Source: Pseudomonadota bacterium (GTDB lineage Bacteria > Pseudomonadota > Alphaproteobacteria > Rhodobacterales > Rhodobacteraceae). From it: a DNA stretch of 64,000 bases. Below the pieces are notes generated by a model, which did no database searches, was not told the DNA's origin, and worked only from the letters and a program-made list of their open reading frames with translations. The position numbers were made by a program, and so were the translations under genes. The DNA lies in assembly GCA_021845805.1 (NCBI GenBank), contig JAJZVD010000004.1, forward strand, positions 1-64,000. Reading direction: 5' to 3'. Below, in pieces: positions 1 to 64,000 of this stretch. Each line of letters begins with the position of its first letter. The first letter of the stretch is position 1.

Positions 1-257
1 CGCCACATCACAAGCGGCGCTCCCGCAAAACCCTCATCTCCAACCAGAACCGCTTCCACAGCCCCAGACCGTCGCTCCCGCTTCGGTGAGGGGGTGTTTA
101 CGCAGACCTCGATGAGCCCGCAAGAGGAAAAAACGCGGCGCATGACAGTTTTTTTGCAGCCTACGAAGATTGCTCCAGATGTTGTGGTCTGCGTAATTTT
201 TGCAACAAGTCGGGCGCAGGGCCTTTGCAAAAGCATCGCCCGTTGCGGTGGCGGCGC
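1..257. other. Left-edge noncoding stretch, AT-richer than the rest
   Basis: This stretch lies downstream of msrQ and up to the window edge. It is visibly poorer in G and C than the flanking genes, with a run of seven T at 149-155 and AT-rich stretches near 170-215. I find no convincing reading frame: the frames that open here are short and lack a ribosome-binding site or recognisable family motifs. It could be an intergenic region or the tail of a decayed or mobile sequence beginning left of the window. No hairpin pairs convincingly with the T run. Confidence 0.4.
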
Positions 258-878
258 TCAGGCGGGGCGGAGCGCGATTCGACGCCAGCTCCAGACCAGC
301 CGCAGCGCCAGAAGCCCCGCCACGATCGCCAGATAGACCATCGGTTCGCGCGGCCAGGCCTTCACCACAAGCAGGTAATGCACTGCCCCGAGCAGGGCGA
401 CCGGGTAGGTCAGCTTGTGCAGCCGCCCCCAGACCGCCGCCCCCATCCGCCGGATCGACAGGTTGTTCGATGTCGCTGCCAGCGGGATCATCAGCACGAA
501 GGCCACCATGCCGATGGTGATGAAGGGCCGCTTGAGGATCGCCGCGCCGATCTCGCCCCAGCGCAGTTGCAGGTCGAGGAAGAGCCAGACGAGGACGTGC
601 AGCACGACGTAGAAGAAGGCCACGAGCCCGATCTGGCGGCGGAACTTCAGCAGGCTGACCCCGGTCAGACGCCGGATCGGGGTGACGCACAGCCCCGCCA
701 CGATGAACTTCAGCGCCCAGAGCCCGACCTCGTGTTCCAGCGTCAGCACCGGGTCCACGCCCAGATTGCCGGTCAGGGCCTGCCAGGTCATGTAGGCGAA
801 GGGGGCAAGCCCCAGCGGATAGAGCGGCCAGGCCGGAACTCGGCGCAGCCGCCCGTTGATCGCCTGCGCAAGCGCCAT
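258..878 (-). CDS. msrQ: MsrQ, heme-binding membrane subunit of the MsrPQ methionine sulfoxide reductase
   Basis: This 206-residue inner-membrane protein passes electrons from the quinone pool or a flavin reductase to periplasmic MsrP, which repairs oxidised methionine in envelope proteins. The sequence shows about six hydrophobic segments from residue 18 on, and His49, His94, His154 and His167 are candidate heme ligands in the ferric-reductase-like core. The length matches the YedZ/MsrQ family. Its ATG overlaps the msrP stop codon by one base (TGATG), so the two genes are translated from one transcript with msrP first. No other role fits this pairing. Confidence 0.95.
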   Translation of the reverse strand: MALAQAINGRLRRVPAWPLYPLGLAPFAYMTWQALTGNLGVDPVLTLEHEVGLWALKFIVAGLCVTPIRRLTGVSLLKFRRQIGLVAFFYVVLHVLVWLFLDLQLRWGEIGAAILKRPFITIGMVAFVLMIPLAATSNNLSIRRMGAAVWGRLHKLTYPVALLGAVHYLLVVKAWPREPMVYLAIVAGLLALRLVWSWRRIALRPA

Positions 879-1807
879 CAGAAATCCTTCCGCAGGTCCA
901 TTCCCGCATAAAGCGAGGCCACCTCGTCGCCATAGCCGTTGAACATCAGCGTATCGACACGGGGCGCGAAGAGGCCGCCGCCGATCCGCCGCTCGCTGGC
1001 CTGGCTCCAGCGGGGGTGGTCCACATGCGGGTTCACGTTGGAATAGAAGCCGTATTCCTTCGGCGCCTGCAGGTTCCAGGTGGTCGGCGGCTGATCCGCC
1101 ACCGCGGTGATCTTCACGATGCTCTTGATGGACTTGAAGCCGTATTTCCACGGAACCACCAACCGGATCGGCGCACCGTTCTGCTTGGGCATCGGTTCGC
1201 CATAGAGGCCGGTCGCCAGGATCGTCAGCGGGTGCATCGCCTCGTCCATCCTCAGCCCCTCGACATAGGGCCAGTCGAGCAGGCCGGATCGCTGGCCCGG
1301 CATCTCGGACGGGCGAAGGACCGTCTGGAACGCGATGTACTTCGCCCCCGGCTGCACCCCCACCCGATCCAGCAGGGTCGAGAGCGGGAAGCCATCCCAG
1401 GGGATCACCATCGACCAGGCCTCGACGCAGCGGAAGCGGTAGACGCGCTCTTCCAGCGTCACGCCCTTCAGGATGTCGTCCAGCGCGTACGTGCCGGGCT
1501 TGTCCACCAGCCCGCCGATCTCGACCGACCAGGGGTCCACCGTCAGCTTGCCCGCATAGGCGGCCGGGTCGGTCTTTTGCAGGCCGAATTCGTAGAAGTT
1601 GTTGTAATGGGTGATGTCCTCCAGCGAGTTCGGCTTCATGTCGGTCGAATACTTGCTGGGCACGGTCGTCAGCTTGGCCAGCGCGGGGCCCGCGGCGCCG
1701 GCCGCGGCCAGGGCCCCCATGCCGGTCATCAACTGGCGGCGGTTGAGATAGGCCTCCTTCGGGGTGATCTCGGCACTGGGGATGCCGGAACGGAATGCTT
1801 TGCCCAT
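878..1807 (-). CDS. msrP: MsrP, periplasmic molybdopterin methionine sulfoxide reductase catalytic subunit
   Basis: This is the catalytic subunit (309 residues) that reduces methionine-R- and S-sulfoxide in periplasmic proteins using a molybdopterin cofactor. The N-terminus carries a twin-arginine signal (Arg23-Arg24 in NRRQLMTG, followed by a small hydrophobic Ala/Gly-rich core to about residue 44), as expected for a folded, cofactor-loaded Tat substrate. Cys127 in the segment [10 protein letters not shown] is the molybdenum ligand of the sulfite-oxidase fold. I chose the ATG at 1807 because AGGAGG sits just upstream; an upstream start at 1855 has no such site and would bury the Tat signal. 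Co-transcribed with msrQ. Confidence 0.95.
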
Positions 1808-2022
1808 GGCGCGGTCCTCCTGATCGTCTGTTCGCCTGACAGAGATACTCCGCAACGGCGAAAAAGTTGCTTCGGCCCGGCAAATCTGCCGCGAACGTGA
1901 CCCGTGTTACAATCGACCGGGTGGCAAGGGACCGCCGATTTCCGCCGGTTTCGGCGCTGCGGGTTGCCGGGCGGGGGGTCTGCGCCCTAACTCCGGGGCG
2001 GACACGTCTGAAAGGAGACCGC

Positions 2023-2517
2023 ATGAACCGCCGCACGCTGCTGACCGTTGCCGGGGGCGGGCTGGCCGCCCTGCTCTCGGGCTGCGGGGCGATGCCTTCG
2101 GGCGGGGGCGAGAACGCCATTCCCGCCAAGCTCGCCGCAACGCCCGATCTGTCGACCTTTGCCGCCGCCGTGCAGGCCGCGGGGCTGGAGGGGCGGCTGT
2201 CGGGCGACGGGCCCTATACCGTCTTCGCGCCATCGAACGCGGCCTTCGCCCGGCTGCCCCGCGGCACGCTGGACGCGCTGATGAACCCCGCCAACAAGGC
2301 CCGGTTGCAGGCGGTGATCCTGAACCACGTCGGCCGCGGCACCTTCACCGCCTCGCTGCTGAAGGGGCAGAAGCTGACGCTGGGCACGCTGGCCGGGCCC
2401 ACGGTGGTGGTGGACGGCGCCTCGGGCATCCGCATCGGCCGCGCGGGCGTGGTCACGGCCGACATCATGGCGTCAAACGGCGTGATCCACGTCATCGACC
2501 GCCTGCTGGTGCAATGA
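2023..2517 (+). CDS. Fasciclin (FAS1) domain lipoprotein
   Basis: This is a 164-residue exported protein of the fasciclin/beta-Ig-H3 family. A lipobox (LLSGC, Cys21) follows a short hydrophobic signal, so it should be lipid-anchored in the envelope. The remainder is one FAS1 domain with its two hallmark motifs: GPYTVFAPSNAAFARLP near residues 67-82 and the closing NGVIHVIDRLLV at the C-terminus. Bacterial single-FAS1 proteins are thought to mediate adhesion or matrix contacts; the function here is unknown. The start is set by AAAGGAGA just upstream of the ATG. It diverges from msrP and is followed by a strong hairpin. Confidence 0.88.
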   Translation: MNRRTLLTVAGGGLAALLSGCGAMPSGGGENAIPAKLAATPDLSTFAAAVQAAGLEGRLSGDGPYTVFAPSNAAFARLPRGTLDALMNPANKARLQAVILNHVGRGTFTASLLKGQKLTLGTLAGPTVVVDGASGIRIGRAGVVTADIMASNGVIHVIDRLLVQ

Positions 2518-2542
2518 GAAAGGGGGCCGATGGCCCCCTTTC
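2518..2542. terminator. Bidirectional hairpin between the FAS1 gene and clpB
   Basis: A perfect 11-base-pair inverted repeat (GAAAGGGGGCC, loop GAT, GGCCCCCTTTC) begins one base after the FAS1 stop codon, in a convergent gap of about 50 bases. It lacks a long T tract, but its position and strength fit a terminator shared by FAS1 and clpB. Confidence 0.7.
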
Positions 2543-2566
2543 CGGTCTTCGCAAAGGCGGTTGCCC

Positions 2567-5182
<2,616 letters not shown>

Positions 5183-5364
5183 CGGTATTCTCCCTTTCTG
5201 GCACCTGTCCCCAAGGGCGCCCGACGTGGCGGCACACCCCTCTGCAGGCCTCGGAAGTCAGGTGGTCATCGCGGGTTTGGGCGTCAAGGGACCGGGCCGC
5301 AAATGTGTGGCCATTTTGCCGCAGCCCCCCTCCCTGCACGGCCCGGGGCGCCCCCTGCCGCCGG

Positions 5365-5787
5365 TCAATGCCGGGCCGAGGCGGGCAGGCCGAAGACCCG
5401 GTCGAAGACCAGGTTGAAGAGGAAGGCGTAAAGCAGGAAGAACACGACCAGCGCCGCGTCATAGACAAGCGCGGCCAGCAGCGTGACATCAAGCCACCAG
5501 GCCATCACCGGTACCAGGATCAGGCTCAGCCCGCCTTCGAAGCCCAGCGCATGACCCACCCGCAGCCAGAACCCCCGGCCCTTGCGGCGCCGCCGCCGCT
5601 CCCATGCCTCCCAGAGCGTGTTGAAGACCAGGTTCCAGGCCACCGCCACCGCAGAGGACACCGCCGCAAGCCCCGTGGCCCCCACCGCGTCCGCGCCGGA
5701 CACCGCAGACAGCCACAGCCCCGCCAGCAGGATGCCGAAGCCCTCGAAGGTCAGCGCGTGAATGATCCGGCGCGTGATCGGGCGCAT
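5365..5787 (-). CDS. PACE-family multidrug efflux transporter (AceI-like)
   Basis: This is a 140-residue membrane protein with four predicted helices arranged as two repeats, each opening with a similar motif (IIHALTFEGFGILL near residue 8 and VGHALGFEGGLSLI near residue 77). That tandem 'bacterial transmembrane pair' layout is the hallmark of the PACE family, whose founder AceI exports chlorhexidine and other biocides. The Glu in each FEG motif matches the conserved membrane acidic residue of the family. The start is supported by CAGGGAGGG upstream. It sits alone between clpB and an unknown gene; the native substrate is not evident. Confidence 0.85.
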   Translation of the reverse strand: MRPITRRIIHALTFEGFGILLAGLWLSAVSGADAVGATGLAAVSSAVAVAWNLVFNTLWEAWERRRRRKGRGFWLRVGHALGFEGGLSLILVPVMAWWLDVTLLAALVYDAALVVFFLLYAFLFNLVFDRVFGLPASARH

Positions 5788-5843
5788 CGGTCCCTCCCTG
5801 TCGGGCGGACCATGCCCGCCACCGCCATGCCGGTCAACCGCCG

Positions 5844-6611
5844 CTACGCCTTCGGCTTCAGAAGCTTCGCGGGCCGCAGCGCCTCGGCCTGCCGGAACAG
5901 GCCGAAGGTCTGGTTCACATAGCCCACGGCGCCGGAAATCGCCTCGATATAGGCGGTCACCTCGGGCGTGCGTTCGGCCTCGACCAGCTGGATGGCCCGG
6001 TCCGGCCCATAGCCCTCGAACTGCACATAGAACAGCGGATCGCCGCGTTTCAGCATCAGGTCCTTGTCGGTCTCGTGCCATTCGAAGGCCCACATCAAGG
6101 GCCGCGGCCACAGGTTCACCGGGAACCGCCCGCCAAAGATCGTGCCCGGCAGCGGCTGGCGGCGGTAATGGGCAAAGGCATCAAGCTGGGTGATGTAAAG
6201 CGGCTCGTCGCACAGGAACACATAAGGCAGTTGCAACTGCACCGTCGGCCGGTCGGGGTAGCGCCACTCTGCCTCGGCGACCAGCGTCAGCACCTCGTTC
6301 AGCTTCTGCGGCCTGACCGCGCTGGCCTGACCGGCGCGGTTGATCAGCACCGCCTTGCCCTTGTCGTCGCGGCCAAAGCCCAGATGCAGGTCGAACGGGC
6401 ATTTCACCATGAAGTACCGGCTTTCCAGCTGGATCACCGCCGGGCAGCGCGCGGCCGATTTCGCATGCGTCCGGTTGGTCTGGCGGAAGCTCACGCGCTC
6501 GGGCGGGTCGAACACCACCGCCGCCTTGTCGGTCGTGCGCAGCCAGCCCACCACGATGGGCCCCTGCCGCGGCCCCTCGTCGTCCCAGGCATCCGTCCAG
6601 GTGATCTGCAT
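5844..6611 (-). CDS. Conserved hypothetical protein, 255 residues
   Basis: I do not recognise a characterised family. The protein is soluble-looking, with no signal peptide or membrane helix, rich in aromatic residues and Pro, and contains segments such as PFDLHLGFGRD (about 87-97) and PVNLWPRPLMWAFEW (about 175-189). It begins MQITWTDAWDDEG, and the Trp-rich start is a recognisable feature of the frame. The composition and codon bias match the neighbours, so it looks native rather than recently acquired. It diverges from pyrF, with about 130 bases between the starts. Function unknown. Confidence 0.7.
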   Translation of the reverse strand: MQITWTDAWDDEGPRQGPIVVGWLRTTDKAAVVFDPPERVSFRQTNRTHAKSAARCPAVIQLESRYFMVKCPFDLHLGFGRDDKGKAVLINRAGQASAVRPQKLNEVLTLVAEAEWRYPDRPTVQLQLPYVFLCDEPLYITQLDAFAHYRRQPLPGTIFGGRFPVNLWPRPLMWAFEWHETDKDLMLKRGDPLFYVQFEGYGPDRAIQLVEAERTPEVTAYIEAISGAVGYVNQTFGLFRQAEALRPAKLLKPKA

Positions 6612-6744
6612 CGCGGCCCCCGCTGCCCCCGTCGCCCCTGTGCGCGGGGCGTTCGGGGGCAGAATCTTCCCCCGCCCCGCCCCTGTCAACGGCTTGCCGC
6701 AGCGCCGCGCCCCCGTTAAACCCGGCCAACCGCAGGAGAGCGCC

Positions 6745-7467
6745 ATGACCCCCGCAGATGACCGCCTGATCGTCGCCCTTGACGTGCCCAACATCCTGGA
6801 CGGGCTCGACCTTGCCGCCCGCATCGGCGATGCCGTCAGCTTTTACAAGATCGGGCTGGGGATGCTGACGGGCGGCGGGCTCGCACTGGCCAACGACCTG
6901 AAGCAGGAACACGGCAAGCGCATCTTCCTGGACCTGAAGCTGTTCGATATCGGCGCCACGATCGAGGCAGCGGTGCGGGGCATCGCACAGTATGACCTTG
7001 ATTTCCTGACGGTGCAGGGCGACCCGCAGGTGGTGCGCGCTGCAAAGCAGGGCGCGGCGGGGACGGGCCTGAACATCCTGGCCGTGACCGTGCTGACCTC
7101 GCTTGACCGCACGGATCTGGATGCGAACCTGATCCGCGCAGGCAGCGTGGCCGAGATCGCGGTGGAACGCGCCGCGCTTGCCTTCGCGGCCGGGGCCGAT
7201 GGCGTCATCACCTCGCCGCAGGAGGCGGCGGCCATCCGCGCCCTGCCCGAAGCCGCAGGCCGCCTGATCGTCACCCCCGGTATCCGGCCTGCGGGTGCGG
7301 CCACAGGCGATCAGAAGCGCATCGCCACCCCCGCGAAGGCGGTGGCGGATGGCGCCGATCATATCGTGGTCGGCCGCCCGATCTGGCAGGCAGCCGACCC
7401 CCGCGCCGCGGCGCAGGCGGTGGTGGCGGAACTGCGCGGCGCGCAGGCCCGCCCCACCAGCCGCTAA
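6745..7467 (+). CDS. pyrF: Orotidine 5'-phosphate decarboxylase
   Basis: This 240-residue enzyme decarboxylates OMP to UMP, the last step of de novo pyrimidine synthesis. The catalytic Asp-Lys-Asp network is visible in FLDLKLFDIGAT (about residues 64-75), the phosphate-binding loop in VTPGIRPAG (about 175-183) and the closing VVGRPIW segment (about 210). Length is typical of the short bacterial group. The ATG follows CAGGAGAG. It is monocistronic here and convergent with the following NAD(P)-binding protein gene, their stop codons only a few bases apart. Confidence 0.97.
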   Translation: MTPADDRLIVALDVPNILDGLDLAARIGDAVSFYKIGLGMLTGGGLALANDLKQEHGKRIFLDLKLFDIGATIEAAVRGIAQYDLDFLTVQGDPQVVRAAKQGAAGTGLNILAVTVLTSLDRTDLDANLIRAGSVAEIAVERAALAFAAGADGVITSPQEAAAIRALPEAAGRLIVTPGIRPAGAATGDQKRIATPAKAVADGADHIVVGRPIWQAADPRAAAQAVVAELRGAQARPTSR

Positions 7468-7470
7468 GGT

Positions 7471-8097
7471 TCAGTACCCCGCCGTCATGATCCGGCCGCG
7501 GAACGCCGGGCGTTCCAGCTCGTCCAGCATCGCCACGGCATAGTCCTCGGCACTGATGAAGCTTTGCCCGGCGGCGTCCGAGATCAGCACATCCGCCTGC
7601 ACCCGGAAGGTCGCCGTCCGCTCGCCCGGAGCGATCATCCCGGCGGGGGCGAAGAAGGTCCAGTCGATCCCGCTCGGGATCAGAACGTCGCGCAGCGCCA
7701 CCATCGCCGCAGCCTCGGCCCGGTAGATCTCGGGCACATGGTCCAGCACCGCGGACCCGTCGGGCAGTTTCAGCGAGCCCGCGCCGCCCACCAGGACGAA
7801 CCGCACCCCGGTCGCCCGCGCCGCCGCGATCGCCGCCTGACCCCAACGCAGCGTCTCGTCCTTCGGGTCACCGCCCGAACGCGGCGACAATGCCGAAACA
7901 TAGGCATCCACCCCGCCCGCCAGCGGGATCAGCGCGGCCGGGTCGTTGGCATCGGCCGCTACCACCGTCACCCTCGGGCCACCCGCGATTCGGTCGGGAT
8001 TGCGCGCCACCGCCACAACCTCGTGCCCGCGGCGCACCGCCTCGGCCAGGATGCGCGATCCGATCATCCCGCTCGCACCGGTCAGAAGAATCTTCAT
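7471..8097 (-). CDS. NAD(P)H-binding, NmrA/atypical-SDR protein
   Basis: This 208-residue Rossmann-fold protein opens with MKILLTGASGMIGSRI, a clear TGxxGxxG nucleotide-binding loop at residues 6-13. It belongs to the atypical short-chain dehydrogenases that act as isomerases, reductases or redox sensors; the catalytic Tyr-Lys pair of classical SDRs is not obvious, and the substrate is unknown. I start it at the ATG at 8097, which has AGGA about nine bases upstream; an ATG three codons earlier lies too close to that site. It is transcribed divergently from an HxlR regulator, and a shared 107-base region carries a palindrome. Confidence 0.85.
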   Translation of the reverse strand: MKILLTGASGMIGSRILAEAVRRGHEVVAVARNPDRIAGGPRVTVVAADANDPAALIPLAGGVDAYVSALSPRSGGDPKDETLRWGQAAIAAARATGVRFVLVGGAGSLKLPDGSAVLDHVPEIYRAEAAAMVALRDVLIPSGIDWTFFAPAGMIAPGERTATFRVQADVLISDAAGQSFISAEDYAVAMLDELERPAFRGRIMTAGY

Positions 8098-8117
8098 TGC
8101 CGTCATTCCTCGTATTA

Positions 8118-8134
8118 GGTTACCATCAGTAACC
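8118..8134. promoter_or_regulatory. Palindromic operator candidate between the NAD(P)-binding gene and the HxlR gene
   Basis: GGTTAC and GTAACC form a perfect 6-base inverted repeat around a 5-base spacer in the divergent intergenic region. A further GGTTAC half-site lies at 8183-8188, just ahead of the regulator. HxlR proteins are dimeric winged-helix regulators that commonly bind such dyads next to their own gene, so this is a sensible autoregulatory and target site. Confidence 0.55.
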
Positions 8135-8203
8135 AGATAGCAAGTTGGCACTACCCCGGAAAGACGGAGATGTCCGTCACATGGTTACGCGAAAGGAACC
8201 GCC

Positions 8204-8566
8204 ATGAGCCGCAGCCCGGTCCCGAACCAGCAATGCCCCATTCGCGACGTGCTCGACCGGATCGGCGATGCGTGGTCGCTTCTGGTGATGTTCGAGCTTT
8301 CGATCGGCCCCTGCCGCTTCAACGCGCTGCGCCGGGTGATCGGCACGATTTCGCAACGGATGCTGGCCGTCACCCTGCGCCATCTGGAGCGTGACGGGCT
8401 GGTGGACCGCACCGTGCTGCCGCTGTCGCCGCCGCAGGTGGAATACACGCTGACGCCGCTTGGCGCCTCGCTGATGGCGCGGCTGGAACCGCTGCGTGAC
8501 TGGGCGGTGGAAAGTCAGCCCCATGTCCACGCCGCCCGCGCCGCCTACGACGCGCGCGCCGCCTGA
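8204..8566 (+). CDS. HxlR-family winged-helix transcriptional regulator
   Basis: This 120-residue DNA-binding protein has the HxlR signature: CPIRDVLDRIGDAWSLLVM at residues 11-29 with Cys11, the recognition-helix region TISQRMLAVTLRHLERDGLV (about 46-65) and the wing VEYTLTPLG (about 82-90). In characterised members the N-terminal Cys senses reactive electrophiles, quinones or disulfide stress. AAAGGAA precedes the ATG. It is divergent from an NAD(P)-binding protein, the usual arrangement for a redox- or aldehyde-responsive pair. The stop codon abuts that of the convergent NUDIX gene with no spacer. Confidence 0.9.
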   Translation: MSRSPVPNQQCPIRDVLDRIGDAWSLLVMFELSIGPCRFNALRRVIGTISQRMLAVTLRHLERDGLVDRTVLPLSPPQVEYTLTPLGASLMARLEPLRDWAVESQPHVHAARAAYDARAA

Positions 8567-8971
8567 TCAGCCCGCAAGGGCCGCACCCAGCCGGGCCTGC
8601 AGACGGGGCACGGCCCGGGGATGGGCGATGAATTCGGCCACCGGCATCATCTGCCAGGCCTGCCCCTCGTCGCCCAGTTGCAGCGCCGCCACCTCGGCCG
8701 CGCTGATCCGCGCCAGAAAGAACCAGCCCACCCCCTCGCCCCGCGCCGCCGGAAAGGCGCGACCCCAGGCCAGCCGGGCGGGCGGCAGGATCAGGCCCAG
8801 TTCCTCGTGCAACTCGCGCAGAACGCAGGCCTCGGGCGTCTCGTCGCCCTCGCGCCCGCCGCCGGGCAGATCCCAGTGGCCCGGCCAGGGGATATGCGCC
8901 AGATCATCGCGCAGGATCGCGGCCACCGATCCCGCGTGCAGCAGGGCCACCTTGGCCCCGGTGAAGCTCAC
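8567..8971 (-). CDS. NUDIX hydrolase
   Basis: This is a 134-residue nucleoside-diphosphate-linked hydrolase. The NUDIX box is complete: Gly38, five residues, Glu44, seven residues, then REL, HEELGL (52-60), giving the Mg2+-binding helix. The substrate is not predictable; small members clean up oxidised nucleotides or NDP-sugars. The start is GTG, inside a GTGA overlap with the stop of the upstream GST gene, so it is translationally coupled. It is the last gene of a four-gene run (SPFH, NfeD-like, GST, NUDIX). Confidence 0.88.
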   Translation of the reverse strand: MSFTGAKVALLHAGSVAAILRDDLAHIPWPGHWDLPGGGREGDETPEACVLRELHEELGLILPPARLAWGRAFPAARGEGVGWFFLARISAAEVAALQLGDEGQAWQMMPVAEFIAHPRAVPRLQARLGAALAG

Positions 8972-9615
8972 GGCCAGTTCCGCGCGAAGACCGCAGCCAT
9001 GTCGGGCCGCGCCGCCACCCGCGCCGCGATCGCCGCAAGCCGCGGCGTTTCAGCCGCAAACCACGCCGGGCCCGGCTGCCAGTGGGTCATCACCGCGACA
9101 TAGACATCCAGCGCGGTGAAGCGCCCGCCCAGCACCCAGTCCCCGCCGCGCCGCGCCGCCTCGGCATCGACCAGGCGCCACAGATCGCCCCGCTTCGCCA
9201 CCACCCGGCGGCGGTATTCGGCGACCCCGGCCGCCTCGGGCACCAGCTTTTCCGCGGCATCGGCATAGCTGCCCGCCGGATAGACCGAGGCGACAAGGAA
9301 GATCAGCCATCGCAGGAACGTCGCCCGCTCTGGCGCGCCGGGGGCGGGCACCAGATCGTCACGCCCCGTCAGTTCGGCCAGCAGCAGCGTCATCGCCGCG
9401 CTTTCCGTCACCACCTCGCCCGAGGGCAGCTCCAGCGTCGGGATCTGCCCAGCCGGGTTCAGCCGCGCCACCCCGGCCCGGGCGGCGGCGTCGTGATAGA
9501 TGTCGCCCCCCGTCACCAGCTCGCAGGGCAGGCCATAGGCGGCAAGCTGCGCCTCGATGATGGCCGAGCCCCAGCCGGGGTTCTGCCACAGCCGATAGGG
9601 CCGATCAGTTGTCAT
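8968..9615 (-). CDS. Glutathione S-transferase family protein
   Basis: This is a 215-residue protein with the GST layout: an N-terminal thioredoxin-like domain (residues 1-85) containing the glutathione-contact segment GQIPTLELPSGEVVTESAAMTLLLAE, and an all-alpha C-terminal domain ending in the folding motif FTALDVYVAVMTHW (about 168-181). The usual Ser/Cys near the N-terminus is replaced by WQNPGWGS, so catalytic chemistry is uncertain. Its ATG lies 11 bases inside the preceding NfeD-like gene and its end overlaps the NUDIX start, so it is embedded in an operon. Confidence 0.88.
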   Translation of the reverse strand: MTTDRPYRLWQNPGWGSAIIEAQLAAYGLPCELVTGGDIYHDAAARAGVARLNPAGQIPTLELPSGEVVTESAAMTLLLAELTGRDDLVPAPGAPERATFLRWLIFLVASVYPAGSYADAAEKLVPEAAGVAEYRRRVVAKRGDLWRLVDAEAARRGGDWVLGGRFTALDVYVAVMTHWQPGPAWFAAETPRLAAIAARVAARPDMAAVFARNWP

Positions 9616-9883
9616 TGATGTCCTTCTCCCACAGCTTCACCTGCCCGTGCCCGATGCCGAACACCGCCCGCAGCCCCAGCCAGGCCAGCAGCGAAAGAAC
9701 CCCGAACACCAGAAGATGGGCCGGAAGCGACCCCGCCATCCAGCCGGCGGGCGGCAGGCCGGACCATTCGATCAGCCCGGTCAGCACCGCCCCCACGGCA
9801 AAGCCCAGGAACACGAAGGCCGGCACCAGCAGTTCCAGAATGCCGATGACACAGCCTGCCACCACCCAGACCCACCACGCCAT
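9605..9883 (-). CDS. NfeD-like membrane protein (short form)
   Basis: This 92-residue protein has two to three hydrophobic helices (about 3-22, 26-40 and 55-72) and a short cytoplasmic tail. It belongs to the short NfeD/YbbK group that is encoded next to SPFH/stomatin proteins and partners with them in membrane microdomains; this short version lacks the protease domain and shows little of the OB-fold tail. It overlaps the SPFH stop by one base (TGATG) and the GST start by 11 bases, which strongly supports co-expression with the SPFH gene. Confidence 0.82.
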   Translation of the reverse strand: MAWWVWVVAGCVIGILELLVPAFVFLGFAVGAVLTGLIEWSGLPPAGWMAGSLPAHLLVFGVLSLLAWLGLRAVFGIGHGQVKLWEKDINDN

Positions 9884-10779
9884 CAGCCCTTCCCCTTCAG
9901 CATGCGGAACGCATCGCCGAACGCCTCCAGCGCCTGCGCGGGAACTAGAACCACCTGCTTGCCGGGGCCCTGCCCCACCGCGGTCAGCGCCTCGACCTGT
10001 TTCAGCGCCACCTGGTACTGCGCGGCCTCGATCCCGTTTTCCTTGATCGCCACCGCCACCACCTGCGTCGCATAGGCCTCGGCATCGGCCGAGATGCGCC
10101 GCGCCTTGGCCTTCTGCTCGGCCGCGTAAAGCTCGGCATCCGCCTGCAACTCGACCGCCCGCCGCTTGCCCTCGGCCTCGGTCACCTGCGCCCGCCGCGC
10201 CCGCTCGGCATTCAGCTGCTGCAGCATCGCCGCCCGCGTCGCCTCGTCCAGGTTGACATCCAGGATCTCGGCCCGGGTCACTTCGATCCCCCAGTCATCC
10301 ACCATCGCATGAACATGCTCGCGGATCTGCCCGATCAGCTGGGTCCGGTTCGACTGCACCTGGTCCAGTTCCAGCTTGCCGATCTCGCTGCGCACGATCC
10401 CCGCCACAGTCGTGGCAATGGCGGCATCCACGTCGCGGATGCGGTAGACGGTCTTTTCCGGCTCGGTGATGCGGTAGAAGACGCTGGTCTCTACCTTCAC
10501 CAGCACGTTGTCCGCGGTGATCGCATCCTGCGTCGCGGTCGGCAGTTGGCGTTCCAGGATGGAAATCCTGTGCGCCACCCGGTCCACATAGGGCACCACG
10601 AAGTTGATCCCCGGCCCCAGTACCGTTCGCAGGCGCCCGAACCGCTCCACCACGAATTTCTGCGATTGCGGCACGATGCGGACGGCCAGATAGACGGTCA
10701 GGATCACCAGTGCCGCAAGCGCCAGCGTCACGCCGCTCCCGCCGATCAATGAAGAGCTTTCCACCGTCACCTCCCACAT
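9883..10779 (-). CDS. SPFH/Band 7 domain protein, QmcA/stomatin-like
   Basis: This protein has one N-terminal membrane helix (about residues 15-35), then the SPFH domain starting VPQSQKFVVERFGRLRTVLGPGINF and a long charged coiled coil (about 180-250) rich in Ala, Glu, Arg. Such proteins oligomerise into cage-like membrane scaffolds that influence FtsH-type proteolysis. The start is uncertain: a GTG lies three codons upstream, and a GTG at 10764 has a better ribosome-binding site (GGGAGG five bases away) than the ATG at 10779. It heads the operon with the NfeD-like partner. Confidence 0.9.
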   Translation of the reverse strand: MWEVTVESSSLIGGSGVTLALAALVILTVYLAVRIVPQSQKFVVERFGRLRTVLGPGINFVVPYVDRVAHRISILERQLPTATQDAITADNVLVKVETSVFYRITEPEKTVYRIRDVDAAIATTVAGIVRSEIGKLELDQVQSNRTQLIGQIREHVHAMVDDWGIEVTRAEILDVNLDEATRAAMLQQLNAERARRAQVTEAEGKRRAVELQADAELYAAEQKAKARRISADAEAYATQVVAVAIKENGIEAAQYQVALKQVEALTAVGQGPGKQVVLVPAQALEAFGDAFRMLKGKG

Positions 10780-10784
10780 GTCAG

Positions 10785-10796
10785 GCACATATGTGC
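10785..10796. promoter_or_regulatory. 12-base palindrome upstream of the SPFH gene
   Basis: GCACATATGTGC is a perfect palindrome in the short gap upstream of the SPFH gene. It may be a regulator site, but no matching regulator is encoded nearby and short palindromes can arise by chance. Confidence 0.25.
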
Positions 10797-10839
10797 AGAC
10801 TATGCCTGTCGGCCAAGACCCGCGCCAGTACGGAAAGGA

Positions 10840-11673
10840 TCAGGCGCGCCGCCGCCGCCGCGGAATGAGGCCAAGCCAGCCCAGCGCGCCCAGCATCAGA
10901 AGCGCCCCGGCAGGCAGCGGCACGGCGCCGACATTCGTGGTGGTGATGACCGGCGTGTAGCTCAGCGTCAGCGATTTCAGAAGGAAGCTCGAATTGTTGC
11001 CGCTTGCACCTATCAGGAAGGCATCACTGGCCGGGTTGTTGAAGGTGCTGGCGGAAACCGCGTTCAGGCGGGTCGCCTGGCTGATGACATCGCCGGTGTT
11101 GATTGCACCGCTGGCATTGGAATCATAGGACCAGACCATTGAACTCAGGCTCTGGCGGCCGCTGGTGGTATAGCTCAGTTCGGTGAAGGTCGCGGAGTTC
11201 AGCACCGCCGCCTGCGACAGCGTGATCGCGATGAAATCGGAATTGCCGCCCGTCGCATCGATGCTTGTCGAGTCGCGCAGCACCCGGCCGATCAGACCCT
11301 CGCGGCTGTTCTGCACCCCTGCCCCGCCAGAGGCGAACGTGAGGCCGGCGGCGTAGATGTTCTGGCCCGCGCCCGCGGTGGTGAACGTGCCGATGGTGCG
11401 TGTGCCGCGGCTCGTCCGCGCCGGAATCCCGCCGGCCGCGGTCATGCCCGTCAGCGTCACGGTCAGCCCGCTCGTGGTCGTCGTGACCCCGCCCGCCGTC
11501 ACCGTGCTGCCACCCAGCGTGACCGACGTGGATTGCCCCGCCGCCAGCGCCGTCGTTCCCAGCGTTGACAGATCCAGCGTGATGGTCGCGGCCCTGACCG
11601 AGGCAGGCAGAAGCAGTGCCAGAACCGGCAGCACCGTCATCGCCTTGCCAATCTGCCGCCAGACCGCGCGCAC
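10840..11673 (-). CDS. VPLPA-CTERM sorted exported protein
   Basis: This roughly 277-residue protein has an N-terminal signal (hydrophobic core TVLPVLALLLPASVRA) and a C-terminal sorting tag: VPLPAGALLMLGALGWLGL followed by RRRRR. That tripartite tail (VPLPA motif, helix, Arg cluster) is the VPLPA-CTERM variant of PEP-CTERM, recognised by an exosortase in the inner membrane. The body is rich in Thr, Ser, Gly and Ala with beta-strand-like repeats, as in surface or matrix proteins. I favour the GTG at 11673 (AAGGA upstream, giving a basic n-region); an ATG at 11640 and a GTG at 11700 are alternatives. No exosortase is encoded in this window. Confidence 0.82.
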   Translation of the reverse strand: MRAVWRQIGKAMTVLPVLALLLPASVRAATITLDLSTLGTTALAAGQSTSVTLGGSTVTAGGVTTTTSGLTVTLTGMTAAGGIPARTSRGTRTIGTFTTAGAGQNIYAAGLTFASGGAGVQNSREGLIGRVLRDSTSIDATGGNSDFIAITLSQAAVLNSATFTELSYTTSGRQSLSSMVWSYDSNASGAINTGDVISQATRLNAVSASTFNNPASDAFLIGASGNNSSFLLKSLTLSYTPVITTTNVGAVPLPAGALLMLGALGWLGLIPRRRRRA

Positions 11674-11823
11674 AGGCCCATCCTTCCATCCTGAGGGCAC
11701 CTGCCGTCGGAATCGGCGCCACTTCTCTCTGTCAAGAGATCAGCGCGCAATGACGGGAAGCGGGCCGGATTGCGGCTTTCCGGTGGAAAAACGACCGTCT
11801 CGCGCGGGGCGGGCGGGCGCTGC

Positions 11824-11829
11824 TATACT
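11824..11829 (+). promoter_or_regulatory. -10-like element abutting dinB
   Basis: TATACT lies ten bases before the dinB ATG. If used, transcription would begin almost at the start codon, giving a leaderless mRNA, which agrees with the absence of a ribosome-binding site there. No clear -35 element or alphaproteobacterial LexA box (GTTC-N7-GTTC) is visible. Confidence 0.4.
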
Positions 11830-11838
11830 GGCCCAACC

Positions 11839-13098
11839 ATGCCCGCCCTCTGCCGCGACTGTCTCTGCCCGATCGATGGCCCGCCCCCGGCGCGCTGTCC
11901 GGCCTGCCGCTCGCCGCGGGTGCTGGCGCATGGCGAACTGGCGACGCTGGGCATCGCCCATATCGATTGCGACGCCTTCTACGCCTCGGTGGAAAAACGC
12001 GACAACCCGGCCCTGCGCGACCAGCCGGTAATCGTGGGCGGCGGCCATCGCGGCGTGGTGTCGACCTGCTGCTACATCGCGCGCATCCGGGGCGTCCGCT
12101 CGGCCATGCCGATGTTCCAGGCGCTCCGGCTCTGCCCCGAGGCGGTGGTCGTCAAGCCGCGCATGTCGGTCTATGTCGAGGTCTCGCGCGCCATCCGCGC
12201 GCTGATGGAGGCGCTGACCCCCGCGGTCGAGCCGCTGTCGCTTGACGAAGCCTTCCTGGACCTGACCGGCACCGAACGCCTGCACGGCGCCCCGCCCGCG
12301 CATCTGCTGGCGCGCCTCGTCCGCCGGATCGAGAACGAGATCGGCGTCACCGCCTCGGTCGGGCTCAGCCACAACAAGTTCCTGGCAAAGATCGCCTCCG
12401 ATCTCGACAAGCCGCGCGGCTTCTCGGTCATCGGCCGGGCCGAGACCGAAGCTTTCCTGGCCCGCCAGCCGATCCGCGTTCTCTGGGGCGTCGGCGCCGC
12501 GGGGCAAGAGGCGCTGGCCCGGGCGGGCATCCGCAGCATGGCCGACCTGCTGCGGTGGGAACGCAAGGACCTGTCCGCCCGCTTCGGCCAGATGGGCGAC
12601 CGGCTGTGGCATCTGGCCCGCGGGCAGGACAACCGCCGCGTCTCGCCCAACGCGCCGCTGAAGTCGATTTCCAGGGAAACCACCTTCTTCGAGGATACCG
12701 CCGACCGCGACCTGCTGGATGGCCACATCTGGCGGCTGTCCGAACAGGTCTCGGCCCGGGCCAAGGCGCGCGATCTGGCGGGGCGCACCGTCACGCTCAA
12801 GCTGCGCCGCGCCAGCTTCACGCTGCTCACCCGCCGCCATGCGCTGCGCGAGCCCACGCAGATGGCCGACACGCTCTATCGCGCCGCGCGCGCGTTGCTG
12901 GACCAGGTGGCAGAGCCCGGCCCCTTCCGGCTGATCGGGGTGGGGCTGTCAGACCTCTGCCCCGCGTCGATGGCCGACAGGACCCCCGATCTGCTGGACC
13001 CCGCGGCCGCCCGCAGGCAGGGCGCCGAACGCGCGGCCGACGAGATCCGCGCGAAGTTCGGCGCCGATGCCATCGTCAAGGGCCGCGCGCTGCGATAG
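11839..13098 (+). CDS. dinB: DNA polymerase IV with N-terminal cysteine cluster
   Basis: This 419-residue Y-family translesion polymerase has the catalytic acidic motifs DCDAFYASVE (about residues 44-53) and LSLDEAFLDLT (about 133-143), the thumb helix-hairpin-helix and a little-finger domain (about 270-400). Ahead of the polymerase core are about 35 extra residues with five cysteines (Cys5, Cys8, Cys10, Cys20, Cys23) in two CxxC pairs, likely a small zinc-binding module absent from E. coli Pol IV. The ATG lacks a ribosome-binding site; an in-frame opening extends upstream to 11770. It faces the VPLPA-CTERM gene divergently. Confidence 0.95.
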   Translation: MPALCRDCLCPIDGPPPARCPACRSPRVLAHGELATLGIAHIDCDAFYASVEKRDNPALRDQPVIVGGGHRGVVSTCCYIARIRGVRSAMPMFQALRLCPEAVVVKPRMSVYVEVSRAIRALMEALTPAVEPLSLDEAFLDLTGTERLHGAPPAHLLARLVRRIENEIGVTASVGLSHNKFLAKIASDLDKPRGFSVIGRAETEAFLARQPIRVLWGVGAAGQEALARAGIRSMADLLRWERKDLSARFGQMGDRLWHLARGQDNRRVSPNAPLKSISRETTFFEDTADRDLLDGHIWRLSEQVSARAKARDLAGRTVTLKLRRASFTLLTRRHALREPTQMADTLYRAARALLDQVAEPGPFRLIGVGLSDLCPASMADRTPDLLDPAAARRQGAERAADEIRAKFGADAIVKGRALR

Positions 13099-13167
13099 GG
13101 GGCGCGGCGTGTCCGCGCGATGCCGTGCCCCATTCCCCGCCGCGCGCTTTCCCGCTATGCCCGCGCC

Positions 13168-14289
13168 ATGGTGACCCTCGCCCCCCTGCCCGAAATCTTC
13201 CTTGCCTGCGCGCCCGGCCTTGAACCCGTGTTGCGCGACGAGGCCGCCGCCGCGGGTTTCGCGGCCCCCACACTCCAGCGTGGGGGTGTCACCATCGCGG
13301 GGGGCTGGCCCGAGGTCTGGCGCGCCAATCTGGTGCTGCGCGGGGCAACGCGCGTCCTGGCCCGCATCGGCAGCTTCCGCGCGCTTCACCTGGCCCAGCT
13401 TGACAAGCGCGCGCGCAAGTTCCCCTGGGCAGAGACGCTGCGCCCGGGCTGCACGATCCGGGTCGAGGCCACCTGCTCCCGCTCCCGCATCTACCATGCG
13501 GGCGCGGCCACCCAGCGGGTGGAAACCGCCCTGCGCGAGGCGTTCGGGGCCACCATTGCCGCCGATGCCCCGCTGACGCTGAAGGTGCGGATCGACGACG
13601 ATCTTGTCACCCTCAGCCTCGATACCTCGGGCGAAAGCCTGCACAAGCGGGGCCACAAGGCCGCCGTCAGCAAGGCGCCCCTGCGCGAGACGCTGGCAGC
13701 CCTGTTCCTGCGCGCCGCGGGCTTTCGGGGCGAAGGCCCGGTGGTCGACCCGATGTGCGGCTCGGGCACCTTCGCGCTCGAGGCGGCCGAGATCGCCGCG
13801 GGTCTCTGGCCCGGGCGCGACCGCGCCTTCGCCTTCGAGACGCTTGCAAGCTTCGACGCCGCCGCCTTCGCCACGCTGAGGGCGTCTGCCCCGGCCCCGC
13901 GCCTCGGGCCCGTGACGGGCTACGGCTTCGACCGCGACCCGGGCGCCATCCGCGCGGCCACCGACAACGCCGCCCGCGCCGGGGTGGCCGACCGCACCGC
14001 CTTCCGCCAGCAGGTGCTGAGCGATCTGACGCCCCCCGAAGGCCCGCCCGGGCTTGTCATCGTCAACCCGCCCTACGGCGCGCGGATCGGCGAAAAGTCG
14101 GACCTGTTTCCGCTTTACGGCACGCTGGGCAAGGTGCTGCTGACCCGGTTTTCCGGCTGGCGCGCCGCGATCGTCACCACCGAAGGCGGGCTTGCGCGCG
14201 CGACCGGCCTGCCCTTGCTGCCCCCCGGCCCCGTGGTCGACCACGGCGGGCTGAAGGTCCGGCTCTACCAGACCGTGCCGCTGCCCTGA
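13168..14289 (+). CDS. THUMP-domain class I RNA methyltransferase (RlmL N-domain/YpsC-like)
   Basis: This is a 373-residue SAM-dependent methyltransferase. The N-terminal third is a ferredoxin-like/THUMP RNA-binding region starting LPEIFLACAPGLEPVLRDEA. The catalytic part has the SAM-binding DPMCGSGTFALEA (about 196-208) and the N6/N2-base methylation motif IVNPPYGARIGEK (about 300-312). The family methylates a guanine in 23S rRNA or related RNA. I start at the ATG at 13168, matching family N-termini; an upstream in-frame ATG at 13120 adds an atypical Arg-rich extension. It follows dinB after about 70 bases. Confidence 0.88.
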   Translation: MVTLAPLPEIFLACAPGLEPVLRDEAAAAGFAAPTLQRGGVTIAGGWPEVWRANLVLRGATRVLARIGSFRALHLAQLDKRARKFPWAETLRPGCTIRVEATCSRSRIYHAGAATQRVETALREAFGATIAADAPLTLKVRIDDDLVTLSLDTSGESLHKRGHKAAVSKAPLRETLAALFLRAAGFRGEGPVVDPMCGSGTFALEAAEIAAGLWPGRDRAFAFETLASFDAAAFATLRASAPAPRLGPVTGYGFDRDPGAIRAATDNAARAGVADRTAFRQQVLSDLTPPEGPPGLVIVNPPYGARIGEKSDLFPLYGTLGKVLLTRFSGWRAAIVTTEGGLARATGLPLLPPGPVVDHGGLKVRLYQTVPLP

Positions 14290-14322
14290 ACCTCTGCCCA
14301 GAGCCACGGCCCTGAGCCGGAG

Positions 14323-14339
14323 CCTTCGCCAGCCGAAGG
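14323..14339. terminator. Hairpin after the RNA methyltransferase gene
   Basis: CCTTCG and CGAAGG pair around a five-base loop, followed by a CT-rich stretch. It lies in the 117-base gap before the Rieske oxygenase gene and may terminate the preceding transcript. Confidence 0.4.
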
Positions 14340-14406
14340 AATCGCCTTCTTGCCCATCGCGCGGCTTTGCGCGAGGCTTTCCCCTGCCCTGCGACGGAGC
14401 CCGCCG

Positions 14407-15543
14407 ATGACCCGACACGACCCCGCCCTGACCCCGCTGGACGAGCTTCGCGCCAATACCGCCGTGCCGTTCGAACGCGCCCATGCGATGCCGAAATCGG
14501 TCTATACGTCGCCCGATTTCCTCGCCCTGGAACAGCGCCACATCTTTGCGCGCGAATGGCTGTGCGCCGGCCGGGCCGAGGCGCTGCCCGATCCCGGCGA
14601 TTACCTGACGATGACGATAGCGGGCGAACCGGTCATCGTGCTGCGCGACCGCGACGGAGAGATCCGCGCGCTGTCGAACGTCTGCCGCCACCGGATGTCG
14701 ACCCTGCTGACCGGCCGGGGCCATACCCGCGCCATCGTCTGCCCTTACCACGCCTGGACGTACAACCTTGACGGCACGCTGCGCGGCGCGCCCGCCATGA
14801 CGCTGAACGAAACCTTCTGCCGCGAGTCGGTCGCCCTGCCCGCGATCCGCTGCGAGGTCTGGCTTGGCTGGATCATGGTCACCCTGAACCCCGAGGCCCC
14901 GCCGCCGTCACAGGTTCTGGCCGGGGTGGAACGGCTGGTCGGCCATCTGCACATGGAACGCTATACCGAGGCGTTCCGCGAAACCTTCCGCTGGGCCACC
15001 AACTGGAAGGTGCTGGCCGAAAACTTCATGGAAAGCTATCACCTGCCGGTCTGCCACGCGGGCACCATCGGCGGTTCCTGCGACCTCGCGCAGATGACCT
15101 GCCCCGAGGGCGAGGCGGCCTTCAACTACCACTGGATCGTGAAGAACGACCAGGTGCCGCTGGCCCTGGCGCATCCGTCGAACACGACGCTTGCGGGGGA
15201 CGAGCGCCGGATCACCTGGCTGCTGGCAATCTATCCCGCGCTGCTGATCACCCTGACGCCGGGCTATTTCTGGTACCTCAGCCTGACCCCCGTCGCCGCG
15301 GGCGAGGTCGAGGTGCTGTTCGGCGGCGGCCTCTCGCCCGAATGGGCCGCCGACCCCGAGGCCCCGGCCCATTTCGCCGCCGTCAAGACGCTGCTCGACG
15401 CGGTGAACATCGAGGACAAGGGCTGCGTCGAAAAGGTCTTCGCCGGGCTTCAGGCGGGCCTCTCTGCCCCCGGCCCGCTCAGCCACCTGGAACGGCCGAA
15501 TTTCGACTTCGCCAGATGGATCGCGGGGCGGATGCCTGCCTAG
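14407..15543 (+). CDS. Rieske non-heme iron oxygenase, alpha subunit
   Basis: This is a 378-residue oxygenase. The Rieske [2Fe-2S] ligands are Cys93-x-His95 and Cys112-x2-His115. The mononuclear iron site is in NWKVLAENFMESYHLPVCH, with His212 and His217, and a later acidic residue in NIEDKGC (about 335-341). The tail resembles oxygenases acting on quaternary amines or aromatic acids, such as choline, betaine or stachydrine demethylases, but the substrate cannot be read from sequence. No reductase or beta subunit is adjacent, so it must borrow an electron donor encoded elsewhere. The start was chosen as the ATG next to CGACGGAG. Confidence 0.88.
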   Translation: MTRHDPALTPLDELRANTAVPFERAHAMPKSVYTSPDFLALEQRHIFAREWLCAGRAEALPDPGDYLTMTIAGEPVIVLRDRDGEIRALSNVCRHRMSTLLTGRGHTRAIVCPYHAWTYNLDGTLRGAPAMTLNETFCRESVALPAIRCEVWLGWIMVTLNPEAPPPSQVLAGVERLVGHLHMERYTEAFRETFRWATNWKVLAENFMESYHLPVCHAGTIGGSCDLAQMTCPEGEAAFNYHWIVKNDQVPLALAHPSNTTLAGDERRITWLLAIYPALLITLTPGYFWYLSLTPVAAGEVEVLFGGGLSPEWAADPEAPAHFAAVKTLLDAVNIEDKGCVEKVFAGLQAGLSAPGPLSHLERPNFDFARWIAGRMPA

Positions 15544-15566
15544 GGCAGGCACCGCAGACCGGAACC

Positions 15567-15588
15567 GGGGCGGCGGGCGCCCCGCCCC
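15567..15588. terminator. GC-rich hairpin between convergent genes
   Basis: GGGGCGG and CCGCCCC form a 7-base-pair stem in the 47-base convergent gap between the Rieske oxygenase and the YgaP-like gene. It has no T tract; I take it as a plausible terminator from position only. Confidence 0.4.
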
Positions 15589-15590
15589 CG

Positions 15591-15794
15591 TCAGTTGAAC
15601 GCGCAGCCGCCCTTGACGCCCAGCGCCTTGAAGATCAGCGCGGCCGGGCACCAGCCGGTGATGGCGGATTGCATCAGGTTGACGCCGATGAAGGCGGTGA
15701 ACCACAGGAAATAGGGCGACACCCACAGCGTCAGCGCCAGGCTGACCAGGATCATCACCCCGGCAAAGAACATCACGGCACGGTCAAGGGTCAT
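15591..15794 (-). CDS. YgaP-type small membrane protein (DUF2892)
   Basis: This 67-residue protein has two transmembrane helices separated by a short turn and ends ITGWCPAALIFKALGVKGGCAFN. The family motif GxCPxxxxxxxLGxxxGC is clear. In E. coli YgaP the same membrane domain is fused to a rhodanese, and free-standing versions occur in sulfide-responsive operons. The ATG at 15794 was chosen as the only one leaving a complete domain. Upstream lies a promoter whose -35 box is overlapped by an ATTC-N8-GAAT dyad, pointing to control by an SqrR/BigR-type repressor. Confidence 0.85.
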   Translation of the reverse strand: MTLDRAVMFFAGVMILVSLALTLWVSPYFLWFTAFIGVNLMQSAITGWCPAALIFKALGVKGGCAFN

Positions 15795-15840
15795 GGCGGC
15801 ATCCTCTCGGGTCAGGCCGCGGGCTGCGGCGTCTTGTCGG

Positions 15841-15881
15841 CAGATAGCACCGCGCCCGATAACATTCAAGAACAAGAATGT
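15841..15881 (-). promoter_or_regulatory. Promoter with SqrR/BigR-type operator for the YgaP-like gene
   Basis: Read on the minus strand, a -35 TTGAAT (15864-15869) and a -10 TATCTG (15841-15846) are spaced by exactly 17 bases. A dyad ACATTC-N8-GAATGT spans 15862-15881 and contains ATTC-N8-GAAT, the motif I recall for the persulfide-responsive ArsR-family repressors SqrR/BigR. The right half-site covers the -35 box, an ideal place for repression. The start codon lies about 47 bases past the -10. Confidence 0.65.
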
Positions 15882-15904
15882 GTATTCCGTGTCGCACCCC
15901 GGCG

Positions 15905-17059
15905 CTAGAAACCCGCCTCCAGCCGCATCAGCAGGGCCGCCATCATGGCGTCGCACCGGGCAAGCTGTTCCACGCTGACATATTCGTCGGGCTTGTGCCC
16001 CTGCGCCATCGAGCCCGGCCCGCAGATCGCGGTGGGAATGCCCAGCCGCTGCGAAAAGAGCCCGCCCTCGGTCCCGAAGGCGACCTTGATCGTGCCGTTC
16101 GCCCCCGTCAGCCCCTTGACGAAATTCACCACCCCGGCATCTGACGGGGTTCCGAGCCCGGGGTAATCCCACAGCCGTTCGACCGTGATCGCGGCCTCGG
16201 GGAATTCGGCGCGCCGCGGTGCAACGATCGCCTCGGCCGCCGCCTGCAGGCGGGCAATCAGCGCCTCGGGGTCATCCTCGGCTAGGCTGCGGATCTCGAA
16301 ATCCAGAACGCAGGCGTTGGGCACGATGTTCACCTGCACGCCGCCCTGCATCTTGCCGACATGAAGGGTGGTAAAGGGCACGTCGTAATCGCCGTCACGC
16401 CGCCCCGTCTCGGCCACCTCGGCCTGAAGGTCGCGCACCGCGGTCAGGAACTCCGCCCCCAGATGCAGCGCGTTCAGCGCCAGCGGCGCCAGCGCCGAAT
16501 GCCCCTCGCGGCCCGTGCAGGTGGCGCGCAGGGCGACCTTGCCCTTGTGGCCGGTGGCAGCCTGCATCCCCGTGGGTTCCCCCACGATGCACATCAGCGG
16601 CCGCACCGGGGCCGCCGCCAGCATCTCGATCAGCGAGCGCACGCCAAGGCAGCCCACCTCTTCGTCGTAGGAAAACGCGAGGTGCAGCGGCACCTTGAGG
16701 TCGCGCCCCGCGGCGCGAAGCCCCATCGCCAGCGCGGCGGCCACAAAGCCTTTCATGTCGGTCGTGCCCCGCCCGTAAAGCCGCCCGCCCTCTTCGGTCA
16801 GCCGGAACGGCGGCCGGGTCCAGGCCTGCCCCTCCACCGGCACCACGTCGGTATGGCCCGACAGCATGACACCGGGGCGGTCCTTCGGGCCGATGGTAGC
16901 GTAAAGATTGGCCTTTTTCCCGTCAGGATCGGGGATCAGCGTGGCCTCCACCCCGGCCTCGGCCAGCCGGTCGCGCATCCAGGTCATCAGGTCGATGTTG
17001 GGCGCGCTGCTGACGGTGGGGAAGGCGATCAGGCGGTCGAGAATGGTGCGGGTGTCCAT
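15905..17059 (-). CDS. argE: Acetylornithine deacetylase, M20 family
   Basis: This is a 384-residue zinc amidohydrolase removing the acetyl group from N-acetylornithine in arginine synthesis. Metal-site motifs are visible: SGHTDVVP (His, about 66-73), YGRGTTDMKGF (Asp, about 94-104), catalytic SYDEEVGCLG (Glu-Glu, about 128-137) and a late GHKPDEYV (His, about 357). The ATG follows AAAGGAGA. Many alphaproteobacteria use the ArgJ cycle instead, so related activity on another N-acyl amino acid is possible. It is divergent from a LysR regulator. Confidence 0.88.
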   Translation of the reverse strand: MDTRTILDRLIAFPTVSSAPNIDLMTWMRDRLAEAGVEATLIPDPDGKKANLYATIGPKDRPGVMLSGHTDVVPVEGQAWTRPPFRLTEEGGRLYGRGTTDMKGFVAAALAMGLRAAGRDLKVPLHLAFSYDEEVGCLGVRSLIEMLAAAPVRPLMCIVGEPTGMQAATGHKGKVALRATCTGREGHSALAPLALNALHLGAEFLTAVRDLQAEVAETGRRDGDYDVPFTTLHVGKMQGGVQVNIVPNACVLDFEIRSLAEDDPEALIARLQAAAEAIVAPRRAEFPEAAITVERLWDYPGLGTPSDAGVVNFVKGLTGANGTIKVAFGTEGGLFSQRLGIPTAICGPGSMAQGHKPDEYVSVEQLARCDAMMAALLMRLEAGF

Positions 17060-17164
17060 CGGGGTCTCCTTTGGGCGCCAAGGAACCTGAAAACCGGGCC
17101 CGAGGGAACCCCCGGCCTTGACAGGGCCCCGCAACCGCCGACGATGCCTGCCAAGGGGGGCCCC

Positions 17165-18085
17165 ATGCCGCTGCGCTTCACGCTTCGCCAACTGGAATAC
17201 TTCGTCGCCGTCGGCGAAAGCGGCTCGGTCGCGCAGGCGGCCCAGCGCGTCAACGTCTCGTCGCCATCGATTTCGGCGGCCATCGCGCAACTGGAAACCG
17301 AATTCGGCGTACAGCTCTTCGTGCGACGCCACGCCCATGCGTTGACCCTGACCGGGGCGGGCCGCACCCTGATGGGCGAGGCGCGCAAGCTGCTGGCGCA
17401 GGCGGAATCGCTGACGGTGCTGGCCTCCGACATCGGCGGCGAGGTCTCGGGGCCGATTGCCGTCGGCTGCCTGACCACCTTCGCGCCGCTGATCCTGCCC
17501 ACCCTGCGCCGCGCCTTCGAGACCGCGCACCCCAAGGCCCGGGTCAGCCAGTACGAACTTGACCACGCCGACATCCTCGACCGGCTTTTGCGCGGAAAGA
17601 TCGACATCGGCCTGACCTACGACCTGGCCGTGCCGGGCGACGTGACCTTCCATCCGCTGGCGACGCTGGACCCCTGGGTGATCGTGGCGCCCAGCCATCC
17701 GCTGGCGGGCAAGCCGGAAATCCTGCCCGAGGATCTGGTGGGCGTGCCCATGGTGCTGCTCGACCTGCCCTATTCGGGCGATTATTTCCTGACCCTCTTC
17801 GACCGGATCGGCACGCCCCCGCTGATCGCCGAACGCACGCGCGACATGTCGGTGCTGCGCAGCCTCGTGGCCAATGGCTACGGCTATTCGCTGATGAACA
17901 CGCGTACCGCGCTTGAATCCGCACCCGATGGCAAGCGGCTGGCCTTCGTGCCGCTGAAGGGCGGTGTGCGCCCTCTACAGATCGGCCTAGTCACCGCGCG
18001 GGCCGAATACCCGCGCAACGTGGTGAAAGCCTTCGCCGAAACCTGCATCGCCCAGACCCGCGACGGCCTGCCCGGCTGCGCCTGA
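17165..18085 (+). CDS. LysR-family transcriptional regulator
   Basis: This 306-residue regulator has the N-terminal winged helix (FTLRQLEYFVAVGESGSVAQAAQRVNVS region, residues 5-34) and a C-terminal type-2 periplasmic-binding-like effector domain (about 93-300). AAGGGGGG precedes the ATG at 17165; an in-frame ATG seven codons earlier lacks such a site. It is divergent from argE across about 105 bases, the classical LysR arrangement, so argE or its own gene are likely targets. The coinducer is unknown. Confidence 0.9.
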   Translation: MPLRFTLRQLEYFVAVGESGSVAQAAQRVNVSSPSISAAIAQLETEFGVQLFVRRHAHALTLTGAGRTLMGEARKLLAQAESLTVLASDIGGEVSGPIAVGCLTTFAPLILPTLRRAFETAHPKARVSQYELDHADILDRLLRGKIDIGLTYDLAVPGDVTFHPLATLDPWVIVAPSHPLAGKPEILPEDLVGVPMVLLDLPYSGDYFLTLFDRIGTPPLIAERTRDMSVLRSLVANGYGYSLMNTRTALESAPDGKRLAFVPLKGGVRPLQIGLVTARAEYPRNVVKAFAETCIAQTRDGLPGCA

Positions 18086-18110
18086 ATCTGGGCCTGCGGC
18101 AACCGCCCCC

Positions 18111-18141
18111 TTGACCTTCCCGTGACGGGAAACCTTATGTC
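18111..18141 (+). promoter_or_regulatory. CueR-type copA promoter with 19-base spacer
   Basis: TTGACC (18111-18116) and TATGTC (18136-18141) are separated by exactly 19 bases, the over-long spacing that MerR-family activators require. Inside the spacer the dyad TTCCCG-TGA-CGGGAA (18117-18131) is perfect, while the outer arms (ACC...ACC) are not mirror images. The site starts 51 bases before the copA start, and cueR is in the same operon, so copper induction with autoregulation is expected. Confidence 0.8.
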
Positions 18142-18161
18142 AGGGGCCCATGGAGGCTCAG

Positions 18162-20579
18162 ATGACCCAATCCGCAACGCTTGAAGTCGAAGGCATGACC
18201 TGCGCCGCCTGCGCAGGCCGGGTGGAACGCGCGGCCCGGGCCGTGCCCGGCGTCACCGGCGCATCGGTGAACCTTGCGATGAAGACGCTGCACGCCGACT
18301 TCACCGGCACGCCCGACCCGGCGGCGCTGGCCGCGGCGGTCGCAAAGGCAGGCTACGGCATCGGCCAGACCGAGACCGCCCTGACGGTCGACGGCATGAC
18401 CTGCGCCAGTTGCGTCGCCCGGATCGAACGCGCGCTGACCGCCTGGCCCGGCGTGACGGGGGCCGAGGTGAACCTGGCCACCGGCACGGCGGTGGCCCAC
18501 CATCTGGCCGGATCGGTGACGCCGGGCGAACTGGCCGCCGTGATCCGCAAGGCGGGATACGAGGCGACGCCGGTCCACAAGGACAGTGTCCCCGTGTCTG
18601 TCCGCCACGCCGAGGAAGCCTCGCGCCTGGCCCGGACGCTGGCGCTGTCGGCCGCGCTGACGCTGCCGGTCTTCCTGATCGCGATGGGCGCGCACATGGT
18701 GCCGGGGGTGGACCGGCTGATCATGGCCAGCATCGGGATGCAGGGCGCAAACATCCTGCAATTCGTGCTGACCACGCTGGTGCTGGCCTTCCCCGGGCGG
18801 CAGTTCCTGGTCCATGGCATCCCGGCGCTGCTGCGCGGGGCGCCGGACATGAACGCGCTGGTGGCGCTGGGGGCCGGGGCGGCCTGGGCCTATTCCACGG
18901 TTGCGACCTTTGCGCCCGGCCTTCTGCCCGCGGGCGCGGTGCAGGTCTATTTCGAGGCCGCCGCCGTCATCGTCACCCTGATCCTGCTGGGCCGGATGCT
19001 GGAAGCCCGCGCAAAGGGCCGCGCCGGGGCCGCCATCGCGCGGCTTCTGTCGCTGGCGCCCGCCACGGCGCATGTGCGCCGCAACGGCGCCGTGCTGGAC
19101 CTGCCCGTCGAAGACCTGCGCGCGGGCGACCGGATCGAGGTTCGCCCGGGCGAACGGATCGCCGCCGATGGCGTGGTCGAGGAGGGCACCTCCTGGGTCG
19201 ACCGGTCCATGCTGACGGGCGAGCCGGTGCCGGTGGAATCCGGCCCGGGGGCCGAGGCCATCGGCGGCACGGTGAACGGCGCCGGGGCGCTGGTGCTGCG
19301 CGTCACCCGCACCGGCGATGACGCGACGCTGGCCCGCATCATCCGCCTGGTGGCCGACGCGCAGGGCGGCAAGCTGCCGATTCAGGCGCTGGTCGACCGG
19401 GTGACGCTGTGGTTCGTGCCCGCGGTGATGACCGTCGCGGCACTGACGGTGGTGGCCTGGCTGGTCTTCGGCCCTGCCCCGGTCATCGCGCATGCCCTTG
19501 TCGCGGGCGTGTCCGTCCTCATCATCGCCTGCCCCTGCGCGATGGGGCTGGCCACGCCCACCTCGATCATGGTGGGCACCGGGCGCGGGGCGGAACTGGG
19601 GCTTCTGTTCCGCAAGGGCGACGCGCTGCAACGGCTGGAGGGCGCGCGGGTCGTGGCGTTCGACAAGACCGGCACGCTGACCGAAGGCCGCCCGGCCGTG
19701 ACCGAGGTGACGCTGGCGCCGGGGACAGGGATGGACGTGCTGGCCATCATCGCCGCGGTCGAGGCGCGATCGGAACACCCGCTGGCCCGCGCGCTGGTGG
19801 CCGAGGCCGAGGGGCGCGGCCTGGCCCTGCCCGTGGCCGAGGGCGTGACCGCCCGGCCCGGGCTGGGGGTGACCGCGACGGTGGCGGGCCAGCGCGTCGC
19901 CGTGGGCTCTGCCCGGCTGATGGCCGCCGAAGGGGTCGATGCGGCCCCGCTCGCCGCCGCCGCCGACCGGCTGGCCGCCGAGGGGCGCACCGTGGTGCTG
20001 GCCGCCGTCGGCGGCAGGCCCGTGGCGGTGATCGGCGTGGCCGACCCGGTGAAACCGACCGCCGCCGCCACCATCGCGGCCCTGCATGCAGCCGGGGTGA
20101 AGACCGCGCTGATCTCGGGCGACAGCGAAGCCACCGCCCGCCGCATCGGCGCGGCGCTGGGCATCGACCATGTCGTGGCGGGCGTGCTGCCCGAAGGCAA
20201 GGTCGCCGCCATCGCCGCGCTGAAGGCGGAAGGCCCGGTCGCCTTCGTGGGCGACGGGATCAACGACGCCCCCGCGCTGGCCGCCGCCGATGTGGGCATC
20301 GCCATCGGCACCGGCACCGATGTCGCGATCGAGACGGCCGACCTCGTGCTGATGTCGGGCGATCCGGCGGGGGTGGCTTCGGCGCTGGCCCTGTCGCGCG
20401 CCACGATGCGCAACATCCGCCAGAACCTTGGCTGGGCCTTCGGCTACAACGTGCTTCTGATCCCGGTGGCAGCACTCGGGCTTCTGAATCCGATGCTCGC
20501 GGCGGGGGCGATGGCGGCCTCGTCGGTCATCGTGGTCTCGAACGCGCTGCGCCTGCGCCGCTTCGGGAGGGGAACATGA
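18162..20579 (+). CDS. copA: CopA, copper(I)-exporting P1B-type ATPase
   Basis: This 805-residue inner-membrane pump moves Cu(I) out of the cytoplasm. Two N-terminal heavy-metal domains carry MTCAAC (Cys14, Cys17) and MTCASC (Cys82, Cys85). The membrane part has the CPC motif in IIACPCAMGLATPTS; the cytoplasmic loops show TGEP (actuator), DKTGTLT (phosphorylated Asp), the SEHPLA nucleotide motif and GDGINDAPAL. The P1B-1 helix signatures mark it as Cu(I)/Ag(I) specific. GGAGG sits five bases before the ATG at 18162; an in-frame ATG four codons earlier overlaps that site. Its stop overlaps the cueR start (ATGA). Confidence 0.97.
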   Translation: MTQSATLEVEGMTCAACAGRVERAARAVPGVTGASVNLAMKTLHADFTGTPDPAALAAAVAKAGYGIGQTETALTVDGMTCASCVARIERALTAWPGVTGAEVNLATGTAVAHHLAGSVTPGELAAVIRKAGYEATPVHKDSVPVSVRHAEEASRLARTLALSAALTLPVFLIAMGAHMVPGVDRLIMASIGMQGANILQFVLTTLVLAFPGRQFLVHGIPALLRGAPDMNALVALGAGAAWAYSTVATFAPGLLPAGAVQVYFEAAAVIVTLILLGRMLEARAKGRAGAAIARLLSLAPATAHVRRNGAVLDLPVEDLRAGDRIEVRPGERIAADGVVEEGTSWVDRSMLTGEPVPVESGPGAEAIGGTVNGAGALVLRVTRTGDDATLARIIRLVADAQGGKLPIQALVDRVTLWFVPAVMTVAALTVVAWLVFGPAPVIAHALVAGVSVLIIACPCAMGLATPTSIMVGTGRGAELGLLFRKGDALQRLEGARVVAFDKTGTLTEGRPAVTEVTLAPGTGMDVLAIIAAVEARSEHPLARALVAEAEGRGLALPVAEGVTARPGLGVTATVAGQRVAVGSARLMAAEGVDAAPLAAAADRLAAEGRTVVLAAVGGRPVAVIGVADPVKPTAAATIAALHAAGVKTALISGDSEATARRIGAALGIDHVVAGVLPEGKVAAIAALKAEGPVAFVGDGINDAPALAAADVGIAIGTGTDVAIETADLVLMSGDPAGVASALALSRATMRNIRQNLGWAFGYNVLLIPVAALGLLNPMLAAGAMAASSVIVVSNALRLRRFGRGT

Positions 20580-20965
20580 ACATCGCCGACGTGGCGCGCC
20601 GCTCGGGCCTGCCCGCCAAGACCATCCGCTATTACGAAGAGATCGGCCTGATCCGCCCGGCGCGCTCGGCCAACGGCTACCGCGCCTTTGCCGGGGCCGA
20701 CCTGCACAAGCTGGCCTTCCTCGGCCGGGCGCGATCGCTGGGCTTTTCCATTGAAGAGTGCCGGAAGCTGCTGGCGCTCTGGGAAGACCGCAGCCGCGCC
20801 AGCGCCGATGTGAAGGCGCTGGCCGAGGCGCATCTGCGCGAGATCGACGCCAAGATCGCCGAGCTGAGGGCCATGCGCGGGACGCTGGCGGGGCTGGTCT
20901 CCTGCTGCGCGGGCGACGACCGGCCGGAATGCCCGATCCTGACGGATCTGGCAGGCCCGGACTGA
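20576..20965 (+). CDS. cueR: CueR, MerR-family copper efflux regulator
   Basis: This is a 129-residue metalloregulator. The N-terminal winged helix is MNIADVARRSGLPAKTIRYY, followed by the dimerisation coiled coil (about 75-105). The metal loop SCCAGDDRPECPIL provides Cys111 and Cys119 with seven residues between, matching the Cu(I)-binding spacing of CueR; an additional Cys110 is adjacent. GGGAGGGGAAC precedes the ATG, which overlaps the copA stop by four bases. It should activate the promoter at 18111-18141 by DNA distortion, so copA and cueR are induced together. Confidence 0.95.
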   Translation: MNIADVARRSGLPAKTIRYYEEIGLIRPARSANGYRAFAGADLHKLAFLGRARSLGFSIEECRKLLALWEDRSRASADVKALAEAHLREIDAKIAELRAMRGTLAGLVSCCAGDDRPECPILTDLAGPD

Positions 20966-20997
20966 CCCGCGCGCGGCCCCCCGACGCGGCGCGGCGG

Positions 20998-21048
20998 GTG
21001 GGGGGCTGTCTGCCCCCCACACCCCCCGAGGATATTTGAGGACAGAAA
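20998..21048 (+). repeat. Intergenic hairpin repeat, copy 1
   Basis: A 9-base-pair stem (GTGGGGGGC / GCCCCCCAC, five-base loop) is followed by the conserved tail CCCCGAGGATATTTGAGGAC then AGAAAATG. The hairpin probably terminates copA-cueR. The tail differs from other copies by GAGG for GCGG, which creates a GAGGA ribosome-binding site six bases from the ATG used by hypF. Confidence 0.8.
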
Positions 21049-23310
21049 ATGGGAGGACGAGGGCTCGAAGGGCGGCGGATCCGGGTCCGGGGGCAGGTGC
21101 AGGGGGTGGGGTTCCGGCCCTTCGTCTGGCAGCTCGCGGAGCGGATGGGGATCGCGGGCGAGGTGCTGAACGACCCCGAGGGGGTGCTGATCTTTGCGCA
21201 GGGCGCAGCACTCGACGCCTTCGCGGCAGCGTTGGCGCGGGAGGCCCCGGGGCTGGCCAGGGTCGAGGCGGTGGAGGCCGTGCCGCACCTCTTCGCGGTG
21301 GCGCCCGACGGGTTCCGCATCGCCGCCTCGCGCGGGACGGGGGCCGAGACGCGGATCGCGCCGGACGCCGCGACCTGCCCGGCCTGCCTGGCCGAGATCC
21401 GCGCAGACGGGCGGCGGCGGGGCTATGCCTTCACCAACTGCACCCATTGCGGGCCCCGCTTCACCATCGTGACCGGCCTGCCCTATGACCGCGCGCGCAC
21501 CGCGATGGCGGCCTTTCCGCTGTGCCCCGCCTGTCGCGCGGACTACGAGAACCCCGCCGACCGGCGCTTTCATGCCCAGCCGGTCGCCTGCCCGGACTGC
21601 GGGCCGCGCCTGTGGCTGGAGGAGGGCGGGGCCGAGGTGCCGGGCGAGGCGGTGGCGCTGGCGGCGGCGCGGCTGAAGGCCGGGGCGGTCCTGGCGGTGA
21701 AGGGCCTGGGCGGCTTCCACCTGGCCTGCGACGCGCGCAACGGCGCGGCGGTGGCGCGGCTGCGCGCGCGCAAGCGGCGGCCGCGCAAGCCCTTCGCGCT
21801 GATGGGAACGCCAGAGATGATCCGCGCCCATGCGACGCCGAGCGAGGCCGAGGCCGCGCGGCTGATGGACCCGGCGGCGCCGATCCTGCTTCTGGCGGCG
21901 GCGGGTGCGGCGCTGCCCGGGGCGGTGGCGCCGGGGCAGCCACTCCTTGGCTGGATGCTGCCCCATACGCCGCTGCACCACCTGCTGCTTGACGCCTTCG
22001 GCGGGCCGCTGGTGATGACCTCGGGCAATCTTTCGGGCGAACCGCAGGTGACCGGCAATGACGCGGCACGGGACAAACTGGCCGGGTTCGCCGATGCCTT
22101 CCTGATGCATGATCGCGCCATCGTGCGGCGGCTGGATGACGGGGTGGAGCGGGTCCTGCCCTCGGGCCCGATGATCCTGCGGCGGGGCCGCGGCCGGGTG
22201 CCCGAGGTGCTGCCGCTGCCCGAGGGGTTCGCCGCGGCCCCGGTCGTGCTGGCGGCCGGCGGGCAGATGAAGGGGGCGCTGTGCCTGACAAAGGGGGGCG
22301 CGGCACTTCTGTCGCATCATCTGGGCGATCTGGACGAGCCGCTGACCTGGGGCGAGTATCAGGCGGCCGAGGCGGATTACGCGCAGATCTTCGGCGTCCG
22401 GGTGGCGGCGCGGGCCTGTGACCTGCACCCCGGCTACCGCACGACGCAGCATGCCGAGGCCCGGGCGGCCGCAGAGGGCGTGCCGCTGATCCGGGTGCAG
22501 CACCACCATGCGCATCTGGCCGCCGCGCTGGCCGATGCGGGCTGGGCGCGCGAAGCGGGGCCGGTGGCGGGGATCGTGCTGGACGGGCTGGGCTACGGCA
22601 CGGATGGCACCCTCTGGGGGGGCGAGGTGCTGCTGGGCGATTATGCGGCGGCCGCGCGGGTGGCGCATCTGACACCGGCGCCGCTGATCGGCGGCGATGC
22701 GGCCAACCGCGAGCCCTGGCGCAACCTGCTGGCCCGGCTGGACGCGGCGGGATTGGCGGCCGAGGCCGACCGGGTGCTGGCGGGCAGGCCGCTGGCGCTG
22801 ATGCGGCAGGCGGCGCGGGCGGGGGTGAACGCGCCGCCGTCGTCCTCGGCCGGGCGGCTTTTCGATGCGGTGGCGGCGGCGCTGGGGCAGGTGGCCGGGG
22901 CGCAGAGCTTCGAGGGGGAAGCGGGGATGGCGGTCGAGGCGCTGGCGGGCGAGACCCGGGCCGCCCCCTACCCCTTTGACGAAACCCCCGCCGGGATCGA
23001 CCCCGCCCCGATGGTGGCGGCGATGATGGCAGACCTTGCCGCCGGGCGGCCGGGGGCCGAGGTGGCGGCCGCGTTCCAGGCGGGACTGGCGCGGGCCGTC
23101 TGCGCCCCCGCGCGGCGGCTGGTGGCGGCAGGCCAGGCCCGCGCGGTGGCCCTGTCGGGCGGCTGTTTCCAGAACGCCCGGCTGCTGGCGCTGTGTCTGG
23201 CCGAACTCGACGGGCTGCCGGTGCTGGTGCATCACCGGGTGCCCCCGAACGACGGCGGCCTTGCCCTGGGGCAGGCGCTGGTTGCAGCGGCGCGGCTCGC
23301 GCCGGGCTGA
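21049..23310 (+). CDS. hypF: HypF carbamoyltransferase
   Basis: This 753-residue protein makes the cyanide precursor for [NiFe]-hydrogenase from carbamoyl phosphate and ATP. Domains in order: an acylphosphatase domain (about 10-95) starting VRGQVQGVGFRPF; two zinc fingers with Cys110/113/131/134 and Cys159/162/181/184; a YrdC-like domain (about 195-385) with AVKGLGGFHLACDA; and a Kae1-like carbamoyl transferase domain with VQHHHAHLAAALAD (about 483-496) and LSGGCFQN near the end. Length is normal. The ATG at 21049 is the last part of the repeat upstream, with GAGGA six bases away. It lies 186 bases before hypA, same strand. Confidence 0.95.
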   Translation: MGGRGLEGRRIRVRGQVQGVGFRPFVWQLAERMGIAGEVLNDPEGVLIFAQGAALDAFAAALAREAPGLARVEAVEAVPHLFAVAPDGFRIAASRGTGAETRIAPDAATCPACLAEIRADGRRRGYAFTNCTHCGPRFTIVTGLPYDRARTAMAAFPLCPACRADYENPADRRFHAQPVACPDCGPRLWLEEGGAEVPGEAVALAAARLKAGAVLAVKGLGGFHLACDARNGAAVARLRARKRRPRKPFALMGTPEMIRAHATPSEAEAARLMDPAAPILLLAAAGAALPGAVAPGQPLLGWMLPHTPLHHLLLDAFGGPLVMTSGNLSGEPQVTGNDAARDKLAGFADAFLMHDRAIVRRLDDGVERVLPSGPMILRRGRGRVPEVLPLPEGFAAAPVVLAAGGQMKGALCLTKGGAALLSHHLGDLDEPLTWGEYQAAEADYAQIFGVRVAARACDLHPGYRTTQHAEARAAAEGVPLIRVQHHHAHLAAALADAGWAREAGPVAGIVLDGLGYGTDGTLWGGEVLLGDYAAAARVAHLTPAPLIGGDAANREPWRNLLARLDAAGLAAEADRVLAGRPLALMRQAARAGVNAPPSSSAGRLFDAVAAALGQVAGAQSFEGEAGMAVEALAGETRAAPYPFDETPAGIDPAPMVAAMMADLAAGRPGAEVAAAFQAGLARAVCAPARRLVAAGQARAVALSGGCFQNARLLALCLAELDGLPVLVHHRVPPNDGGLALGQALVAAARLAPG

Positions 23311-23496
23311 CGGAGGCGGCAAGGGCGGGGAGCGCGGAGGGCGGCCCCGTCTGTGAACCGCCGACCGAGGAGTTCCCCCCATGCCTGTTCCGCGCACCCG
23401 GCATGGCGAGGGCCGCGCTGGCGCCGCTGCCGGCGGATGTTCTTGACCCCTGTGCGGCCGTCATCTTGACTCAGGTCATGGAAAACGAGGTGCGCG

Positions 23497-23838
23497 ATGC
23501 ATGAAATGTCTCTTGCCGAGGGCATCCGCCAGATCGTACTGGCCGAGGCGCAGAAGCACGGTTTTTCCGCCGTGCGACGCCTGCGGCTGGAAATCGGGCG
23601 CTTTGCGGGGGTCGAGAAACCGGCGCTGGCCTTCTGCTTCGACGTGGTGATGCGGGGCAGCCCCGCCGAGGGGGCGGAGCTTGAGATGATCGACCTGCCG
23701 GGGGTGGCGATGTGCTATGACTGCATGCGCGAGGTCGAGATCGCCGACCGGCTGGATCCCTGCCCGATCTGCGGCGGCGGGCGGCTGGTGCCGGTGGCGG
23801 GCGACGAGATGCGGATCAGGGACATGGAGGTGGTGTGA
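23497..23838 (+). CDS. hypA: HypA, hydrogenase nickel insertion protein
   Basis: This is a 113-residue nickel chaperone. The N-terminal MHEMSL motif gives the nickel ligands (Met1 amine, His2, Glu3), and a structural zinc site uses Cys73-x2-Cys76 and Cys89-x2-Cys92 (CYDC and CPIC). It delivers nickel to the large subunit together with HypB. Its stop codon overlaps the hypB ATG (TGATG), and GGAGG for hypB lies in the hypA tail, so they are coupled. The 186-base gap from hypF may carry a separate promoter. Confidence 0.95.
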
Positions 23839-24686
23839 TGTGCACGGTCTGCGGCTGCGGCGGCACGGTAACGCTGGGCGGGCTGGAACTGCGCCATGAC
23901 GAGGCGCACCGGCTGGGGCTGGCGGATCCCCATCACGGGCATGACCTCGGGCACGGGCATGGCCTCCTGCATGTCGGCACGGGCCCGGCGGGCGTCTCGG
24001 TTGCGGGGGTCAGCCTGGCCCGGCTGATCGAGGTGGAAACGGACATCCTGGCCAAGAACGACGCGCTGGCCACGGGCAATCGTCGCGTGCTGCGGGCGCT
24101 GGGGGCCTATGCGGTCAACCTCGTCTCGTCGCCCGGATCGGGCAAGACCGCGCTTCTGGTCAGGACGATCGAGGCGATGGCGGGTGTTCCGCTGGCCGTG
24201 ATCGAGGGCGACCAGCAGACCGAGAATGACGCCGAGCGCATCCGCGCGACCGGCGCCCCCGCGATCCAGATCAACACCGGCAAGGGCTGCCACCTGGATG
24301 CCGACATGGTGGGCCGGGCGATGGAGCGGCTGGACCTGACGCCGGGCGGCTTCCTGTTCATCGAGAACGTGGGCAACCTGGTCTGCCCCGCCGCCTTCGA
24401 TCTGGGCGAGGACGCCAAGGTGGCGATCCTGTCGGTGACCGAGGGCGAGGACAAGCCGCTGAAATATCCAGACATGTTCACCGCGGCAAAGCTCGCGCTG
24501 CTGAACAAGGTGGATCTGGCGCCCCATGCCGATGCGGACCTTGACGCCTACGAGGCGAACCTGCGCCGGGTGAACCCGCGGATCGAGGTCCTGCGCGTCT
24601 CGGCCCGCACGGGCGAAGGGATGGCGGACTGGGTGACCTGGCTGAAACGCCGGCACGCGGCAAAGACGCTGGCCAAGGCCGGGTAG
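23838..24686 (+). CDS. hypB: HypB, nickel-binding GTPase for hydrogenase maturation
   Basis: This 282-residue GTPase drives nickel insertion. It opens with MCTVCGCGG (Cys2, Cys5, Cys7), the high-affinity nickel motif, then a modest His-rich stretch (residues 20-45, with about seven His) that can store nickel. The GTPase core has the P-loop SSPGSGKT (98-105), [13 protein letters not shown] with the metal-site Asp, [12 protein letters not shown] and NKVDL for guanine recognition. The His region is shorter than in rhizobial HypB but longer than in E. coli. It is coupled to hypA. Confidence 0.95.
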
Positions 24687-24725
24687 ACCCGCCCGGCGGG
24701 GCAACGCGACAGGAGGACGACCGAC

Positions 24726-25016
24726 ATGTGCCTTGGCATCCCCGGAGAGATCGTGGCGATCACCGACCCCGAACGGCTGATGGCCCTGGCCGATGTGTCG
24801 GGCGTGCGCCGCGAGGTCAGTCTTGCCTGCGTGGCCGAGGGGCCGCTTGAAGACCTGATCGGCCAGTGGGTGCTGATCCATGTGGGGTTTGCCATGAGCG
24901 TGATCGACGCCGACGAGGCGGCGAAGACACTCGAGGCGCTGCGGGCCCTCGGCGAGGCGCAGGAGGCGATGGAGGCCATGGCCGCGGGGCAGCGGGCGCT
25001 GGAGGAACCGCGATGA
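24726..25016 (+). CDS. hypC: HypC, hydrogenase assembly chaperone
   Basis: This is a 96-residue chaperone of the HypC/HybG/HupF family. The N-terminus MCLGIPGEIV provides the essential Cys2 that, with HypD, carries the Fe(CN)2CO unit to the hydrogenase large subunit. The beta-barrel core is followed by a C-terminal helix rich in Ala and Glu (about 63-96), longer than in E. coli. GACAGGAGGACG precedes the start, and the stop overlaps the hypD ATG (ATGA), matching their physical complex. Confidence 0.95.
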   Translation: MCLGIPGEIVAITDPERLMALADVSGVRREVSLACVAEGPLEDLIGQWVLIHVGFAMSVIDADEAAKTLEALRALGEAQEAMEAMAAGQRALEEPR

Positions 25017-26146
25017 GATACGCCACCGAGTTTCGCGACCCCGCGGCCGCGCGGGCGGTGCTGGCCGCCATCGCCCGCACCGCCGACCGGATCGGCGCGA
25101 CGCGGGCGCGGCCGGTGCGCCTCATGGAAATCTGCGGTGGCCATACCCATGCGATCTTCCGATACGGGCTGGACACGCTGGTGCACGAAGGGGTGGAATT
25201 CATCCACGGGCCGGGCTGCCCCGTCTGCGTGCTGCCGATGAGCCGGGTGGACGAGGCGGTCGCGATCGCCGAACGGCCCGGCGTGATCTTCACCACCTTC
25301 GGCGACGCGATGCGGGTGCCGGGAACGCGCCGCAGCCTGATGCAGGCGAAGGCCGCGGGGGCCGACATCCGCATGGTCTATTCGCCGCTCGACGCGCTGG
25401 AACTCGCGCGGCGGAACCCGGCGCGCGACGTGGTGTTCTTCGGTCTGGGGTTCGAGACCACGACGCCGTCCACCGCGCTGACCATCCAGCAGGCTGCGCG
25501 CGAGGGGCTGGGGAACTTCAGCGTCTTCTGCAACCACATCACCGTGCCCGAGCCGATCCGGGCGCTGCTGGACGACCCCGACATGATTCTGGACGGCTTC
25601 ATCGGGCCGGGCCATGTGTCGATGGTGATCGGCATCCACCCCTATGACTTCATCGCGCGGGACTACCGCAAGCCGATCGTGGTGGCGGGGTTCGAGCCGC
25701 TCGATCTGCTGCAATCGGTGCTGATGGTGCTGACCCAGATCGCCGAGGGCCGCGCCGCGGTGGAAAACCAGTATGCCCGCGTGGTGCCCGAACATGGCAA
25801 CCGGGCAAGCCTGGCCGCGATCGCGGATGTCTACGAACGTCGGCCCAGCTTTGCCTGGCGGGGCCTGGGCGAGATCGACGCAAGCGGGCTGCGCATCCGC
25901 GAGGCCTATCGGGCCTGGGACGCCGAAGAGAAGTTCGGCCTTGGCTATGCCGCCGGGGCCAGGGCCGACGAACCCGAAGGCTGCGCCTGCGGGGCGGTGA
26001 TGACGGGGCGGATGAAGCCGCCGGCCTGCCCGCAATTCGGCCGCGGCTGCACGCCGGAAACCCCGCTGGGGGCGCTGATGGTCTCCTCGGAAGGGGCCTG
26101 TGCCGCCTACTGGCACTACGGCGGGGCGCGGGCGGCGGCCGGGTAG
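25013..26146 (+). CDS. hypD: HypD, iron-cyanide-carbonyl assembly protein
   Basis: This is a 377-residue scaffold on which the Fe(CN)2CO cofactor is built. Hallmarks: Cys41 in MEICGGHTHAIFRYG, GPGCPVCVLP with Cys69 and Cys72 for iron and thiol-disulfide chemistry, FFGLGFETTTP, and a C-terminal [4Fe-4S] site from cysteines in CACGAVMTGRMKPPACPQFG and the closing EGACAAYW. Length is normal. It is translationally coupled to hypC; copy 2 of the intergenic repeat lies just downstream, before hypE. Confidence 0.96.
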   Translation: MRYATEFRDPAAARAVLAAIARTADRIGATRARPVRLMEICGGHTHAIFRYGLDTLVHEGVEFIHGPGCPVCVLPMSRVDEAVAIAERPGVIFTTFGDAMRVPGTRRSLMQAKAAGADIRMVYSPLDALELARRNPARDVVFFGLGFETTTPSTALTIQQAAREGLGNFSVFCNHITVPEPIRALLDDPDMILDGFIGPGHVSMVIGIHPYDFIARDYRKPIVVAGFEPLDLLQSVLMVLTQIAEGRAAVENQYARVVPEHGNRASLAAIADVYERRPSFAWRGLGEIDASGLRIREAYRAWDAEEKFGLGYAAGARADEPEGCACGAVMTGRMKPPACPQFGRGCTPETPLGALMVSSEGACAAYWHYGGARAAAG

Positions 26147-26150
26147 CAGG

Positions 26151-26198
26151 CCGGGGGCCCTGCCCCCGGACCCCCGGGATATTTGCGGACCGGAAATG
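26151..26198 (+). repeat. Intergenic hairpin repeat, copy 2
   Basis: CCGGGGGC and GCCCCCGG (8 base pairs, loop CCT) are followed by the tail CCCCCGGGATATTTGCGGAC then CGGAAATG. It sits between hypD and hypE, that is, inside an operon whose genes must be co-expressed, which makes a simple full terminator unlikely here. Confidence 0.8.
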
Positions 26199-26216
26199 AG
26201 AGGAAGGGCGCGACGA

Positions 26217-27239
26217 ATGGCGCTGCGCGATACCCATGTGACGCTGGCCCATGGCGGGGGCGGCAAGGCGATGCGGGATCTGATCGACGAGGTCTTCACC
26301 GCCGTCTTCCAGCCTCCGGGGATGGAGGATCAGGCGCGGCTGATGGACAAGGCGCTACAGGCGCCCGGCGCGCGGCTGGCCTTCACCACCGACAGTTTCG
26401 TGGTGACCCCGGTGGAGTTTCCGGGCGGCGACATCGGCAAGATCGCGGTCTGCGGCACGGTGAACGACCTGGCCGTGGGAGGCGCGCGGCCGCTCTGGCT
26501 GTCTGCCGCCTTCATCATCGAGGAAGGATGCGAGATCGCGCTGTTGCACCGGATCGTGGCCAGCATGGCGCGCGAGGCGGCGGCTGCGGGGGTGCGGATC
26601 GTCACCGGCGACACCAAGGTGGTGGGGCGCGGGTCGGCCGATGGCGTCTTCGTCACCACGTCGGGCCTGGGCGTGATCCCGCCGGGGCGCGCGTTGGCGG
26701 CGGGGCGGATCCGGCCGGGCGACGTGGCGATCGTCAACGGGCGGCTGGGCGATCACGGCGCGGCGATCCTGGCCGCGCGGGGCGACATGGCGCTGTCGAG
26801 CGACCTGCAGTCGGATTGCCGGAGCCTTGGCCATCTGATGGAGGCGGTGCTGACGGCGGCGCCGGACACGCGGGCGGCGCGGGATGCGACACGCGGCGGG
26901 CTGGCGGCGGCGCTGAACGAGATGGCCGCCGCCGCGGGCGTGGGCATCGAGATCGCGGAAACCGCGCTGCCCCTGCAGGATGCGGTGCGCGGGATCTGCG
27001 AGATCCTGGGCCTCGACCCGCTCTATCTGGCCAATGAAGGCACGCTGGTGGCCTTCGTGCCGCCGGATCAGGCCGATGCCGCGCTGGCTGCGATGCGGGG
27101 CTCTGCGGCCGGGCGGGGGGCCGCGATCATCGGGCAGGCGGTGGCGGCGCATCCGGGCCTGGTGACGATGACGACCCCATTCGGCGGCGCCCGCATCGTC
27201 GACATGCTGGTGGGCGAGCAGCTGCCGCGGATCTGCTGA
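26217..27239 (+). CDS. hypE: HypE, carbamoyl dehydratase (cyanide-forming)
   Basis: This is a 340-residue PurM/SelD-fold ATPase. It accepts the carbamoyl group from HypF on its C-terminal cysteine and dehydrates it to a thiocyanate. It opens with VTLAHGGGGKAM, has the ATP-site segments FTTDSFVVTP and KIAVCGTVNDLAVGGA, and ends exactly in the diagnostic PRIC with the terminal Cys340. The ATG at 26217 follows GAGGAAG. It is separated from hypD by the repeat but is on the same strand and completes the hyp set. Its stop lies three bases from the convergent protease gene. Confidence 0.96.
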   Translation: MALRDTHVTLAHGGGGKAMRDLIDEVFTAVFQPPGMEDQARLMDKALQAPGARLAFTTDSFVVTPVEFPGGDIGKIAVCGTVNDLAVGGARPLWLSAAFIIEEGCEIALLHRIVASMAREAAAAGVRIVTGDTKVVGRGSADGVFVTTSGLGVIPPGRALAAGRIRPGDVAIVNGRLGDHGAAILAARGDMALSSDLQSDCRSLGHLMEAVLTAAPDTRAARDATRGGLAAALNEMAAAAGVGIEIAETALPLQDAVRGICEILGLDPLYLANEGTLVAFVPPDQADAALAAMRGSAAGRGAAIIGQAVAAHPGLVTMTTPFGGARIVDMLVGEQLPRIC

Positions 27240-27242
27240 GGG

Positions 27243-28541
27243 TCAGAACGCCACGACCTCTGGCCCCGCGCCGATGCCGGTCGTCAGTTGGGGGTCGAAC
27301 CAGGGGTGCCAGGGGTCGAGCACGACATGGCGCGTCAGCCCGTCCTGCCCCCGCACGCGCAACAGCACCGGCGCCGTGATCGTCATCGCCCGGAAGGCCT
27401 CGACGGCGCCGGGATCGCCGAGCGGGCGGCCGTTCACCGCCACCACGGTTTCGCCCGGCTTCAGCCGCGCCTCGGCGGCCAGCTTGCCCGCGGCCAGAGC
27501 GGTGATCTGCCCGCCGTCGTCCAGCGTCAGCCCCAGCGCCGCCACCGGGTAGCTTGCGGGGCGCGCCGGGGCGGCGCTGGGCGGGTGGCGCACCGGGGCG
27601 CCAAGGTCGAGGGCAAGCGTCATCTTCTGCCCGGCGCGGCGGATGTCGAACACCGTCTCGCCCCGGCTGGCCGCCTGTTCGAGAAGGAAGGCGATGTCGC
27701 CCGGATGGGTCACCTTCTGATGGTCGATCCGGGTCAGGATGTCGCCGGGCAGAAGCCCCGCGGTGGCGGCGCGGCCGCCCGCGGTCACGTCATCGACCAG
27801 CACGCCCGCCTTGGCCACATGCAGCGCGGCGGCGATTTCGCCATCGACCGGGCGGACGCGCATCCCCACCATCGCCACCGGCTGCAGGGTACCCGCCAGC
27901 AACTGCGGCACGATGCGCTGCAGATCCTCGACCGAGATCGCGAAGGACAGGCCGATGAAGTTTGGCGCGCCATCCACGATCTGGCTGTTCATCCCCAGAA
28001 CCCGGCCCTGATGGTCCACCAGCGGCCCGCCGGAATTTCCGTTGTTCACCGCCGCGTCATGCTGCACCAGCCGGATCGGGACGGCGGGGTCAAGCTGGCG
28101 CGGGCGGGCGGAGGCCATGCCGCGGGTCACGGTGAACTCGACCCCCAGCGGCGCACCGACGGCATAGACGGTCTGGCCCAGCTCGGCCGGCGCGGGGGCG
28201 GGGGAAAGCCCGTGCCCCTCGCCGCCCGGGATGGCCAGCACCGCCACGTCACGGGCGGGATCGCGCGCCAGCACGCGGGCGGTCTGCTCGTGGCCGTCGT
28301 CGAAGGTCACCTCGACCTCGTCCTCGCCGGCCACGACATGGGCGCAGGTCACCGCGACATGCCCGTCGCCCCAGAGAAAGGCCGAACCGAGGAACGTGCC
28401 CGTTTCGTCGGTGGAATGCACCACCAGCGTTGCCGCGATCGCATGTTCCAGCCCCGGCGGCGCCTCGGCCCGGGCAGTTGCCCCGAACAGGAGGGCAGCC
28501 GCACAGGCCGCCGCCCCGATCATCCGGTTCCCGATGCGCAT
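27243..28541 (-). CDS. Trypsin-like serine protease with two PDZ-like domains (DegP/HtrA type)
   Basis: This 432-residue exported protease begins with a signal peptide ending ATARA (about residue 25). The chymotrypsin-fold domain has the catalytic triad: His in CAHVVAG (about 67), Asp in DPARDVAVL (about 98) and Ser in NNGNSGGPLV (about 172). A PDZ domain follows (about 225-310, GVLVDDVTAGGRAATAGLLPGDIL) and a second, weaker PDZ-like domain (about 330-400, GQITALAAGKLAAEARLKPGETV). This is DegP-like architecture for envelope quality control. It is alone and convergent with hypE, so a role in hydrogenase processing is not implied. Confidence 0.88.
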   Translation of the reverse strand: MRIGNRMIGAAACAAALLFGATARAEAPPGLEHAIAATLVVHSTDETGTFLGSAFLWGDGHVAVTCAHVVAGEDEVEVTFDDGHEQTARVLARDPARDVAVLAIPGGEGHGLSPAPAPAELGQTVYAVGAPLGVEFTVTRGMASARPRQLDPAVPIRLVQHDAAVNNGNSGGPLVDHQGRVLGMNSQIVDGAPNFIGLSFAISVEDLQRIVPQLLAGTLQPVAMVGMRVRPVDGEIAAALHVAKAGVLVDDVTAGGRAATAGLLPGDILTRIDHQKVTHPGDIAFLLEQAASRGETVFDIRRAGQKMTLALDLGAPVRHPPSAAPARPASYPVAALGLTLDDGGQITALAAGKLAAEARLKPGETVVAVNGRPLGDPGAVEAFRAMTITAPVLLRVRGQDGLTRHVVLDPWHPWFDPQLTTGIGAGPEVVAF

Positions 28542-28610
28542 GCCCGCCTCCGTTGCACTCTTGCGCCCAGAGATATGCCTCTGACGCGAAAGGCAACCGG
28601 CGGCGCGGGA

Positions 28611-29615
28611 TCAGCCGGTCACTTCGGCGAGTTTGACCGTTCGGCCCTCGGCCACCGACCTCAGTGCCGCTTCCGCAAGCGCAAGTGCGGCCAGCCCGTC
28701 TTCGCCAGAGGGGCTGACAGGCGCCTTGCCCGCCGCCGCCGCGATAAAGGCCGCGATCTCGGCGGCATAGGCATCGGTGTAGCGGGTCATGAAGAAATCG
28801 TGCAGCGGCGGGCGGGTGTAGCCCTGCGACGAGGCGATCTCGATCGACACCGGGCGCTGGTTTTCGGCCGACACGAGACCGTTGGAGCCGTGCACCTCGA
28901 TCCGCTGATCGTAGCCATAGGTCGCGCGGCGCGAATTCGAGATCATCGCCTGCTTGCCGCTGGCGGTCTTCAGCATCACCTGCACCGAATCGAAATCACC
29001 CGCCTTGCCGATCGCCGGATCGACCAGCACCGAGGCCATGGCCGAGACCTCGGCCACCTCTTCGCCCAGCAGGAAACGCGCCATGTCAAAATCATGGATC
29101 GTCATGTCGCGGAAGATCCCGCCCGAACGGCCGATGTAGTCGATTGGCGGCGCGCCAGGGTCGCGGCTGGTGATCGTCACCATCTCGACCGTGCCGATGG
29201 CGCCCTTGTCGATCTCGGCCCGGACGGCGGCGAAATGCGGATCGAAGCGGCGGTTGAAGCCGACCATCAGCGTGGCCTTCGTCTCGCGCACCACCTTCAG
29301 GCAGGCCGTCACGCGCGCAAGGCTCAGGTCGATCGGCTTTTCGCAGAAGATCGCCTTGCCCGCGCGGGCGAACCGCTCGATCAGGTCGGCGTGGGTGTCG
29401 GTGGGGGTGCAGATCACCACCGCGTCGATGTCGCGGTCGGCCTCGATCGCCTCGATCGTGCGGATCTCGCAGGCATACTGGTCGGCAATGACCTGCGCCG
29501 CGGCGGGAACGGCATCGGCCACGGCCACCAGCCGGGCGCCGGGGGTGGCGGTGATCGCCTTGGCGTGGACCTTGCCGATACGGCCTGCGCCCAGAAGTCC
29601 GAACCTGAGTGTCAT
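28611..29615 (-). CDS. Gfo/Idh/MocA dehydrogenase, inositol 2-dehydrogenase-like
   Basis: This 334-residue NAD(P)-dependent oxidoreductase has the Rossmann loop FGLLGAGRIG (5-14), the catalytic EKP (92-94) and the second catalytic region RDMTIHDFDMARFL (about 171-184) with the Asp and His that act on inositol hydroxyls. It fits IolG, which oxidises myo-inositol to 2-keto-inositol, and also the related MocA of rhizopine catabolism. GAGGA precedes the ATG. It ends a minus-strand block with a sugar ABC transporter, an SDR and a TIM-barrel protein, so its substrate is probably what the transporter imports. Confidence 0.88.
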   Translation of the reverse strand: MTLRFGLLGAGRIGKVHAKAITATPGARLVAVADAVPAAAQVIADQYACEIRTIEAIEADRDIDAVVICTPTDTHADLIERFARAGKAIFCEKPIDLSLARVTACLKVVRETKATLMVGFNRRFDPHFAAVRAEIDKGAIGTVEMVTITSRDPGAPPIDYIGRSGGIFRDMTIHDFDMARFLLGEEVAEVSAMASVLVDPAIGKAGDFDSVQVMLKTASGKQAMISNSRRATYGYDQRIEVHGSNGLVSAENQRPVSIEIASSQGYTRPPLHDFFMTRYTDAYAAEIAAFIAAAAGKAPVSPSGEDGLAALALAEAALRSVAEGRTVKLAEVTG

Positions 29616-29663
29616 GTCATCCTCGAGATTGGCCGGCCGGTGCCGGCATGGGGGGTGTGGCGC

Positions 29664-30452
29664 CTATTCGGGATAGGCGCCAGTCACATTCTGGTCGAAG
29701 TCGATCAGCGCGCCGGTCATCACGCCCGACCGCGGACCAAGCAGATAGGCGGCAAGCCCGGCCACATGGGCGGGCTTGACCAGCATGCCGAAGGGTTGGC
29801 GCGCCTCGGCGGCGGCCAGCCAGCCGTCCTCGGCACCGTGATACCTGCGCTGCGTCTCGTCCTCGCCCGGCGTGTCCATCCAGCCGCAGTTGATCGCGTT
29901 GACCCGGATGCGGTTGCCCCGCAGCGCCTGGGCCGCGTTCTTCGTCACATTGGCCAGCGCGGCCTTCGAGGCGGAATAGGGCGACAGGAACGATTGCCCG
30001 CAATGGACCACCATCGACAGGATGTTCACCGCCGCCGCCGGATACCCGCCGGCCACCGCCATCTGCGCAAGCCGTTGCAGGGCGAAATAGGGGCCCTTCG
30101 CGTTCACCGCCATCACCCGGTCCCAGGCGTCCGGCGTGGTATCGAGGATCGAGCCCCGGTCGGTCGCCGCCGCGGCGTTGCACAGCGCCGTCACCGGCCC
30201 CAGCCGCGCGGCCGCGCGGTCGATCAGCGCCATCGCCTCTTCGGCGTTGGCCATGTCGCAGGGCAGAAAGCGCACGTCGGCCCCGGTTTCGCGCAGTTGG
30301 CGGGCGGCGGCCTCGCCCTTTTCCACGCCGCGACCCGCGATCACCAGCTTGCGGCAGCCCTCGGCGATCAGCGCCTCGGCGATGGCGCGGCCCATCCCCT
30401 GGCTGCCGCCGGTGACCACCGCCACGGTCTGGCTGTGTGGCAGATCACGCAT
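29664..30452 (-). CDS. Short-chain dehydrogenase/reductase
   Basis: This is a 262-residue classical SDR. The cofactor loop TGGSQGMGRAIAE (14-26), the NNAG-equivalent LCNAAAATDRG (about 89-99), the catalytic Ser in NILSMVVH and the Tyr-x3-Lys in SPYSASKAAL (about 155-164) are all present. It likely oxidises or reduces a cyclitol or sugar hydroxyl. Its ATG lies 8 bases inside the ABC ATPase gene, and iolG-like starts about 48 bases downstream, so it is in the transporter operon. Confidence 0.88.
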   Translation of the reverse strand: MRDLPHSQTVAVVTGGSQGMGRAIAEALIAEGCRKLVIAGRGVEKGEAAARQLRETGADVRFLPCDMANAEEAMALIDRAAARLGPVTALCNAAAATDRGSILDTTPDAWDRVMAVNAKGPYFALQRLAQMAVAGGYPAAAVNILSMVVHCGQSFLSPYSASKAALANVTKNAAQALRGNRIRVNAINCGWMDTPGEDETQRRYHGAEDGWLAAAEARQPFGMLVKPAHVAGLAAYLLGPRSGVMTGALIDFDQNVTGAYPE

Positions 30453-31212
30453 AGGCCCCCGCCTCGGCCCCCTTCACGCCGGTGATATAGGCCACCACGT
30501 CGTTGCCGTCGGTTTCGTCCCGGCGCAGGCTGGCCACGATCCGGCCGCGGCGGAAGACCACGATCCGGTCCACCAGGTCAAACACCTGCCGCAGGTTGTG
30601 GCTGATCAGGATCAGCGGAATGCCGCGGTCCTTCAGCCCGCGGATGATGTTTTCCACCTGTGCGGTTTCCTGCACCCCCAGCGCCGCGGTGGGTTCGTCC
30701 ATGATGATCAGCTTGGACGCGAACGAGGCGGCCCGCGCGATGGCCACGCATTGCCGCTGCCCGCCCGACATGTGCCGGATGGTGTTCGACAGGTTCGGGA
30801 TCTTCACCGCCGTCCGGGTCAGCGCGTCCTGCGTCCGTTCGCGCATCGCCTTGCGGTCGAGGATCGAGAACGGCCCGAGGTTGAACCGGATCAGCTCGCG
30901 CCCCAGGAACAGGTTCGAGGGCACGTCCAGGTCATCGGCCAGCGCCAGGTTCTGGAACACCGTCTCGATGCCGTGCTCGCGCGCCTCGATGGGGCCTGCG
31001 AAGTCCACCTCGTTGCCGTCGAACCAGACCTTGCCCGCGGTGCGCTGCTCGACACCCGTGATCTGGCGCACGAAGGTGGACTTGCCCGCCCCGTTGTCGC
31101 CCACCACGGCAATATGCTCGCCCGCCTGCAGGGTGAAGTTGGCGTCTTCCAGCGCGTGCACGCCGCCATAGCGTTTCGTCAGCCCGCGCGTCTCAAGGAT
31201 GATGTCGCTCAT
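30445..31212 (-). CDS. Sugar ABC transporter ATP-binding protein, single domain (FrcA-like)
   Basis: This 255-residue ATPase has Walker A GDNGAGKST (37-45), the Q-loop FQNLAL, signature MSGGQRQ and Walker B KLIIMDEPTAALG. Most CUT2 sugar importers use a double-length ATPase with two nucleotide-binding domains; here there is only one, as in FrcA of rhizobial fructose/mannose uptake, so it must act as a homodimer. It lies between the permease and the SDR gene, overlapping the latter by 8 bases. Substrate is set by the binding protein, not by this subunit. Confidence 0.93.
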   Translation of the reverse strand: MSDIILETRGLTKRYGGVHALEDANFTLQAGEHIAVVGDNGAGKSTFVRQITGVEQRTAGKVWFDGNEVDFAGPIEAREHGIETVFQNLALADDLDVPSNLFLGRELIRFNLGPFSILDRKAMRERTQDALTRTAVKIPNLSNTIRHMSGGQRQCVAIARAASFASKLIIMDEPTAALGVQETAQVENIIRGLKDRGIPLILISHNLRQVFDLVDRIVVFRRGRIVASLRRDETDGNDVVAYITGVKGAEAGAYA

Positions 31213-31222
31213 CGTCGCCCCC

Positions 31223-32287
31223 TCAGGCCTGCCGCGCGCGGCGCTTCTGGCGGGCCACGTCGGCGATGACGGCCACCACGATGATCGCGCCCTTGATGAT
31301 CTGCTGATAGTAGGCGTCAATGCCCAGAAAGGTGAAGCCCGAGGTGATGACGCCGAAGATCAGCGCGCCCAGCACCGTGCCCACGATCGAGCCCCGCCCC
31401 CCCGAGAGCGACACGCCCCCGATCACCGCCATGGCGATGGCGTCAAGCTCGTACATCACCCCCATCCCGGCCTGTGCCGTCAGGTTCTTCGAGGTCAGAA
31501 CCAGTGCCGCCACCCCCGCCAGCGCCCCCGCGATGCTGTAGACCAGCATCAGGTGACGCTCGACCTTGATGCCCGAGATGCGCGCGGCCTCGGGGTTCGA
31601 GCCGATGGCATAGGTCCGGGTGCCATAAAGCGTGAACCGCAGCGCCAGATGGAACAGCACCGCCAGCGCCACGAAGATCAGCACCGGGTGCAGGCCCGAG
31701 CCGAAGACGGTATAGGCCTGGGTCGGAAAGGAAATCGGGTTGCCGTGGCTGTACCAGTTCGCCACCCCGCGCGCTGTCACCATCATGCCCAGCGTGGCGA
31801 TGAAGGGCGGGATCTGGGTATAGGCGATCAGGGCGCCGTTGATCATCCCGGCAATCGCCCCGCAGGCCACCGCCACCAGCGCGGGCACGATGGCGGGCAG
31901 GTCCATCAGTTCGGGGCCGAAGATGGCCTTGGGATTGGGATTGCCGTTGACCATCGCGACCTGGGCGAAGCTCATCGCGATCATGGCTGTCGCGCCGACG
32001 ACCGACCCCGACGACAGGTCGATGCCGCCGGTGATGATCACCTGCGTCACGCCCACCGCGATGATCCCCGTGATCGCGACCTGGCCGATGATGATGCTCA
32101 GCCGCTGGCTGTTCCACAGGAAGCTCTGGGCGGCGATGTCGGATCGCCACATCGGCTGGAGCCATCCCAGCACCTCGAAGATCAGCGCGATGACCACCAG
32201 CCCGATCAGCACGTTGATTTCCGCCGGCCACTGCCGCCGCCGCCGCGGCCCTGCCGCCGGGGCTGCCGTTCCGCTCAATTCCGCCAT
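31223..32287 (-). CDS. Sugar ABC transporter permease (RbsC/FrcC type)
   Basis: This 354-residue permease has about ten membrane helices, beginning after a basic N-terminus (RRRRQW). Family signatures include ITGGIDLSSGSVVGATAMIA (about 85-104), PPFIATLGMMVTARG and LDAIAMAVIGGVSLSGGRGSIVGT, the conserved coupling region of CUT2 permeases. It works with the downstream ATPase and the upstream binding protein; an 87-base gap with a perfect palindrome separates it from the binding protein gene. Confidence 0.93.
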   Translation of the reverse strand: MAELSGTAAPAAGPRRRRQWPAEINVLIGLVVIALIFEVLGWLQPMWRSDIAAQSFLWNSQRLSIIIGQVAITGIIAVGVTQVIITGGIDLSSGSVVGATAMIAMSFAQVAMVNGNPNPKAIFGPELMDLPAIVPALVAVACGAIAGMINGALIAYTQIPPFIATLGMMVTARGVANWYSHGNPISFPTQAYTVFGSGLHPVLIFVALAVLFHLALRFTLYGTRTYAIGSNPEAARISGIKVERHLMLVYSIAGALAGVAALVLTSKNLTAQAGMGVMYELDAIAMAVIGGVSLSGGRGSIVGTVLGALIFGVITSGFTFLGIDAYYQQIIKGAIIVVAVIADVARQKRRARQA

Positions 32288-32324
32288 CTCGCGATTTCCT
32301 TCAGGTAACGCCCGCCCGCGGGCA

Positions 32325-32348
32325 GGAGAGCGGCCGCGGCCGCTCTCC
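32325..32348. promoter_or_regulatory. Perfect 24-base palindrome between binding-protein and permease genes
   Basis: GGAGAGCGGCCG is followed immediately by its exact reverse complement, so the mRNA can fold into a very stable 12-base-pair hairpin. Its place after the periplasmic-binding-protein gene and before the permease gene fits the known use of intercistronic hairpins to stabilise or attenuate mRNA, giving more binding protein than membrane subunits. Confidence 0.7.
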
Positions 32349-32374
32349 GATGGGATCTCCGTCGATCGCGGAAA

Positions 32375-33319
32375 TCAGTTCTTCTTCATGAACTTGTCCA
32401 TGTTCGCGGGGGTCACGAGCTGGAACGGAACGTAGACCTTCTTCTCGACCGGCTGCTTCTTCATCAGCTTCAGCGCGGCATCCACCGCGCCGTGGCCCTG
32501 CCCCGCGGCATCCTGGAACACCGTCGCCTTCAGGTTGCCCGCGGCCATTTCCGCCAGCGCGTCCTGCGTCGCGTCGACGCCCGCCACGATGGTCTTGGAC
32601 GGATCGACCCCGGCGGCCTTCATCGCCTGGATCGCGCCGATCGCCATCTCGTCGTTGTTGGCGATCACGGCATCGTACTTGATCCCCGAGGACAGCCAGT
32701 TGGTCATCAGGTTCTGCGCCTGGTCACGCTGCCAATTCGCGGTCTGCTCCTGCACGATCTTCATGAACGCGCATTCGGGCGTGGCGATCACGTCGTGGAT
32801 GTCCTTGGTGCGCTGCACCGCAGCCTGGTTCGACAGCTCGCCCTGCATGACCAGGATGTTGGCGCCCTTGTCCTTGCCCGCGGCCTTCAGCAGGCGGCAG
32901 ACTTCCTTGGTTTCCAGCGTTCCCGAGTCCGCCTCGTTCGAGGCCACGAAGGCCTGACCGTCGGGCAGCGTGTCGACGTTGATCGGCTGGCGGTTCACAT
33001 AGACCAGCGGGATATGCGCGGCGGCGGCGGCATCGGTGATCGCCTGGGTCGCCGAGGTGTCGACCGGGTTCACGATGATCGCATCGACCTTCGAGGCGAT
33101 GAAGTTCTTCACCTGGTCAAGCTGCTTGGCCACGTCGTTGCCCGCATCCTCGATCTGGACGTTGGTGTCGGGCAGCGTCTTGGCATAGTCCGACATGCCG
33201 TTGCGCAGCACGGTCAGGAAGTTGTCGTCGAACTTCGCCATGCTCACGCCGATGTTGGCGGCCATGGCCGAGGTCGACATCAGGGCCGCAAGGCCCGCGA
33301 CGATCAGCATCTTCTTCAT
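32375..33319 (-). CDS. Periplasmic sugar/cyclitol-binding protein of a CUT2 ABC transporter
   Basis: This 314-residue protein has a signal peptide cleaved near MSTSAMA-ANIGV (about residue 21) and a periplasmic-binding-protein type 1 fold like RbsB. Segments such as KFDDNFLTVLRNGMSDYAK, QVKNFIASKVDAIIVNPVDT and YDAVIANNDEMAIGAIQAMK are typical. The start resembles inositol- and rhizopine-binding proteins (IbpA, MocB), which is suggestive only. AGGAGAAGAC precedes the ATG at 33319. It is followed by permease, ATPase, SDR and IolG/MocA-like genes. Confidence 0.93.
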   Translation of the reverse strand: MKKMLIVAGLAALMSTSAMAANIGVSMAKFDDNFLTVLRNGMSDYAKTLPDTNVQIEDAGNDVAKQLDQVKNFIASKVDAIIVNPVDTSATQAITDAAAAAHIPLVYVNRQPINVDTLPDGQAFVASNEADSGTLETKEVCRLLKAAGKDKGANILVMQGELSNQAAVQRTKDIHDVIATPECAFMKIVQEQTANWQRDQAQNLMTNWLSSGIKYDAVIANNDEMAIGAIQAMKAAGVDPSKTIVAGVDATQDALAEMAAGNLKATVFQDAAGQGHGAVDAALKLMKKQPVEKKVYVPFQLVTPANMDKFMKKN

Positions 33320-33400
33320 TGTCTTCTCCTCCTCTGTCGGTGTCCGGCGCACCGTTCCTCCCGCCGGAGCGCCCCTCGCCGGGGCGTCGGGTCTCTCCGC

Positions 33401-34222
33401 TCAGGCCGCCATGCGGGCAACCTCGGCGCGGATGAATTCCATCGACCGCGCAAGCGCCGGCTTTACATCGCCCAGCGCATGCACCGAGGGCGCGAAGGGC
33501 TCGTAGCTGATGGGCCCCCCGTAGCCCGCATCCAGCAGCGCACGGATCTGCGCGACATTGCCCAGCCGGTCGGCGGCATCGACCAGAACGCGGTGCGCGT
33601 CGCGCATGTCCGCGACCGCGACACCGGGCTCGACGACACCGGAAACGTGAACGATTCCGGTATGTTCAGGGAAAATCCGCCCGCCACCCGCAAGGTGGTG
33701 GTGGAACGTGTCATGGACCAGCCAATAGGTGCCCGCGCCGCCCACGGCCTCAATCGCCTCGACCGCCTCGGCCTTGCTGCGCAGCGAACAGACCTCGAAG
33801 CCCAAAGGCTCGACCATCGCCTTCAGCCCATGCGCCTTCAGCATCGGCAGCAGTTCCGCCAGCGCCAGCTTCAGCGCCTTCTGGCGCACGCCGTTGCCGG
33901 TCGCCACCCCGTCGTTGCGGGGGATCAGGCTGACCGCCTCGGCCCCCGCGGCCACGGCGGTTGTCATCAGCGCCTGCGCCTCGGCGCGCCTGGCGTCGGA
34001 CCAGTCGTTGAACATCTTCACCTCGGCCAGCGCCAGGAACCGCAGCCCGCGCGCCGCCACCTGCGCCTTCACCACGGCGGGGTCGGCGCCGTCGAACAGC
34101 GGGCGGCTCAGGTCGTTGCGGAACTCCACCCCCACACAGCCAAGCCCCGCGGCCAGGTCCAGGAACGCCTCGGTTCCCAGGCGCGGCGCGGTCATGTGGT
34201 TCAGGGCAAAGGGAAGGCTCAA
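33401..34222 (-). CDS. TIM-barrel sugar isomerase/epimerase-like protein
   Basis: This protein of about 273 residues is of the xylose-isomerase-like/AP-endonuclease-2 superfamily, the same fold as IolE, IolI and MocC. It begins SLPFALNHMTAPRLGTEAFLDLA; metal-site regions include AMVEPLGFEVCSLRS (Glu), WLVHDTFHHHLAGG (Asp/His) and a late ISYEPFAP (Glu). I place the start at a TTG (34222) with GGAG six bases upstream, because the conserved N-terminus starts there; a GTG at 34234 and an ATG further in are alternatives. It is the first minus-strand gene after the LacI regulator and likely acts on a keto-cyclitol or keto-sugar. Confidence 0.82.
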   Translation of the reverse strand: MSLPFALNHMTAPRLGTEAFLDLAAGLGCVGVEFRNDLSRPLFDGADPAVVKAQVAARGLRFLALAEVKMFNDWSDARRAEAQALMTTAVAAGAEAVSLIPRNDGVATGNGVRQKALKLALAELLPMLKAHGLKAMVEPLGFEVCSLRSKAEAVEAIEAVGGAGTYWLVHDTFHHHLAGGGRIFPEHTGIVHVSGVVEPGVAVADMRDAHRVLVDAADRLGNVAQIRALLDAGYGGPISYEPFAPSVHALGDVKPALARSMEFIRAEVARMAA

Positions 34223-34266
34223 GGGGTTCTCCACGTCTCGATGCGGCTCCGCAGCCGTTCGTAGAA

Positions 34267-34294
34267 TTGATATTCCATTTATGAACCTTATCAA
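34267..34294 (-). promoter_or_regulatory. Promoter candidate for the minus-strand transporter/dehydrogenase block
   Basis: On the minus strand TTGATA (34289-34294) and TATCAA (34267-34272) are spaced by 16 bases, fitting -35 and -10 boxes, in a locally AT-rich stretch about 45 bases before the TIM-barrel start. The two hexamers are also reverse complements of each other, so the pair could double as an operator. Confidence 0.45.
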
Positions 34295-34399
34295 CTGAAA
34301 AATTCCAAACCCGCGCAAGCCCCGGAAATCCGTTCCAGATCGGCTGGTTGTGCCCGCCTCACCGGCCGGACGGGCCCGGGCCGCGCGATTCGACGCGGG

Positions 34400-35434
34400 T
34401 CAGATCGACTCGGGCAGGTGCAGATCGGGGGGCAGGAAGTGCTGTGCGGTGGCGGTGGCGGCGCCCTCTGTCGCTGCGTGCGCCATGCTTGCAAACAGCG
34501 CCCGGCAAAGCTTTTCCAGCGGCGTATCCACCACCATCGTCACGACCCCATCGGCCAGCCCGGCCCGCGAGTCGCCCGTCAGCGCCGAGACGATCAGCAC
34601 CACCTCGCCCTTGCGGCCGGATTCGCGCAGGGCGGCAATCGCCCCCTCCATCCCGCCGCCCGAAACGTAGATGCCGCGCAGGTCGGGGTGGCGGGCCAGC
34701 AGGGCAAGCGTGGCTTCGTAGGTCAGTTGCCGGGTTTCCAGGTTCACCAGCGTCTCCAGCACCTGCAACTGTGGCGCCGCCTCGCGCAGGTAGGCGCGGA
34801 ACCCGGTCTCGCGCAGCTCGTGCCCGTGCCAGCGGTGCCCACCCACGAAGATCGCCACCGGCCCCGGCCCCCGCGCGGCCAGCGCGGTCATCCAGCCCGC
34901 GGTCCGGCCGACCTTCAGGTTGTTCAGCCCCAGGTACCCAGACCGTACCCCCTGCGCGAAGTCCGACAAGAGCGAAAACACCGGCAGCCCCTGCGCGCGC
35001 AATGCCTCGACCGCCGCCGTCACCTCGGGGTGATTGACCGCCGTGGCCGCCAGCGCATCGCAGCGCCCGGCCATGGCGCGCAGCAGCCCTGCCATCTCCG
35101 ACGGCGCCTGGCTGGCCGAAAACTCCAGGATCAGCCGCCCGCGCACGCCCTGCACCTGTGCGACGGTGCGATGCAGTTCCTCGGCAAAGGCCCTGTAGAA
35201 ATCCTGCCCCTGCTTGTGCAGCACCACACCAAAGCGCACCTCGGGCAGGGCCTCCGCCGCGCCCGACAGCCGCGCGGCCGCCGGATGGCCCAGCCGCAGC
35301 GCCGCCTCCACCACCCGCGCGCGGGTGTCCGGCCGAACCGCCTCGCGCCCGTTCAGGATGCGATCGACCGTGGCCACCGACACGCCCGCCGCAGCCGCAA
35401 GCTCCGCCATGCCCGCCCGTTTTGCCATCGCCAT
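34400..35434 (-). CDS. LacI-family transcriptional regulator
   Basis: This is a 344-residue repressor. The N-terminal LacI helix-turn-helix (MAELAAAAGVSVATVDRILNG, residues 9-29) and hinge helix region are followed by a periplasmic-binding-protein-like effector domain (about 65-330). LacI members usually sense the sugar whose transporter they control, consistent with the flanking ABC operon. The start is the ATG at 35434 or 35428; neither has a strong ribosome-binding site. The gap to the divergent MocD-like gene contains several TCTGACGA-type half-sites. Confidence 0.9.
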   Translation of the reverse strand: MAMAKRAGMAELAAAAGVSVATVDRILNGREAVRPDTRARVVEAALRLGHPAAARLSGAAEALPEVRFGVVLHKQGQDFYRAFAEELHRTVAQVQGVRGRLILEFSASQAPSEMAGLLRAMAGRCDALAATAVNHPEVTAAVEALRAQGLPVFSLLSDFAQGVRSGYLGLNNLKVGRTAGWMTALAARGPGPVAIFVGGHRWHGHELRETGFRAYLREAAPQLQVLETLVNLETRQLTYEATLALLARHPDLRGIYVSGGGMEGAIAALRESGRKGEVVLIVSALTGDSRAGLADGVVTMVVDTPLEKLCRALFASMAHAATEGAATATAQHFLPPDLHLPESI

Positions 35435-35439
35435 CGCGC

Positions 35440-35488
35440 CTGATGAAATCTCGTCAGATCATGATCGCAGTCTGACGATGTCTGACGA
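35440..35488. promoter_or_regulatory. Operator cluster between the LacI gene and the mocD-like gene
   Basis: An imperfect dyad CTGATGAAAT-CTCGTCAG (35440-35457) overlaps the first of three copies of one 8-base unit: TCGTCAGA at 35451-35458, and TCTGACGA at 35471-35478 and 35481-35488. The first and second are inverted with a 12-base spacer; the second and third are direct repeats 10 bases apart, one helical turn. This arrangement fits cooperative LacI binding controlling both divergent genes. Confidence 0.6.
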
Positions 35489-35573
35489 GAATATCCAGTC
35501 CATCTGTTCCCGAAATGGAACGGATCTTCTATCCTTCCCCATGCCCGGCGCCGGCCGCCGGCTGGGAGGACCG

Positions 35574-36653
35574 ATGGGGAAACGAGATTACAACCTTCTG
35601 GGCGAGGACGCGCGCCGCGCCGTGGAATCCGGCCTGGCCGCCGCAGCGTGGTATCACACCGAAGTGCCGCGCAAGGTGATGAAAGACCTGATGCAGCGCA
35701 GCGACCAGCCCGCCATCCGCGACACGATCCTGCTTTACGGCGGCATGATCGTCTTTGCAGCGCTTGGCATCGCGCTCTGGCCGCATGTCTGGTCGGCCCC
35801 GTTCTGGCTGGCCTACGGGGTGCTTTACGGCTCTGCCTCGGATTCGCGCTGGCACGAATGCGGCCACGGCACCGCCTTCCGCACCGGCTGGATGAATGAC
35901 GTGGTCTATCAGATCGCCAGCTTCATGATCATGCGCAACGCCGCCACCTGGCGCTGGAGCCACGCGCGCCACCATACGAACACCTACATCGTCGGCCGCG
36001 ACCCCGAGATCGCGATCATGCGGCCGCCCGCCTTCCTGAAGTTGATCGGCAGTTTCATCGGCATCCCCGAGGTCCTGCAATTCGTCCCCCGGATGATCTA
36101 CAACGCCGTCATCGGCGTGCACCCCGAGGAAAAGACCTTCGTGCCGGAGAGCGAATGGCCGAAGGTGGTGCGGGTGGCGCGGGTCCATCTGGCCATCCAT
36201 GCCGCCACCGTGGCGCTGGCGGTCTGGATGCAGTCGATCCTGCCGCTGATGGTGATCGGCCTGCCGCGGATGTACGGCGCCTGGCACCATGTGATGACGG
36301 GGCTTCTGCAGCACGGCGGGCTGGCCGACAACGTGGTGGACCACCGGCTGAACAGCCGCACCGTCATGATGAACCCGGTCAGCCGGTTCATCTACTGGAA
36401 CATGAACTACCACGTCGAACACCACATGTTCCCGATGGTGCCCTACCACGCCCTGCCCCGGCTGCATGAGGCGATCCGGCACGACCTGCCCGCCCCCAAC
36501 CGCTCCATCGCCGCAGCGTTCCGCGAGATGTGGCCGGCGCTGCGCCGCCAGCTCGCCTCCGAAGACTATGTCCTGCACCGCGAACTGCCGCCGACCGCCC
36601 GCCCCTACCGGCTGGATTTCCACACCGCCGCCCTTGGCACCGCCGCCGCGTAA
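35574..36653 (+). CDS. Fatty-acid-desaturase-fold di-iron oxygenase, MocD-like
   Basis: This 359-residue membrane protein has several hydrophobic helices and the three histidine boxes of membrane di-iron oxygenases: His94-x3-His98 (HECGH), His130-x2-His133-His134 (HARHH) and His280-x2-His283-His284 (HVEHH), plus His257. In rhizobia MocD, a protein of this fold, works with ferredoxin MocE to remove the O-methyl group of rhizopine. GGGAGGA precedes the ATG at 35574. The MocE-type ferredoxin gene follows 21 bases later, so an oxidative demethylase is more likely than a lipid desaturase, though that cannot be excluded. Confidence 0.82.
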   Translation: MGKRDYNLLGEDARRAVESGLAAAAWYHTEVPRKVMKDLMQRSDQPAIRDTILLYGGMIVFAALGIALWPHVWSAPFWLAYGVLYGSASDSRWHECGHGTAFRTGWMNDVVYQIASFMIMRNAATWRWSHARHHTNTYIVGRDPEIAIMRPPAFLKLIGSFIGIPEVLQFVPRMIYNAVIGVHPEEKTFVPESEWPKVVRVARVHLAIHAATVALAVWMQSILPLMVIGLPRMYGAWHHVMTGLLQHGGLADNVVDHRLNSRTVMMNPVSRFIYWNMNYHVEHHMFPMVPYHALPRLHEAIRHDLPAPNRSIAAAFREMWPALRRQLASEDYVLHRELPPTARPYRLDFHTAALGTAAA

Positions 36654-36674
36654 CCCCGACAGAAAGGACAAGCC

Positions 36675-36989
36675 ATGCCCCAGTGGGTGGATGCCTGCGC
36701 CACGGATGACGTGGAGCCTGAAGACGTGATCCGCTTCGACCACGGCGGCCAGACCTACGCGGTCTACCGCAGCCCCGACGACTACTGGTTCTGCACGGAC
36801 GGGCTTTGCAGCCACGAACAGGTTCACCTGGCCGACGGACTGGTGATGGGCGACGTGATCGAATGCCCCAAGCACAACGGCCGGTTCGACTATCGCACCG
36901 GCGCGCCGAAACGCGCGCCCGTCTGCGTGGCGCTGCGCACCTACCCTGCCCGCGCCGAGGCCGGGCGGGTGCTGGTGGAACTGCCATGA
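36675..36989 (+). CDS. mocE: MocE-type Rieske [2Fe-2S] ferredoxin
   Basis: This is a 104-residue soluble ferredoxin. Rieske ligands are Cys45-x-His47 (LCSHEQ) and Cys64-x2-His67 (ECPKHNG), the spacing of oxygenase-type Rieske ferredoxins. It should donate electrons to the adjacent di-iron oxygenase. AAAGGAC precedes the ATG. The rhizobial set also has a ferredoxin reductase, MocF; none is encoded here, so a reductase must be shared. Its stop overlaps the start of the PanB-like gene. Confidence 0.88.
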   Translation: MPQWVDACATDDVEPEDVIRFDHGGQTYAVYRSPDDYWFCTDGLCSHEQVHLADGLVMGDVIECPKHNGRFDYRTGAPKRAPVCVALRTYPARAEAGRVLVELP

Positions 36990-37786
36990 TGCGGCGCCCC
37001 ACCGTGGCCGATCTGCTGGCCCGGCGCGGCCAGCGCCCGCTTCCTATGCTGCGGGTGGAAACGCTGGACGAGGCGCGCGCCGCCGGACATGCCGGGGTGC
37101 CGATGCTCTCGGTGCCGCCCGCGCTGCTGCTTGACCCCCGCTTCCGCGAGGCGGCGCCCGAGGCCTTCGCCATCCCTGGCGCGAATTTCCACGAGATCGG
37201 CGGGCCCGAGGCGTTCCTGACCTGGGCCCTGCCGCTCTGCAAGGCGGGGGCCGATGCGGTCTATTGCGCGGGCAGCCTGGCGGCGGTGCGGCTGCTGGCC
37301 GACCACGCGATCCCGGTCTGCGGCCATGTCGGGTTGATCCCGTCGAAATGCACCTGGACAGGCGGGTTCCGGGCGGTGGGAAAGACGCTGGACACCGCGA
37401 AGCTGGTCTGGCGCCAGGTCCGCGCGCTGGAAGAGGCGGGCGCCTTCGCCGCCGAGATCGAGGTGGTGCCGCATTCGGTCGCCCGGCTGATCGCGGACCG
37501 CAGCAGGCTGTTCCTGATCTCGATGGGGGCGGGGCCGGGGTTCGGGGCGCAATACCTGTTTTCCAGCGACGTGCTGGGCGAGACCGCAGGCCATGTGCCG
37601 CGCCATGCCAAGGTCTATCGCGACTTTGCCGCCGAACATGCCCGGCTGCAGGCGGAACGGGTGGCGGCCTATGGCGCCTTTGCGGCCGATGTGGCCGATG
37701 GCAGCTATCCCGGCCCGCAGCATGTGGTGGAGGCCGGAGACGAGATGCTGGAGGCGTTCCGCGACTGGCTGGACGGGGAAGGGTAA
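36986..37786 (+). CDS. Divergent PanB-like (ketopantoate hydroxymethyltransferase family) protein
   Basis: This 266-residue protein aligns by eye with PanB: PTVADLL at the start, IPVCGHVGLIPSK (His114) matching the PVCGHLGLTPQS core, AEIEVVPHSVARLI (Glu159) matching the catalytic LECVP, ISMGAGPGFGAQYL and a late SYPGPQH. However, the Mg2+-binding Asp of VGDSLGM, the Asp of ADLPF and the Lys and Glu of MVKIEGG are replaced (by residues near 43, 65 and 93-96, the last reading AVYCAGS). So it probably does not make ketopantoate. It starts at ATGATG overlapping mocE (ATGA), implying a role with the demethylase, perhaps in handling the C1 unit or product. Confidence 0.8.
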   Translation: MMRRPTVADLLARRGQRPLPMLRVETLDEARAAGHAGVPMLSVPPALLLDPRFREAAPEAFAIPGANFHEIGGPEAFLTWALPLCKAGADAVYCAGSLAAVRLLADHAIPVCGHVGLIPSKCTWTGGFRAVGKTLDTAKLVWRQVRALEEAGAFAAEIEVVPHSVARLIADRSRLFLISMGAGPGFGAQYLFSSDVLGETAGHVPRHAKVYRDFAAEHARLQAERVAAYGAFAADVADGSYPGPQHVVEAGDEMLEAFRDWLDGEG

Positions 37787-37849
37787 GGGGGCTCTGCCCC
37801 CTCGGCGCGTGCCGCGCCTCACCCCCGGGATATTTGCGGACCGGAAATG
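37786..37849 (+). repeat. Intergenic hairpin repeat, copy 3
   Basis: AGGGGGC-TCT-GCCCCCT starts on the last base of the PanB-like stop codon, a second small stem GGCGCG-TGC-CGCGCC follows, then the tail CCCCCGGGATATTTGCGGAC and CGGAAATG. The neighbouring gene is convergent, so this copy is in a good place to terminate the moc-like plus-strand transcript. Confidence 0.8.
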
Positions 37850-37863
37850 GGGGATGGGCGCGG

Positions 37864-40392
37864 TCAGTCCTGCGCGCGCAGGATGCGGGCCGGGCGGGTG
37901 GCTAGCGGGCGAAGCGCGAAGACGAGCCCCGCAAGCAGGGTGGCAAGCACGCCGCCCGCCACGATGGCCAGCGCCGAGACCGGCTCGAACCGGTAGGGCG
38001 CCTGCATGACAAAGCGCATCACCGCCCAGCCCGCGGCCCCGCCCGCGACGATCGCGACACCTCCGGCGGCGGCGCCGAGAAGGGCCGCCCGAAGCGCGAA
38101 GCTGGCAAGGATCCGCGCGCGCGTGGCGCCGAGCGTCTTCAGCACCGCGGCTTCGTAGACGCGGGCGCGCTCGCCCGCGGCGGCGGCCCCGATCAGCACC
38201 ATGAACCCGGTCACCAGTATGGCCGCCGCAGCCCAGGCGGTGGCCGCCGCGATGGCATCAAGCGCCTGGGTCACCTGCGCGATCGCGTCGCGGACCCGGA
38301 TCGCGGTGATGTTGGGATAGGCCGTGGCCAGATCGCGCAGCAGCGGCGCCTCGGCCGCGGGCGCGGCGTAGACGGTGGCGATGTCGGTATGCGGCGCGCC
38401 CGCGAGCGCGGCGGGGTCGAACGACAGGATGAAGCCGATGCCGGCCGACTGGAAGTTCACGTCGCGGAACGAGGTGATCGTGCCGGTGATGTCGCGCCCG
38501 AGGATGTTCACCGTCAGCGTGTCGCCCAGCTTCAGCCCCATCTCGGCGCCTTCCTTGGCGGCAAAGCTGATCTGCGGCGGCCCGCTGTAATCCCGGGGCC
38601 ACCAGGCGCCGGAGGTGACCCGGGCATTGGCGGGGGGCGTGTCGGACATGGTGACGCCGCGGTCGCCGCGCAGCACCCAGTGGTTGCCCGCCACCTCCTT
38701 TGCCGGGCGGCCGTTGATCTTCGTGATGATGCCGCGCAGCATCGGCGCGGTTTCCACCCGGCTGACCCCGGGGTCGCCCTGGGTCCGCGCAAGGAAACCC
38801 TGAAGCTGGTCGGGCTGGATGTCGACGAAATAATAGCTGGGCGCCCGGGTCGGCAGATCCGTCTGGATCGCCGCGCGCAGGTTGCCGTCGATCTGGCCCA
38901 CCGCCGCCAGCACCGACAGGCCGAGCCCCAGCGACAGGATGACCGAGGCCGCCTCTTCGCGCGGGCCGCCGATCGCGCCCAGCGCAAGCCGGAGCACGGT
39001 GCGCCCCTGAAGGGCGCGCGCCCGGGCCAGCCTGCGGGCCAGCCTGCGCATCGCGACAGCCGCCAGCACCAGCACCGCCAGGGCGACCCCGACCCCGGCC
39101 AGCGACCAGAGCGCCAGCGAGGGCACGCCGGAAAACACGGTGGCCGCCCCGATCAGCCCGGCCAGCGCCAGCGCCAGCGCGACGAGGTAGCGCTTGCGCG
39201 GCCAGCCGCCGCGGGCGCCATCGCGGTAGAGCGTGGCCGCGCGCACCCGTTCGGCCCGCGCCAGCGGCCAGAGCGCGAAGATCAGCGCGGTCAGCGCGCC
39301 GTAAAGCGCGGCCTGCACCAGCGGCGCGGGGTAAAGCCCGAAAGCCACCGGAAACGGCAGCGCCCGGGCGATGAGCGGTGCCGCGACGCCCACCGCAGCG
39401 GCGCCGAGGATGAGGCCCAGCGTCACCCCGAGCGCGGTCAGCGCCGCGATCTGGAGGAGATAGACTGCGAAGATCGTGCCGCCCTCGGCGCCCAGCGTCT
39501 TGAGCGTGGCGATCGTGGCCGTCTTGCGCTCCAGATAGGCCCTGACCGCCGCCGAGACACCGACACCCCCGACCGCCAGACCGGCCAGCCCGACAAGGAC
39601 CAGGAACGAGCCGATGCGCCGCACGAACTCGGAGATCCCGGGGGCGGCGTTGCGCTTGTCGGTCCAGCGCAGCCCGCCATTGGCGAAGGCGGCCTCGGCG
39701 GCGGTCTTGGTGGCGGCCAGCGTCTCGCCCGGCTTCAGGATCATCCGGTAGCGGGTGTCATAAAGCGTGCCGGGTTGCAGCAGGCCCGAGTTGACCAGGT
39801 CTGCGGTGCGCACGATGGTGCGCGGGCCGAAGCCGAAGCCCGCGGTGGCGCTGTCGGGTTCATGGACCAGCACCGCCATCAGCCGGAACGCCTGCGTGCC
39901 AAGCCGGAATGTCTCGCCCGGCGTCAACCCCAGCCGCGCGCTCAGCACCCCATCCATCACCGCGCCGGGGGTGTGGCCGTCGCCCTGCAGCGCGGTCTGG
40001 ATCGGCATCGGCGGGTCCAGCGTGACACTGCCGGTCAGCGGATAGAGGGTGTCCACCCCTTTCACGTCGGTCAGCGCGCGCTGGGCTGCCGCCCCGTCGC
40101 CCACCACGGCCATCGAGCGGAAGGTGACCACCTCGGCCAGCCGCGCCGCGTGGTCTTCCAGAAAGCCGCGCTCGGCCGCGGTGGCGTGGCGATAGGTCAG
40201 CGCCACTTCGGCATCCCCGCCCAGCAGCACCGCCCCCTGGTCGCGCAGCCCGCCTTCGATCCCCGATCGCACCAGCCCGACGCCCGCGATGGCGGCAACC
40301 CCCAGCGCAAGGCAGGCCAGGAACACGCGGAACCCCGCGATACCGCCGCGCAGTTCGCGCCGGGCGATGCGGAGGGCCAGCGCCAGCCTCAT
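37864..40392 (-). CDS. FtsX-like ABC exporter permease, YbbP family
   Basis: This 842-residue membrane protein has an N-terminal helix after RIARRELRGG, two FtsX-type permease domains (about 250-380 and 715-835) and large periplasmic domains between them. This is the type VII ABC (MacB-like mechanotransmission) layout of YbbP. With YbbA it is thought to extract or release lipids or hydrophobic molecules; the substrate is uncertain. Its start overlaps the ATPase gene stop by four bases. The TesA-like esterase encoded divergently is a known genomic partner of ybbAP. Confidence 0.9.
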   Translation of the reverse strand: MRLALALRIARRELRGGIAGFRVFLACLALGVAAIAGVGLVRSGIEGGLRDQGAVLLGGDAEVALTYRHATAAERGFLEDHAARLAEVVTFRSMAVVGDGAAAQRALTDVKGVDTLYPLTGSVTLDPPMPIQTALQGDGHTPGAVMDGVLSARLGLTPGETFRLGTQAFRLMAVLVHEPDSATAGFGFGPRTIVRTADLVNSGLLQPGTLYDTRYRMILKPGETLAATKTAAEAAFANGGLRWTDKRNAAPGISEFVRRIGSFLVLVGLAGLAVGGVGVSAAVRAYLERKTATIATLKTLGAEGGTIFAVYLLQIAALTALGVTLGLILGAAAVGVAAPLIARALPFPVAFGLYPAPLVQAALYGALTALIFALWPLARAERVRAATLYRDGARGGWPRKRYLVALALALAGLIGAATVFSGVPSLALWSLAGVGVALAVLVLAAVAMRRLARRLARARALQGRTVLRLALGAIGGPREEAASVILSLGLGLSVLAAVGQIDGNLRAAIQTDLPTRAPSYYFVDIQPDQLQGFLARTQGDPGVSRVETAPMLRGIITKINGRPAKEVAGNHWVLRGDRGVTMSDTPPANARVTSGAWWPRDYSGPPQISFAAKEGAEMGLKLGDTLTVNILGRDITGTITSFRDVNFQSAGIGFILSFDPAALAGAPHTDIATVYAAPAAEAPLLRDLATAYPNITAIRVRDAIAQVTQALDAIAAATAWAAAAILVTGFMVLIGAAAAGERARVYEAAVLKTLGATRARILASFALRAALLGAAAGGVAIVAGGAAGWAVMRFVMQAPYRFEPVSALAIVAGGVLATLLAGLVFALRPLATRPARILRAQD

Positions 40393-41084
40393 TCGGCGGC
40401 CTGCCGCAGCGCCTCGCCCGCGACCCGGCCATCGGCAAGCTGCACCACCCGGTCGCAGCGTTCGGCCAGTTCGGGCGCGTGGGTCACCAGCACGAGCGTG
40501 GCGCCGTGGGCATCGCGCAGCCCGAACAGCAGGTTCATGATCGCGGCCCCGTTCGCGCTGTCGAGGTTGCCGGTAGGCTCGTCGGCCAGAAGGATCGCGG
40601 GCCGCGGCGCTGCCGCCCGGGCCAGCGCGACGCGCTGCTGCTCGCCCCCCGACAACTGGCCGGGGTAATGGCCCGCCCGCGCGCCAAGGCCCACCGCCTC
40701 CAGTTCGGCTGCCGCACGGGGGAAGGCATCGCGCGCGCCCGCCAGTTCCAGCGGCAAGGCCACGTTTTCCAGCGCGGTCATGGTGGGAATCAGGTGGAAG
40801 GACTGGAACACCACCCCCATATTCCGGCTGCGGAACCGGGCCAGCGCGTCTTCGTCCAGCGCGGTCAGGTCGTGGCCAAGCGCGCGCACCTGACCGCCGG
40901 TCGCGCGTTCCAGCCCGCCCATGAGCATGAGGAGAGACGACTTGCCCGACCCCGACGGCCCCACCAGCCCCAGCGTTTCGCCCCGCGCCACCGACAGGGT
41001 GATCCCCTTCAGGATGTCCACCGGCCCGGCGTTGCCCTTCAGGCTCAGCCGCGCGTCGGTCAGGCTGAGAACGGGGTCGGTCAT
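40389..41084 (-). CDS. ABC exporter ATP-binding protein, YbbA family
   Basis: This 231-residue ATPase of the LolD/MacB class has Walker A GPSGSGKSS (about 41-49), Q-loop VFQSFHLIPTMTALENV, signature LSGGEQQRVALARA and Walker B AILLADEPTGNLD. It energises the adjacent YbbP-like permease. I start it at the ATG at 41084, which matches family length; its start codon overlaps that of the divergent esterase gene on the opposite strand if both ATGs are used, which suggests one of the two starts lies further in. Confidence 0.92.
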   Translation of the reverse strand: MTDPVLSLTDARLSLKGNAGPVDILKGITLSVARGETLGLVGPSGSGKSSLLMLMGGLERATGGQVRALGHDLTALDEDALARFRSRNMGVVFQSFHLIPTMTALENVALPLELAGARDAFPRAAAELEAVGLGARAGHYPGQLSGGEQQRVALARAAAPRPAILLADEPTGNLDSANGAAIMNLLFGLRDAHGATLVLVTHAPELAERCDRVVQLADGRVAGEALRQAAE

Positions 41085-41781
41085 GGCGCGTCTCCTTCGG
41101 GGCTTCCTTGGGGCATATGGGATCGGGCGCAAGTTGCGCAACCACAGCTTCGTGATGGTTCTGGTGATGCTGGCCGCGCTTCCGGCCGCGGCGCGCCCGC
41201 TGACGCTGATCGCGCTGGGCGACAGCCTGACCCAGGGCTACGGCCTGCCACCCGAAGACGGGCTGGTGCCGCAGCTTCAATCCTGGCTGCGGGCGCAGGG
41301 GCAGGATGTGACGGTGGTGAACGCGGGCGTGTCGGGCGACACCAGCGCGGGCGGGCGGTCGCGCATCGACTGGACGCTGGCGGGCGGGGGCGATGCGATC
41401 ATCGTGGAACTGGGCGGAAACGACCTGCTGCGGGGGATCGACCCCGCCGCGACGCGCGCCAATCTGGATGCGATCCTGAAGGCGGCCCATGCGAAGGGAT
41501 TGCCGATCCTGCTGATCGGGCTGCCCGCGCCCAGCAATTACGGGGCCGACTACCAGACCGCCTTCGACGCGATCTATCCCGACCTCGCGCGGCAGTACGA
41601 TGCGCTGCTGGTGCCCGACTACTTCGCGCCCCTGACCGCCGGGACCGATCGCGACAGCGCGATGAAGGCCTATATGCAGGGCGACGGTATCCACCCCGAT
41701 GCCGAAGGTGTGAAGCGGATCGTGGCCGCGCTGGGCCCCGAGGTCGTCCGGCTTCTGGCCCGCGTGCCCGGCGGAAGCTGA
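41083..41781 (+). CDS. TesA-like SGNH/GDSL esterase (arylesterase/lysophospholipase)
   Basis: This is an exported hydrolase with the SGNH blocks: ALGDSLTQGYGL (nucleophile Ser), VNAGVSGDTSAGG (Gly), VELGGNDLLRG (Asn) and DGIHPDAEG (Asp-His). The mature part follows a hydrophobic signal, FVMVLVMLAALPAAA. The annotated ATG gives a long basic lead-in and overlaps the opposite-strand ybbA start; a TTG at 41134 would give a more normal signal peptide, so the start is unsure. TesA cleaves acyl thioesters and lysophospholipids in the periplasm. Pairing with ybbAP is conserved in Proteobacteria. Confidence 0.88.
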   Translation: MARLLRGFLGAYGIGRKLRNHSFVMVLVMLAALPAAARPLTLIALGDSLTQGYGLPPEDGLVPQLQSWLRAQGQDVTVVNAGVSGDTSAGGRSRIDWTLAGGGDAIIVELGGNDLLRGIDPAATRANLDAILKAAHAKGLPILLIGLPAPSNYGADYQTAFDAIYPDLARQYDALLVPDYFAPLTAGTDRDSAMKAYMQGDGIHPDAEGVKRIVAALGPEVVRLLARVPGGS

Positions 41782-41847
41782 GCCGCCCTTGCAGCCGCCG
41801 CTTCAACGTGACACCTTCCGGCCCGTGACCGCGAGCGGAGCACCTCC

Positions 41848-43266
41848 TTGTCCCTAATCGATGCGCTGACGGCCGCCTTGGGCGCGGCCCATGTCCTGCC
41901 GGGGTCCGCGGCAGGTCCCAAGGCCCGTGACATGACCGGCAAGCTGGCCTGGACGCCGCTGGCGGTGGTGCGCCCGGCCGATACGGCCGAGGTGGCCGAA
42001 TGCGTCCGCCTCTGTGCCGCGGCCGGGGTTGCGGTGGTACCCGTCTCGGGCAATACCGGCCTTGCGGGCGGCACCTGGGCCGAGGGCGCCGTGATGCTGT
42101 CGCTGGAACGGCTGAACCGGATCCGCGACCTGCGCCCCGCCGCCCGGGTGGCGGTGGTGGAAGCCGGGGTGATCCTGTCGCGCCTGCACGAGGCGGCCGA
42201 GGCCGTGGGTCTTTACTTCCCGCTGTGGTTCGGCGCGCGCGGCTCGGCGATGGTGGGGGGCGCGCTGTCGACCAACGCGGGGGGCTCGAACGTGCTGCGC
42301 TACGGCAACACCCGCAGCCTCTGCCTGGGGCTGGAGGTGGTGCTGGCCGACGGGCGGGTGATGAACCTGATGGGCGCGCTGCACAAGGACAACGCGGGGC
42401 TTGACCTCAAGAACCTGTTCATCGGGGCGGAAGGCACGCTGGGCATCATCACCGCCGCGGTGCTGAAACTGGTGCCGAAGCCCGCGGCCCATGCAACCGC
42501 GATGGTCGCGGTGCCGGGCCTGCCTGCCGCGCTCGACCTGCTGAACCGGCTGCAATCGGCGACCGGCGGGGCGGTCGAGGCGTTCGAATACATGCCGCGC
42601 AGCTACATGGACCGCTACGCCGTCTGCAACCCCGCCGCGCGCGAGCCCTTCGCCGAACGCCATGCCGTGACCCTGCTGGTCGAGGTCGGCGCCACCGCCG
42701 CGCGCGATGCGGCGCCCGGGCCCGATGGCACGCCCCCCGTCGTGACCCTGCTGGAAGAGACGCTGGCCGCCATGATGGACGAAGGGCTGGTGGCCGACGC
42801 GCTGGTTGCCCGCAGCGAGGCGCAGCGGATGGAGATGTGGGCCCGCCGCGAGGCCGCCGCCGCCATCACCCTGTCGCGGCACCCGCTGGTGGACAATGAC
42901 GTGGCCGTGCCGCTGGACCGGGTCGACGACTTCGTGCGCCGGATGGCCGAGCGGCTGCCCCGCCTGGACCCCGGCGCCGAGGACATCACCGTGGCCCATC
43001 TGGGCGACGGCAACCTGCATTACACCGTCTGGCCCTCGTCGGCCGATCTGGCGCTGCACGACCGAATCCGCGAGGGGGTCGAGGATGTGGTGGCCGAACT
43101 GGGCGGCAGTTTTTCGGCCGAGCATGGCGTCGGGCTGTCGAAGCTGCCCACCATGGCCCGGCGCAAGGACCCGGTCGCGCTGGACGTGATGCGGGCGATC
43201 AAGGCCGCGCTGGACCCGCACGGCCTGTTCAACCCCGGAAAGGTGATCCCCCCGCGGGGGACATGA
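41848..43266 (+). CDS. FAD-linked 2-hydroxyacid dehydrogenase (D-2-hydroxyglutarate/D-lactate type)
   Basis: This is a 472-residue flavoprotein of the VAO/PCMH family. The FAD pyrophosphate segment is VVPVSGNTGLAGGTW (about 64-78), followed by GARGSAMVGGALSTNAGGS (about 128-146), EGTLGIITAAVLKL, and the C-terminal FAD-oxidase cap with AHLGDGNLHY, FSAEHGVGLSK and LFNPGKV. The His and Asp/Glu of these last motifs bind the metal and hydroxyacid. The start is TTG with GGAG seven bases before. An MFS transporter gene follows 15 bases later and may move the substrate or product. Confidence 0.88.
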   Translation: MSLIDALTAALGAAHVLPGSAAGPKARDMTGKLAWTPLAVVRPADTAEVAECVRLCAAAGVAVVPVSGNTGLAGGTWAEGAVMLSLERLNRIRDLRPAARVAVVEAGVILSRLHEAAEAVGLYFPLWFGARGSAMVGGALSTNAGGSNVLRYGNTRSLCLGLEVVLADGRVMNLMGALHKDNAGLDLKNLFIGAEGTLGIITAAVLKLVPKPAAHATAMVAVPGLPAALDLLNRLQSATGGAVEAFEYMPRSYMDRYAVCNPAAREPFAERHAVTLLVEVGATAARDAAPGPDGTPPVVTLLEETLAAMMDEGLVADALVARSEAQRMEMWARREAAAAITLSRHPLVDNDVAVPLDRVDDFVRRMAERLPRLDPGAEDITVAHLGDGNLHYTVWPSSADLALHDRIREGVEDVVAELGGSFSAEHGVGLSKLPTMARRKDPVALDVMRAIKAALDPHGLFNPGKVIPPRGT

Positions 43267-43281
43267 GACAAGCAGACCAAG

Positions 43282-44496
43282 ATGAGCCCCCTTGCCGGCC
43301 TGCGGGCCATGTTCCGCGACCCCACCCTTCGCCTCGCCACCATCGCCCTGATGTGCTGGGGCGTCGTCTCCGCCGCAATCGCGCCCTACCAGTCGCTGAT
43401 CGGCATCCGCCTGCTGCACCTGCCCCCCACCGGATACGCGGCGGTGATGGTGACGGCCGCGCTCGTCTCGGTCTCGTCATCGGTCGTGGCGGGCATCCTG
43501 GCCGACCAGCGGGGCTGGCGGCGACAGGTGGCGATGGTGCTGGCGTTCAGCCTGACGCTGGGCGTGGCGCTGATGCGCTTTGCCCCCGCGCCGGTCACCT
43601 TCGTCGTGACCCACGGCCTGCTGGTGCCGATGGCCGCGGGGCTATACGGCCAGCTCTTCGCGCTGGTGCGCATCGCCTCGCTGCCCCGGCCGGTGGCCGA
43701 GCGCGAGCGGATCTCGGCGCTGACGCGGGCGGCGGTGTCGCTGCCCTTCGTCACGGTGCTGCCGCTCTGGGCCATGGCGGTGCGCGCGGGGGTGCCGATC
43801 CTGCAGACCTATTCGCTGGGGCTGGTGGCCGCGCTGGTGGTGCTGGCGCTGGTGCTGCGGCAATGGCCGGCCGATGACGCGCTGCCAGGCAACGCGCGCT
43901 CGGGCCTCAGCTTCCGCGCGGCGCTGGCGGAACTGGCGCATCCGGCGGTGCTGCTGCGGGTGGTGGCGCTGGGGATGACCGTTTCGGGCGTCATGCTCTA
44001 CATGGCGATCCTGGGCCCGATGTTTGCCGCCACCGGGCGGAACGACGGGCTTGTCGCGCTGTTCGCCGGACTGGTGGCGGGGCTCGAGATCCCCTCGATG
44101 ATGATCGGGGCCAGCCTGGTCGCGCGGTTCCCGAAGACCCGGGTGATCGCGCTGGGGGCGGCGGTCCACGCGGCCTTTCTGGTCTGTTTCGCGATGTCGG
44201 CCCATATCGGGCCGGTGCTGCTCCTGACCCTGCCCGCAGGCTTCGGCGCCGGGCTTCTGCTGATGATCCCGATCGGCTATGTTCAGGATCTGCTGGGCCA
44301 CCGCCCCGGCGCGGGCGGCGCGCTGATCGCGGTGCACCAGTTCCTGATGGCGGCCTTCGGCGCGCTGGCCTTCGCCATCGGCACCGAGATCCAGGGCTAT
44401 GCCGCGGCGGCGCTGGTCAGCGCGGTCATCGTGCTCTCGGGCGCGGCGCTGCTTGTCTGGCTGGACCGCCGGCGCGGCGCCCCGGTGCCGGGCTGA
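43282..44496 (+). CDS. MFS transporter
   Basis: This 404-residue protein has about twelve hydrophobic helices. The loop after helix 2 reads GILADQRGWRRQ, a version of the MFS signature GxxaDrxGrrr. Similarity is to sugar-efflux (SET-like) MFS proteins by general layout, but the substrate is not assignable. It follows the FAD-linked dehydrogenase after 15 bases and is probably co-transcribed. Its stop codon touches the hemC stop with no spacer. Confidence 0.85.
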   Translation: MSPLAGLRAMFRDPTLRLATIALMCWGVVSAAIAPYQSLIGIRLLHLPPTGYAAVMVTAALVSVSSSVVAGILADQRGWRRQVAMVLAFSLTLGVALMRFAPAPVTFVVTHGLLVPMAAGLYGQLFALVRIASLPRPVAERERISALTRAAVSLPFVTVLPLWAMAVRAGVPILQTYSLGLVAALVVLALVLRQWPADDALPGNARSGLSFRAALAELAHPAVLLRVVALGMTVSGVMLYMAILGPMFAATGRNDGLVALFAGLVAGLEIPSMMIGASLVARFPKTRVIALGAAVHAAFLVCFAMSAHIGPVLLLTLPAGFGAGLLLMIPIGYVQDLLGHRPGAGGALIAVHQFLMAAFGALAFAIGTEIQGYAAAALVSAVIVLSGAALLVWLDRRRGAPVPG

Positions 44497-45444
44497 TCAG
44501 CCCTTCCAGTCGAAGAACCCCGAGGGCGCGCGCGACAGAAGCCGGCGCGCCAGATCCGCGCCCAGCGCCGCGCCGTCGGCAACCGGGGCGCGGCCCTCGG
44601 CGGTCAGGCTTTCCGAGCCGTCCGGCCGCAGGATTTCCCCGCGCAGCCAGACGGTGCCGCCCTCCAGCACCGCAAGCCCGGCGATCGGCGTCTCGCAAGA
44701 GCCGTCGAGCCCGGCCAGCATCGCCCTTTCCGCCGCCAGCCGCGCCGCGGTCGGCGCATCGGCGATGGCCGCCAGCATGTCTCCCGCGCGGGCATCGGCC
44801 GTTCGCCGTTCGATCCCGATGGCGCCCTGCGCAACTGCTGGCAGCATCTCTTCCGGCGCGATGGCCGAGCGGACGATGTGCGACAGGCCAAGCCGGTTCA
44901 GCCCCGCCATCGCGAGGAAGGTCGCCATCGCCACCCCCTCGTCCAGCTTGCGCATCCGGGTCTGAACGTTCCCGCGGAACTCGACCACCTGAAGGTCGGG
45001 GCGGCGCAGCTTCAGTTGTGCCCGCCGCCGCAGGCTGGAGGAACCCACGACCGCACCCTGCGGCAGGTCTGCCAGCCGCGCCGCGGCGGGCGAGACGAAG
45101 GCATCGCGCACATCCTCGCGCGGCAGGTAGCAATCCAGGATCAGCCCGGCGGGCTGCACCGTGGGCATGTCCTTCATCGAATGCACCGCGATGTCGATGG
45201 CGCCCGCCAGCAGCGCCTCTTCGATCTCGCGGGTGAACAGCCCCTTGCCGCCGATCTCGCGCAGCGCCTTGTCCTGGATCTGGTCGCCGGTGACCTTGAT
45301 GACGACGATCTCGAAGGCCTCGGGGGCCAGGCCATGCGCCGCGGCTAGCCGGTCGCGGGTTTCATGGGCCTGGGCCAGCGCCAGCGGCGAGCCGCGGGTG
45401 CCGATGCGGAAGGGCTGGGCGGGGGTGGGCAGCGGATGGGTCAT
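44497..45444 (-). CDS. hemC: Hydroxymethylbilane synthase (porphobilinogen deaminase)
   Basis: This 315-residue enzyme polymerises four porphobilinogens into hydroxymethylbilane for heme, siroheme, cobalamin or bacteriochlorophyll. It has RIGTRGSPLALAQA near the start, catalytic Asp92 in HSMKDMPT, the Arg-rich SSLRRRAQL and FRGNVQTR, and the dipyrromethane-cofactor cysteine Cys250 in LDGSCETPIAG. I start at the ATG at 45444; an upstream in-frame start adds a non-conserved basic segment. It is monocistronic and convergent with the MFS gene. Confidence 0.97.
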   Translation of the reverse strand: MTHPLPTPAQPFRIGTRGSPLALAQAHETRDRLAAAHGLAPEAFEIVVIKVTGDQIQDKALREIGGKGLFTREIEEALLAGAIDIAVHSMKDMPTVQPAGLILDCYLPREDVRDAFVSPAAARLADLPQGAVVGSSSLRRRAQLKLRRPDLQVVEFRGNVQTRMRKLDEGVAMATFLAMAGLNRLGLSHIVRSAIAPEEMLPAVAQGAIGIERRTADARAGDMLAAIADAPTAARLAAERAMLAGLDGSCETPIAGLAVLEGGTVWLRGEILRPDGSESLTAEGRAPVADGAALGADLARRLLSRAPSGFFDWKG

Positions 45445-45480
45445 GCCGACAGACTTAACCGGCGCCCGTCGCGCGCGCAA

Positions 45481-46089
45481 TCAGTGCATGACAAGCGGCC
45501 AGAGCGTCACCACCAGAAGAAGCGCCATCAGCAGGTTGAACACCCGCAGGTGGCGCGGGTCGCGCAGCAGCGCGGCCACCGCCCGCCCGGCCAGCACCCA
45601 GGTGTGCGAGGACAGCAGGCCAAGGCCGCAGAACACCGCCGCCACCGCCATCACCCCGGCGAGGCCCGGCGCGGGCAGATAGGCGCTGGTCGCCGTCATC
45701 GCCATGGCCCAGGCCTTGGGGTTGACCCACTGGAAGGCGGCCGCCTGCAGGAACCGCAGCGGCTGCCCGCCCGATGGCCCGGCGGTCTTGCCCGCCCCTT
45801 CGGGCGCGTGCTCGGTTGCGATCTTCCAGGCCAGCCACAGCATGAACAGGACGCTTGCGACCTTCAGCACCAGATGCAGGACCGGCACCCAGGTGAACAC
45901 CTGCGCCAGCCCCACCCCCACCGCCAGCATCATCACCGGAAACCCGAGCGCCACGCCCAGCAGATGCGGCAGGGTGCGCCGGTAGCCGAAGCTGACGCCC
46001 GAGGCCATCAGCATCAGATTGTTGGGCCCCGGGGTGAACAGGGTGACGATGGCAAAGCCCGCAAGGGCAGAGAGAAGATCGTATGTCAT
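45481..46089 (-). CDS. LysE/RhtB-family amino acid exporter
   Basis: This 202-residue membrane protein has about six helices, and the family signature LFTPGPNNLMLMASGVSFGYRRTLPHLLG (about 17-45) contains the conserved TPGPN. It exports amino acids or related compounds. The paired divergent Lrp-type regulator suggests induction by an amino acid, as for lysE-lysG type pairs. The 73-base gap to that regulator contains an inverted repeat. Confidence 0.9.
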   Translation of the reverse strand: MTYDLLSALAGFAIVTLFTPGPNNLMLMASGVSFGYRRTLPHLLGVALGFPVMMLAVGVGLAQVFTWVPVLHLVLKVASVLFMLWLAWKIATEHAPEGAGKTAGPSGGQPLRFLQAAAFQWVNPKAWAMAMTATSAYLPAPGLAGVMAVAAVFCGLGLLSSHTWVLAGRAVAALLRDPRHLRVFNLLMALLLVVTLWPLVMH

Positions 46090-46123
46090 GCGCGCCAGAT
46101 TAGGCGAAGGCGCACACAATCGG

Positions 46124-46141
46124 CTTGCAAAGTTGTGCAAG
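46124..46141. promoter_or_regulatory. Inverted repeat between lysE-type and Lrp-type genes
   Basis: CTTGCA and TGCAAG (6-base arms, 6-base spacer) lie in the divergent gap, 22 bases before the regulator start. The size and placement suit an Lrp/AsnC dimer site controlling both genes. Confidence 0.5.
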
Positions 46142-46162
46142 ACGCGGCAATTCCTGCAACCA

Positions 46163-46615
46163 ATGACCGACATTGACCAGATCAACGCGCGGATATTGCG
46201 CGAGCTTGCACGCAACGCCCGCCTGCCGAACCTGGAGCTCGCCCAGCGCGTGGGCCTGTCGCCCTCGGCCTGCCTGCGCCGGGTGCAGGATCTGGAACGG
46301 CGCGGCATCATCCGCGGCTATCGCGCGGTGATCGAGCCCGGCGCGATGGGCGGCGGGTTCACCGCCTATGTGGCCGTGGGTCTGAGCGAACATACCAAGG
46401 CCGCACAACTGGCCTTTGAACGGGCGATGGTGGCAAGCCCGCATGTGCGCGAATGCCACAACGTGACCGGGGCCGTCGAATACCTGCTGCGGGTCGAGGT
46501 GGCCGACATCGCCGCCTACAAGCATTTCCACGCCGAGACGCTGGGCACCCTGCCGCAGGTCACCTCGATCACATCCTATGTCGTGATGGACAGCCCCAAG
46601 GACGAACGGGGCTGA
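46163..46615 (+). CDS. Lrp/AsnC-family transcriptional regulator
   Basis: This is a 150-residue feast-famine regulator. The N-terminal helix-turn-helix (DIDQINARILRELARNARLPNLELAQRVGLSPSACLRRV region, residues 3-42) is followed by the RAM ligand-binding domain (about 68-145) with VRECHNVTGAVEYLLRVEV. It forms octameric or dimeric assemblies that sense amino acids. It is divergent from a LysE-type exporter, its probable target. Copy 4 of the intergenic hairpin repeat lies just downstream. Confidence 0.93.
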   Translation: MTDIDQINARILRELARNARLPNLELAQRVGLSPSACLRRVQDLERRGIIRGYRAVIEPGAMGGGFTAYVAVGLSEHTKAAQLAFERAMVASPHVRECHNVTGAVEYLLRVEVADIAAYKHFHAETLGTLPQVTSITSYVVMDSPKDERG

Positions 46616-46650
46616 ACGTGCGCGAAGGCGGGGGGCGAAGGCCGTGCCGT

Positions 46651-46696
46651 CGGGGGCTCTGCCCCCGAATCCCCGGGATATTTGCGGACAGAAAAT
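46651..46696 (+). repeat. Intergenic hairpin repeat, copy 4
   Basis: CGGGGGC-TCT-GCCCCCG (7 base pairs, 3-base loop) is followed by the tail CCCCGGGATATTTGCGGAC then AGAAAATG. It lies after the Lrp-type gene and about 110 bases before the next gene on the same strand. Confidence 0.8.
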
Positions 46697-46806
46697 GGGG
46701 GCGCCGGGGGGATGGGCCCGCCGGGGACAGGCGCCGGGCGGCGCGCGCGGCTTGACAGCCCCCGCCCGCACCGCTTCTGTCGGCGGGCCTCTTGCGGAGA
46801 TTGCCC

Positions 46807-47418
46807 ATGACGCTTGGCTCGCTTCTGCTGTTCGGCTCGGTGCTCGCGGCCTTTGCCGCGCTGCCCGGCCCCTCGATCGCGGCGCTGGTCGCCCGTGTGG
46901 TCACCCGCGGCCCGCGCGACATCCTGCCGTTCCTGGCCGCGCTCTGGCTGGGCGAGGCGATCTGGCTGTCCTGCACCGTCTGGGGGCTGACGGCCCTGGC
47001 CGAACGGTTCCAGACCGCCTTCGCCGCCCTGAAATGGGCGGGGGTGGCCTATCTTCTGTGGCTTGCGGTGCGGATGTGGCGCGCACCGCTTGCGGTGGCG
47101 GAAGGCGCGCTGCCCGAGCGTGCGCGCCCCTCGCGGATGTTCATGGCGGGGCTGGCGGTGAGTCTCGGCAATCCGAAGATCATGATGTTCTACGCCGCGT
47201 TGCTGCCCACGCTGATCGACCTGACGCATGTGGGGGTGGCGGGCTGGGCCGCGATGACCGGCACCGCCGTGGCGGTGCTGGCGGCGGTGGATCTGTGCTG
47301 GGTGCTGCTGGCCGCCCGGGCGCGGGGCCTGCTGCAGAGCCCGCGGGCGATGCGGGTCGCCAACCGCTGTGGCGCGGGGGTCGTGGCGGGCGCGGCCGGC
47401 CTGATCGCGGTGCGCTGA
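46807..47418 (+). CDS. LysE-family transporter, second copy
   Basis: This is a 203-residue membrane protein with about six helices. The signature is altered to ALPGPSIAALVARVVTRGPRDIL (about 17-39), with LPGPS in place of TPGPN, and AGLAVSLGNPKIMMFYAALLP marks the fourth helix region. It is a distant paralogue of the exporter at 45481-46089, with an unknown substrate. CGGAG precedes the ATG. Its stop overlaps the next gene's start (TGATG), so it is co-translated with an ATP-PPase-fold protein. Confidence 0.88.
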   Translation: MTLGSLLLFGSVLAAFAALPGPSIAALVARVVTRGPRDILPFLAALWLGEAIWLSCTVWGLTALAERFQTAFAALKWAGVAYLLWLAVRMWRAPLAVAEGALPERARPSRMFMAGLAVSLGNPKIMMFYAALLPTLIDLTHVGVAGWAAMTGTAVAVLAAVDLCWVLLAARARGLLQSPRAMRVANRCGAGVVAGAAGLIAVR

Positions 47419-48098
47419 TGGCCACCCCGATCCTGGTGGCGTGGAGCGGGGGCAAGGATTCCGCCCTGACGCTGGCCGCGCTGGGCGCAGACCCGGCCTT
47501 GCGGGTCGTGGGGCTTCTGACGATGACCGGGGCCGAGGATGGCCGGATCAGCATCCACGGCATCCCCCGCGCCGTGCTGGAGGCGCAGGCCGCCGCCGCG
47601 GGGCTACCGGTGATCGCGGCGCCCCTGCCTGCGAACCCGGCGAACGGCACCTATGAAGCCGTGCTGGCCGCGGCGCTGGACGGGGCGCGGGCGCGCTGGC
47701 CCGGCCTGTGCCACATCGCCTTCGGCGATCTGTTCCTGGCGGATGTGCGCGCCTATCGCGAGCGGGTGCTGGCGCCGCTGGGCTGGCAGCCCGTCTTCCC
47801 GATCTGGGGCCGGGACACGGCCGATCTGGCGCAGGAGTTCATCGCGCGGGGCTTCCGCGCCGTGCTGACCTGTGCCGATACGACCCAGGTTCCCGCCGCG
47901 TTTGCAGGCCGCGCCTATGACGCAGCCCTGCTGGCCGACCTGCCCCCCGGCGCCGACCCCTGCGGCGAGCGGGGCGAGTTTCACACCTGCGTCCATGCCG
48001 GGCCGGTGTTTGCCGCGCCCCTGCCGCTGACGGTCGGGGCGCGGCACCGCCGCGACGGGCGGTTCGAGATGGCCGAGGTTGCCCTTACGGCTGGATGA
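47418..48098 (+). CDS. ATP-PPase-fold protein, diphthine-ammonia-ligase-like (DUF71)
   Basis: This is a 226-residue protein with the N-type ATP pyrophosphatase loop VAWSGGKDSALTL (7-19), the segment GIPRAVLEAQAAAAGLPV and GDLFLADVRAYRERVLAPLGWQPVFPIWG, characteristic of the Dph6/DUF71 family. Eukaryotic members amidate diphthine on EF2; bacteria lack diphthamide, so the substrate is unknown. Cysteines at CADT, DPCGERGEFHTCVHAGP (the conserved NGEFHT-like motif reads GEFHTC) are retained. It is coupled to the LysE-like gene and overlaps by 14 bases the end of the convergent glycine-zipper gene. Confidence 0.85.
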   Translation: MATPILVAWSGGKDSALTLAALGADPALRVVGLLTMTGAEDGRISIHGIPRAVLEAQAAAAGLPVIAAPLPANPANGTYEAVLAAALDGARARWPGLCHIAFGDLFLADVRAYRERVLAPLGWQPVFPIWGRDTADLAQEFIARGFRAVLTCADTTQVPAAFAGRAYDAALLADLPPGADPCGERGEFHTCVHAGPVFAAPLPLTVGARHRRDGRFEMAEVALTAG

Positions 48099-48549
48099 CG
48101 TAGCCGCTGCCGCGCGGCACAAGCAGGACGTGCTGGCCGACGTAAAGGTTGTTGCCGTCCTGGATGATCTGCATCATCCCGCCACGGTCCAGCCGGACCG
48201 TCCATTCCCGGCTGAGGCGGGTGCCGTTCTGCTGCGCCAGCGCGCTGCCCGCCATCGCGCCGCCTACGGCGCCAAGCCCGGTCATCAGGGTCTTGCCGCT
48301 GCCGCCGCCGAACTGGTTGCCGACGATGGCCCCGGCAAGGCCCCCCACGATCGCGGCGCCGGTCTGGTTGTTCGGCCCGGCGCCAACCTGGACGTTGCGC
48401 ACCTGCACGATGGTGCCGCCCATCGCCTGCTGCACATAGGCGGGCTGGGCGTAGGCCGGTTGCGCGGCATAGGTCTGCGGCCCGCCCATCATGTCGTTGC
48501 AGGCCGCCAGCGGCAGCACGCAGAGAGGCAGAAGCAGAAGTTTCTTCAT
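48085..48549 (-). CDS. Glycine-zipper 2TM-domain lipoprotein (SlyB-like)
   Basis: This 154-residue protein has a lipobox (LPLAAC, Cys17) after a short signal. After a Tyr/Gln/Ala-rich linker comes a glycine-zipper segment, GAAIVGGLAGAIVGNQFGGG and GLGAVGGAMAGSALAQ, that forms paired membrane helices, then a beta-rich tail with DGNNLYVGQHVLLVPRG. SlyB-like lipoproteins stabilise the outer membrane under stress. A closely similar non-lipidated paralogue is the next gene on the same strand (48674-49117). Confidence 0.88.
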   Translation of the reverse strand: MKKLLLLPLCVLPLAACNDMMGGPQTYAAQPAYAQPAYVQQAMGGTIVQVRNVQVGAGPNNQTGAAIVGGLAGAIVGNQFGGGSGKTLMTGLGAVGGAMAGSALAQQNGTRLSREWTVRLDRGGMMQIIQDGNNLYVGQHVLLVPRGSGYVIQP

Positions 48550-48673
48550 GGCGATCGCTCCGTTGATCGGGGCGCTCCGGCCCCTGCCCGCGCAAGATGG
48601 CGCGGCCGCAGGCGAAACACAAACCCCGTTGACGTGACCGGCAAACCTTTGCCTGTGCGCGGCTTCCTGCCGG

Positions 48674-49117
48674 TCAGGGCTCGATCCGCACGCCGCCCGA
48701 GCCCCGGATCACCCGGACCCGCTCGCCCACATGAAGGCTGTCGCTGTTCTGCACGACCGAGACGGTGCCCTGCCCGTCGTCAAGCCGGATGGTCCACTGC
48801 CGGGCGTAGCGTGGCGCCTGCCCCTGGGCGATCTTGCTGCCCAGCAGCGCGCCGCCGACCGCACCCGCCCCCGTCATCAGGGTCCGGCCGCTGCCCCCGC
48901 CGAACTGGCTTCCGAGGATCGCGCCCGCGATGCCGCCGACGATGGCGGCGCCGGTCTGGTTGGCCCGGCTGCCCTGCGAGACCTGCACTGTGCGCATGCC
49001 GATGATCGTCCCGCGCTGGACGGCGTCGCCCTGCTCGGAATAGGTCTGCGCCAGGATGGGCGCGGGCAGGCTGGTGGCCAGCAGTGCCGTGGCAAGGATG
49101 ACTGCGACGGTCTTCAT
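48674..49117 (-). CDS. Glycine-zipper 2TM-domain exported protein, paralogue
   Basis: This is a 147-residue protein with a cleavable signal (ending PILAQ, about residue 24) but no lipobox cysteine, unlike its neighbour. The central glycine zipper NQTGAAIVGGIAGAILGSQF and GAGAVGGALLGSKIAQ and the tail RLDDGQGTVSVVQNSDSLHVGERVRVI match the other copy segment by segment, so the two arose by tandem duplication. GAGTATCCCG lies upstream of the ATG; an upstream in-frame ATG would mask the signal. Confidence 0.87.
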   Translation of the reverse strand: MKTVAVILATALLATSLPAPILAQTYSEQGDAVQRGTIIGMRTVQVSQGSRANQTGAAIVGGIAGAILGSQFGGGSGRTLMTGAGAVGGALLGSKIAQGQAPRYARQWTIRLDDGQGTVSVVQNSDSLHVGERVRVIRGSGGVRIEP

Positions 49118-49256
49118 CGGGATACTCCGCTCGGGCAGGCGCGCCGGATCGGCGCTTTCCGCCAGAATGCCGCATCTGGCGGCGGAACTCAAATTCCCCG
49201 CGGGGAAATTGGCGGCGGGCCGCGCCGGCACGGCCGCGGGGCCTGGCGCCCGGTGC

Positions 49257-50147
49257 TCAGGGCCACTTGGCCACGGGCGGCAGGCTCATCAGCACCGCAT
49301 TGGCATCGTGGCCGGTTTCCAGCCCGAACCTGGTGCCCCGGTCATAGACAAGGTTGTATTCCGCGTAGAGCCCACGGTGGATCAGTTGCGTCTCGCGGTC
49401 GGCCTCGGTCCAGGGCGTGTCGCGGCGGCGCTCGGTCACCGGCAGGAAGGCCGGAAGGAAGGCGCTGCCGACGGCCTGGGTAAAGGCGAAGTCGGCCTCC
49501 CAGTCGCCGGTGTTCAGATCGTCGTAGAAGATGCCGCCGACGCCGCGCGCCCGGCCGCGGTGCGGCACGAAGAAGTATTCGTCGGCCCAGGCGTTGAAGC
49601 GGGCATAGTAGTCGGCCCCGTGCGCATCGCAGGCTGCCCGCAGCGCGGCATGGAAGGCGGCGGTGTCTTCGGCATATTCGATGCAGGGATTGAGGTCGGC
49701 ACCGCCCCCGAACCACCAGGCGCCGGGCGTCCAGAACATCCGGGTGTTCATGTGCACGGCGGGCGTGTGCGGGTTCTGCATGTGGGCGACCAGGCTGATG
49801 CCCGCGGCCCAGAAGCGCGGATCGCTGTCCATCCCGGGAACACCACGGGCGGCCATCGCCTTTTGCGCCCGCGGGTTCAGGCGACCATAGACGGTCGAGA
49901 CATTCACCCCGACCTTCTCGAACACGCGCCCGCCGCGCATCACGCTCATCAGCCCGCCGCCCGCATCGGCCCCGTCCTCCGAGGCGCGGCGCGTCTCGCT
50001 CGCCTCGAACCGGCCGGGGGGAAGGCTGGCGAAGGGGCCGGTGGCCTGCGTGTCTTCCAACGCCTCGAAGGCCGCGACGATCCGGTCGCGCAGGCTGCGG
50101 AACCAGGCCGCGGCGCGCGCCTTGCGGTCGTCGAAATCTTCGGTCAT
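49257..50147 (-). CDS. hemF: Oxygen-dependent coproporphyrinogen III oxidase
   Basis: This 296-residue enzyme decarboxylates coproporphyrinogen III to protoporphyrinogen IX with O2. Typical segments: GGGLMSVMRGGRVFEKVGVNVS (about 73-94), HMNTRMFW, WWFGGGADLNPC, YEYFFVPHRGRARGVGGIFYDDL region and a C-terminal YNLVYDRGTRFGLETG and SLPP. GGAGGGCGCG precedes the ATG at 50147. The presence of the aerobic form indicates at least facultative aerobic life. It is monocistronic; a small lipoprotein gene diverges from it. Confidence 0.97.
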   Translation of the reverse strand: MTEDFDDRKARAAAWFRSLRDRIVAAFEALEDTQATGPFASLPPGRFEASETRRASEDGADAGGGLMSVMRGGRVFEKVGVNVSTVYGRLNPRAQKAMAARGVPGMDSDPRFWAAGISLVAHMQNPHTPAVHMNTRMFWTPGAWWFGGGADLNPCIEYAEDTAAFHAALRAACDAHGADYYARFNAWADEYFFVPHRGRARGVGGIFYDDLNTGDWEADFAFTQAVGSAFLPAFLPVTERRRDTPWTEADRETQLIHRGLYAEYNLVYDRGTRFGLETGHDANAVLMSLPPVAKWP

Positions 50148-50269
50148 CGCGCCCTCCGGGAATTGCCTGATGTACACTTTCGCGCCAAAGCGGCGCGGGC
50201 CGCAAGATCGGATTTTGCTTGGCGCGACCGATGGAAGCAGCGAGAATGGGGCGAACGCATGGGGTTCCG

Positions 50270-50713
50270 ATGTATCGCCGTTTCTTCTTTGTCTCCGTGG
50301 CCCTTGGCCTTGCGGCCTGTTCCACCCCGCAACAGCGCTGCATCAGCGATGCGACCCGCGACCTGAACGTGGTGACGGCGCTGATCGCGCGGATCGAGGG
50401 CGACCTTGCGCGCGGTTATGGGCTGGCCGACAAGCAGGTGGTCTCGACCGTCTGGCGCCCCTGCCACTATTATCGCCCGCCGATGCCGCTGCCCCCGCCG
50501 CCGCCCGGAACGGTGGGCCAGCGCCCGCCGCCGATGCCGTTCATGGGGCCGCAGATGTGCACCGACGACGTGGTGCAGACCATCCAGGTGCCGGTGCCGA
50601 TCGACGTGCAGGCCGAACGCCGCCAGCTGGAGGACCTGCGCCGCAAGCAGGCAGAGCTGAGCCGCGCCGCAGGGCCCGCGGTTGCACAGTGCAAGGCGCA
50701 GTATCCCGAGTGA
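50270..50713 (+). CDS. Small lipoprotein of unknown function
   Basis: This is a 147-residue protein with a lipoprotein signal (VALGLAACS, Cys17). The mature part has a Pro-rich middle (MPLPPPPPGTVGQRPPPMP, about residues 74-92), four further cysteines (Cys24, and others near 65, 97 and 139) and a short coiled-coil-like tail QAERRQLEDLRRKQAELSR. I do not recognise the family. The start at 50270 is chosen because the signal peptide begins there. It diverges from hemF, and its stop touches that of the convergent methyltransferase gene. Confidence 0.72.
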   Translation: MYRRFFFVSVALGLAACSTPQQRCISDATRDLNVVTALIARIEGDLARGYGLADKQVVSTVWRPCHYYRPPMPLPPPPPGTVGQRPPPMPFMGPQMCTDDVVQTIQVPVPIDVQAERRQLEDLRRKQAELSRAAGPAVAQCKAQYPE

Positions 50714-51703
50714 TCAGGCCCGAAGCGGCCGCGCCGCGCGCGTCAGGCGGAACCGGCTGTCGCCGCCGATCTCCTCGACGTCGCGGAAGGCTGCGGCAAG
50801 CACGGGATCGTAGGGCAGATGGCGGTTCGCCACCATCCAGAGCGTGCCCGAGGGCGTGAGCATTGCCGCCGCGGCGCGGATGAAGGCCGCGCCCAGCACC
50901 GGATCGGGCGCGCGGCCGGTGTGGAACGGCGGGTTCATCACCACCGCATCCACCGGCCCCCATTTGCCCCGCGTCGCGTCGGCCCAGTGGAACCGGGCGC
51001 GGGGGTCGGGCAGGTTCAGCCGCGCGCAGTCCAGCGCCGCGGCATCCGCCTCGATCAGGTGCAGGTCTTCGACCCCCGGGCGGGCCAGAATGGCGCGCGC
51101 AAGATAGCCCCAGCCCGCGCCCAGATCGGCCACCCGCCGCGGCAGCTTCGCGGGCAGCGCGGCAGCCAGCAGCGCCGAGCCCGGGTCGACCCCGTCCGCC
51201 GAAAAGACGCCCGGCCAGGTGCGGAAGCCCTCTGGCAGATCGCGCGGCAGGGCCACCCAGTCGGCAAGGACCGCAGGCCCCGGCGCGGCAAAGACTGCCA
51301 GCTTGCCATGCGCCTTGGCCAGTGCCTCGGACAGCGCGACGCGCCCCTTCAGCTCGCGCAGCATCGCATCGACGCCGTCGGTCTTCTGCCCGTCCACGAT
51401 CACCGGCGCGCCTTCGGGAACATGGGCCACGGCCTGCGCCACCAGCGCCCGCGCCTCGGCCCGCGCCCGCGGCAGGCAGACCAGGGCCGCGGCATAGGGG
51501 CCGACGGGGGCCGCGACCACATCGTAGCCCGCGGCGGCAAAGGCATCGTGATCGGGGCGAAAGCCCGTGACCACCTGCACCCGGGCGCGGCCCAGCGGCG
51601 TCAGGTCGTCGCCCGCCTGCGGGGAAAAGACGGCAACGGGGCCACACGCGGGCAGGTCAAGAAGCCCTTCGTCACGGGCCAGCGAAAGACGGGATGAACG
51701 CAT
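50714..51703 (-). CDS. RsmC-like class I rRNA methyltransferase
   Basis: This 329-residue protein has the two-domain RsmC/RlmG layout: an N-terminal degenerate methyltransferase domain (about 1-150) and a C-terminal catalytic domain with SAM motif VADLGAGWGYLA (about 190-201) and the guanine-N2 methylation motif MNPPFHTGRAPD (about 258-269). It likely makes m2G in 16S or 23S rRNA. Length agrees with RsmC. It precedes clpS on the minus strand side but the order and an 18-base gap from clpS's end mean both may share a transcript, clpS first. Confidence 0.88.
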   Translation of the reverse strand: MRSSRLSLARDEGLLDLPACGPVAVFSPQAGDDLTPLGRARVQVVTGFRPDHDAFAAAGYDVVAAPVGPYAAALVCLPRARAEARALVAQAVAHVPEGAPVIVDGQKTDGVDAMLRELKGRVALSEALAKAHGKLAVFAAPGPAVLADWVALPRDLPEGFRTWPGVFSADGVDPGSALLAAALPAKLPRRVADLGAGWGYLARAILARPGVEDLHLIEADAAALDCARLNLPDPRARFHWADATRGKWGPVDAVVMNPPFHTGRAPDPVLGAAFIRAAAAMLTPSGTLWMVANRHLPYDPVLAAAFRDVEEIGGDSRFRLTRAARPLRA

Positions 51704-51721
51704 GGGCCGGGCGCGAGGGCC

Positions 51722-52063
51722 CTATTCCTTTTCCATCGTGCATTGCAGCGGATGCTGATGGCGGCGCGAGAAATCCATCACCTGCGCGACCTTGGTTTCC
51801 GCCACCTCGTAGGAGAACACGCCGACCACGGCCAGCCCCTTCTTGTGCACGGTCAGCATGATCTCGAACGCCTGGGCATGGGACAGGCCGAAGAAGCGTT
51901 CCAGCACATGCACCACGAATTCCATCGGCGTGTAATCGTCGTTCAGCAACAACACCTTGTAGAGCGGCGGCCGCTGCGTCCGGGTGCGGGTTTTCGTCAG
52001 CACCGAGGATTCACCGTCACGGCTGTCCTTCTTGTCGGACATCATGAAGGGTGTCAGGGTCAC
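51722..52063 (-). CDS. clpS: ClpS, N-degron adaptor for ClpAP
   Basis: This is an adaptor that binds N-terminal bulky residues and delivers substrates to ClpAP. The core [28 protein letters not shown] contains the Asn-Asp-Asp pocket and Met gate, and [20 protein letters not shown] is the second conserved part. The start is uncertain: a GTG at 52063 has GGAG about nine bases upstream; ATGs at 52045 and 52042 give shorter forms with a flexible N-terminus. clpA is not in the window. Confidence 0.92.
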
Positions 52064-52168
52064 GGTGCGGGCTCCACGGAGTCGGGTTTTCGGGGTGCGT
52101 TGCTTAATATAACCGCTGTGGCCCACAGGAAAAGAGGCGGCATGCCGCGATTTGCAGGGGTTTGCGAC

Positions 52169-52876
52169 ATGAGGCGCGCATTGACGGCCATCGGCTTCGA
52201 CGCGGACGACACGCTGTGGCAGAACGAGGTGTTCTTCCGGCTGACGCAGGAGAGGTTTCAGGCACTGCTGGCCGACCATGCCGACCCCGACCACCTGCAT
52301 GACCGCCTGCTGGCCGCGGAGCGGCGCAACCTTGGCCATTACGGCTTCGGCATCAAGGGGTTCACCCTGTCGATGATCGAGACCGCGATCGAGGTGACCG
52401 GGGGCGAGCTGCCCGCCGCGATCATCGGCGAGATCCTGGCCGCCGGGCGCGAGATGCTGGCGCACCCGATCGAATTGCTGCCCGGCGCGCGCGAGACCGT
52501 CGCGGCGCTGGCCGGTCACTATCGCGTCATTCTGATCACCAAGGGCGACCTCTTGGACCAGGAGCGCAAGCTTGCGCAATCGGGTCTGGGCGAGATGTTC
52601 GACGCGGTCGAGATCGTCAGCAACAAGACCCCCGCCGTCTACGAACGGATCTTTGCCGCGCATGGCGGCGCCGGGGCCGGGCTGATGGTGGGGAACTCGC
52701 TGAAATCCGACGTGATCCCGATGCTGGATGCGGGCGGCTGGGGCGTGCATGTTCCCCATGACCTGACCTGGGCGCTGGAGCATGACGAGCCCCCCGCGCA
52801 CCAGCCGCGCTTCTGCCAGATTGCGGGGCTGACCGCGCTTCCCGATCTGGTGGCGCGGATCGAGACCGCCGCCTGA
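52169..52876 (+). CDS. HAD-superfamily hydrolase
   Basis: This 235-residue phosphatase-like protein has HAD motif [11 protein letters not shown] (nucleophile Asp11), motif II ILITKGD (Thr, about 119), a Lys in [13 protein letters not shown] and motif [16 protein letters not shown] with the metal Asp. The cap is the helical C1 type. The substrate is unknown. The ATG at 52169 has AGGGG upstream; an in-frame ATG at 52142 with GAGG could extend it by nine residues. It diverges from clpS. Confidence 0.86.
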
Positions 52877-53025
52877 CCCCCGGCAGGACTACGGGCCGCG
52901 TGAAGACTTTTGTGAAAGTGCTTGAACACAAGGGTTTTCTAACCGTCCGGCATCTGCTACCCTTCGATCAGGCAGAAAAGCTTCGGACAACGGGGCGGTC
53001 GAGGCAGGAAAAGGGAACCCGAAAC

Positions 53026-54621
53026 GTGTTCACACGGTTGGGGCAGGACATCCGCAGGGCATTCGTCGCTGCAGGTTTCGTGGCAGTCTTCATCATCGCG
53101 CCCGTGCTGGCGATGGCCGCGCCCTATGCGGCGCTGGTCATGGACGAACGCGACGGCCGGGTGATCTATGCCGATAACGCCGATGCGCGGCTGCACCCGG
53201 CGTCGCTGACGAAGATGCTGACGCTCTACATCACCTTCGACGCCATCCGGCGCGGCGAGATCACGCTGGACACGCCGATCAAGGTGACAGCGCATGCGGC
53301 CGGGCAGGCACCGTCGCGGCTGGGTCTGCGGGCCGGGCAGGTGATCGCGCTGCGCTACCTGATCCGTGCGGCGGCGATCAAGTCGGCGAACGATGCAGCG
53401 GCGGCCATCGGCGATGCACTCGGCGGCTCCGAGGCCGGGTTTGCCGATCGGATGAACAAGACCGCCAAGGCGCTGGGGCTGACCAATTCCACCTTCCGCA
53501 ATGCCAACGGGCTGACTGCGGCGGGCCACCTGTCGACCGCGCGCGACATGGCGATCCTGGCGCGGCACCTCTATTACGACTTCCCCGAATACTACAACAT
53601 CTTCTCGCGCCGGGAATCCGATGCGGGGATCGCGACCGTCTACAGCACCAACCGCAAGTTCCTGGAAGAGTATCCGGGTGCCGACGGGCTGAAGACCGGG
53701 TTCACCGTGCCCTCGGGCTTCAACCTGGTGGCCACGGCGCAGCGCGGCAACAAGCGGCTGATCGGGGTAATCTTCGGCGCCACCTCGACGCCCGCGCGCA
53801 ACAAGCAGATGGCGCAACTGCTGGACATGGGCTTTGCCAAGGTCGCCGAGGATGTGCCGGTGCGCAAGCCGCCGCTGCCCGACCTGAGCGGGATCGCGGG
53901 TGGCAAGGCCGCCCCGGCACCGGGCCCCGCCGCGGGCGATCTGGTCGCCGACGCGACCGATGGCAACCCGAACGGCACGCCGACGACCGGCAAGACGGTG
54001 CGGGTCAGCACCGCAGTCGCCACCAGCCTGACCCCGCGACCGCGCCCCGAGAGCCTGGACGCAGGCGCGACCGCCGTGGCGGCCGTGGTGCCCGAGGCGC
54101 GCCCGGCCACGCTGGCCCAGGGCGACACCTCGGACGTGGCCGACACGCCCCCCGCGCCGCGCCCGGCAGAGGGCACCCAGACCGCCGCAGCCGCGACCGC
54201 GGCCGCGGCCGAGGCGGACGGCACGCTGACCAATGTGGCCACCGCCTCGGCGACCGAGGTCGCGCCCACCCCCCTGCCGCCTGCCAAGCCGAAACCCGAA
54301 ATCGTCTTTGCCTCGGTCGCGCCCGCGGGCGAGGCCGCGCCGCCGCCGCAGGCGCCCGAGATTGTCAGCCGCTATTCGACCTCGGGCTCGCGCGACTGGG
54401 CGATCACGCTTGGCCGCTATCCCAGCCGCGACGCCGCCGACAAGGCGCTGCTGCGGGTGGCGCTGGCCGAGCCGACGACGCTGGACGAGACGCTGCGCAA
54501 GATCGTGCCGCGGCCATCGGGTTTCGATGCGACCTTCGTGGGCCTGACGCAGGATCAGGCGGATTTCGCCTGCCGCCGGATCGCCGCCCGCGGGCTGACC
54601 TGTTTCACCCTGTCGCCCTGA
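53026..54621 (+). CDS. D-alanyl-D-alanine carboxypeptidase with C-terminal SPOR domain
   Basis: This is a 531-residue low-molecular-weight penicillin-binding protein. A signal/anchor helix (about 12-32) precedes the S11 peptidase domain with Ser60-x2-Lys63 (PASLTK), Ser120-x-Asn122 (KSAND) and Lys223-Thr-Gly225 (LKTGFT). A long Ala/Pro/Thr-rich linker (about 290-445) leads to a SPOR-like domain (about 455-531, WAITLGRYPSRDAADKALL...) that should bind denuded septal peptidoglycan. The GTG start at 53026 follows AAAGGGAA; an in-frame ATG at 52900 would put about 40 extra residues before the signal. The protein trims peptidoglycan pentapeptides. Confidence 0.92.
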   Translation: MFTRLGQDIRRAFVAAGFVAVFIIAPVLAMAAPYAALVMDERDGRVIYADNADARLHPASLTKMLTLYITFDAIRRGEITLDTPIKVTAHAAGQAPSRLGLRAGQVIALRYLIRAAAIKSANDAAAAIGDALGGSEAGFADRMNKTAKALGLTNSTFRNANGLTAAGHLSTARDMAILARHLYYDFPEYYNIFSRRESDAGIATVYSTNRKFLEEYPGADGLKTGFTVPSGFNLVATAQRGNKRLIGVIFGATSTPARNKQMAQLLDMGFAKVAEDVPVRKPPLPDLSGIAGGKAAPAPGPAAGDLVADATDGNPNGTPTTGKTVRVSTAVATSLTPRPRPESLDAGATAVAAVVPEARPATLAQGDTSDVADTPPAPRPAEGTQTAAAATAAAAEADGTLTNVATASATEVAPTPLPPAKPKPEIVFASVAPAGEAAPPPQAPEIVSRYSTSGSRDWAITLGRYPSRDAADKALLRVALAEPTTLDETLRKIVPRPSGFDATFVGLTQDQADFACRRIAARGLTCFTLSP

Positions 54622-54679
54622 CGATCCCCGCTTGCGCTCCGGGTCCGGTGCGGGCACCAAGCCGCAAACGGAGGATCGC

Positions 54680-55378
54680 ATGACCGACTACGCCCTGCCC
54701 CTGCCCCCGCAGCCCAGCGTCGCCATCGCAGGCAGCGCCGCCCGCTTTCCGGTGCGCCGCATCTTCTGCGTCGGCCGCAACTATGCCGAACACGCGCGCG
54801 AGATGGGCAACGACCCGACGAAAGAACCGCCGTTCTTCTTCACCAAGCCCGCCGATGCGCTGGTGGAAGACGGGGCAACGATCGCCTACCCCCCCGCCAC
54901 GCGCGACCTGCACCACGAGGCGGAACTGGTGATCGCCATCGGCACCGGCGGGGCGGACATTCCCGAGGATCGGGCGCTGTCGCATGTCTGGGGCTATGCG
55001 CCCGGCAACGACCTGACCCGGCGCGACCTGCAGGCCGAGGCGAAGGCCGCGCGGCGCCCGTGGGACATGGCGAAGGCCTTCGACGCCTCGGCGGTCTGCG
55101 GCGCGATCGTGCCGGTGGCGCGCTGCGGCCACCCGGCGCGCGCCACGATCCGCTGCACGGTGAACGGTGCGCTGCGGCAAGAGGCCGACATCGCCGACAT
55201 GATCTGGCCGGTGGCCGGCATCATCGCCCATCTGTCGCGGCTGGTCACGCTGGCGCCGGGCGACCTGATCTATACCGGCACCCCTGCCGGGGTCGGCGCC
55301 ATCGCGCCAGGCGAAAGCTGCGTGGTCGAGATCGCGGGGCTGGGCCGGGCGGGCGTGACGGTCACCGCGACGGGCTGA
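54680..55378 (+). CDS. Fumarylacetoacetate hydrolase-family protein (fumarylpyruvate hydrolase-like)
   Basis: This 232-residue metal-dependent C-C hydrolase has the FAH core: IFCVGRNYAEHAREMG (about 29-44), FFTKPADALV, the metal ligands in LHHEAELVIAIG (Glu residues, about 77-88) and the Asp in GYAPGNDLTRRDLQ. The closing LIYTGTPAGVG is diagnostic. By length it fits fumarylpyruvate or acylpyruvate hydrolases and oxaloacetate decarboxylases of this family. GGAGG precedes the ATG. There are no aromatic-degradation genes nearby to fix the substrate. Confidence 0.88.
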   Translation: MTDYALPLPPQPSVAIAGSAARFPVRRIFCVGRNYAEHAREMGNDPTKEPPFFFTKPADALVEDGATIAYPPATRDLHHEAELVIAIGTGGADIPEDRALSHVWGYAPGNDLTRRDLQAEAKAARRPWDMAKAFDASAVCGAIVPVARCGHPARATIRCTVNGALRQEADIADMIWPVAGIIAHLSRLVTLAPGDLIYTGTPAGVGAIAPGESCVVEIAGLGRAGVTVTATG

Positions 55379-55398
55379 GGGAACGGGCCGGGCGGCGA

Positions 55399-55953
55399 TC
55401 AGCCGCCCGCCATCATCGCGGTCAGGATCGCCTTGGCGCTGTCGCTGTTCCAGTCGGCCTCGCCGATCAGGCGCGCCACCTCCTTGCCCTCGGGGTTCAG
55501 GATCAGCGTGACGGGCAGCCCCATGACGCCGATGGCGCGGGCCAGTTGCGCATCGGGGTCCATCCGCACCGGCAGATGGGTCACGCCCTGGTCGGCGAAG
55601 AACTTCTGCACACCGGCCACCGAATTGCGCAGCGTCGCCACCGGCACCACGGCCAGCTTGTCGCCCATCTCGGCCTGAAGCCGGTCGAGCGTGGGCATCT
55701 CCTTGCGGCAGGGCGCGCACCAGGTGGCCCAGAAGTTCAGCACCACATACTTGCCCGCATAGTCTGACAGGTGATGGGCCGCGCCGGTCTCGTCGGTGAT
55801 CGGCAGGTCGGGCACCGCCGCAGCGGGCACTGTGAAGGACATCTTCTCCATGTCGCCCTTGGCCAGCGCGCGCAGCGCCCCGGGATCGGCGACGGCGGCA
55901 TTTGCACCAAGCGCAAGGGCCGCGTAGAAGACGGCGCAAACAAGACGACGCAT
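55399..55953 (-). CDS. TlpA/ResA-like exported thioredoxin
   Basis: This is a 184-residue periplasmic protein with a signal peptide (to about residue 22) and a thioredoxin fold carrying the active site Cys79-Ala-Pro-Cys82 in [12 protein letters not shown]. The cis-Pro lies in [13 protein letters not shown]. TlpA-type proteins reduce apocytochrome c or CuA-site cysteines and help cytochrome oxidase assembly. GGAGGGGA precedes the ATG. The gene is divergent from argH with only 22 bases between the starts, so the promoters must overlap the opposite coding regions. Confidence 0.92.
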
Positions 55954-55975
55954 TTCCCCTCCGAAAGGCCCGACG

Positions 55976-57385
55976 ATGACCGACAAGCCCGAAAGCGAGA
56001 CCAAGGCCGCGAACGCGATGTGGGGCGGGCGCTTTGCCGCGGGGCCGGACGCGATCATGGAGGCGATCAACGCCTCGATCGGGTTTGACCAGCGGCTGCA
56101 CGCCCAGGACATCGCGGGCTCGCGGGCCCATGCCGCGATGTTGGCGGCACAGGGTATCATTGCTTCTAGTGACGCCGAGGCGATCCGGAAAGGGCTTCTC
56201 ACGGTGTTGTCAGAGATCGAGGCGGGCGGCTTTGCCTTCTCGACCGCGCTGGAAGACATCCACATGAACGTCGAGGCGCGGCTGAAAGAGGTGATCGGCG
56301 AGCCCGCGGGCCGCCTGCACACCGCCCGCAGCCGCAACGATCAGGTGGCAACCGACTTCCGGCTCTGGGTGCGCGAGCAGGCCGATGCCGCGGTCGCGGG
56401 GATCACCGCGCTGCAACGCGCGCTGCTGGCGCAGGCCGAGGCGGGCGCCGACTGGGTGATGCCGGGCTTCACCCATCTTCAGACCGCGCAGCCGGTGACC
56501 TGGGGCCACCACATGATGGCCTATGTGGAAATGCTGGGCCGCGACGCGGGCCGGTTCCGCGATGCGCGGACGCGGATGAACGAATGCCCGCTGGGGGCTG
56601 CGGCACTGGCGGGAACCTCGTTCCCGATCGACCGGCATGCCACGGCCGCAGCGCTGGGGTTCGACCGGCCGATGGCCAATTCGCTCGATGCCGTGGCCGA
56701 CCGCGATTTCGCGCTGGAATTCCTGTCGGCCGCCTCGATCTGCGCCATGCACCTGAGCCGGTTCGCCGAAGAACTGGTGATCTGGTCCTCGGCCCAGTTC
56801 CGGTTCGTCCGGCTCAGCGACCGGTTCTCGACCGGCTCGTCGATCATGCCGCAAAAGCGCAACCCCGACGCGGCCGAACTGCTGCGCGCCAAGATCGGCC
56901 GCATCCTGGGGGCGACGGTGGCGCTGTTCACCGTGATGAAGGGGCTGCCGCTGGCCTATTCGAAGGACATGCAGGAAGACAAGGAACAGGTCTTCGATGC
57001 CGCCGACAGCCTGATGCTGTCGCTGGCGGCGATGACCGGTATGGTGCAGGACATGACCGCCAACCGCGAGGTCCTGCGGGCAGCGGCATCTTCCGGCTTT
57101 TCCACCGCGACCGACCTGGCCGACTGGCTGGTGCGCGCGCTTGGCCTGCCCTTCCGCGAGGCGCATCACGTCACCGGCAGCCTTGTGGCGCTGGCCGAGG
57201 GGAAGGGCTGCGATCTGCCCGAACTGACGCTGGCCGAAATGCAGGCTGCCCATCCGGGCATCACCCAAGAGGTGTATTCGGTGCTGGGCGTCGACAATTC
57301 GGTGCGCAGTCGGCAAAGCTACGGCGGAACCGCCCCCGATCAGGTGCGCGCGCAGGTCGCGCGCTGGAAGGAGATGCTCGCATGA
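55976..57385 (+). CDS. argH: Argininosuccinate lyase
   Basis: This is a 469-residue enzyme splitting argininosuccinate into arginine and fumarate. Conserved regions of the fumarase/aspartase superfamily are present: [11 protein letters not shown], the [13 protein letters not shown] segment (about 110-122), [18 protein letters not shown] and the signature [12 protein letters not shown] (about 285-296), whose flexible Ser is the catalytic acid/base. It begins an operon with an LptM-like lipoprotein gene (ATGA overlap) and lysA, linking arginine and lysine synthesis. Confidence 0.98.
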
Positions 57386-57525
57386 AACCGGCGTTGATCC
57401 TGATCCTGCTGGCGCTGGCCGGCTGCGGCGTCGATGGCCCGCCCACCGCGCCGAACGGCACCAGCCCCAGCGCGAAGGTTTCCATCTCTGGCACGGCGCA
57501 GGTCGGCGTCGCGGGCAAGCTCTAG
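57382..57525 (+). CDS. LptM/YifL-like small lipoprotein
   Basis: This is a 47-residue lipoprotein: signal [15 protein letters not shown] with lipobox LAGC (Cys15), then GVDGPPTAP and a Ser/Gly-rich tail. The GCGxxGPxxxP pattern right after the lipid cysteine is that of LptM (YifL), which helps oxidative maturation of the LPS translocon LptDE. The mature part is shorter than in E. coli. Its ATG overlaps the argH stop, and lysA follows 7 bases later, the same neighbourhood as lptM homologues next to lysine-pathway genes in other Proteobacteria. Confidence 0.75.
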
Positions 57526-57532
57526 GAACACC

Positions 57533-58798
57533 ATGGACCATTTCCTTTACCGCAACGGCGTGCTGCATGCCGAAGACGTGCCGGTGGCCGAGATCGCGGC
57601 GCAGGTCGGCACCCCGGTCTACATCTATTCCGCCGCCACCCTGACCCGGCATTTCCGCCTGTTCCAGGAGGCGCTGAGCCCGCTGCCCCATCTGGTCTGC
57701 TTTGCCATCAAGTCGCTGTCGAACGTCGCGGTGCTGAAGCTGCTGGGCGATCTGGGCGCGGGCATGGACGTGGTGTCGATCGGCGAATACCTGCGCGCCA
57801 AGGCCGCGGGCGTGCCGGGCGAACGGATCGTCTTTTCCGGCGTCGGCAAGACGCGCGCGGAAATGCGGGCGGCGCTGGAAGGCGGCATCCGGCAGTTCAA
57901 CGTGGAAAGCGAGCCCGAGCTCATGGCGCTGTCCGAGGTGGCGACAAGCCTCGGGAAGGTGGCGCCGATCACCGTGCGGGTGAACCCCGACGTGGACGCC
58001 AGGACCCACGCCAAGATCGCCACGGGCAAGAAGGAAAACAAGTTCGGCATCCCGATTTCCCGCGCGTCCGAGGTCTATGCGCTGGCCGCCCGCCTGCCGG
58101 GGATCGAGGTGGTGGGCATCGACGTGCATATCGGCAGCCAGCTGGCCGAACTGGCCCCGTTCGAGGCGGCCTTCGGCAAGGTGGCCGAGCTGACGCAGCG
58201 CCTGCGCGCCGAAGGGCACGACATCCGCCGCCTGGATCTGGGCGGCGGTCTGGGCATTCCCTACACCCGCGGCAACGAGGCGCCGCCCCTGCCCATGCAT
58301 TATGGCGAGATCATCAAGCGCAGCGTCGGCCACCTTGGCTGCGAGATCGAGATCGAGCCGGGGCGGCTGATCTCGGGCAATGCCGGGCTGCTGGTGACCG
58401 AGGTAATCTATGTGAAATCCGGTGAAGACCGCGATTTCCTGATCGTGGACGCGGCAATGAACGATCTTGTGCGCCCGTCGATGTATGACGCGCATCACGA
58501 CATCGTGCCGGTGGTGGAACCCGCCGCCGGGGTGGATCAGCACCCCTATGACGTGGTGGGCCCGATCTGCGAGACGGGCGACACCTTCGCCCGCGCCCGC
58601 GCGCTGCCCCCGCTTGCGGCGGGTGACCTGATCGCCTTCCGCTCGGCCGGGGCGTATGGGGCGGTGATGGCGTCGGAATACAATTCCCGCCCGCTGGTGC
58701 CCGAGGTTCTGGTGAAAGGCGAACACTTCGCTGTCATTCGGTCGCGTCCGTCCTATATCGAAATCGTGAACCGCGATAGCATTCCGGAATGGCTCTGA
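57533..58798 (+). CDS. lysA: Diaminopimelate decarboxylase
   Basis: This is a 421-residue PLP enzyme of fold III converting meso-diaminopimelate to lysine. The PLP lysine is Lys60 in CFAIKSLSN; HIGSQL, the Gly-rich LDLGGGLGIPY and EPGRLI follow, and the active-site Cys from the partner subunit is in GPICETGDTFA (about 343-353). The ATG at 57533 lies 7 bases after the lipoprotein gene stop. It is third in the argH operon. Confidence 0.98.
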   Translation: MDHFLYRNGVLHAEDVPVAEIAAQVGTPVYIYSAATLTRHFRLFQEALSPLPHLVCFAIKSLSNVAVLKLLGDLGAGMDVVSIGEYLRAKAAGVPGERIVFSGVGKTRAEMRAALEGGIRQFNVESEPELMALSEVATSLGKVAPITVRVNPDVDARTHAKIATGKKENKFGIPISRASEVYALAARLPGIEVVGIDVHIGSQLAELAPFEAAFGKVAELTQRLRAEGHDIRRLDLGGGLGIPYTRGNEAPPLPMHYGEIIKRSVGHLGCEIEIEPGRLISGNAGLLVTEVIYVKSGEDRDFLIVDAAMNDLVRPSMYDAHHDIVPVVEPAAGVDQHPYDVVGPICETGDTFARARALPPLAAGDLIAFRSAGAYGAVMASEYNSRPLVPEVLVKGEHFAVIRSRPSYIEIVNRDSIPEWL

Positions 58799-58832
58799 GC
58801 CGCTTCCGGCGCGGACGGGCGGGAAAGGACGC

Positions 58833-61412
58833 ATGCGCGAGGACACCCAGACCCCCGATCCGGCCCTGCACCGGATCCGATGGCCGCTCCGGCTGACCCG
58901 GCTTGGCCTTCTGGCCGAACGGCTGGTGCAGTCGTTCTGGCCGGTCTGGACCGTTGCGCTGCTGCTGATGGCCGGGCTCGCCTTCGGGCTGGTCGACGAA
59001 TTGCCGGTGGAAATCGCCTGGGCCGTGCTGATGTTCGGGCTGGGCACCATCGTCTGGGGGCTGGTCTCGGGGCTGCGGGGCTTTCGCTGGCCGGGGGCGG
59101 CCGATGCGGTGGCGCGGCTGGACGCATCGCTGCCCGGGCGGCCGCTGGCGGCACTGGCCGATACCCAGGCCGTGGGCGCCGACGACCCCGCCTCGGCCGA
59201 GGTCTGGCAGGCCCACCGCGACCGGATGGCCGCCCGCGCTGCCACGGCCAAGGCGGTCGAGCCCGACCTGAAGCTTGCCCGGCGCGATCCCTACGCGCTG
59301 CGCTACGTCGCGCTGCTGGCCTTCGTTCTGGCGGTGCTGTTCGGCTCGGCCTGGCGGCTGACGGTGGCAGGCCCCCTGCCCCCGCCGGGGCAGGCGGTGT
59401 CGGCGGGGCCGACCTGGGAAGGCTGGATCCAGCCGCCGCCCTATACCGGCAAGCCCTCGCTTTACCTCAACGACGTCGCGAAGCCCGATTTCAGCGCGCC
59501 GGTCGGCAGCAAGGTCACGCTGCGGCTTTACGGCAGCGTGGGCACCCTGACGGTGGGCGAAACCGTCTCGGGGCGGACCGGGGTGGTCGACAGCGCCGCG
59601 ACGCCCGAGCAGACCTTTCCGCTGACCCGTTCGGGCAAGATCACGATCAACGGTCCCGGCGGGCGCAGCTGGCAGGTGACGGCGGTCGCCGACCAGCCGC
59701 CCAAGGTGACGATCCTGAGCAAGCCCGACCGCAAGGCCAGCGGCGAGATGCAGCTTTCCTTCCGCGCCAGCGACGACTACGGCGTGGTGAAGGGCACCGC
59801 GACCATCGCGTTGAACCTGTCGGCGGTGGATCGCCGCTATGGCCTTGCCGTGCCACCCGAAGCGCGGGCGCCAATCGTGCTGGACCTGCCGATGCCGCTG
59901 AACGGGCAGCGCAAGGATTTCTCGGAGGTTCTGGTCGAAGACCTGTCGAAATCCGCCTGGGCCAACCTTCCGGTGACGATCACCCTGACGGTGCAGGATG
60001 CGGCCGGGCAGTCCGGCAGTTCGGCAGTGATGGAGACCGACCTGCCCGGCCGCCGCTTCTTCGACCCGCTGGCCGCGGCGGTGATCGAGATGCGGCGCGA
60101 CCTGCTGTGGTCGATGGCCAATGCGCGTCGAACCGACGAGATCCTGCGCGCCATCACCTACAAGCCCGCAGGTTTCATCAAGAACCAGAAGGCCTACCTG
60201 CTGCTGCGGGTGGCGATGCGGCGGCTGGAGGCGGGGATCGACACCGGCCTGACCCCCGCGATCCGCGACGAGGTGGCCGAGGCCCTGTGGCAGGTGGCGG
60301 TCCAATTCGAGGATGGCACGCTGTCGGATGCGCTCGACCGGTTGCGCCAGGCGCAGGAAAGGCTGTCAGAGGCGATCCGCCGCGGCGCCAGCAAGGACGA
60401 GATCGCGAAGCTGATGCAGGACATGAACAAGGCCCTGCACGACTATGTGGCCAAGCTTGCCCAGGAACAGCAGGGCAAGGACCAGCAGACCTCGCAGGCG
60501 CAGCCGGGGATGACCATCAACGGCGACCAGATGCAGCAATTGCTGGACCGGTTGCAGCAACTGATGGAACAGGGCCGGATGGCCGAGGCGCAGCAGTTGC
60601 TGGACCGGTTGCAGCAGTTGACGCAGAACATGCAGGTGGCACAGGGCAAGGACGGCATGCAGGTGCCCGGCGGGCAATCCATGCAGGGCCTGCAGGACAC
60701 CCTGCGCCAGCAGCAGAACCTGTCGGACAAGACCTTTCAGGACCTGCAGAACCAGTTCAACCAACCCGGCCAGCAGGGGCAACAGGGCCAGGACGGCCAG
60801 CAGGGGCAGGATGGGCAGCAGGGCCAGAACGGTCAGGGCGGCGGCGCTCAGCCGGGTCAGGGCGGGCAGCAGGGCGGCGTGGGGCAGGATGGCAACGGCC
60901 AGGGCGGCCAGGGGCTTGCCGACCGCCAGCAGGCGCTGCGCGACCAGTTGAACCGGCAGATGCAGGGCAACCTGCCCGGCGCCGGAACCGATCAGGGCAA
61001 TGCCGCGCGCGATGCGCTGGGCCGCGCCGGACAGGCGATGGACCAGGCCGAACAGGCGCTGCGCGACGGCGACAACGCGGGCGCGCTGGACAAGCAGGCG
61101 CAGGCGATGGATGCGCTGCGCGAGGGGCTGCACGCGCTGGATCAGGCGATGAACAAGGGGCAGCCCGGCAGCCAGGGGCAACCCGGCCAATCCGATACCG
61201 CCTCGGCCTCGGGCCCGCGCGGGCAAAGCGACCCGCTGGGCCGCCAGGTAGGCCAGACCGGCGCATTGGGCACCGGGCAGGACATGTTGCAGGGCGAGGA
61301 TGTCTACCGCCGGGCGCGCGAGATCCTGGACGAACTGCGCAAGCGCTCTGGCGACCCGTCGCGCCCGGCGATCGAGCGCGACTACCTGAAACGCCTGTTG
61401 CAGCTGTTCTGA
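58833..61412 (+). CDS. TIGR02302 (DUF4175) membrane protein with Gln/Gly-rich repeats
   Basis: This is an 859-residue protein of unknown function, widespread in Alphaproteobacteria. The N-terminal part has about three membrane helices (about 35-50, 58-80 and 150-172), then a large periplasmic region with beta-type folds (about 190-390), a helical Gln-rich zone (about 500-640) and a low-complexity stretch (about 645-705) made of repeated QQGQ, DGQQGQ and GQGG units, then charged helices to the end. AAAGGAC precedes the ATG at 58833. It follows lysA by 34 bases and probably shares the transcript. Confidence 0.85.
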   Translation: MREDTQTPDPALHRIRWPLRLTRLGLLAERLVQSFWPVWTVALLLMAGLAFGLVDELPVEIAWAVLMFGLGTIVWGLVSGLRGFRWPGAADAVARLDASLPGRPLAALADTQAVGADDPASAEVWQAHRDRMAARAATAKAVEPDLKLARRDPYALRYVALLAFVLAVLFGSAWRLTVAGPLPPPGQAVSAGPTWEGWIQPPPYTGKPSLYLNDVAKPDFSAPVGSKVTLRLYGSVGTLTVGETVSGRTGVVDSAATPEQTFPLTRSGKITINGPGGRSWQVTAVADQPPKVTILSKPDRKASGEMQLSFRASDDYGVVKGTATIALNLSAVDRRYGLAVPPEARAPIVLDLPMPLNGQRKDFSEVLVEDLSKSAWANLPVTITLTVQDAAGQSGSSAVMETDLPGRRFFDPLAAAVIEMRRDLLWSMANARRTDEILRAITYKPAGFIKNQKAYLLLRVAMRRLEAGIDTGLTPAIRDEVAEALWQVAVQFEDGTLSDALDRLRQAQERLSEAIRRGASKDEIAKLMQDMNKALHDYVAKLAQEQQGKDQQTSQAQPGMTINGDQMQQLLDRLQQLMEQGRMAEAQQLLDRLQQLTQNMQVAQGKDGMQVPGGQSMQGLQDTLRQQQNLSDKTFQDLQNQFNQPGQQGQQGQDGQQGQDGQQGQNGQGGGAQPGQGGQQGGVGQDGNGQGGQGLADRQQALRDQLNRQMQGNLPGAGTDQGNAARDALGRAGQAMDQAEQALRDGDNAGALDKQAQAMDALREGLHALDQAMNKGQPGSQGQPGQSDTASASGPRGQSDPLGRQVGQTGALGTGQDMLQGEDVYRRAREILDELRKRSGDPSRPAIERDYLKRLLQLF

Positions 61413-61418
61413 CTGGCC

Positions 61419-62294
61419 TCAGCCCGGCTGGTGCATCGAGGCGGTGGCCGCGGTCAGAAGCCGGTCCACCCAGACGCGATAGCCGTCGATGGCCCAGACC
61501 AGCGCATGCAGCGCCGGGGACAGTGCAGGCACCTTTTGCGCAAGCATGGGTGCCGAGGTGTAGACCGCCAGCACAAGGATCACCAGCAGCAGGGCCAGCG
61601 TGAAGCCGCGGCGGAACCCGCGCCGGGGCGCCACGGGGGCAGGTTCATCGTCGGCTTCGGGCGGCAGCGCCACCTTGGGGCCGCCCGTGGCGCGCAATGT
61701 GGAATTGATCTGTTCGATGTCCGGCAGCAGGTCGCGGCGGGTGGCGCGCGGCTGCGGATCCTCCGCACCGTCGTCGTCATCCTCGTCCACGGCGGCGGGC
61801 ACCGGCGGCAGCGGCGCGCTGCGCGGCGGGACCGGACGCGGCGGCTGCAGGCCCAGATCGGGCTGTGTCTCGATCGCGCCGCGCTCGGCCTCGCGGGCAC
61901 GACGCTCGCGCTCGGCTTCCTCGCGCAGCACGGCCTGAACGGTTTCGTCCAGCGGGCGGCGGCGCGGTTCCTGGGGCACCGGGGGGGCCGGGTCGGGTTC
62001 CGGCGCGGCGGCGACGGCCTGCGGTGCAGCCGGAGGATCGACCGGCGGGAAGGGCGCCGAGGGGCTGGAAACGGACGGTCTGCGAGCCGACGGGCTGGAG
62101 GCCGCGGCAGGCGCCACAGGTTCGGGGGCGTCGTCGAATGTCTCGGCCTCGTCCTCCAGCGCCTCTTCGACATGGGGGGGAAGCTGGAACCAGGCATGGC
62201 CGCAGTTCGAACATTGAACGTCGCGCCCCGTGTCCGGGATCGCGCGGTCATCGACCTCGTACTGGGCGTCACAATTCGGGCACGTCAGGCGCAT
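61419..62294 (-). CDS. MJ0042-type zinc-ribbon membrane protein
   Basis: This 291-residue protein starts with a zinc ribbon, MRLTCPNCDAQYEVDD and QCSNCGHAWF (Cys5, Cys8, Cys28, Cys31), followed by a long Pro/Ala/Glu-rich disordered linker (about 45-215) and one transmembrane helix (about 230-250, FTLALLLVILVLAVYT). The zinc ribbon stays cytoplasmic and the short C-terminus periplasmic. The function is unknown; similar proteins are encoded next to ftsE in alphaproteobacteria, as here. It faces ftsE divergently and its stop is 6 bases from the convergent TIGR02302 gene. Confidence 0.85.
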   Translation of the reverse strand: MRLTCPNCDAQYEVDDRAIPDTGRDVQCSNCGHAWFQLPPHVEEALEDEAETFDDAPEPVAPAAASSPSARRPSVSSPSAPFPPVDPPAAPQAVAAAPEPDPAPPVPQEPRRRPLDETVQAVLREEAERERRAREAERGAIETQPDLGLQPPRPVPPRSAPLPPVPAAVDEDDDDGAEDPQPRATRRDLLPDIEQINSTLRATGGPKVALPPEADDEPAPVAPRRGFRRGFTLALLLVILVLAVYTSAPMLAQKVPALSPALHALVWAIDGYRVWVDRLLTAATASMHQPG

Positions 62295-62467
62295 CTCGTC
62301 CTCTCGCCGGGCAGGAGAAGCCCATCATCGCCCGACACTCGTCATGTTGTAGCAAGGAGAGGCCATCTCTCCAAGCGTTTGTATGGAAAGGCAGTACCGG
62401 CGACCTCGAAACGTTGCAACCCCCGCACGGCTGGGCGAAACTGCGCCAACAGGATTCGGGGTGCGCG

Positions 62468-63135
<668 letters not shown>

Positions 63136-63139
<4 letters not shown>

Positions 63140-64000
63140 CACGCCCCCTGCGCCCGTTGATCGACCTGCTGGCCGGGGACCGAACGGCCGACCGCATCGT
63201 GCCGCCCAGCGGCTTCACCGCGCGGCTGACCAGCTTTACCGCCGGGGCGATGGCCTTTCTGGTGGTCTTTGCCCTGGCCCTCTCTGTCGCTGCCGGGCGG
63301 ATGGCCGAGCGCTGGTCCGACGCGCTGGCGCAGACGGCCACGATCCGCATTTCCGCGCCCGCGGCGCAGATGCAGGCGCAGACCGACAAGGTGCTGGCGA
63401 TCCTGAAGGAAACGCCGGGCGTCGCCGCGGCCCGGGCGCTGAGCGACGACGAGCAGAAGAAGCTGCTGGAGCCCTGGTTCGGCCCCGACCTGCCGCTGGA
63501 TGCGCTGCCGGTGCCGCGGCTGATCGACGTGCGGGAAACCGCGACCGGCTTCGATGCCGACGGGCTGAAGAACCGGCTGGCGGCCGAGGTGCCCGGCGCG
63601 GTGCTGGACGATCACACCCGCTGGCGCCGCCCGCTGGTGGCGGCTGCCGATCGCCTGCGGCTGCTGGGGCTGATGTCGATCCTGCTGATCGGCGGGGCCA
63701 CCGCGGCGATGATCACGCTGGCGGCCAATGCCGCGCTGGCGGCCAATGCGCAGGTGATCCGCGTGTTGCGGCTGATCGGGTCGCGCGACAGCTACATCGC
63801 CCGCGCCTTCGTGCGCCGCTTCACCCTGCGCGCGCTGTCCGGGGCGGCGGCGGGCACGCTGGCGGGGATGGGTGCGATTGCCCTGATGCCCGCCACCGAC
63901 CAGGCGGGCAGTTTCCTGACCGGGCTGGGGTTCCAGGGCCTTGGCTGGCTGCTGCCGCTGCTGGTGCCGCCGGCCGCCGCGCTGGTTTCCTTTGCCGCGA
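63136..64000 (+). CDS. ftsX: FtsX, cell-division ABC permease (cut by the window end)
   Basis: The gene starts at GTG 63136, overlapping ftsE by four bases, and is still open at 64000, so at least 288 residues are present and the C-terminus is missing. It has a first membrane helix (about 32-52), an extracellular loop with DKVLAILKETPGVAAARALS (about 85-104) that in homologues contacts EnvC-type activators, then a second helix near 180 and further helices from residue 230. This matches FtsX topology. Placement after ftsE confirms the identity. Confidence 0.92.

Follow-up and report, generated by a model that had tools for sequence, protein, structure and literature searches.

A dyad, ATTCAAGAACAAGAAT, lies upstream of a small gene for a YgaP-like transmembrane protein in the 64-kb window studied here (the whole stretch of DNA that we analyzed), which raises the questions of whether the dyad is an operator, which regulator reads it and in which response the small gene takes part. 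An earlier note on this DNA had assigned the form of the dyad, ATTC-N8-GAAT, to SqrR/BigR, and the available part of PMC9774250 does name this same sequence as the deduced recognition site of RcSqrR. We conclude that the sulfide-sensing repressor SqrR very probably binds at this dyad.

Results

A dyad over a weak promoter

The dyad is the sole exact match in the window (Table 1). It lies 85 bp upstream of the gene for the 67-aa protein. An M20 peptidase gene with the same orientation has its ORF end at 15905, and the dyad falls in the gap between the two; on its other side the small gene faces a convergent Rieske oxygenase gene. Within the window by itself, the dyad could have arisen by chance; window shuffles held a mean of 0.30 dyads, with at least one in 25 of 100 shuffles, so that its significance rests on the rest of the genome and on comparison between genomes.

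The earlier note had also placed a promoter on the dyad. The overlap with a -35-like box and the spacing of exactly 17 bases to a -10 box on the minus strand were both found, but the two boxes are weak, the -10 box especially (3/6 consensus bases), and a promoter scan with a 9-of-12 threshold gave no promoter in 15500-16100. The dyad lies over the promoter, as in an SqrR operator, the promoter itself being a weak match to the consensus. A hexamer starting with TA occurs at 17 or 18 bp in nine of the 16 other dyad-bearing orthologues and is absent in seven, which makes 10 of 17 with our own locus included, and the promoter geometry is therefore only partly conserved.

Table 1. Features of the locus in the window, and genes elsewhere in the same genome that carry the dyad
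Feature	Position or contig	Strand	Remarks
Putative SqrR-type operator core, ATTC-N8-GAAT dyad	15864..15879	no strand	exact match; core in 17/30 orthologous upstream regions, own included
Putative extended operator	15859..15884	no strand	flanks match trend of 36 aligned sites
Putative -35 box, TTGAAT	15864..15869 (read 15869-15864)	-	within dyad; 4/6 consensus bases
Putative -10 box, TATCTG	15841..15846 (read 15846-15841)	-	17-bp spacing; 3/6 consensus bases
YgaP-like transmembrane protein gene (PF11127, DUF2892), 67 aa	15591..15794	-	ORF including stop codon; Pfam match
Rhodanese with dyad	contig C25		exact site upstream
Second rhodanese with dyad	contig C20		beside uvrA-like gene
TrxC gene with dyad	contig C23		exact site upstream
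RND periplasmic adaptor with dyad	contig C58		own pump gene next
AhpD/CMD-family gene with dyad	contig C78		about 1.6 kb downstream of sqr

The small protein and its surroundings

The small gene (ATG at 15794, 67 codons) was described at the outset as encoding a DUF2892 membrane protein, and its product matches PF11127 (YgaP-like_TM) above the curated cut-off, with E=7.3e-13 and 48.9 bits against a gathering score of 25.3. This is the single match to PF11127 in the protein, which has no rhodanese domain and so is not a membrane rhodanese of the YgaP kind. The structure of the YgaP transmembrane part (2mpn) gave a weak match (E=0.015). An AlphaFold model (pLDDT 85.9, pTM 0.65) predicts helices at residues 3-17, 19-25, 29-46 and 50-57; a Foldseek search with this model returned no PDB match at E≤10, and the structure thus did not show a likeness to the YgaP fold. 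The cysteine of a TG-x-CP motif is kept in all 30 orthologues read, a count taken from the orthologous loci only, one of the search patterns for named genomes itself containing the conserved cysteine. The genome has one further PF11127 gene, on contig C37; the fetched locus holds no exact dyad and a single one-mismatch site, inside the gene's own reading frame. The protein of this second gene (G000:C37:12160-12354) has a different cysteine pattern, with two CP motifs.

None of the five nearby window ORFs tested (Rieske oxygenase, M20 peptidase, RlmL-like methyltransferase, Y-family polymerase and metal P-type ATPase) is a sulfide gene, which bears out for these five the statement that no such gene is nearby. 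At 18150-20965 the window encodes a heavy-metal P-type ATPase with two HMA domains followed by what appears by eye to be a MerR-type regulator, a possible copA-cueR pair. The description of the small gene as an orphan holds for some lineages but not for many relatives, in which sqr, sqrR-like, trxC or RND genes stand near it.

Conservation of the dyad

A search for orthologues covered 147 genomes, our own included, 39 of which have a match at E≤1e-6, and 30 orthologous loci (own included) were read from the 42 match rows. Counted within 200 bp of the orthologue start, an exact dyad lies 41-87 bp upstream of the ATG in 17 of the 30 loci, own included, and is missing in the other 13. Shuffling the same upstream regions over 500 rounds gave a mean of 0.11 dyads and a maximum of 2 among the 30. 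The half-sites stay constant in the dyad-bearing orthologues and the eight spacer bases differ; within the genus the exact dyad is present in six of seven genomes, the seventh (G006) having one mismatch. Across 36 aligned sites, an A is mostly found two bases before ATTC, a C or T immediately before it and a T two bases after GAAT. The site in the window scores 35.2 on a matrix built from these 36 sites, itself included.

A second set was collected from named genomes with two peptide patterns. Of 580 confirmed relatives, the best 80 were read, most of them from the Alphaproteobacteria and some from the Gammaproteobacteria. Among these best 80, 19 loci carry an exact dyad no more than 200 bp ahead of the small gene, and the rest of their 869 kb holds six dyads, three of them beside sqr or sqrR-like genes. 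Neighbors were called by tblastn with proteins of our genome and the SQRs of three relatives. This gave an SqrR-like gene in 35 of the best 80 loci, SQR in 36, an RND adaptor in 52, an RND pump in 59 (five of these 59 matches being less than 50% identical) and a TrxC-like gene in 10, a class that may include other thioredoxins. Either a dyad or a sulfide-regulon neighbor is present in 79 of the best 80 loci. At the one exception (L204:6001-6201), no upstream dyad and no sulfide neighbor were found; its exact dyad is instead located downstream, 260 bp past the start of the small gene.

The dyad and the neighbors are nearly complementary. Among the same best 80 of 580, the dyad is present in 10 of the 11 loci in which no core neighbor was found and in nine of the 69 with a neighbor (Fisher p=5e-7), the absence of a neighbor being uncertain in 25 of the 80 because contig ends cut those loci. 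With a stricter rule, which leaves out TrxC and takes RND matches from 50% identity, the counts are 12 of 16 versus 7 of 64, and three of the four dyad-less exceptions have a TrxC-like gene nearby. Such a pattern would be expected of a regulon in which some genes are at times separated from the rest.

Exact sites across the genome

A genome search, which the earlier note had proposed as a check, found 13 exact dyads in the 3.40-Mb genome, compared to one for the pattern read backwards. Six of the 13 lie ahead of sulfur- or redox-type genes, namely the small gene, two rhodaneses, trxC, an AhpD-like gene near sqr and an RND adaptor (Table 1). The conservation of the dyad, the sulfur and redox genes behind the five other dyads and the neighbors in relatives together uphold the proposal that the small gene is a distant member of a sulfide regulon. 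The strong dyad ahead of the AhpD/CMD-family gene (L031:5142-5157, gene at 5210-5581) makes that gene a candidate further target of SqrR.

The other seven sites are not ahead of a sulfur gene. Three lie well within long ORFs (C55, C61 and C75), and two (C2 and C97) lie inside or next to ORFs whose start is uncertain; of the remaining two, one is ahead of a YkuD-type (L,D-transpeptidase) gene and the other where a gene for a ClC-type chloride channel begins (L032:4945-4960, G000:C96), a site that could be either chance or a real target. Several of the 13 sites look like chance, and we considered that the dyad in the window could likewise be a chance 8-bp match in an AT-richer promoter that regulates nothing, in keeping with the matches seen in a quarter of the window shuffles. 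The constant half-sites around differing spacers in more than half of the orthologous loci argue against this, as does the dyad in nearly all of the named loci without core neighbors (best 80 of 580). We rejected a chance match on the shuffling of the upstream regions and on the background count in the named loci (best 80 of 580), and we regard this explanation as scarcely credible.

The SQR encoded on C78 is 78% identical to the SQR that adjoins the small gene in one relative (L054) and closely matches the sulfide-quinone reductase 3sz0_A (E=2.4e-155, residues 2-425); the NCBIfam model for type III selenoprotein SQR scores 109 bits on it, below the cut-off of 525. A persulfide-dioxygenase-like gene is present on C106, where the Blh model matches below its cut-off, and its fetched stretch contains no near-dyad.

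The dyad on other sulfur genes of relatives

In relatives, an exact dyad is found no more than 250 bp from the match start at 12 of 13 loci of the second rhodanese, five of 12 loci of the first rhodanese (the one at L259 is 244 bp distant and perhaps unrelated to the gene) and 12 of 20 trxC loci. The match start was fixed at base 1501 for these counts, so a few loci at contig ends may be misplaced. The 13 and 12 rhodanese loci were counted from 27 rows, with L253 and L254 left out, and the 20 trxC loci from 30, with weaker thioredoxins left out by E-value. Among RND adaptors, 30 loci were read from 36, and the exact dyad stands ahead of 14 of them, in two cases by way of a small gene at the head of the operon.

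The classical SqrR target is sqr itself. We sought a clean exact dyad on this gene and found it in one of the 13 promoters read (from 14 loci, a fragment in G005 being left out) and in none of the six of the genus, which counts against the SqrR reading. A palindrome resembling ACATATTCA-x-xATATGTGAT is kept in four of these six, with no exact ATTC-N8-GAAT; our own copy is at L031:2280-2305 (G000:C78). This palindrome may be a second register or a variant of the SqrR site.

The genome's SqrR orthologue and its paralogue

An SqrR/BigR homologue, on whose presence the proposal of the earlier note depended, is encoded on C45, a different contig from that of the small gene. Its best PDB match is 6o8k_A (E=7e-39), which we take to be RcSqrR, followed by 13ct_A (E=9e-38). 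In the alignment to 6o8k, three cysteine positions are kept, as is the stretch RQAAVSQQLARLR, presumably the recognition helix; the protein has both the two sensing cysteines and the recognition helix of SqrR. Of the double label SqrR/BigR that had been used, only the first half stands, as SqrR is the better name because the NCBIfam BigR equivalog (NF040642) matches the orthologue with 92.1 bits, below its cut-off of 155. There is no exact dyad on C45.

A second SqrR-like protein is encoded on C82 (L035:5075-8804). The genes next to it are TusA-like, DsrE-like and heterodisulfide-reductase-like, and by eye they resemble a cluster for sulfur oxidation of the sHdr type that has a regulator of its own. 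We considered that this paralogue, rather than SqrR, could read the dyad. It is a close member of the family (13ct_A, E=5e-24), and related repressors share sites in Hyphomicrobium according to the part of PMC10451225 that was available. Its recognition stretch differs from that of SqrR, however (PQSAVSKQLARLR), and C82 holds no exact dyad; the best score of the site matrix around the paralogue is 7.5, the surroundings of sqrR being likewise poor (9.3), with nothing good at either. An SqrR match at E≤2.6e-36 is present in all 17 dyad-bearing genomes, own included, and in five of the 17 it is the only SqrR-family match at E≤1e-6, which makes SqrR itself the probable reader of the site. We consider it unlikely that the paralogue takes this role.

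TrxC, AhpD-like and RND genes are typical targets of oxidative-stress or drug-efflux control. Their presence behind the dyad would also fit another factor, such as a general redox or envelope-stress regulator, with the co-location of sulfide genes being indirect, the contact between SqrR and the DNA being a prediction. Such a factor would have to share both the published SqrR motif and its distribution over genomes that all encode SqrR, and in R. capsulatus trxC and a rhodanese are under SqrR control, as described in the available parts of PMC9995734 and PMC10044876. We find this explanation very improbable.

Pairing with an RND pump

In relatives the small gene often lies between sqr and the genes of an RND pump. 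Of the best 80 of 580 named loci, 33 have an SQR gene on the same strand that starts at most 1.8 kb upstream, 31 have an adaptor gene on the same strand at most 0.8 kb downstream, and 10 have both. Over the 147 genomes, the RND adaptor was found in 31 of the 39 with the small gene versus five of the 108 without it (p=3e-19, counting genomes with no correction for shared ancestry), and within the family in 26 of 32 versus five of 58; no more than 15 adaptor candidates were scored in each genome. In our own genome the small gene and the adaptor are apart, and each carries an exact dyad.

Discussion

We consider it highly likely that the SqrR orthologue of this genome, a dithiol repressor of the ArsR family, uses the dyad as its operator and that the small gene is derepressed by per- or polysulfide. 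Reduced SqrR would occupy the -35 region and block RNA polymerase. By analogy with R. capsulatus, a build-up of per- or polysulfide would let sulfur bridge the two conserved cysteines of SqrR, which would then leave the DNA. The YgaP-like protein would be made at that point together with the products of the genes that carry the same dyad elsewhere, namely the rhodaneses, TrxC, the RND adaptor with its pump and the AhpD-like protein.

Given that many genomes have SQR upstream of the small gene and the pump downstream, the simplest reading is that the protein would handle or export sulfane sulfur at the membrane, and sulfane-sulfur handling there, alongside SQR and the RND pump, is its most likely role. 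We also put forward, as a tentative and rather doubtful extension, that the protein could be a dedicated partner of an SqrR-controlled RND pump, helping to expel SQR-made sulfane sulfur, or a small tuning subunit. As a partner, it would accept at the membrane the sulfane sulfur that SQR produces, and the pump would expel per- or polysulfide or thiosulfate; where an sqr-ygaP_TM-mfp-rnd operon is split, as in our genome, the pieces would carry SqrR sites of their own.

These findings place a widespread protein of unknown role in the sulfide and persulfide response, from many genomes rather than from a single motif. They also name a specific RND pump as a candidate partner of the small protein, and whether the pair is under SqrR is directly testable. 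More generally, co-regulated genes can scatter and yet keep the same operator.

Earlier work (PMC9774250 and PMC12423496, in the parts available) already covers SqrR sites, the ygaVP case and the targeting of RND pumps by SqrR-like regulators. In the open-access literature, we found no report of a stand-alone YgaP-TM gene as a conserved SqrR target or of its tight pairing with an RND pump, and a DUF2892/RND pair is absent from the available parts of PMC9143464, PMC10509353, PMC7315123, PMC11858517 and PMC10215317. PMC9995734, PMC12423496 and PMC10509353 refer to the efflux of oxidised sulfur species, and their available parts assign no sulfur substrate to an RND pump. The pairing of the small protein with the pump is accordingly the more novel part, and the operator is a further case of a known type.

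One close comparison is with the SqrR operators of R. capsulatus (sqr, the rhodanese rcc01557 and trxC), with which our locus has in common the ATTC-N8-GAAT core and an orthologous regulator. According to the available parts of PMC9995734 and PMC10044876, per- or polysulfide bridges the cysteines of R. capsulatus SqrR and the repressor is released, and the latter reports that sulfide, or the loss of sqrR, raises trxC expression more than 20-fold. An exact dyad adjoins the trxC start codon there, as read by eye from a primer printed in PMC10044876, and the trxC dyad of our genome differs from it at two of 16 letters. The target here, in contrast to those of R. capsulatus, is a stand-alone YgaP-TM gene. 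In E. coli the SqrR homologue YgaV likewise represses a YgaP-type transmembrane gene from a site over the promoter; the available text of PMC9774250 describes a sequence similar to the RcSqrR site in the YgaV-bound region of the ygaVP promoter and none in the YgaV-bound katG region. E. coli YgaP has its rhodanese joined to the membrane anchor and its gene beside that of the regulator, whereas neither holds here.

Azospira suillum offers independent support at the level of expression. During H2S oxidation its DUF2892 gene Dsui_0042 is about 10-fold up and among the most abundant transcripts, and its SQR-RND/MFP operon (Dsui_3440-3443) is highly expressed (PMC5358917, available part). Unlike here, no regulator or operator is named in that part of the paper. 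Deletion of the DUF2892 gene caused a minor delay only and deletion of the operon left the H2S oxidation rate unchanged, according to the same source, and these results count against an essential role. For the ArsR regulators related to sHdrR, the available text of PMC12423496 already names RND pumps as targets, as predicted for our genome; that paper does not contain the word YgaP, and what is added here to the picture of these regulators is that the pairing of YgaP-TM with a single RND pump is quantified.
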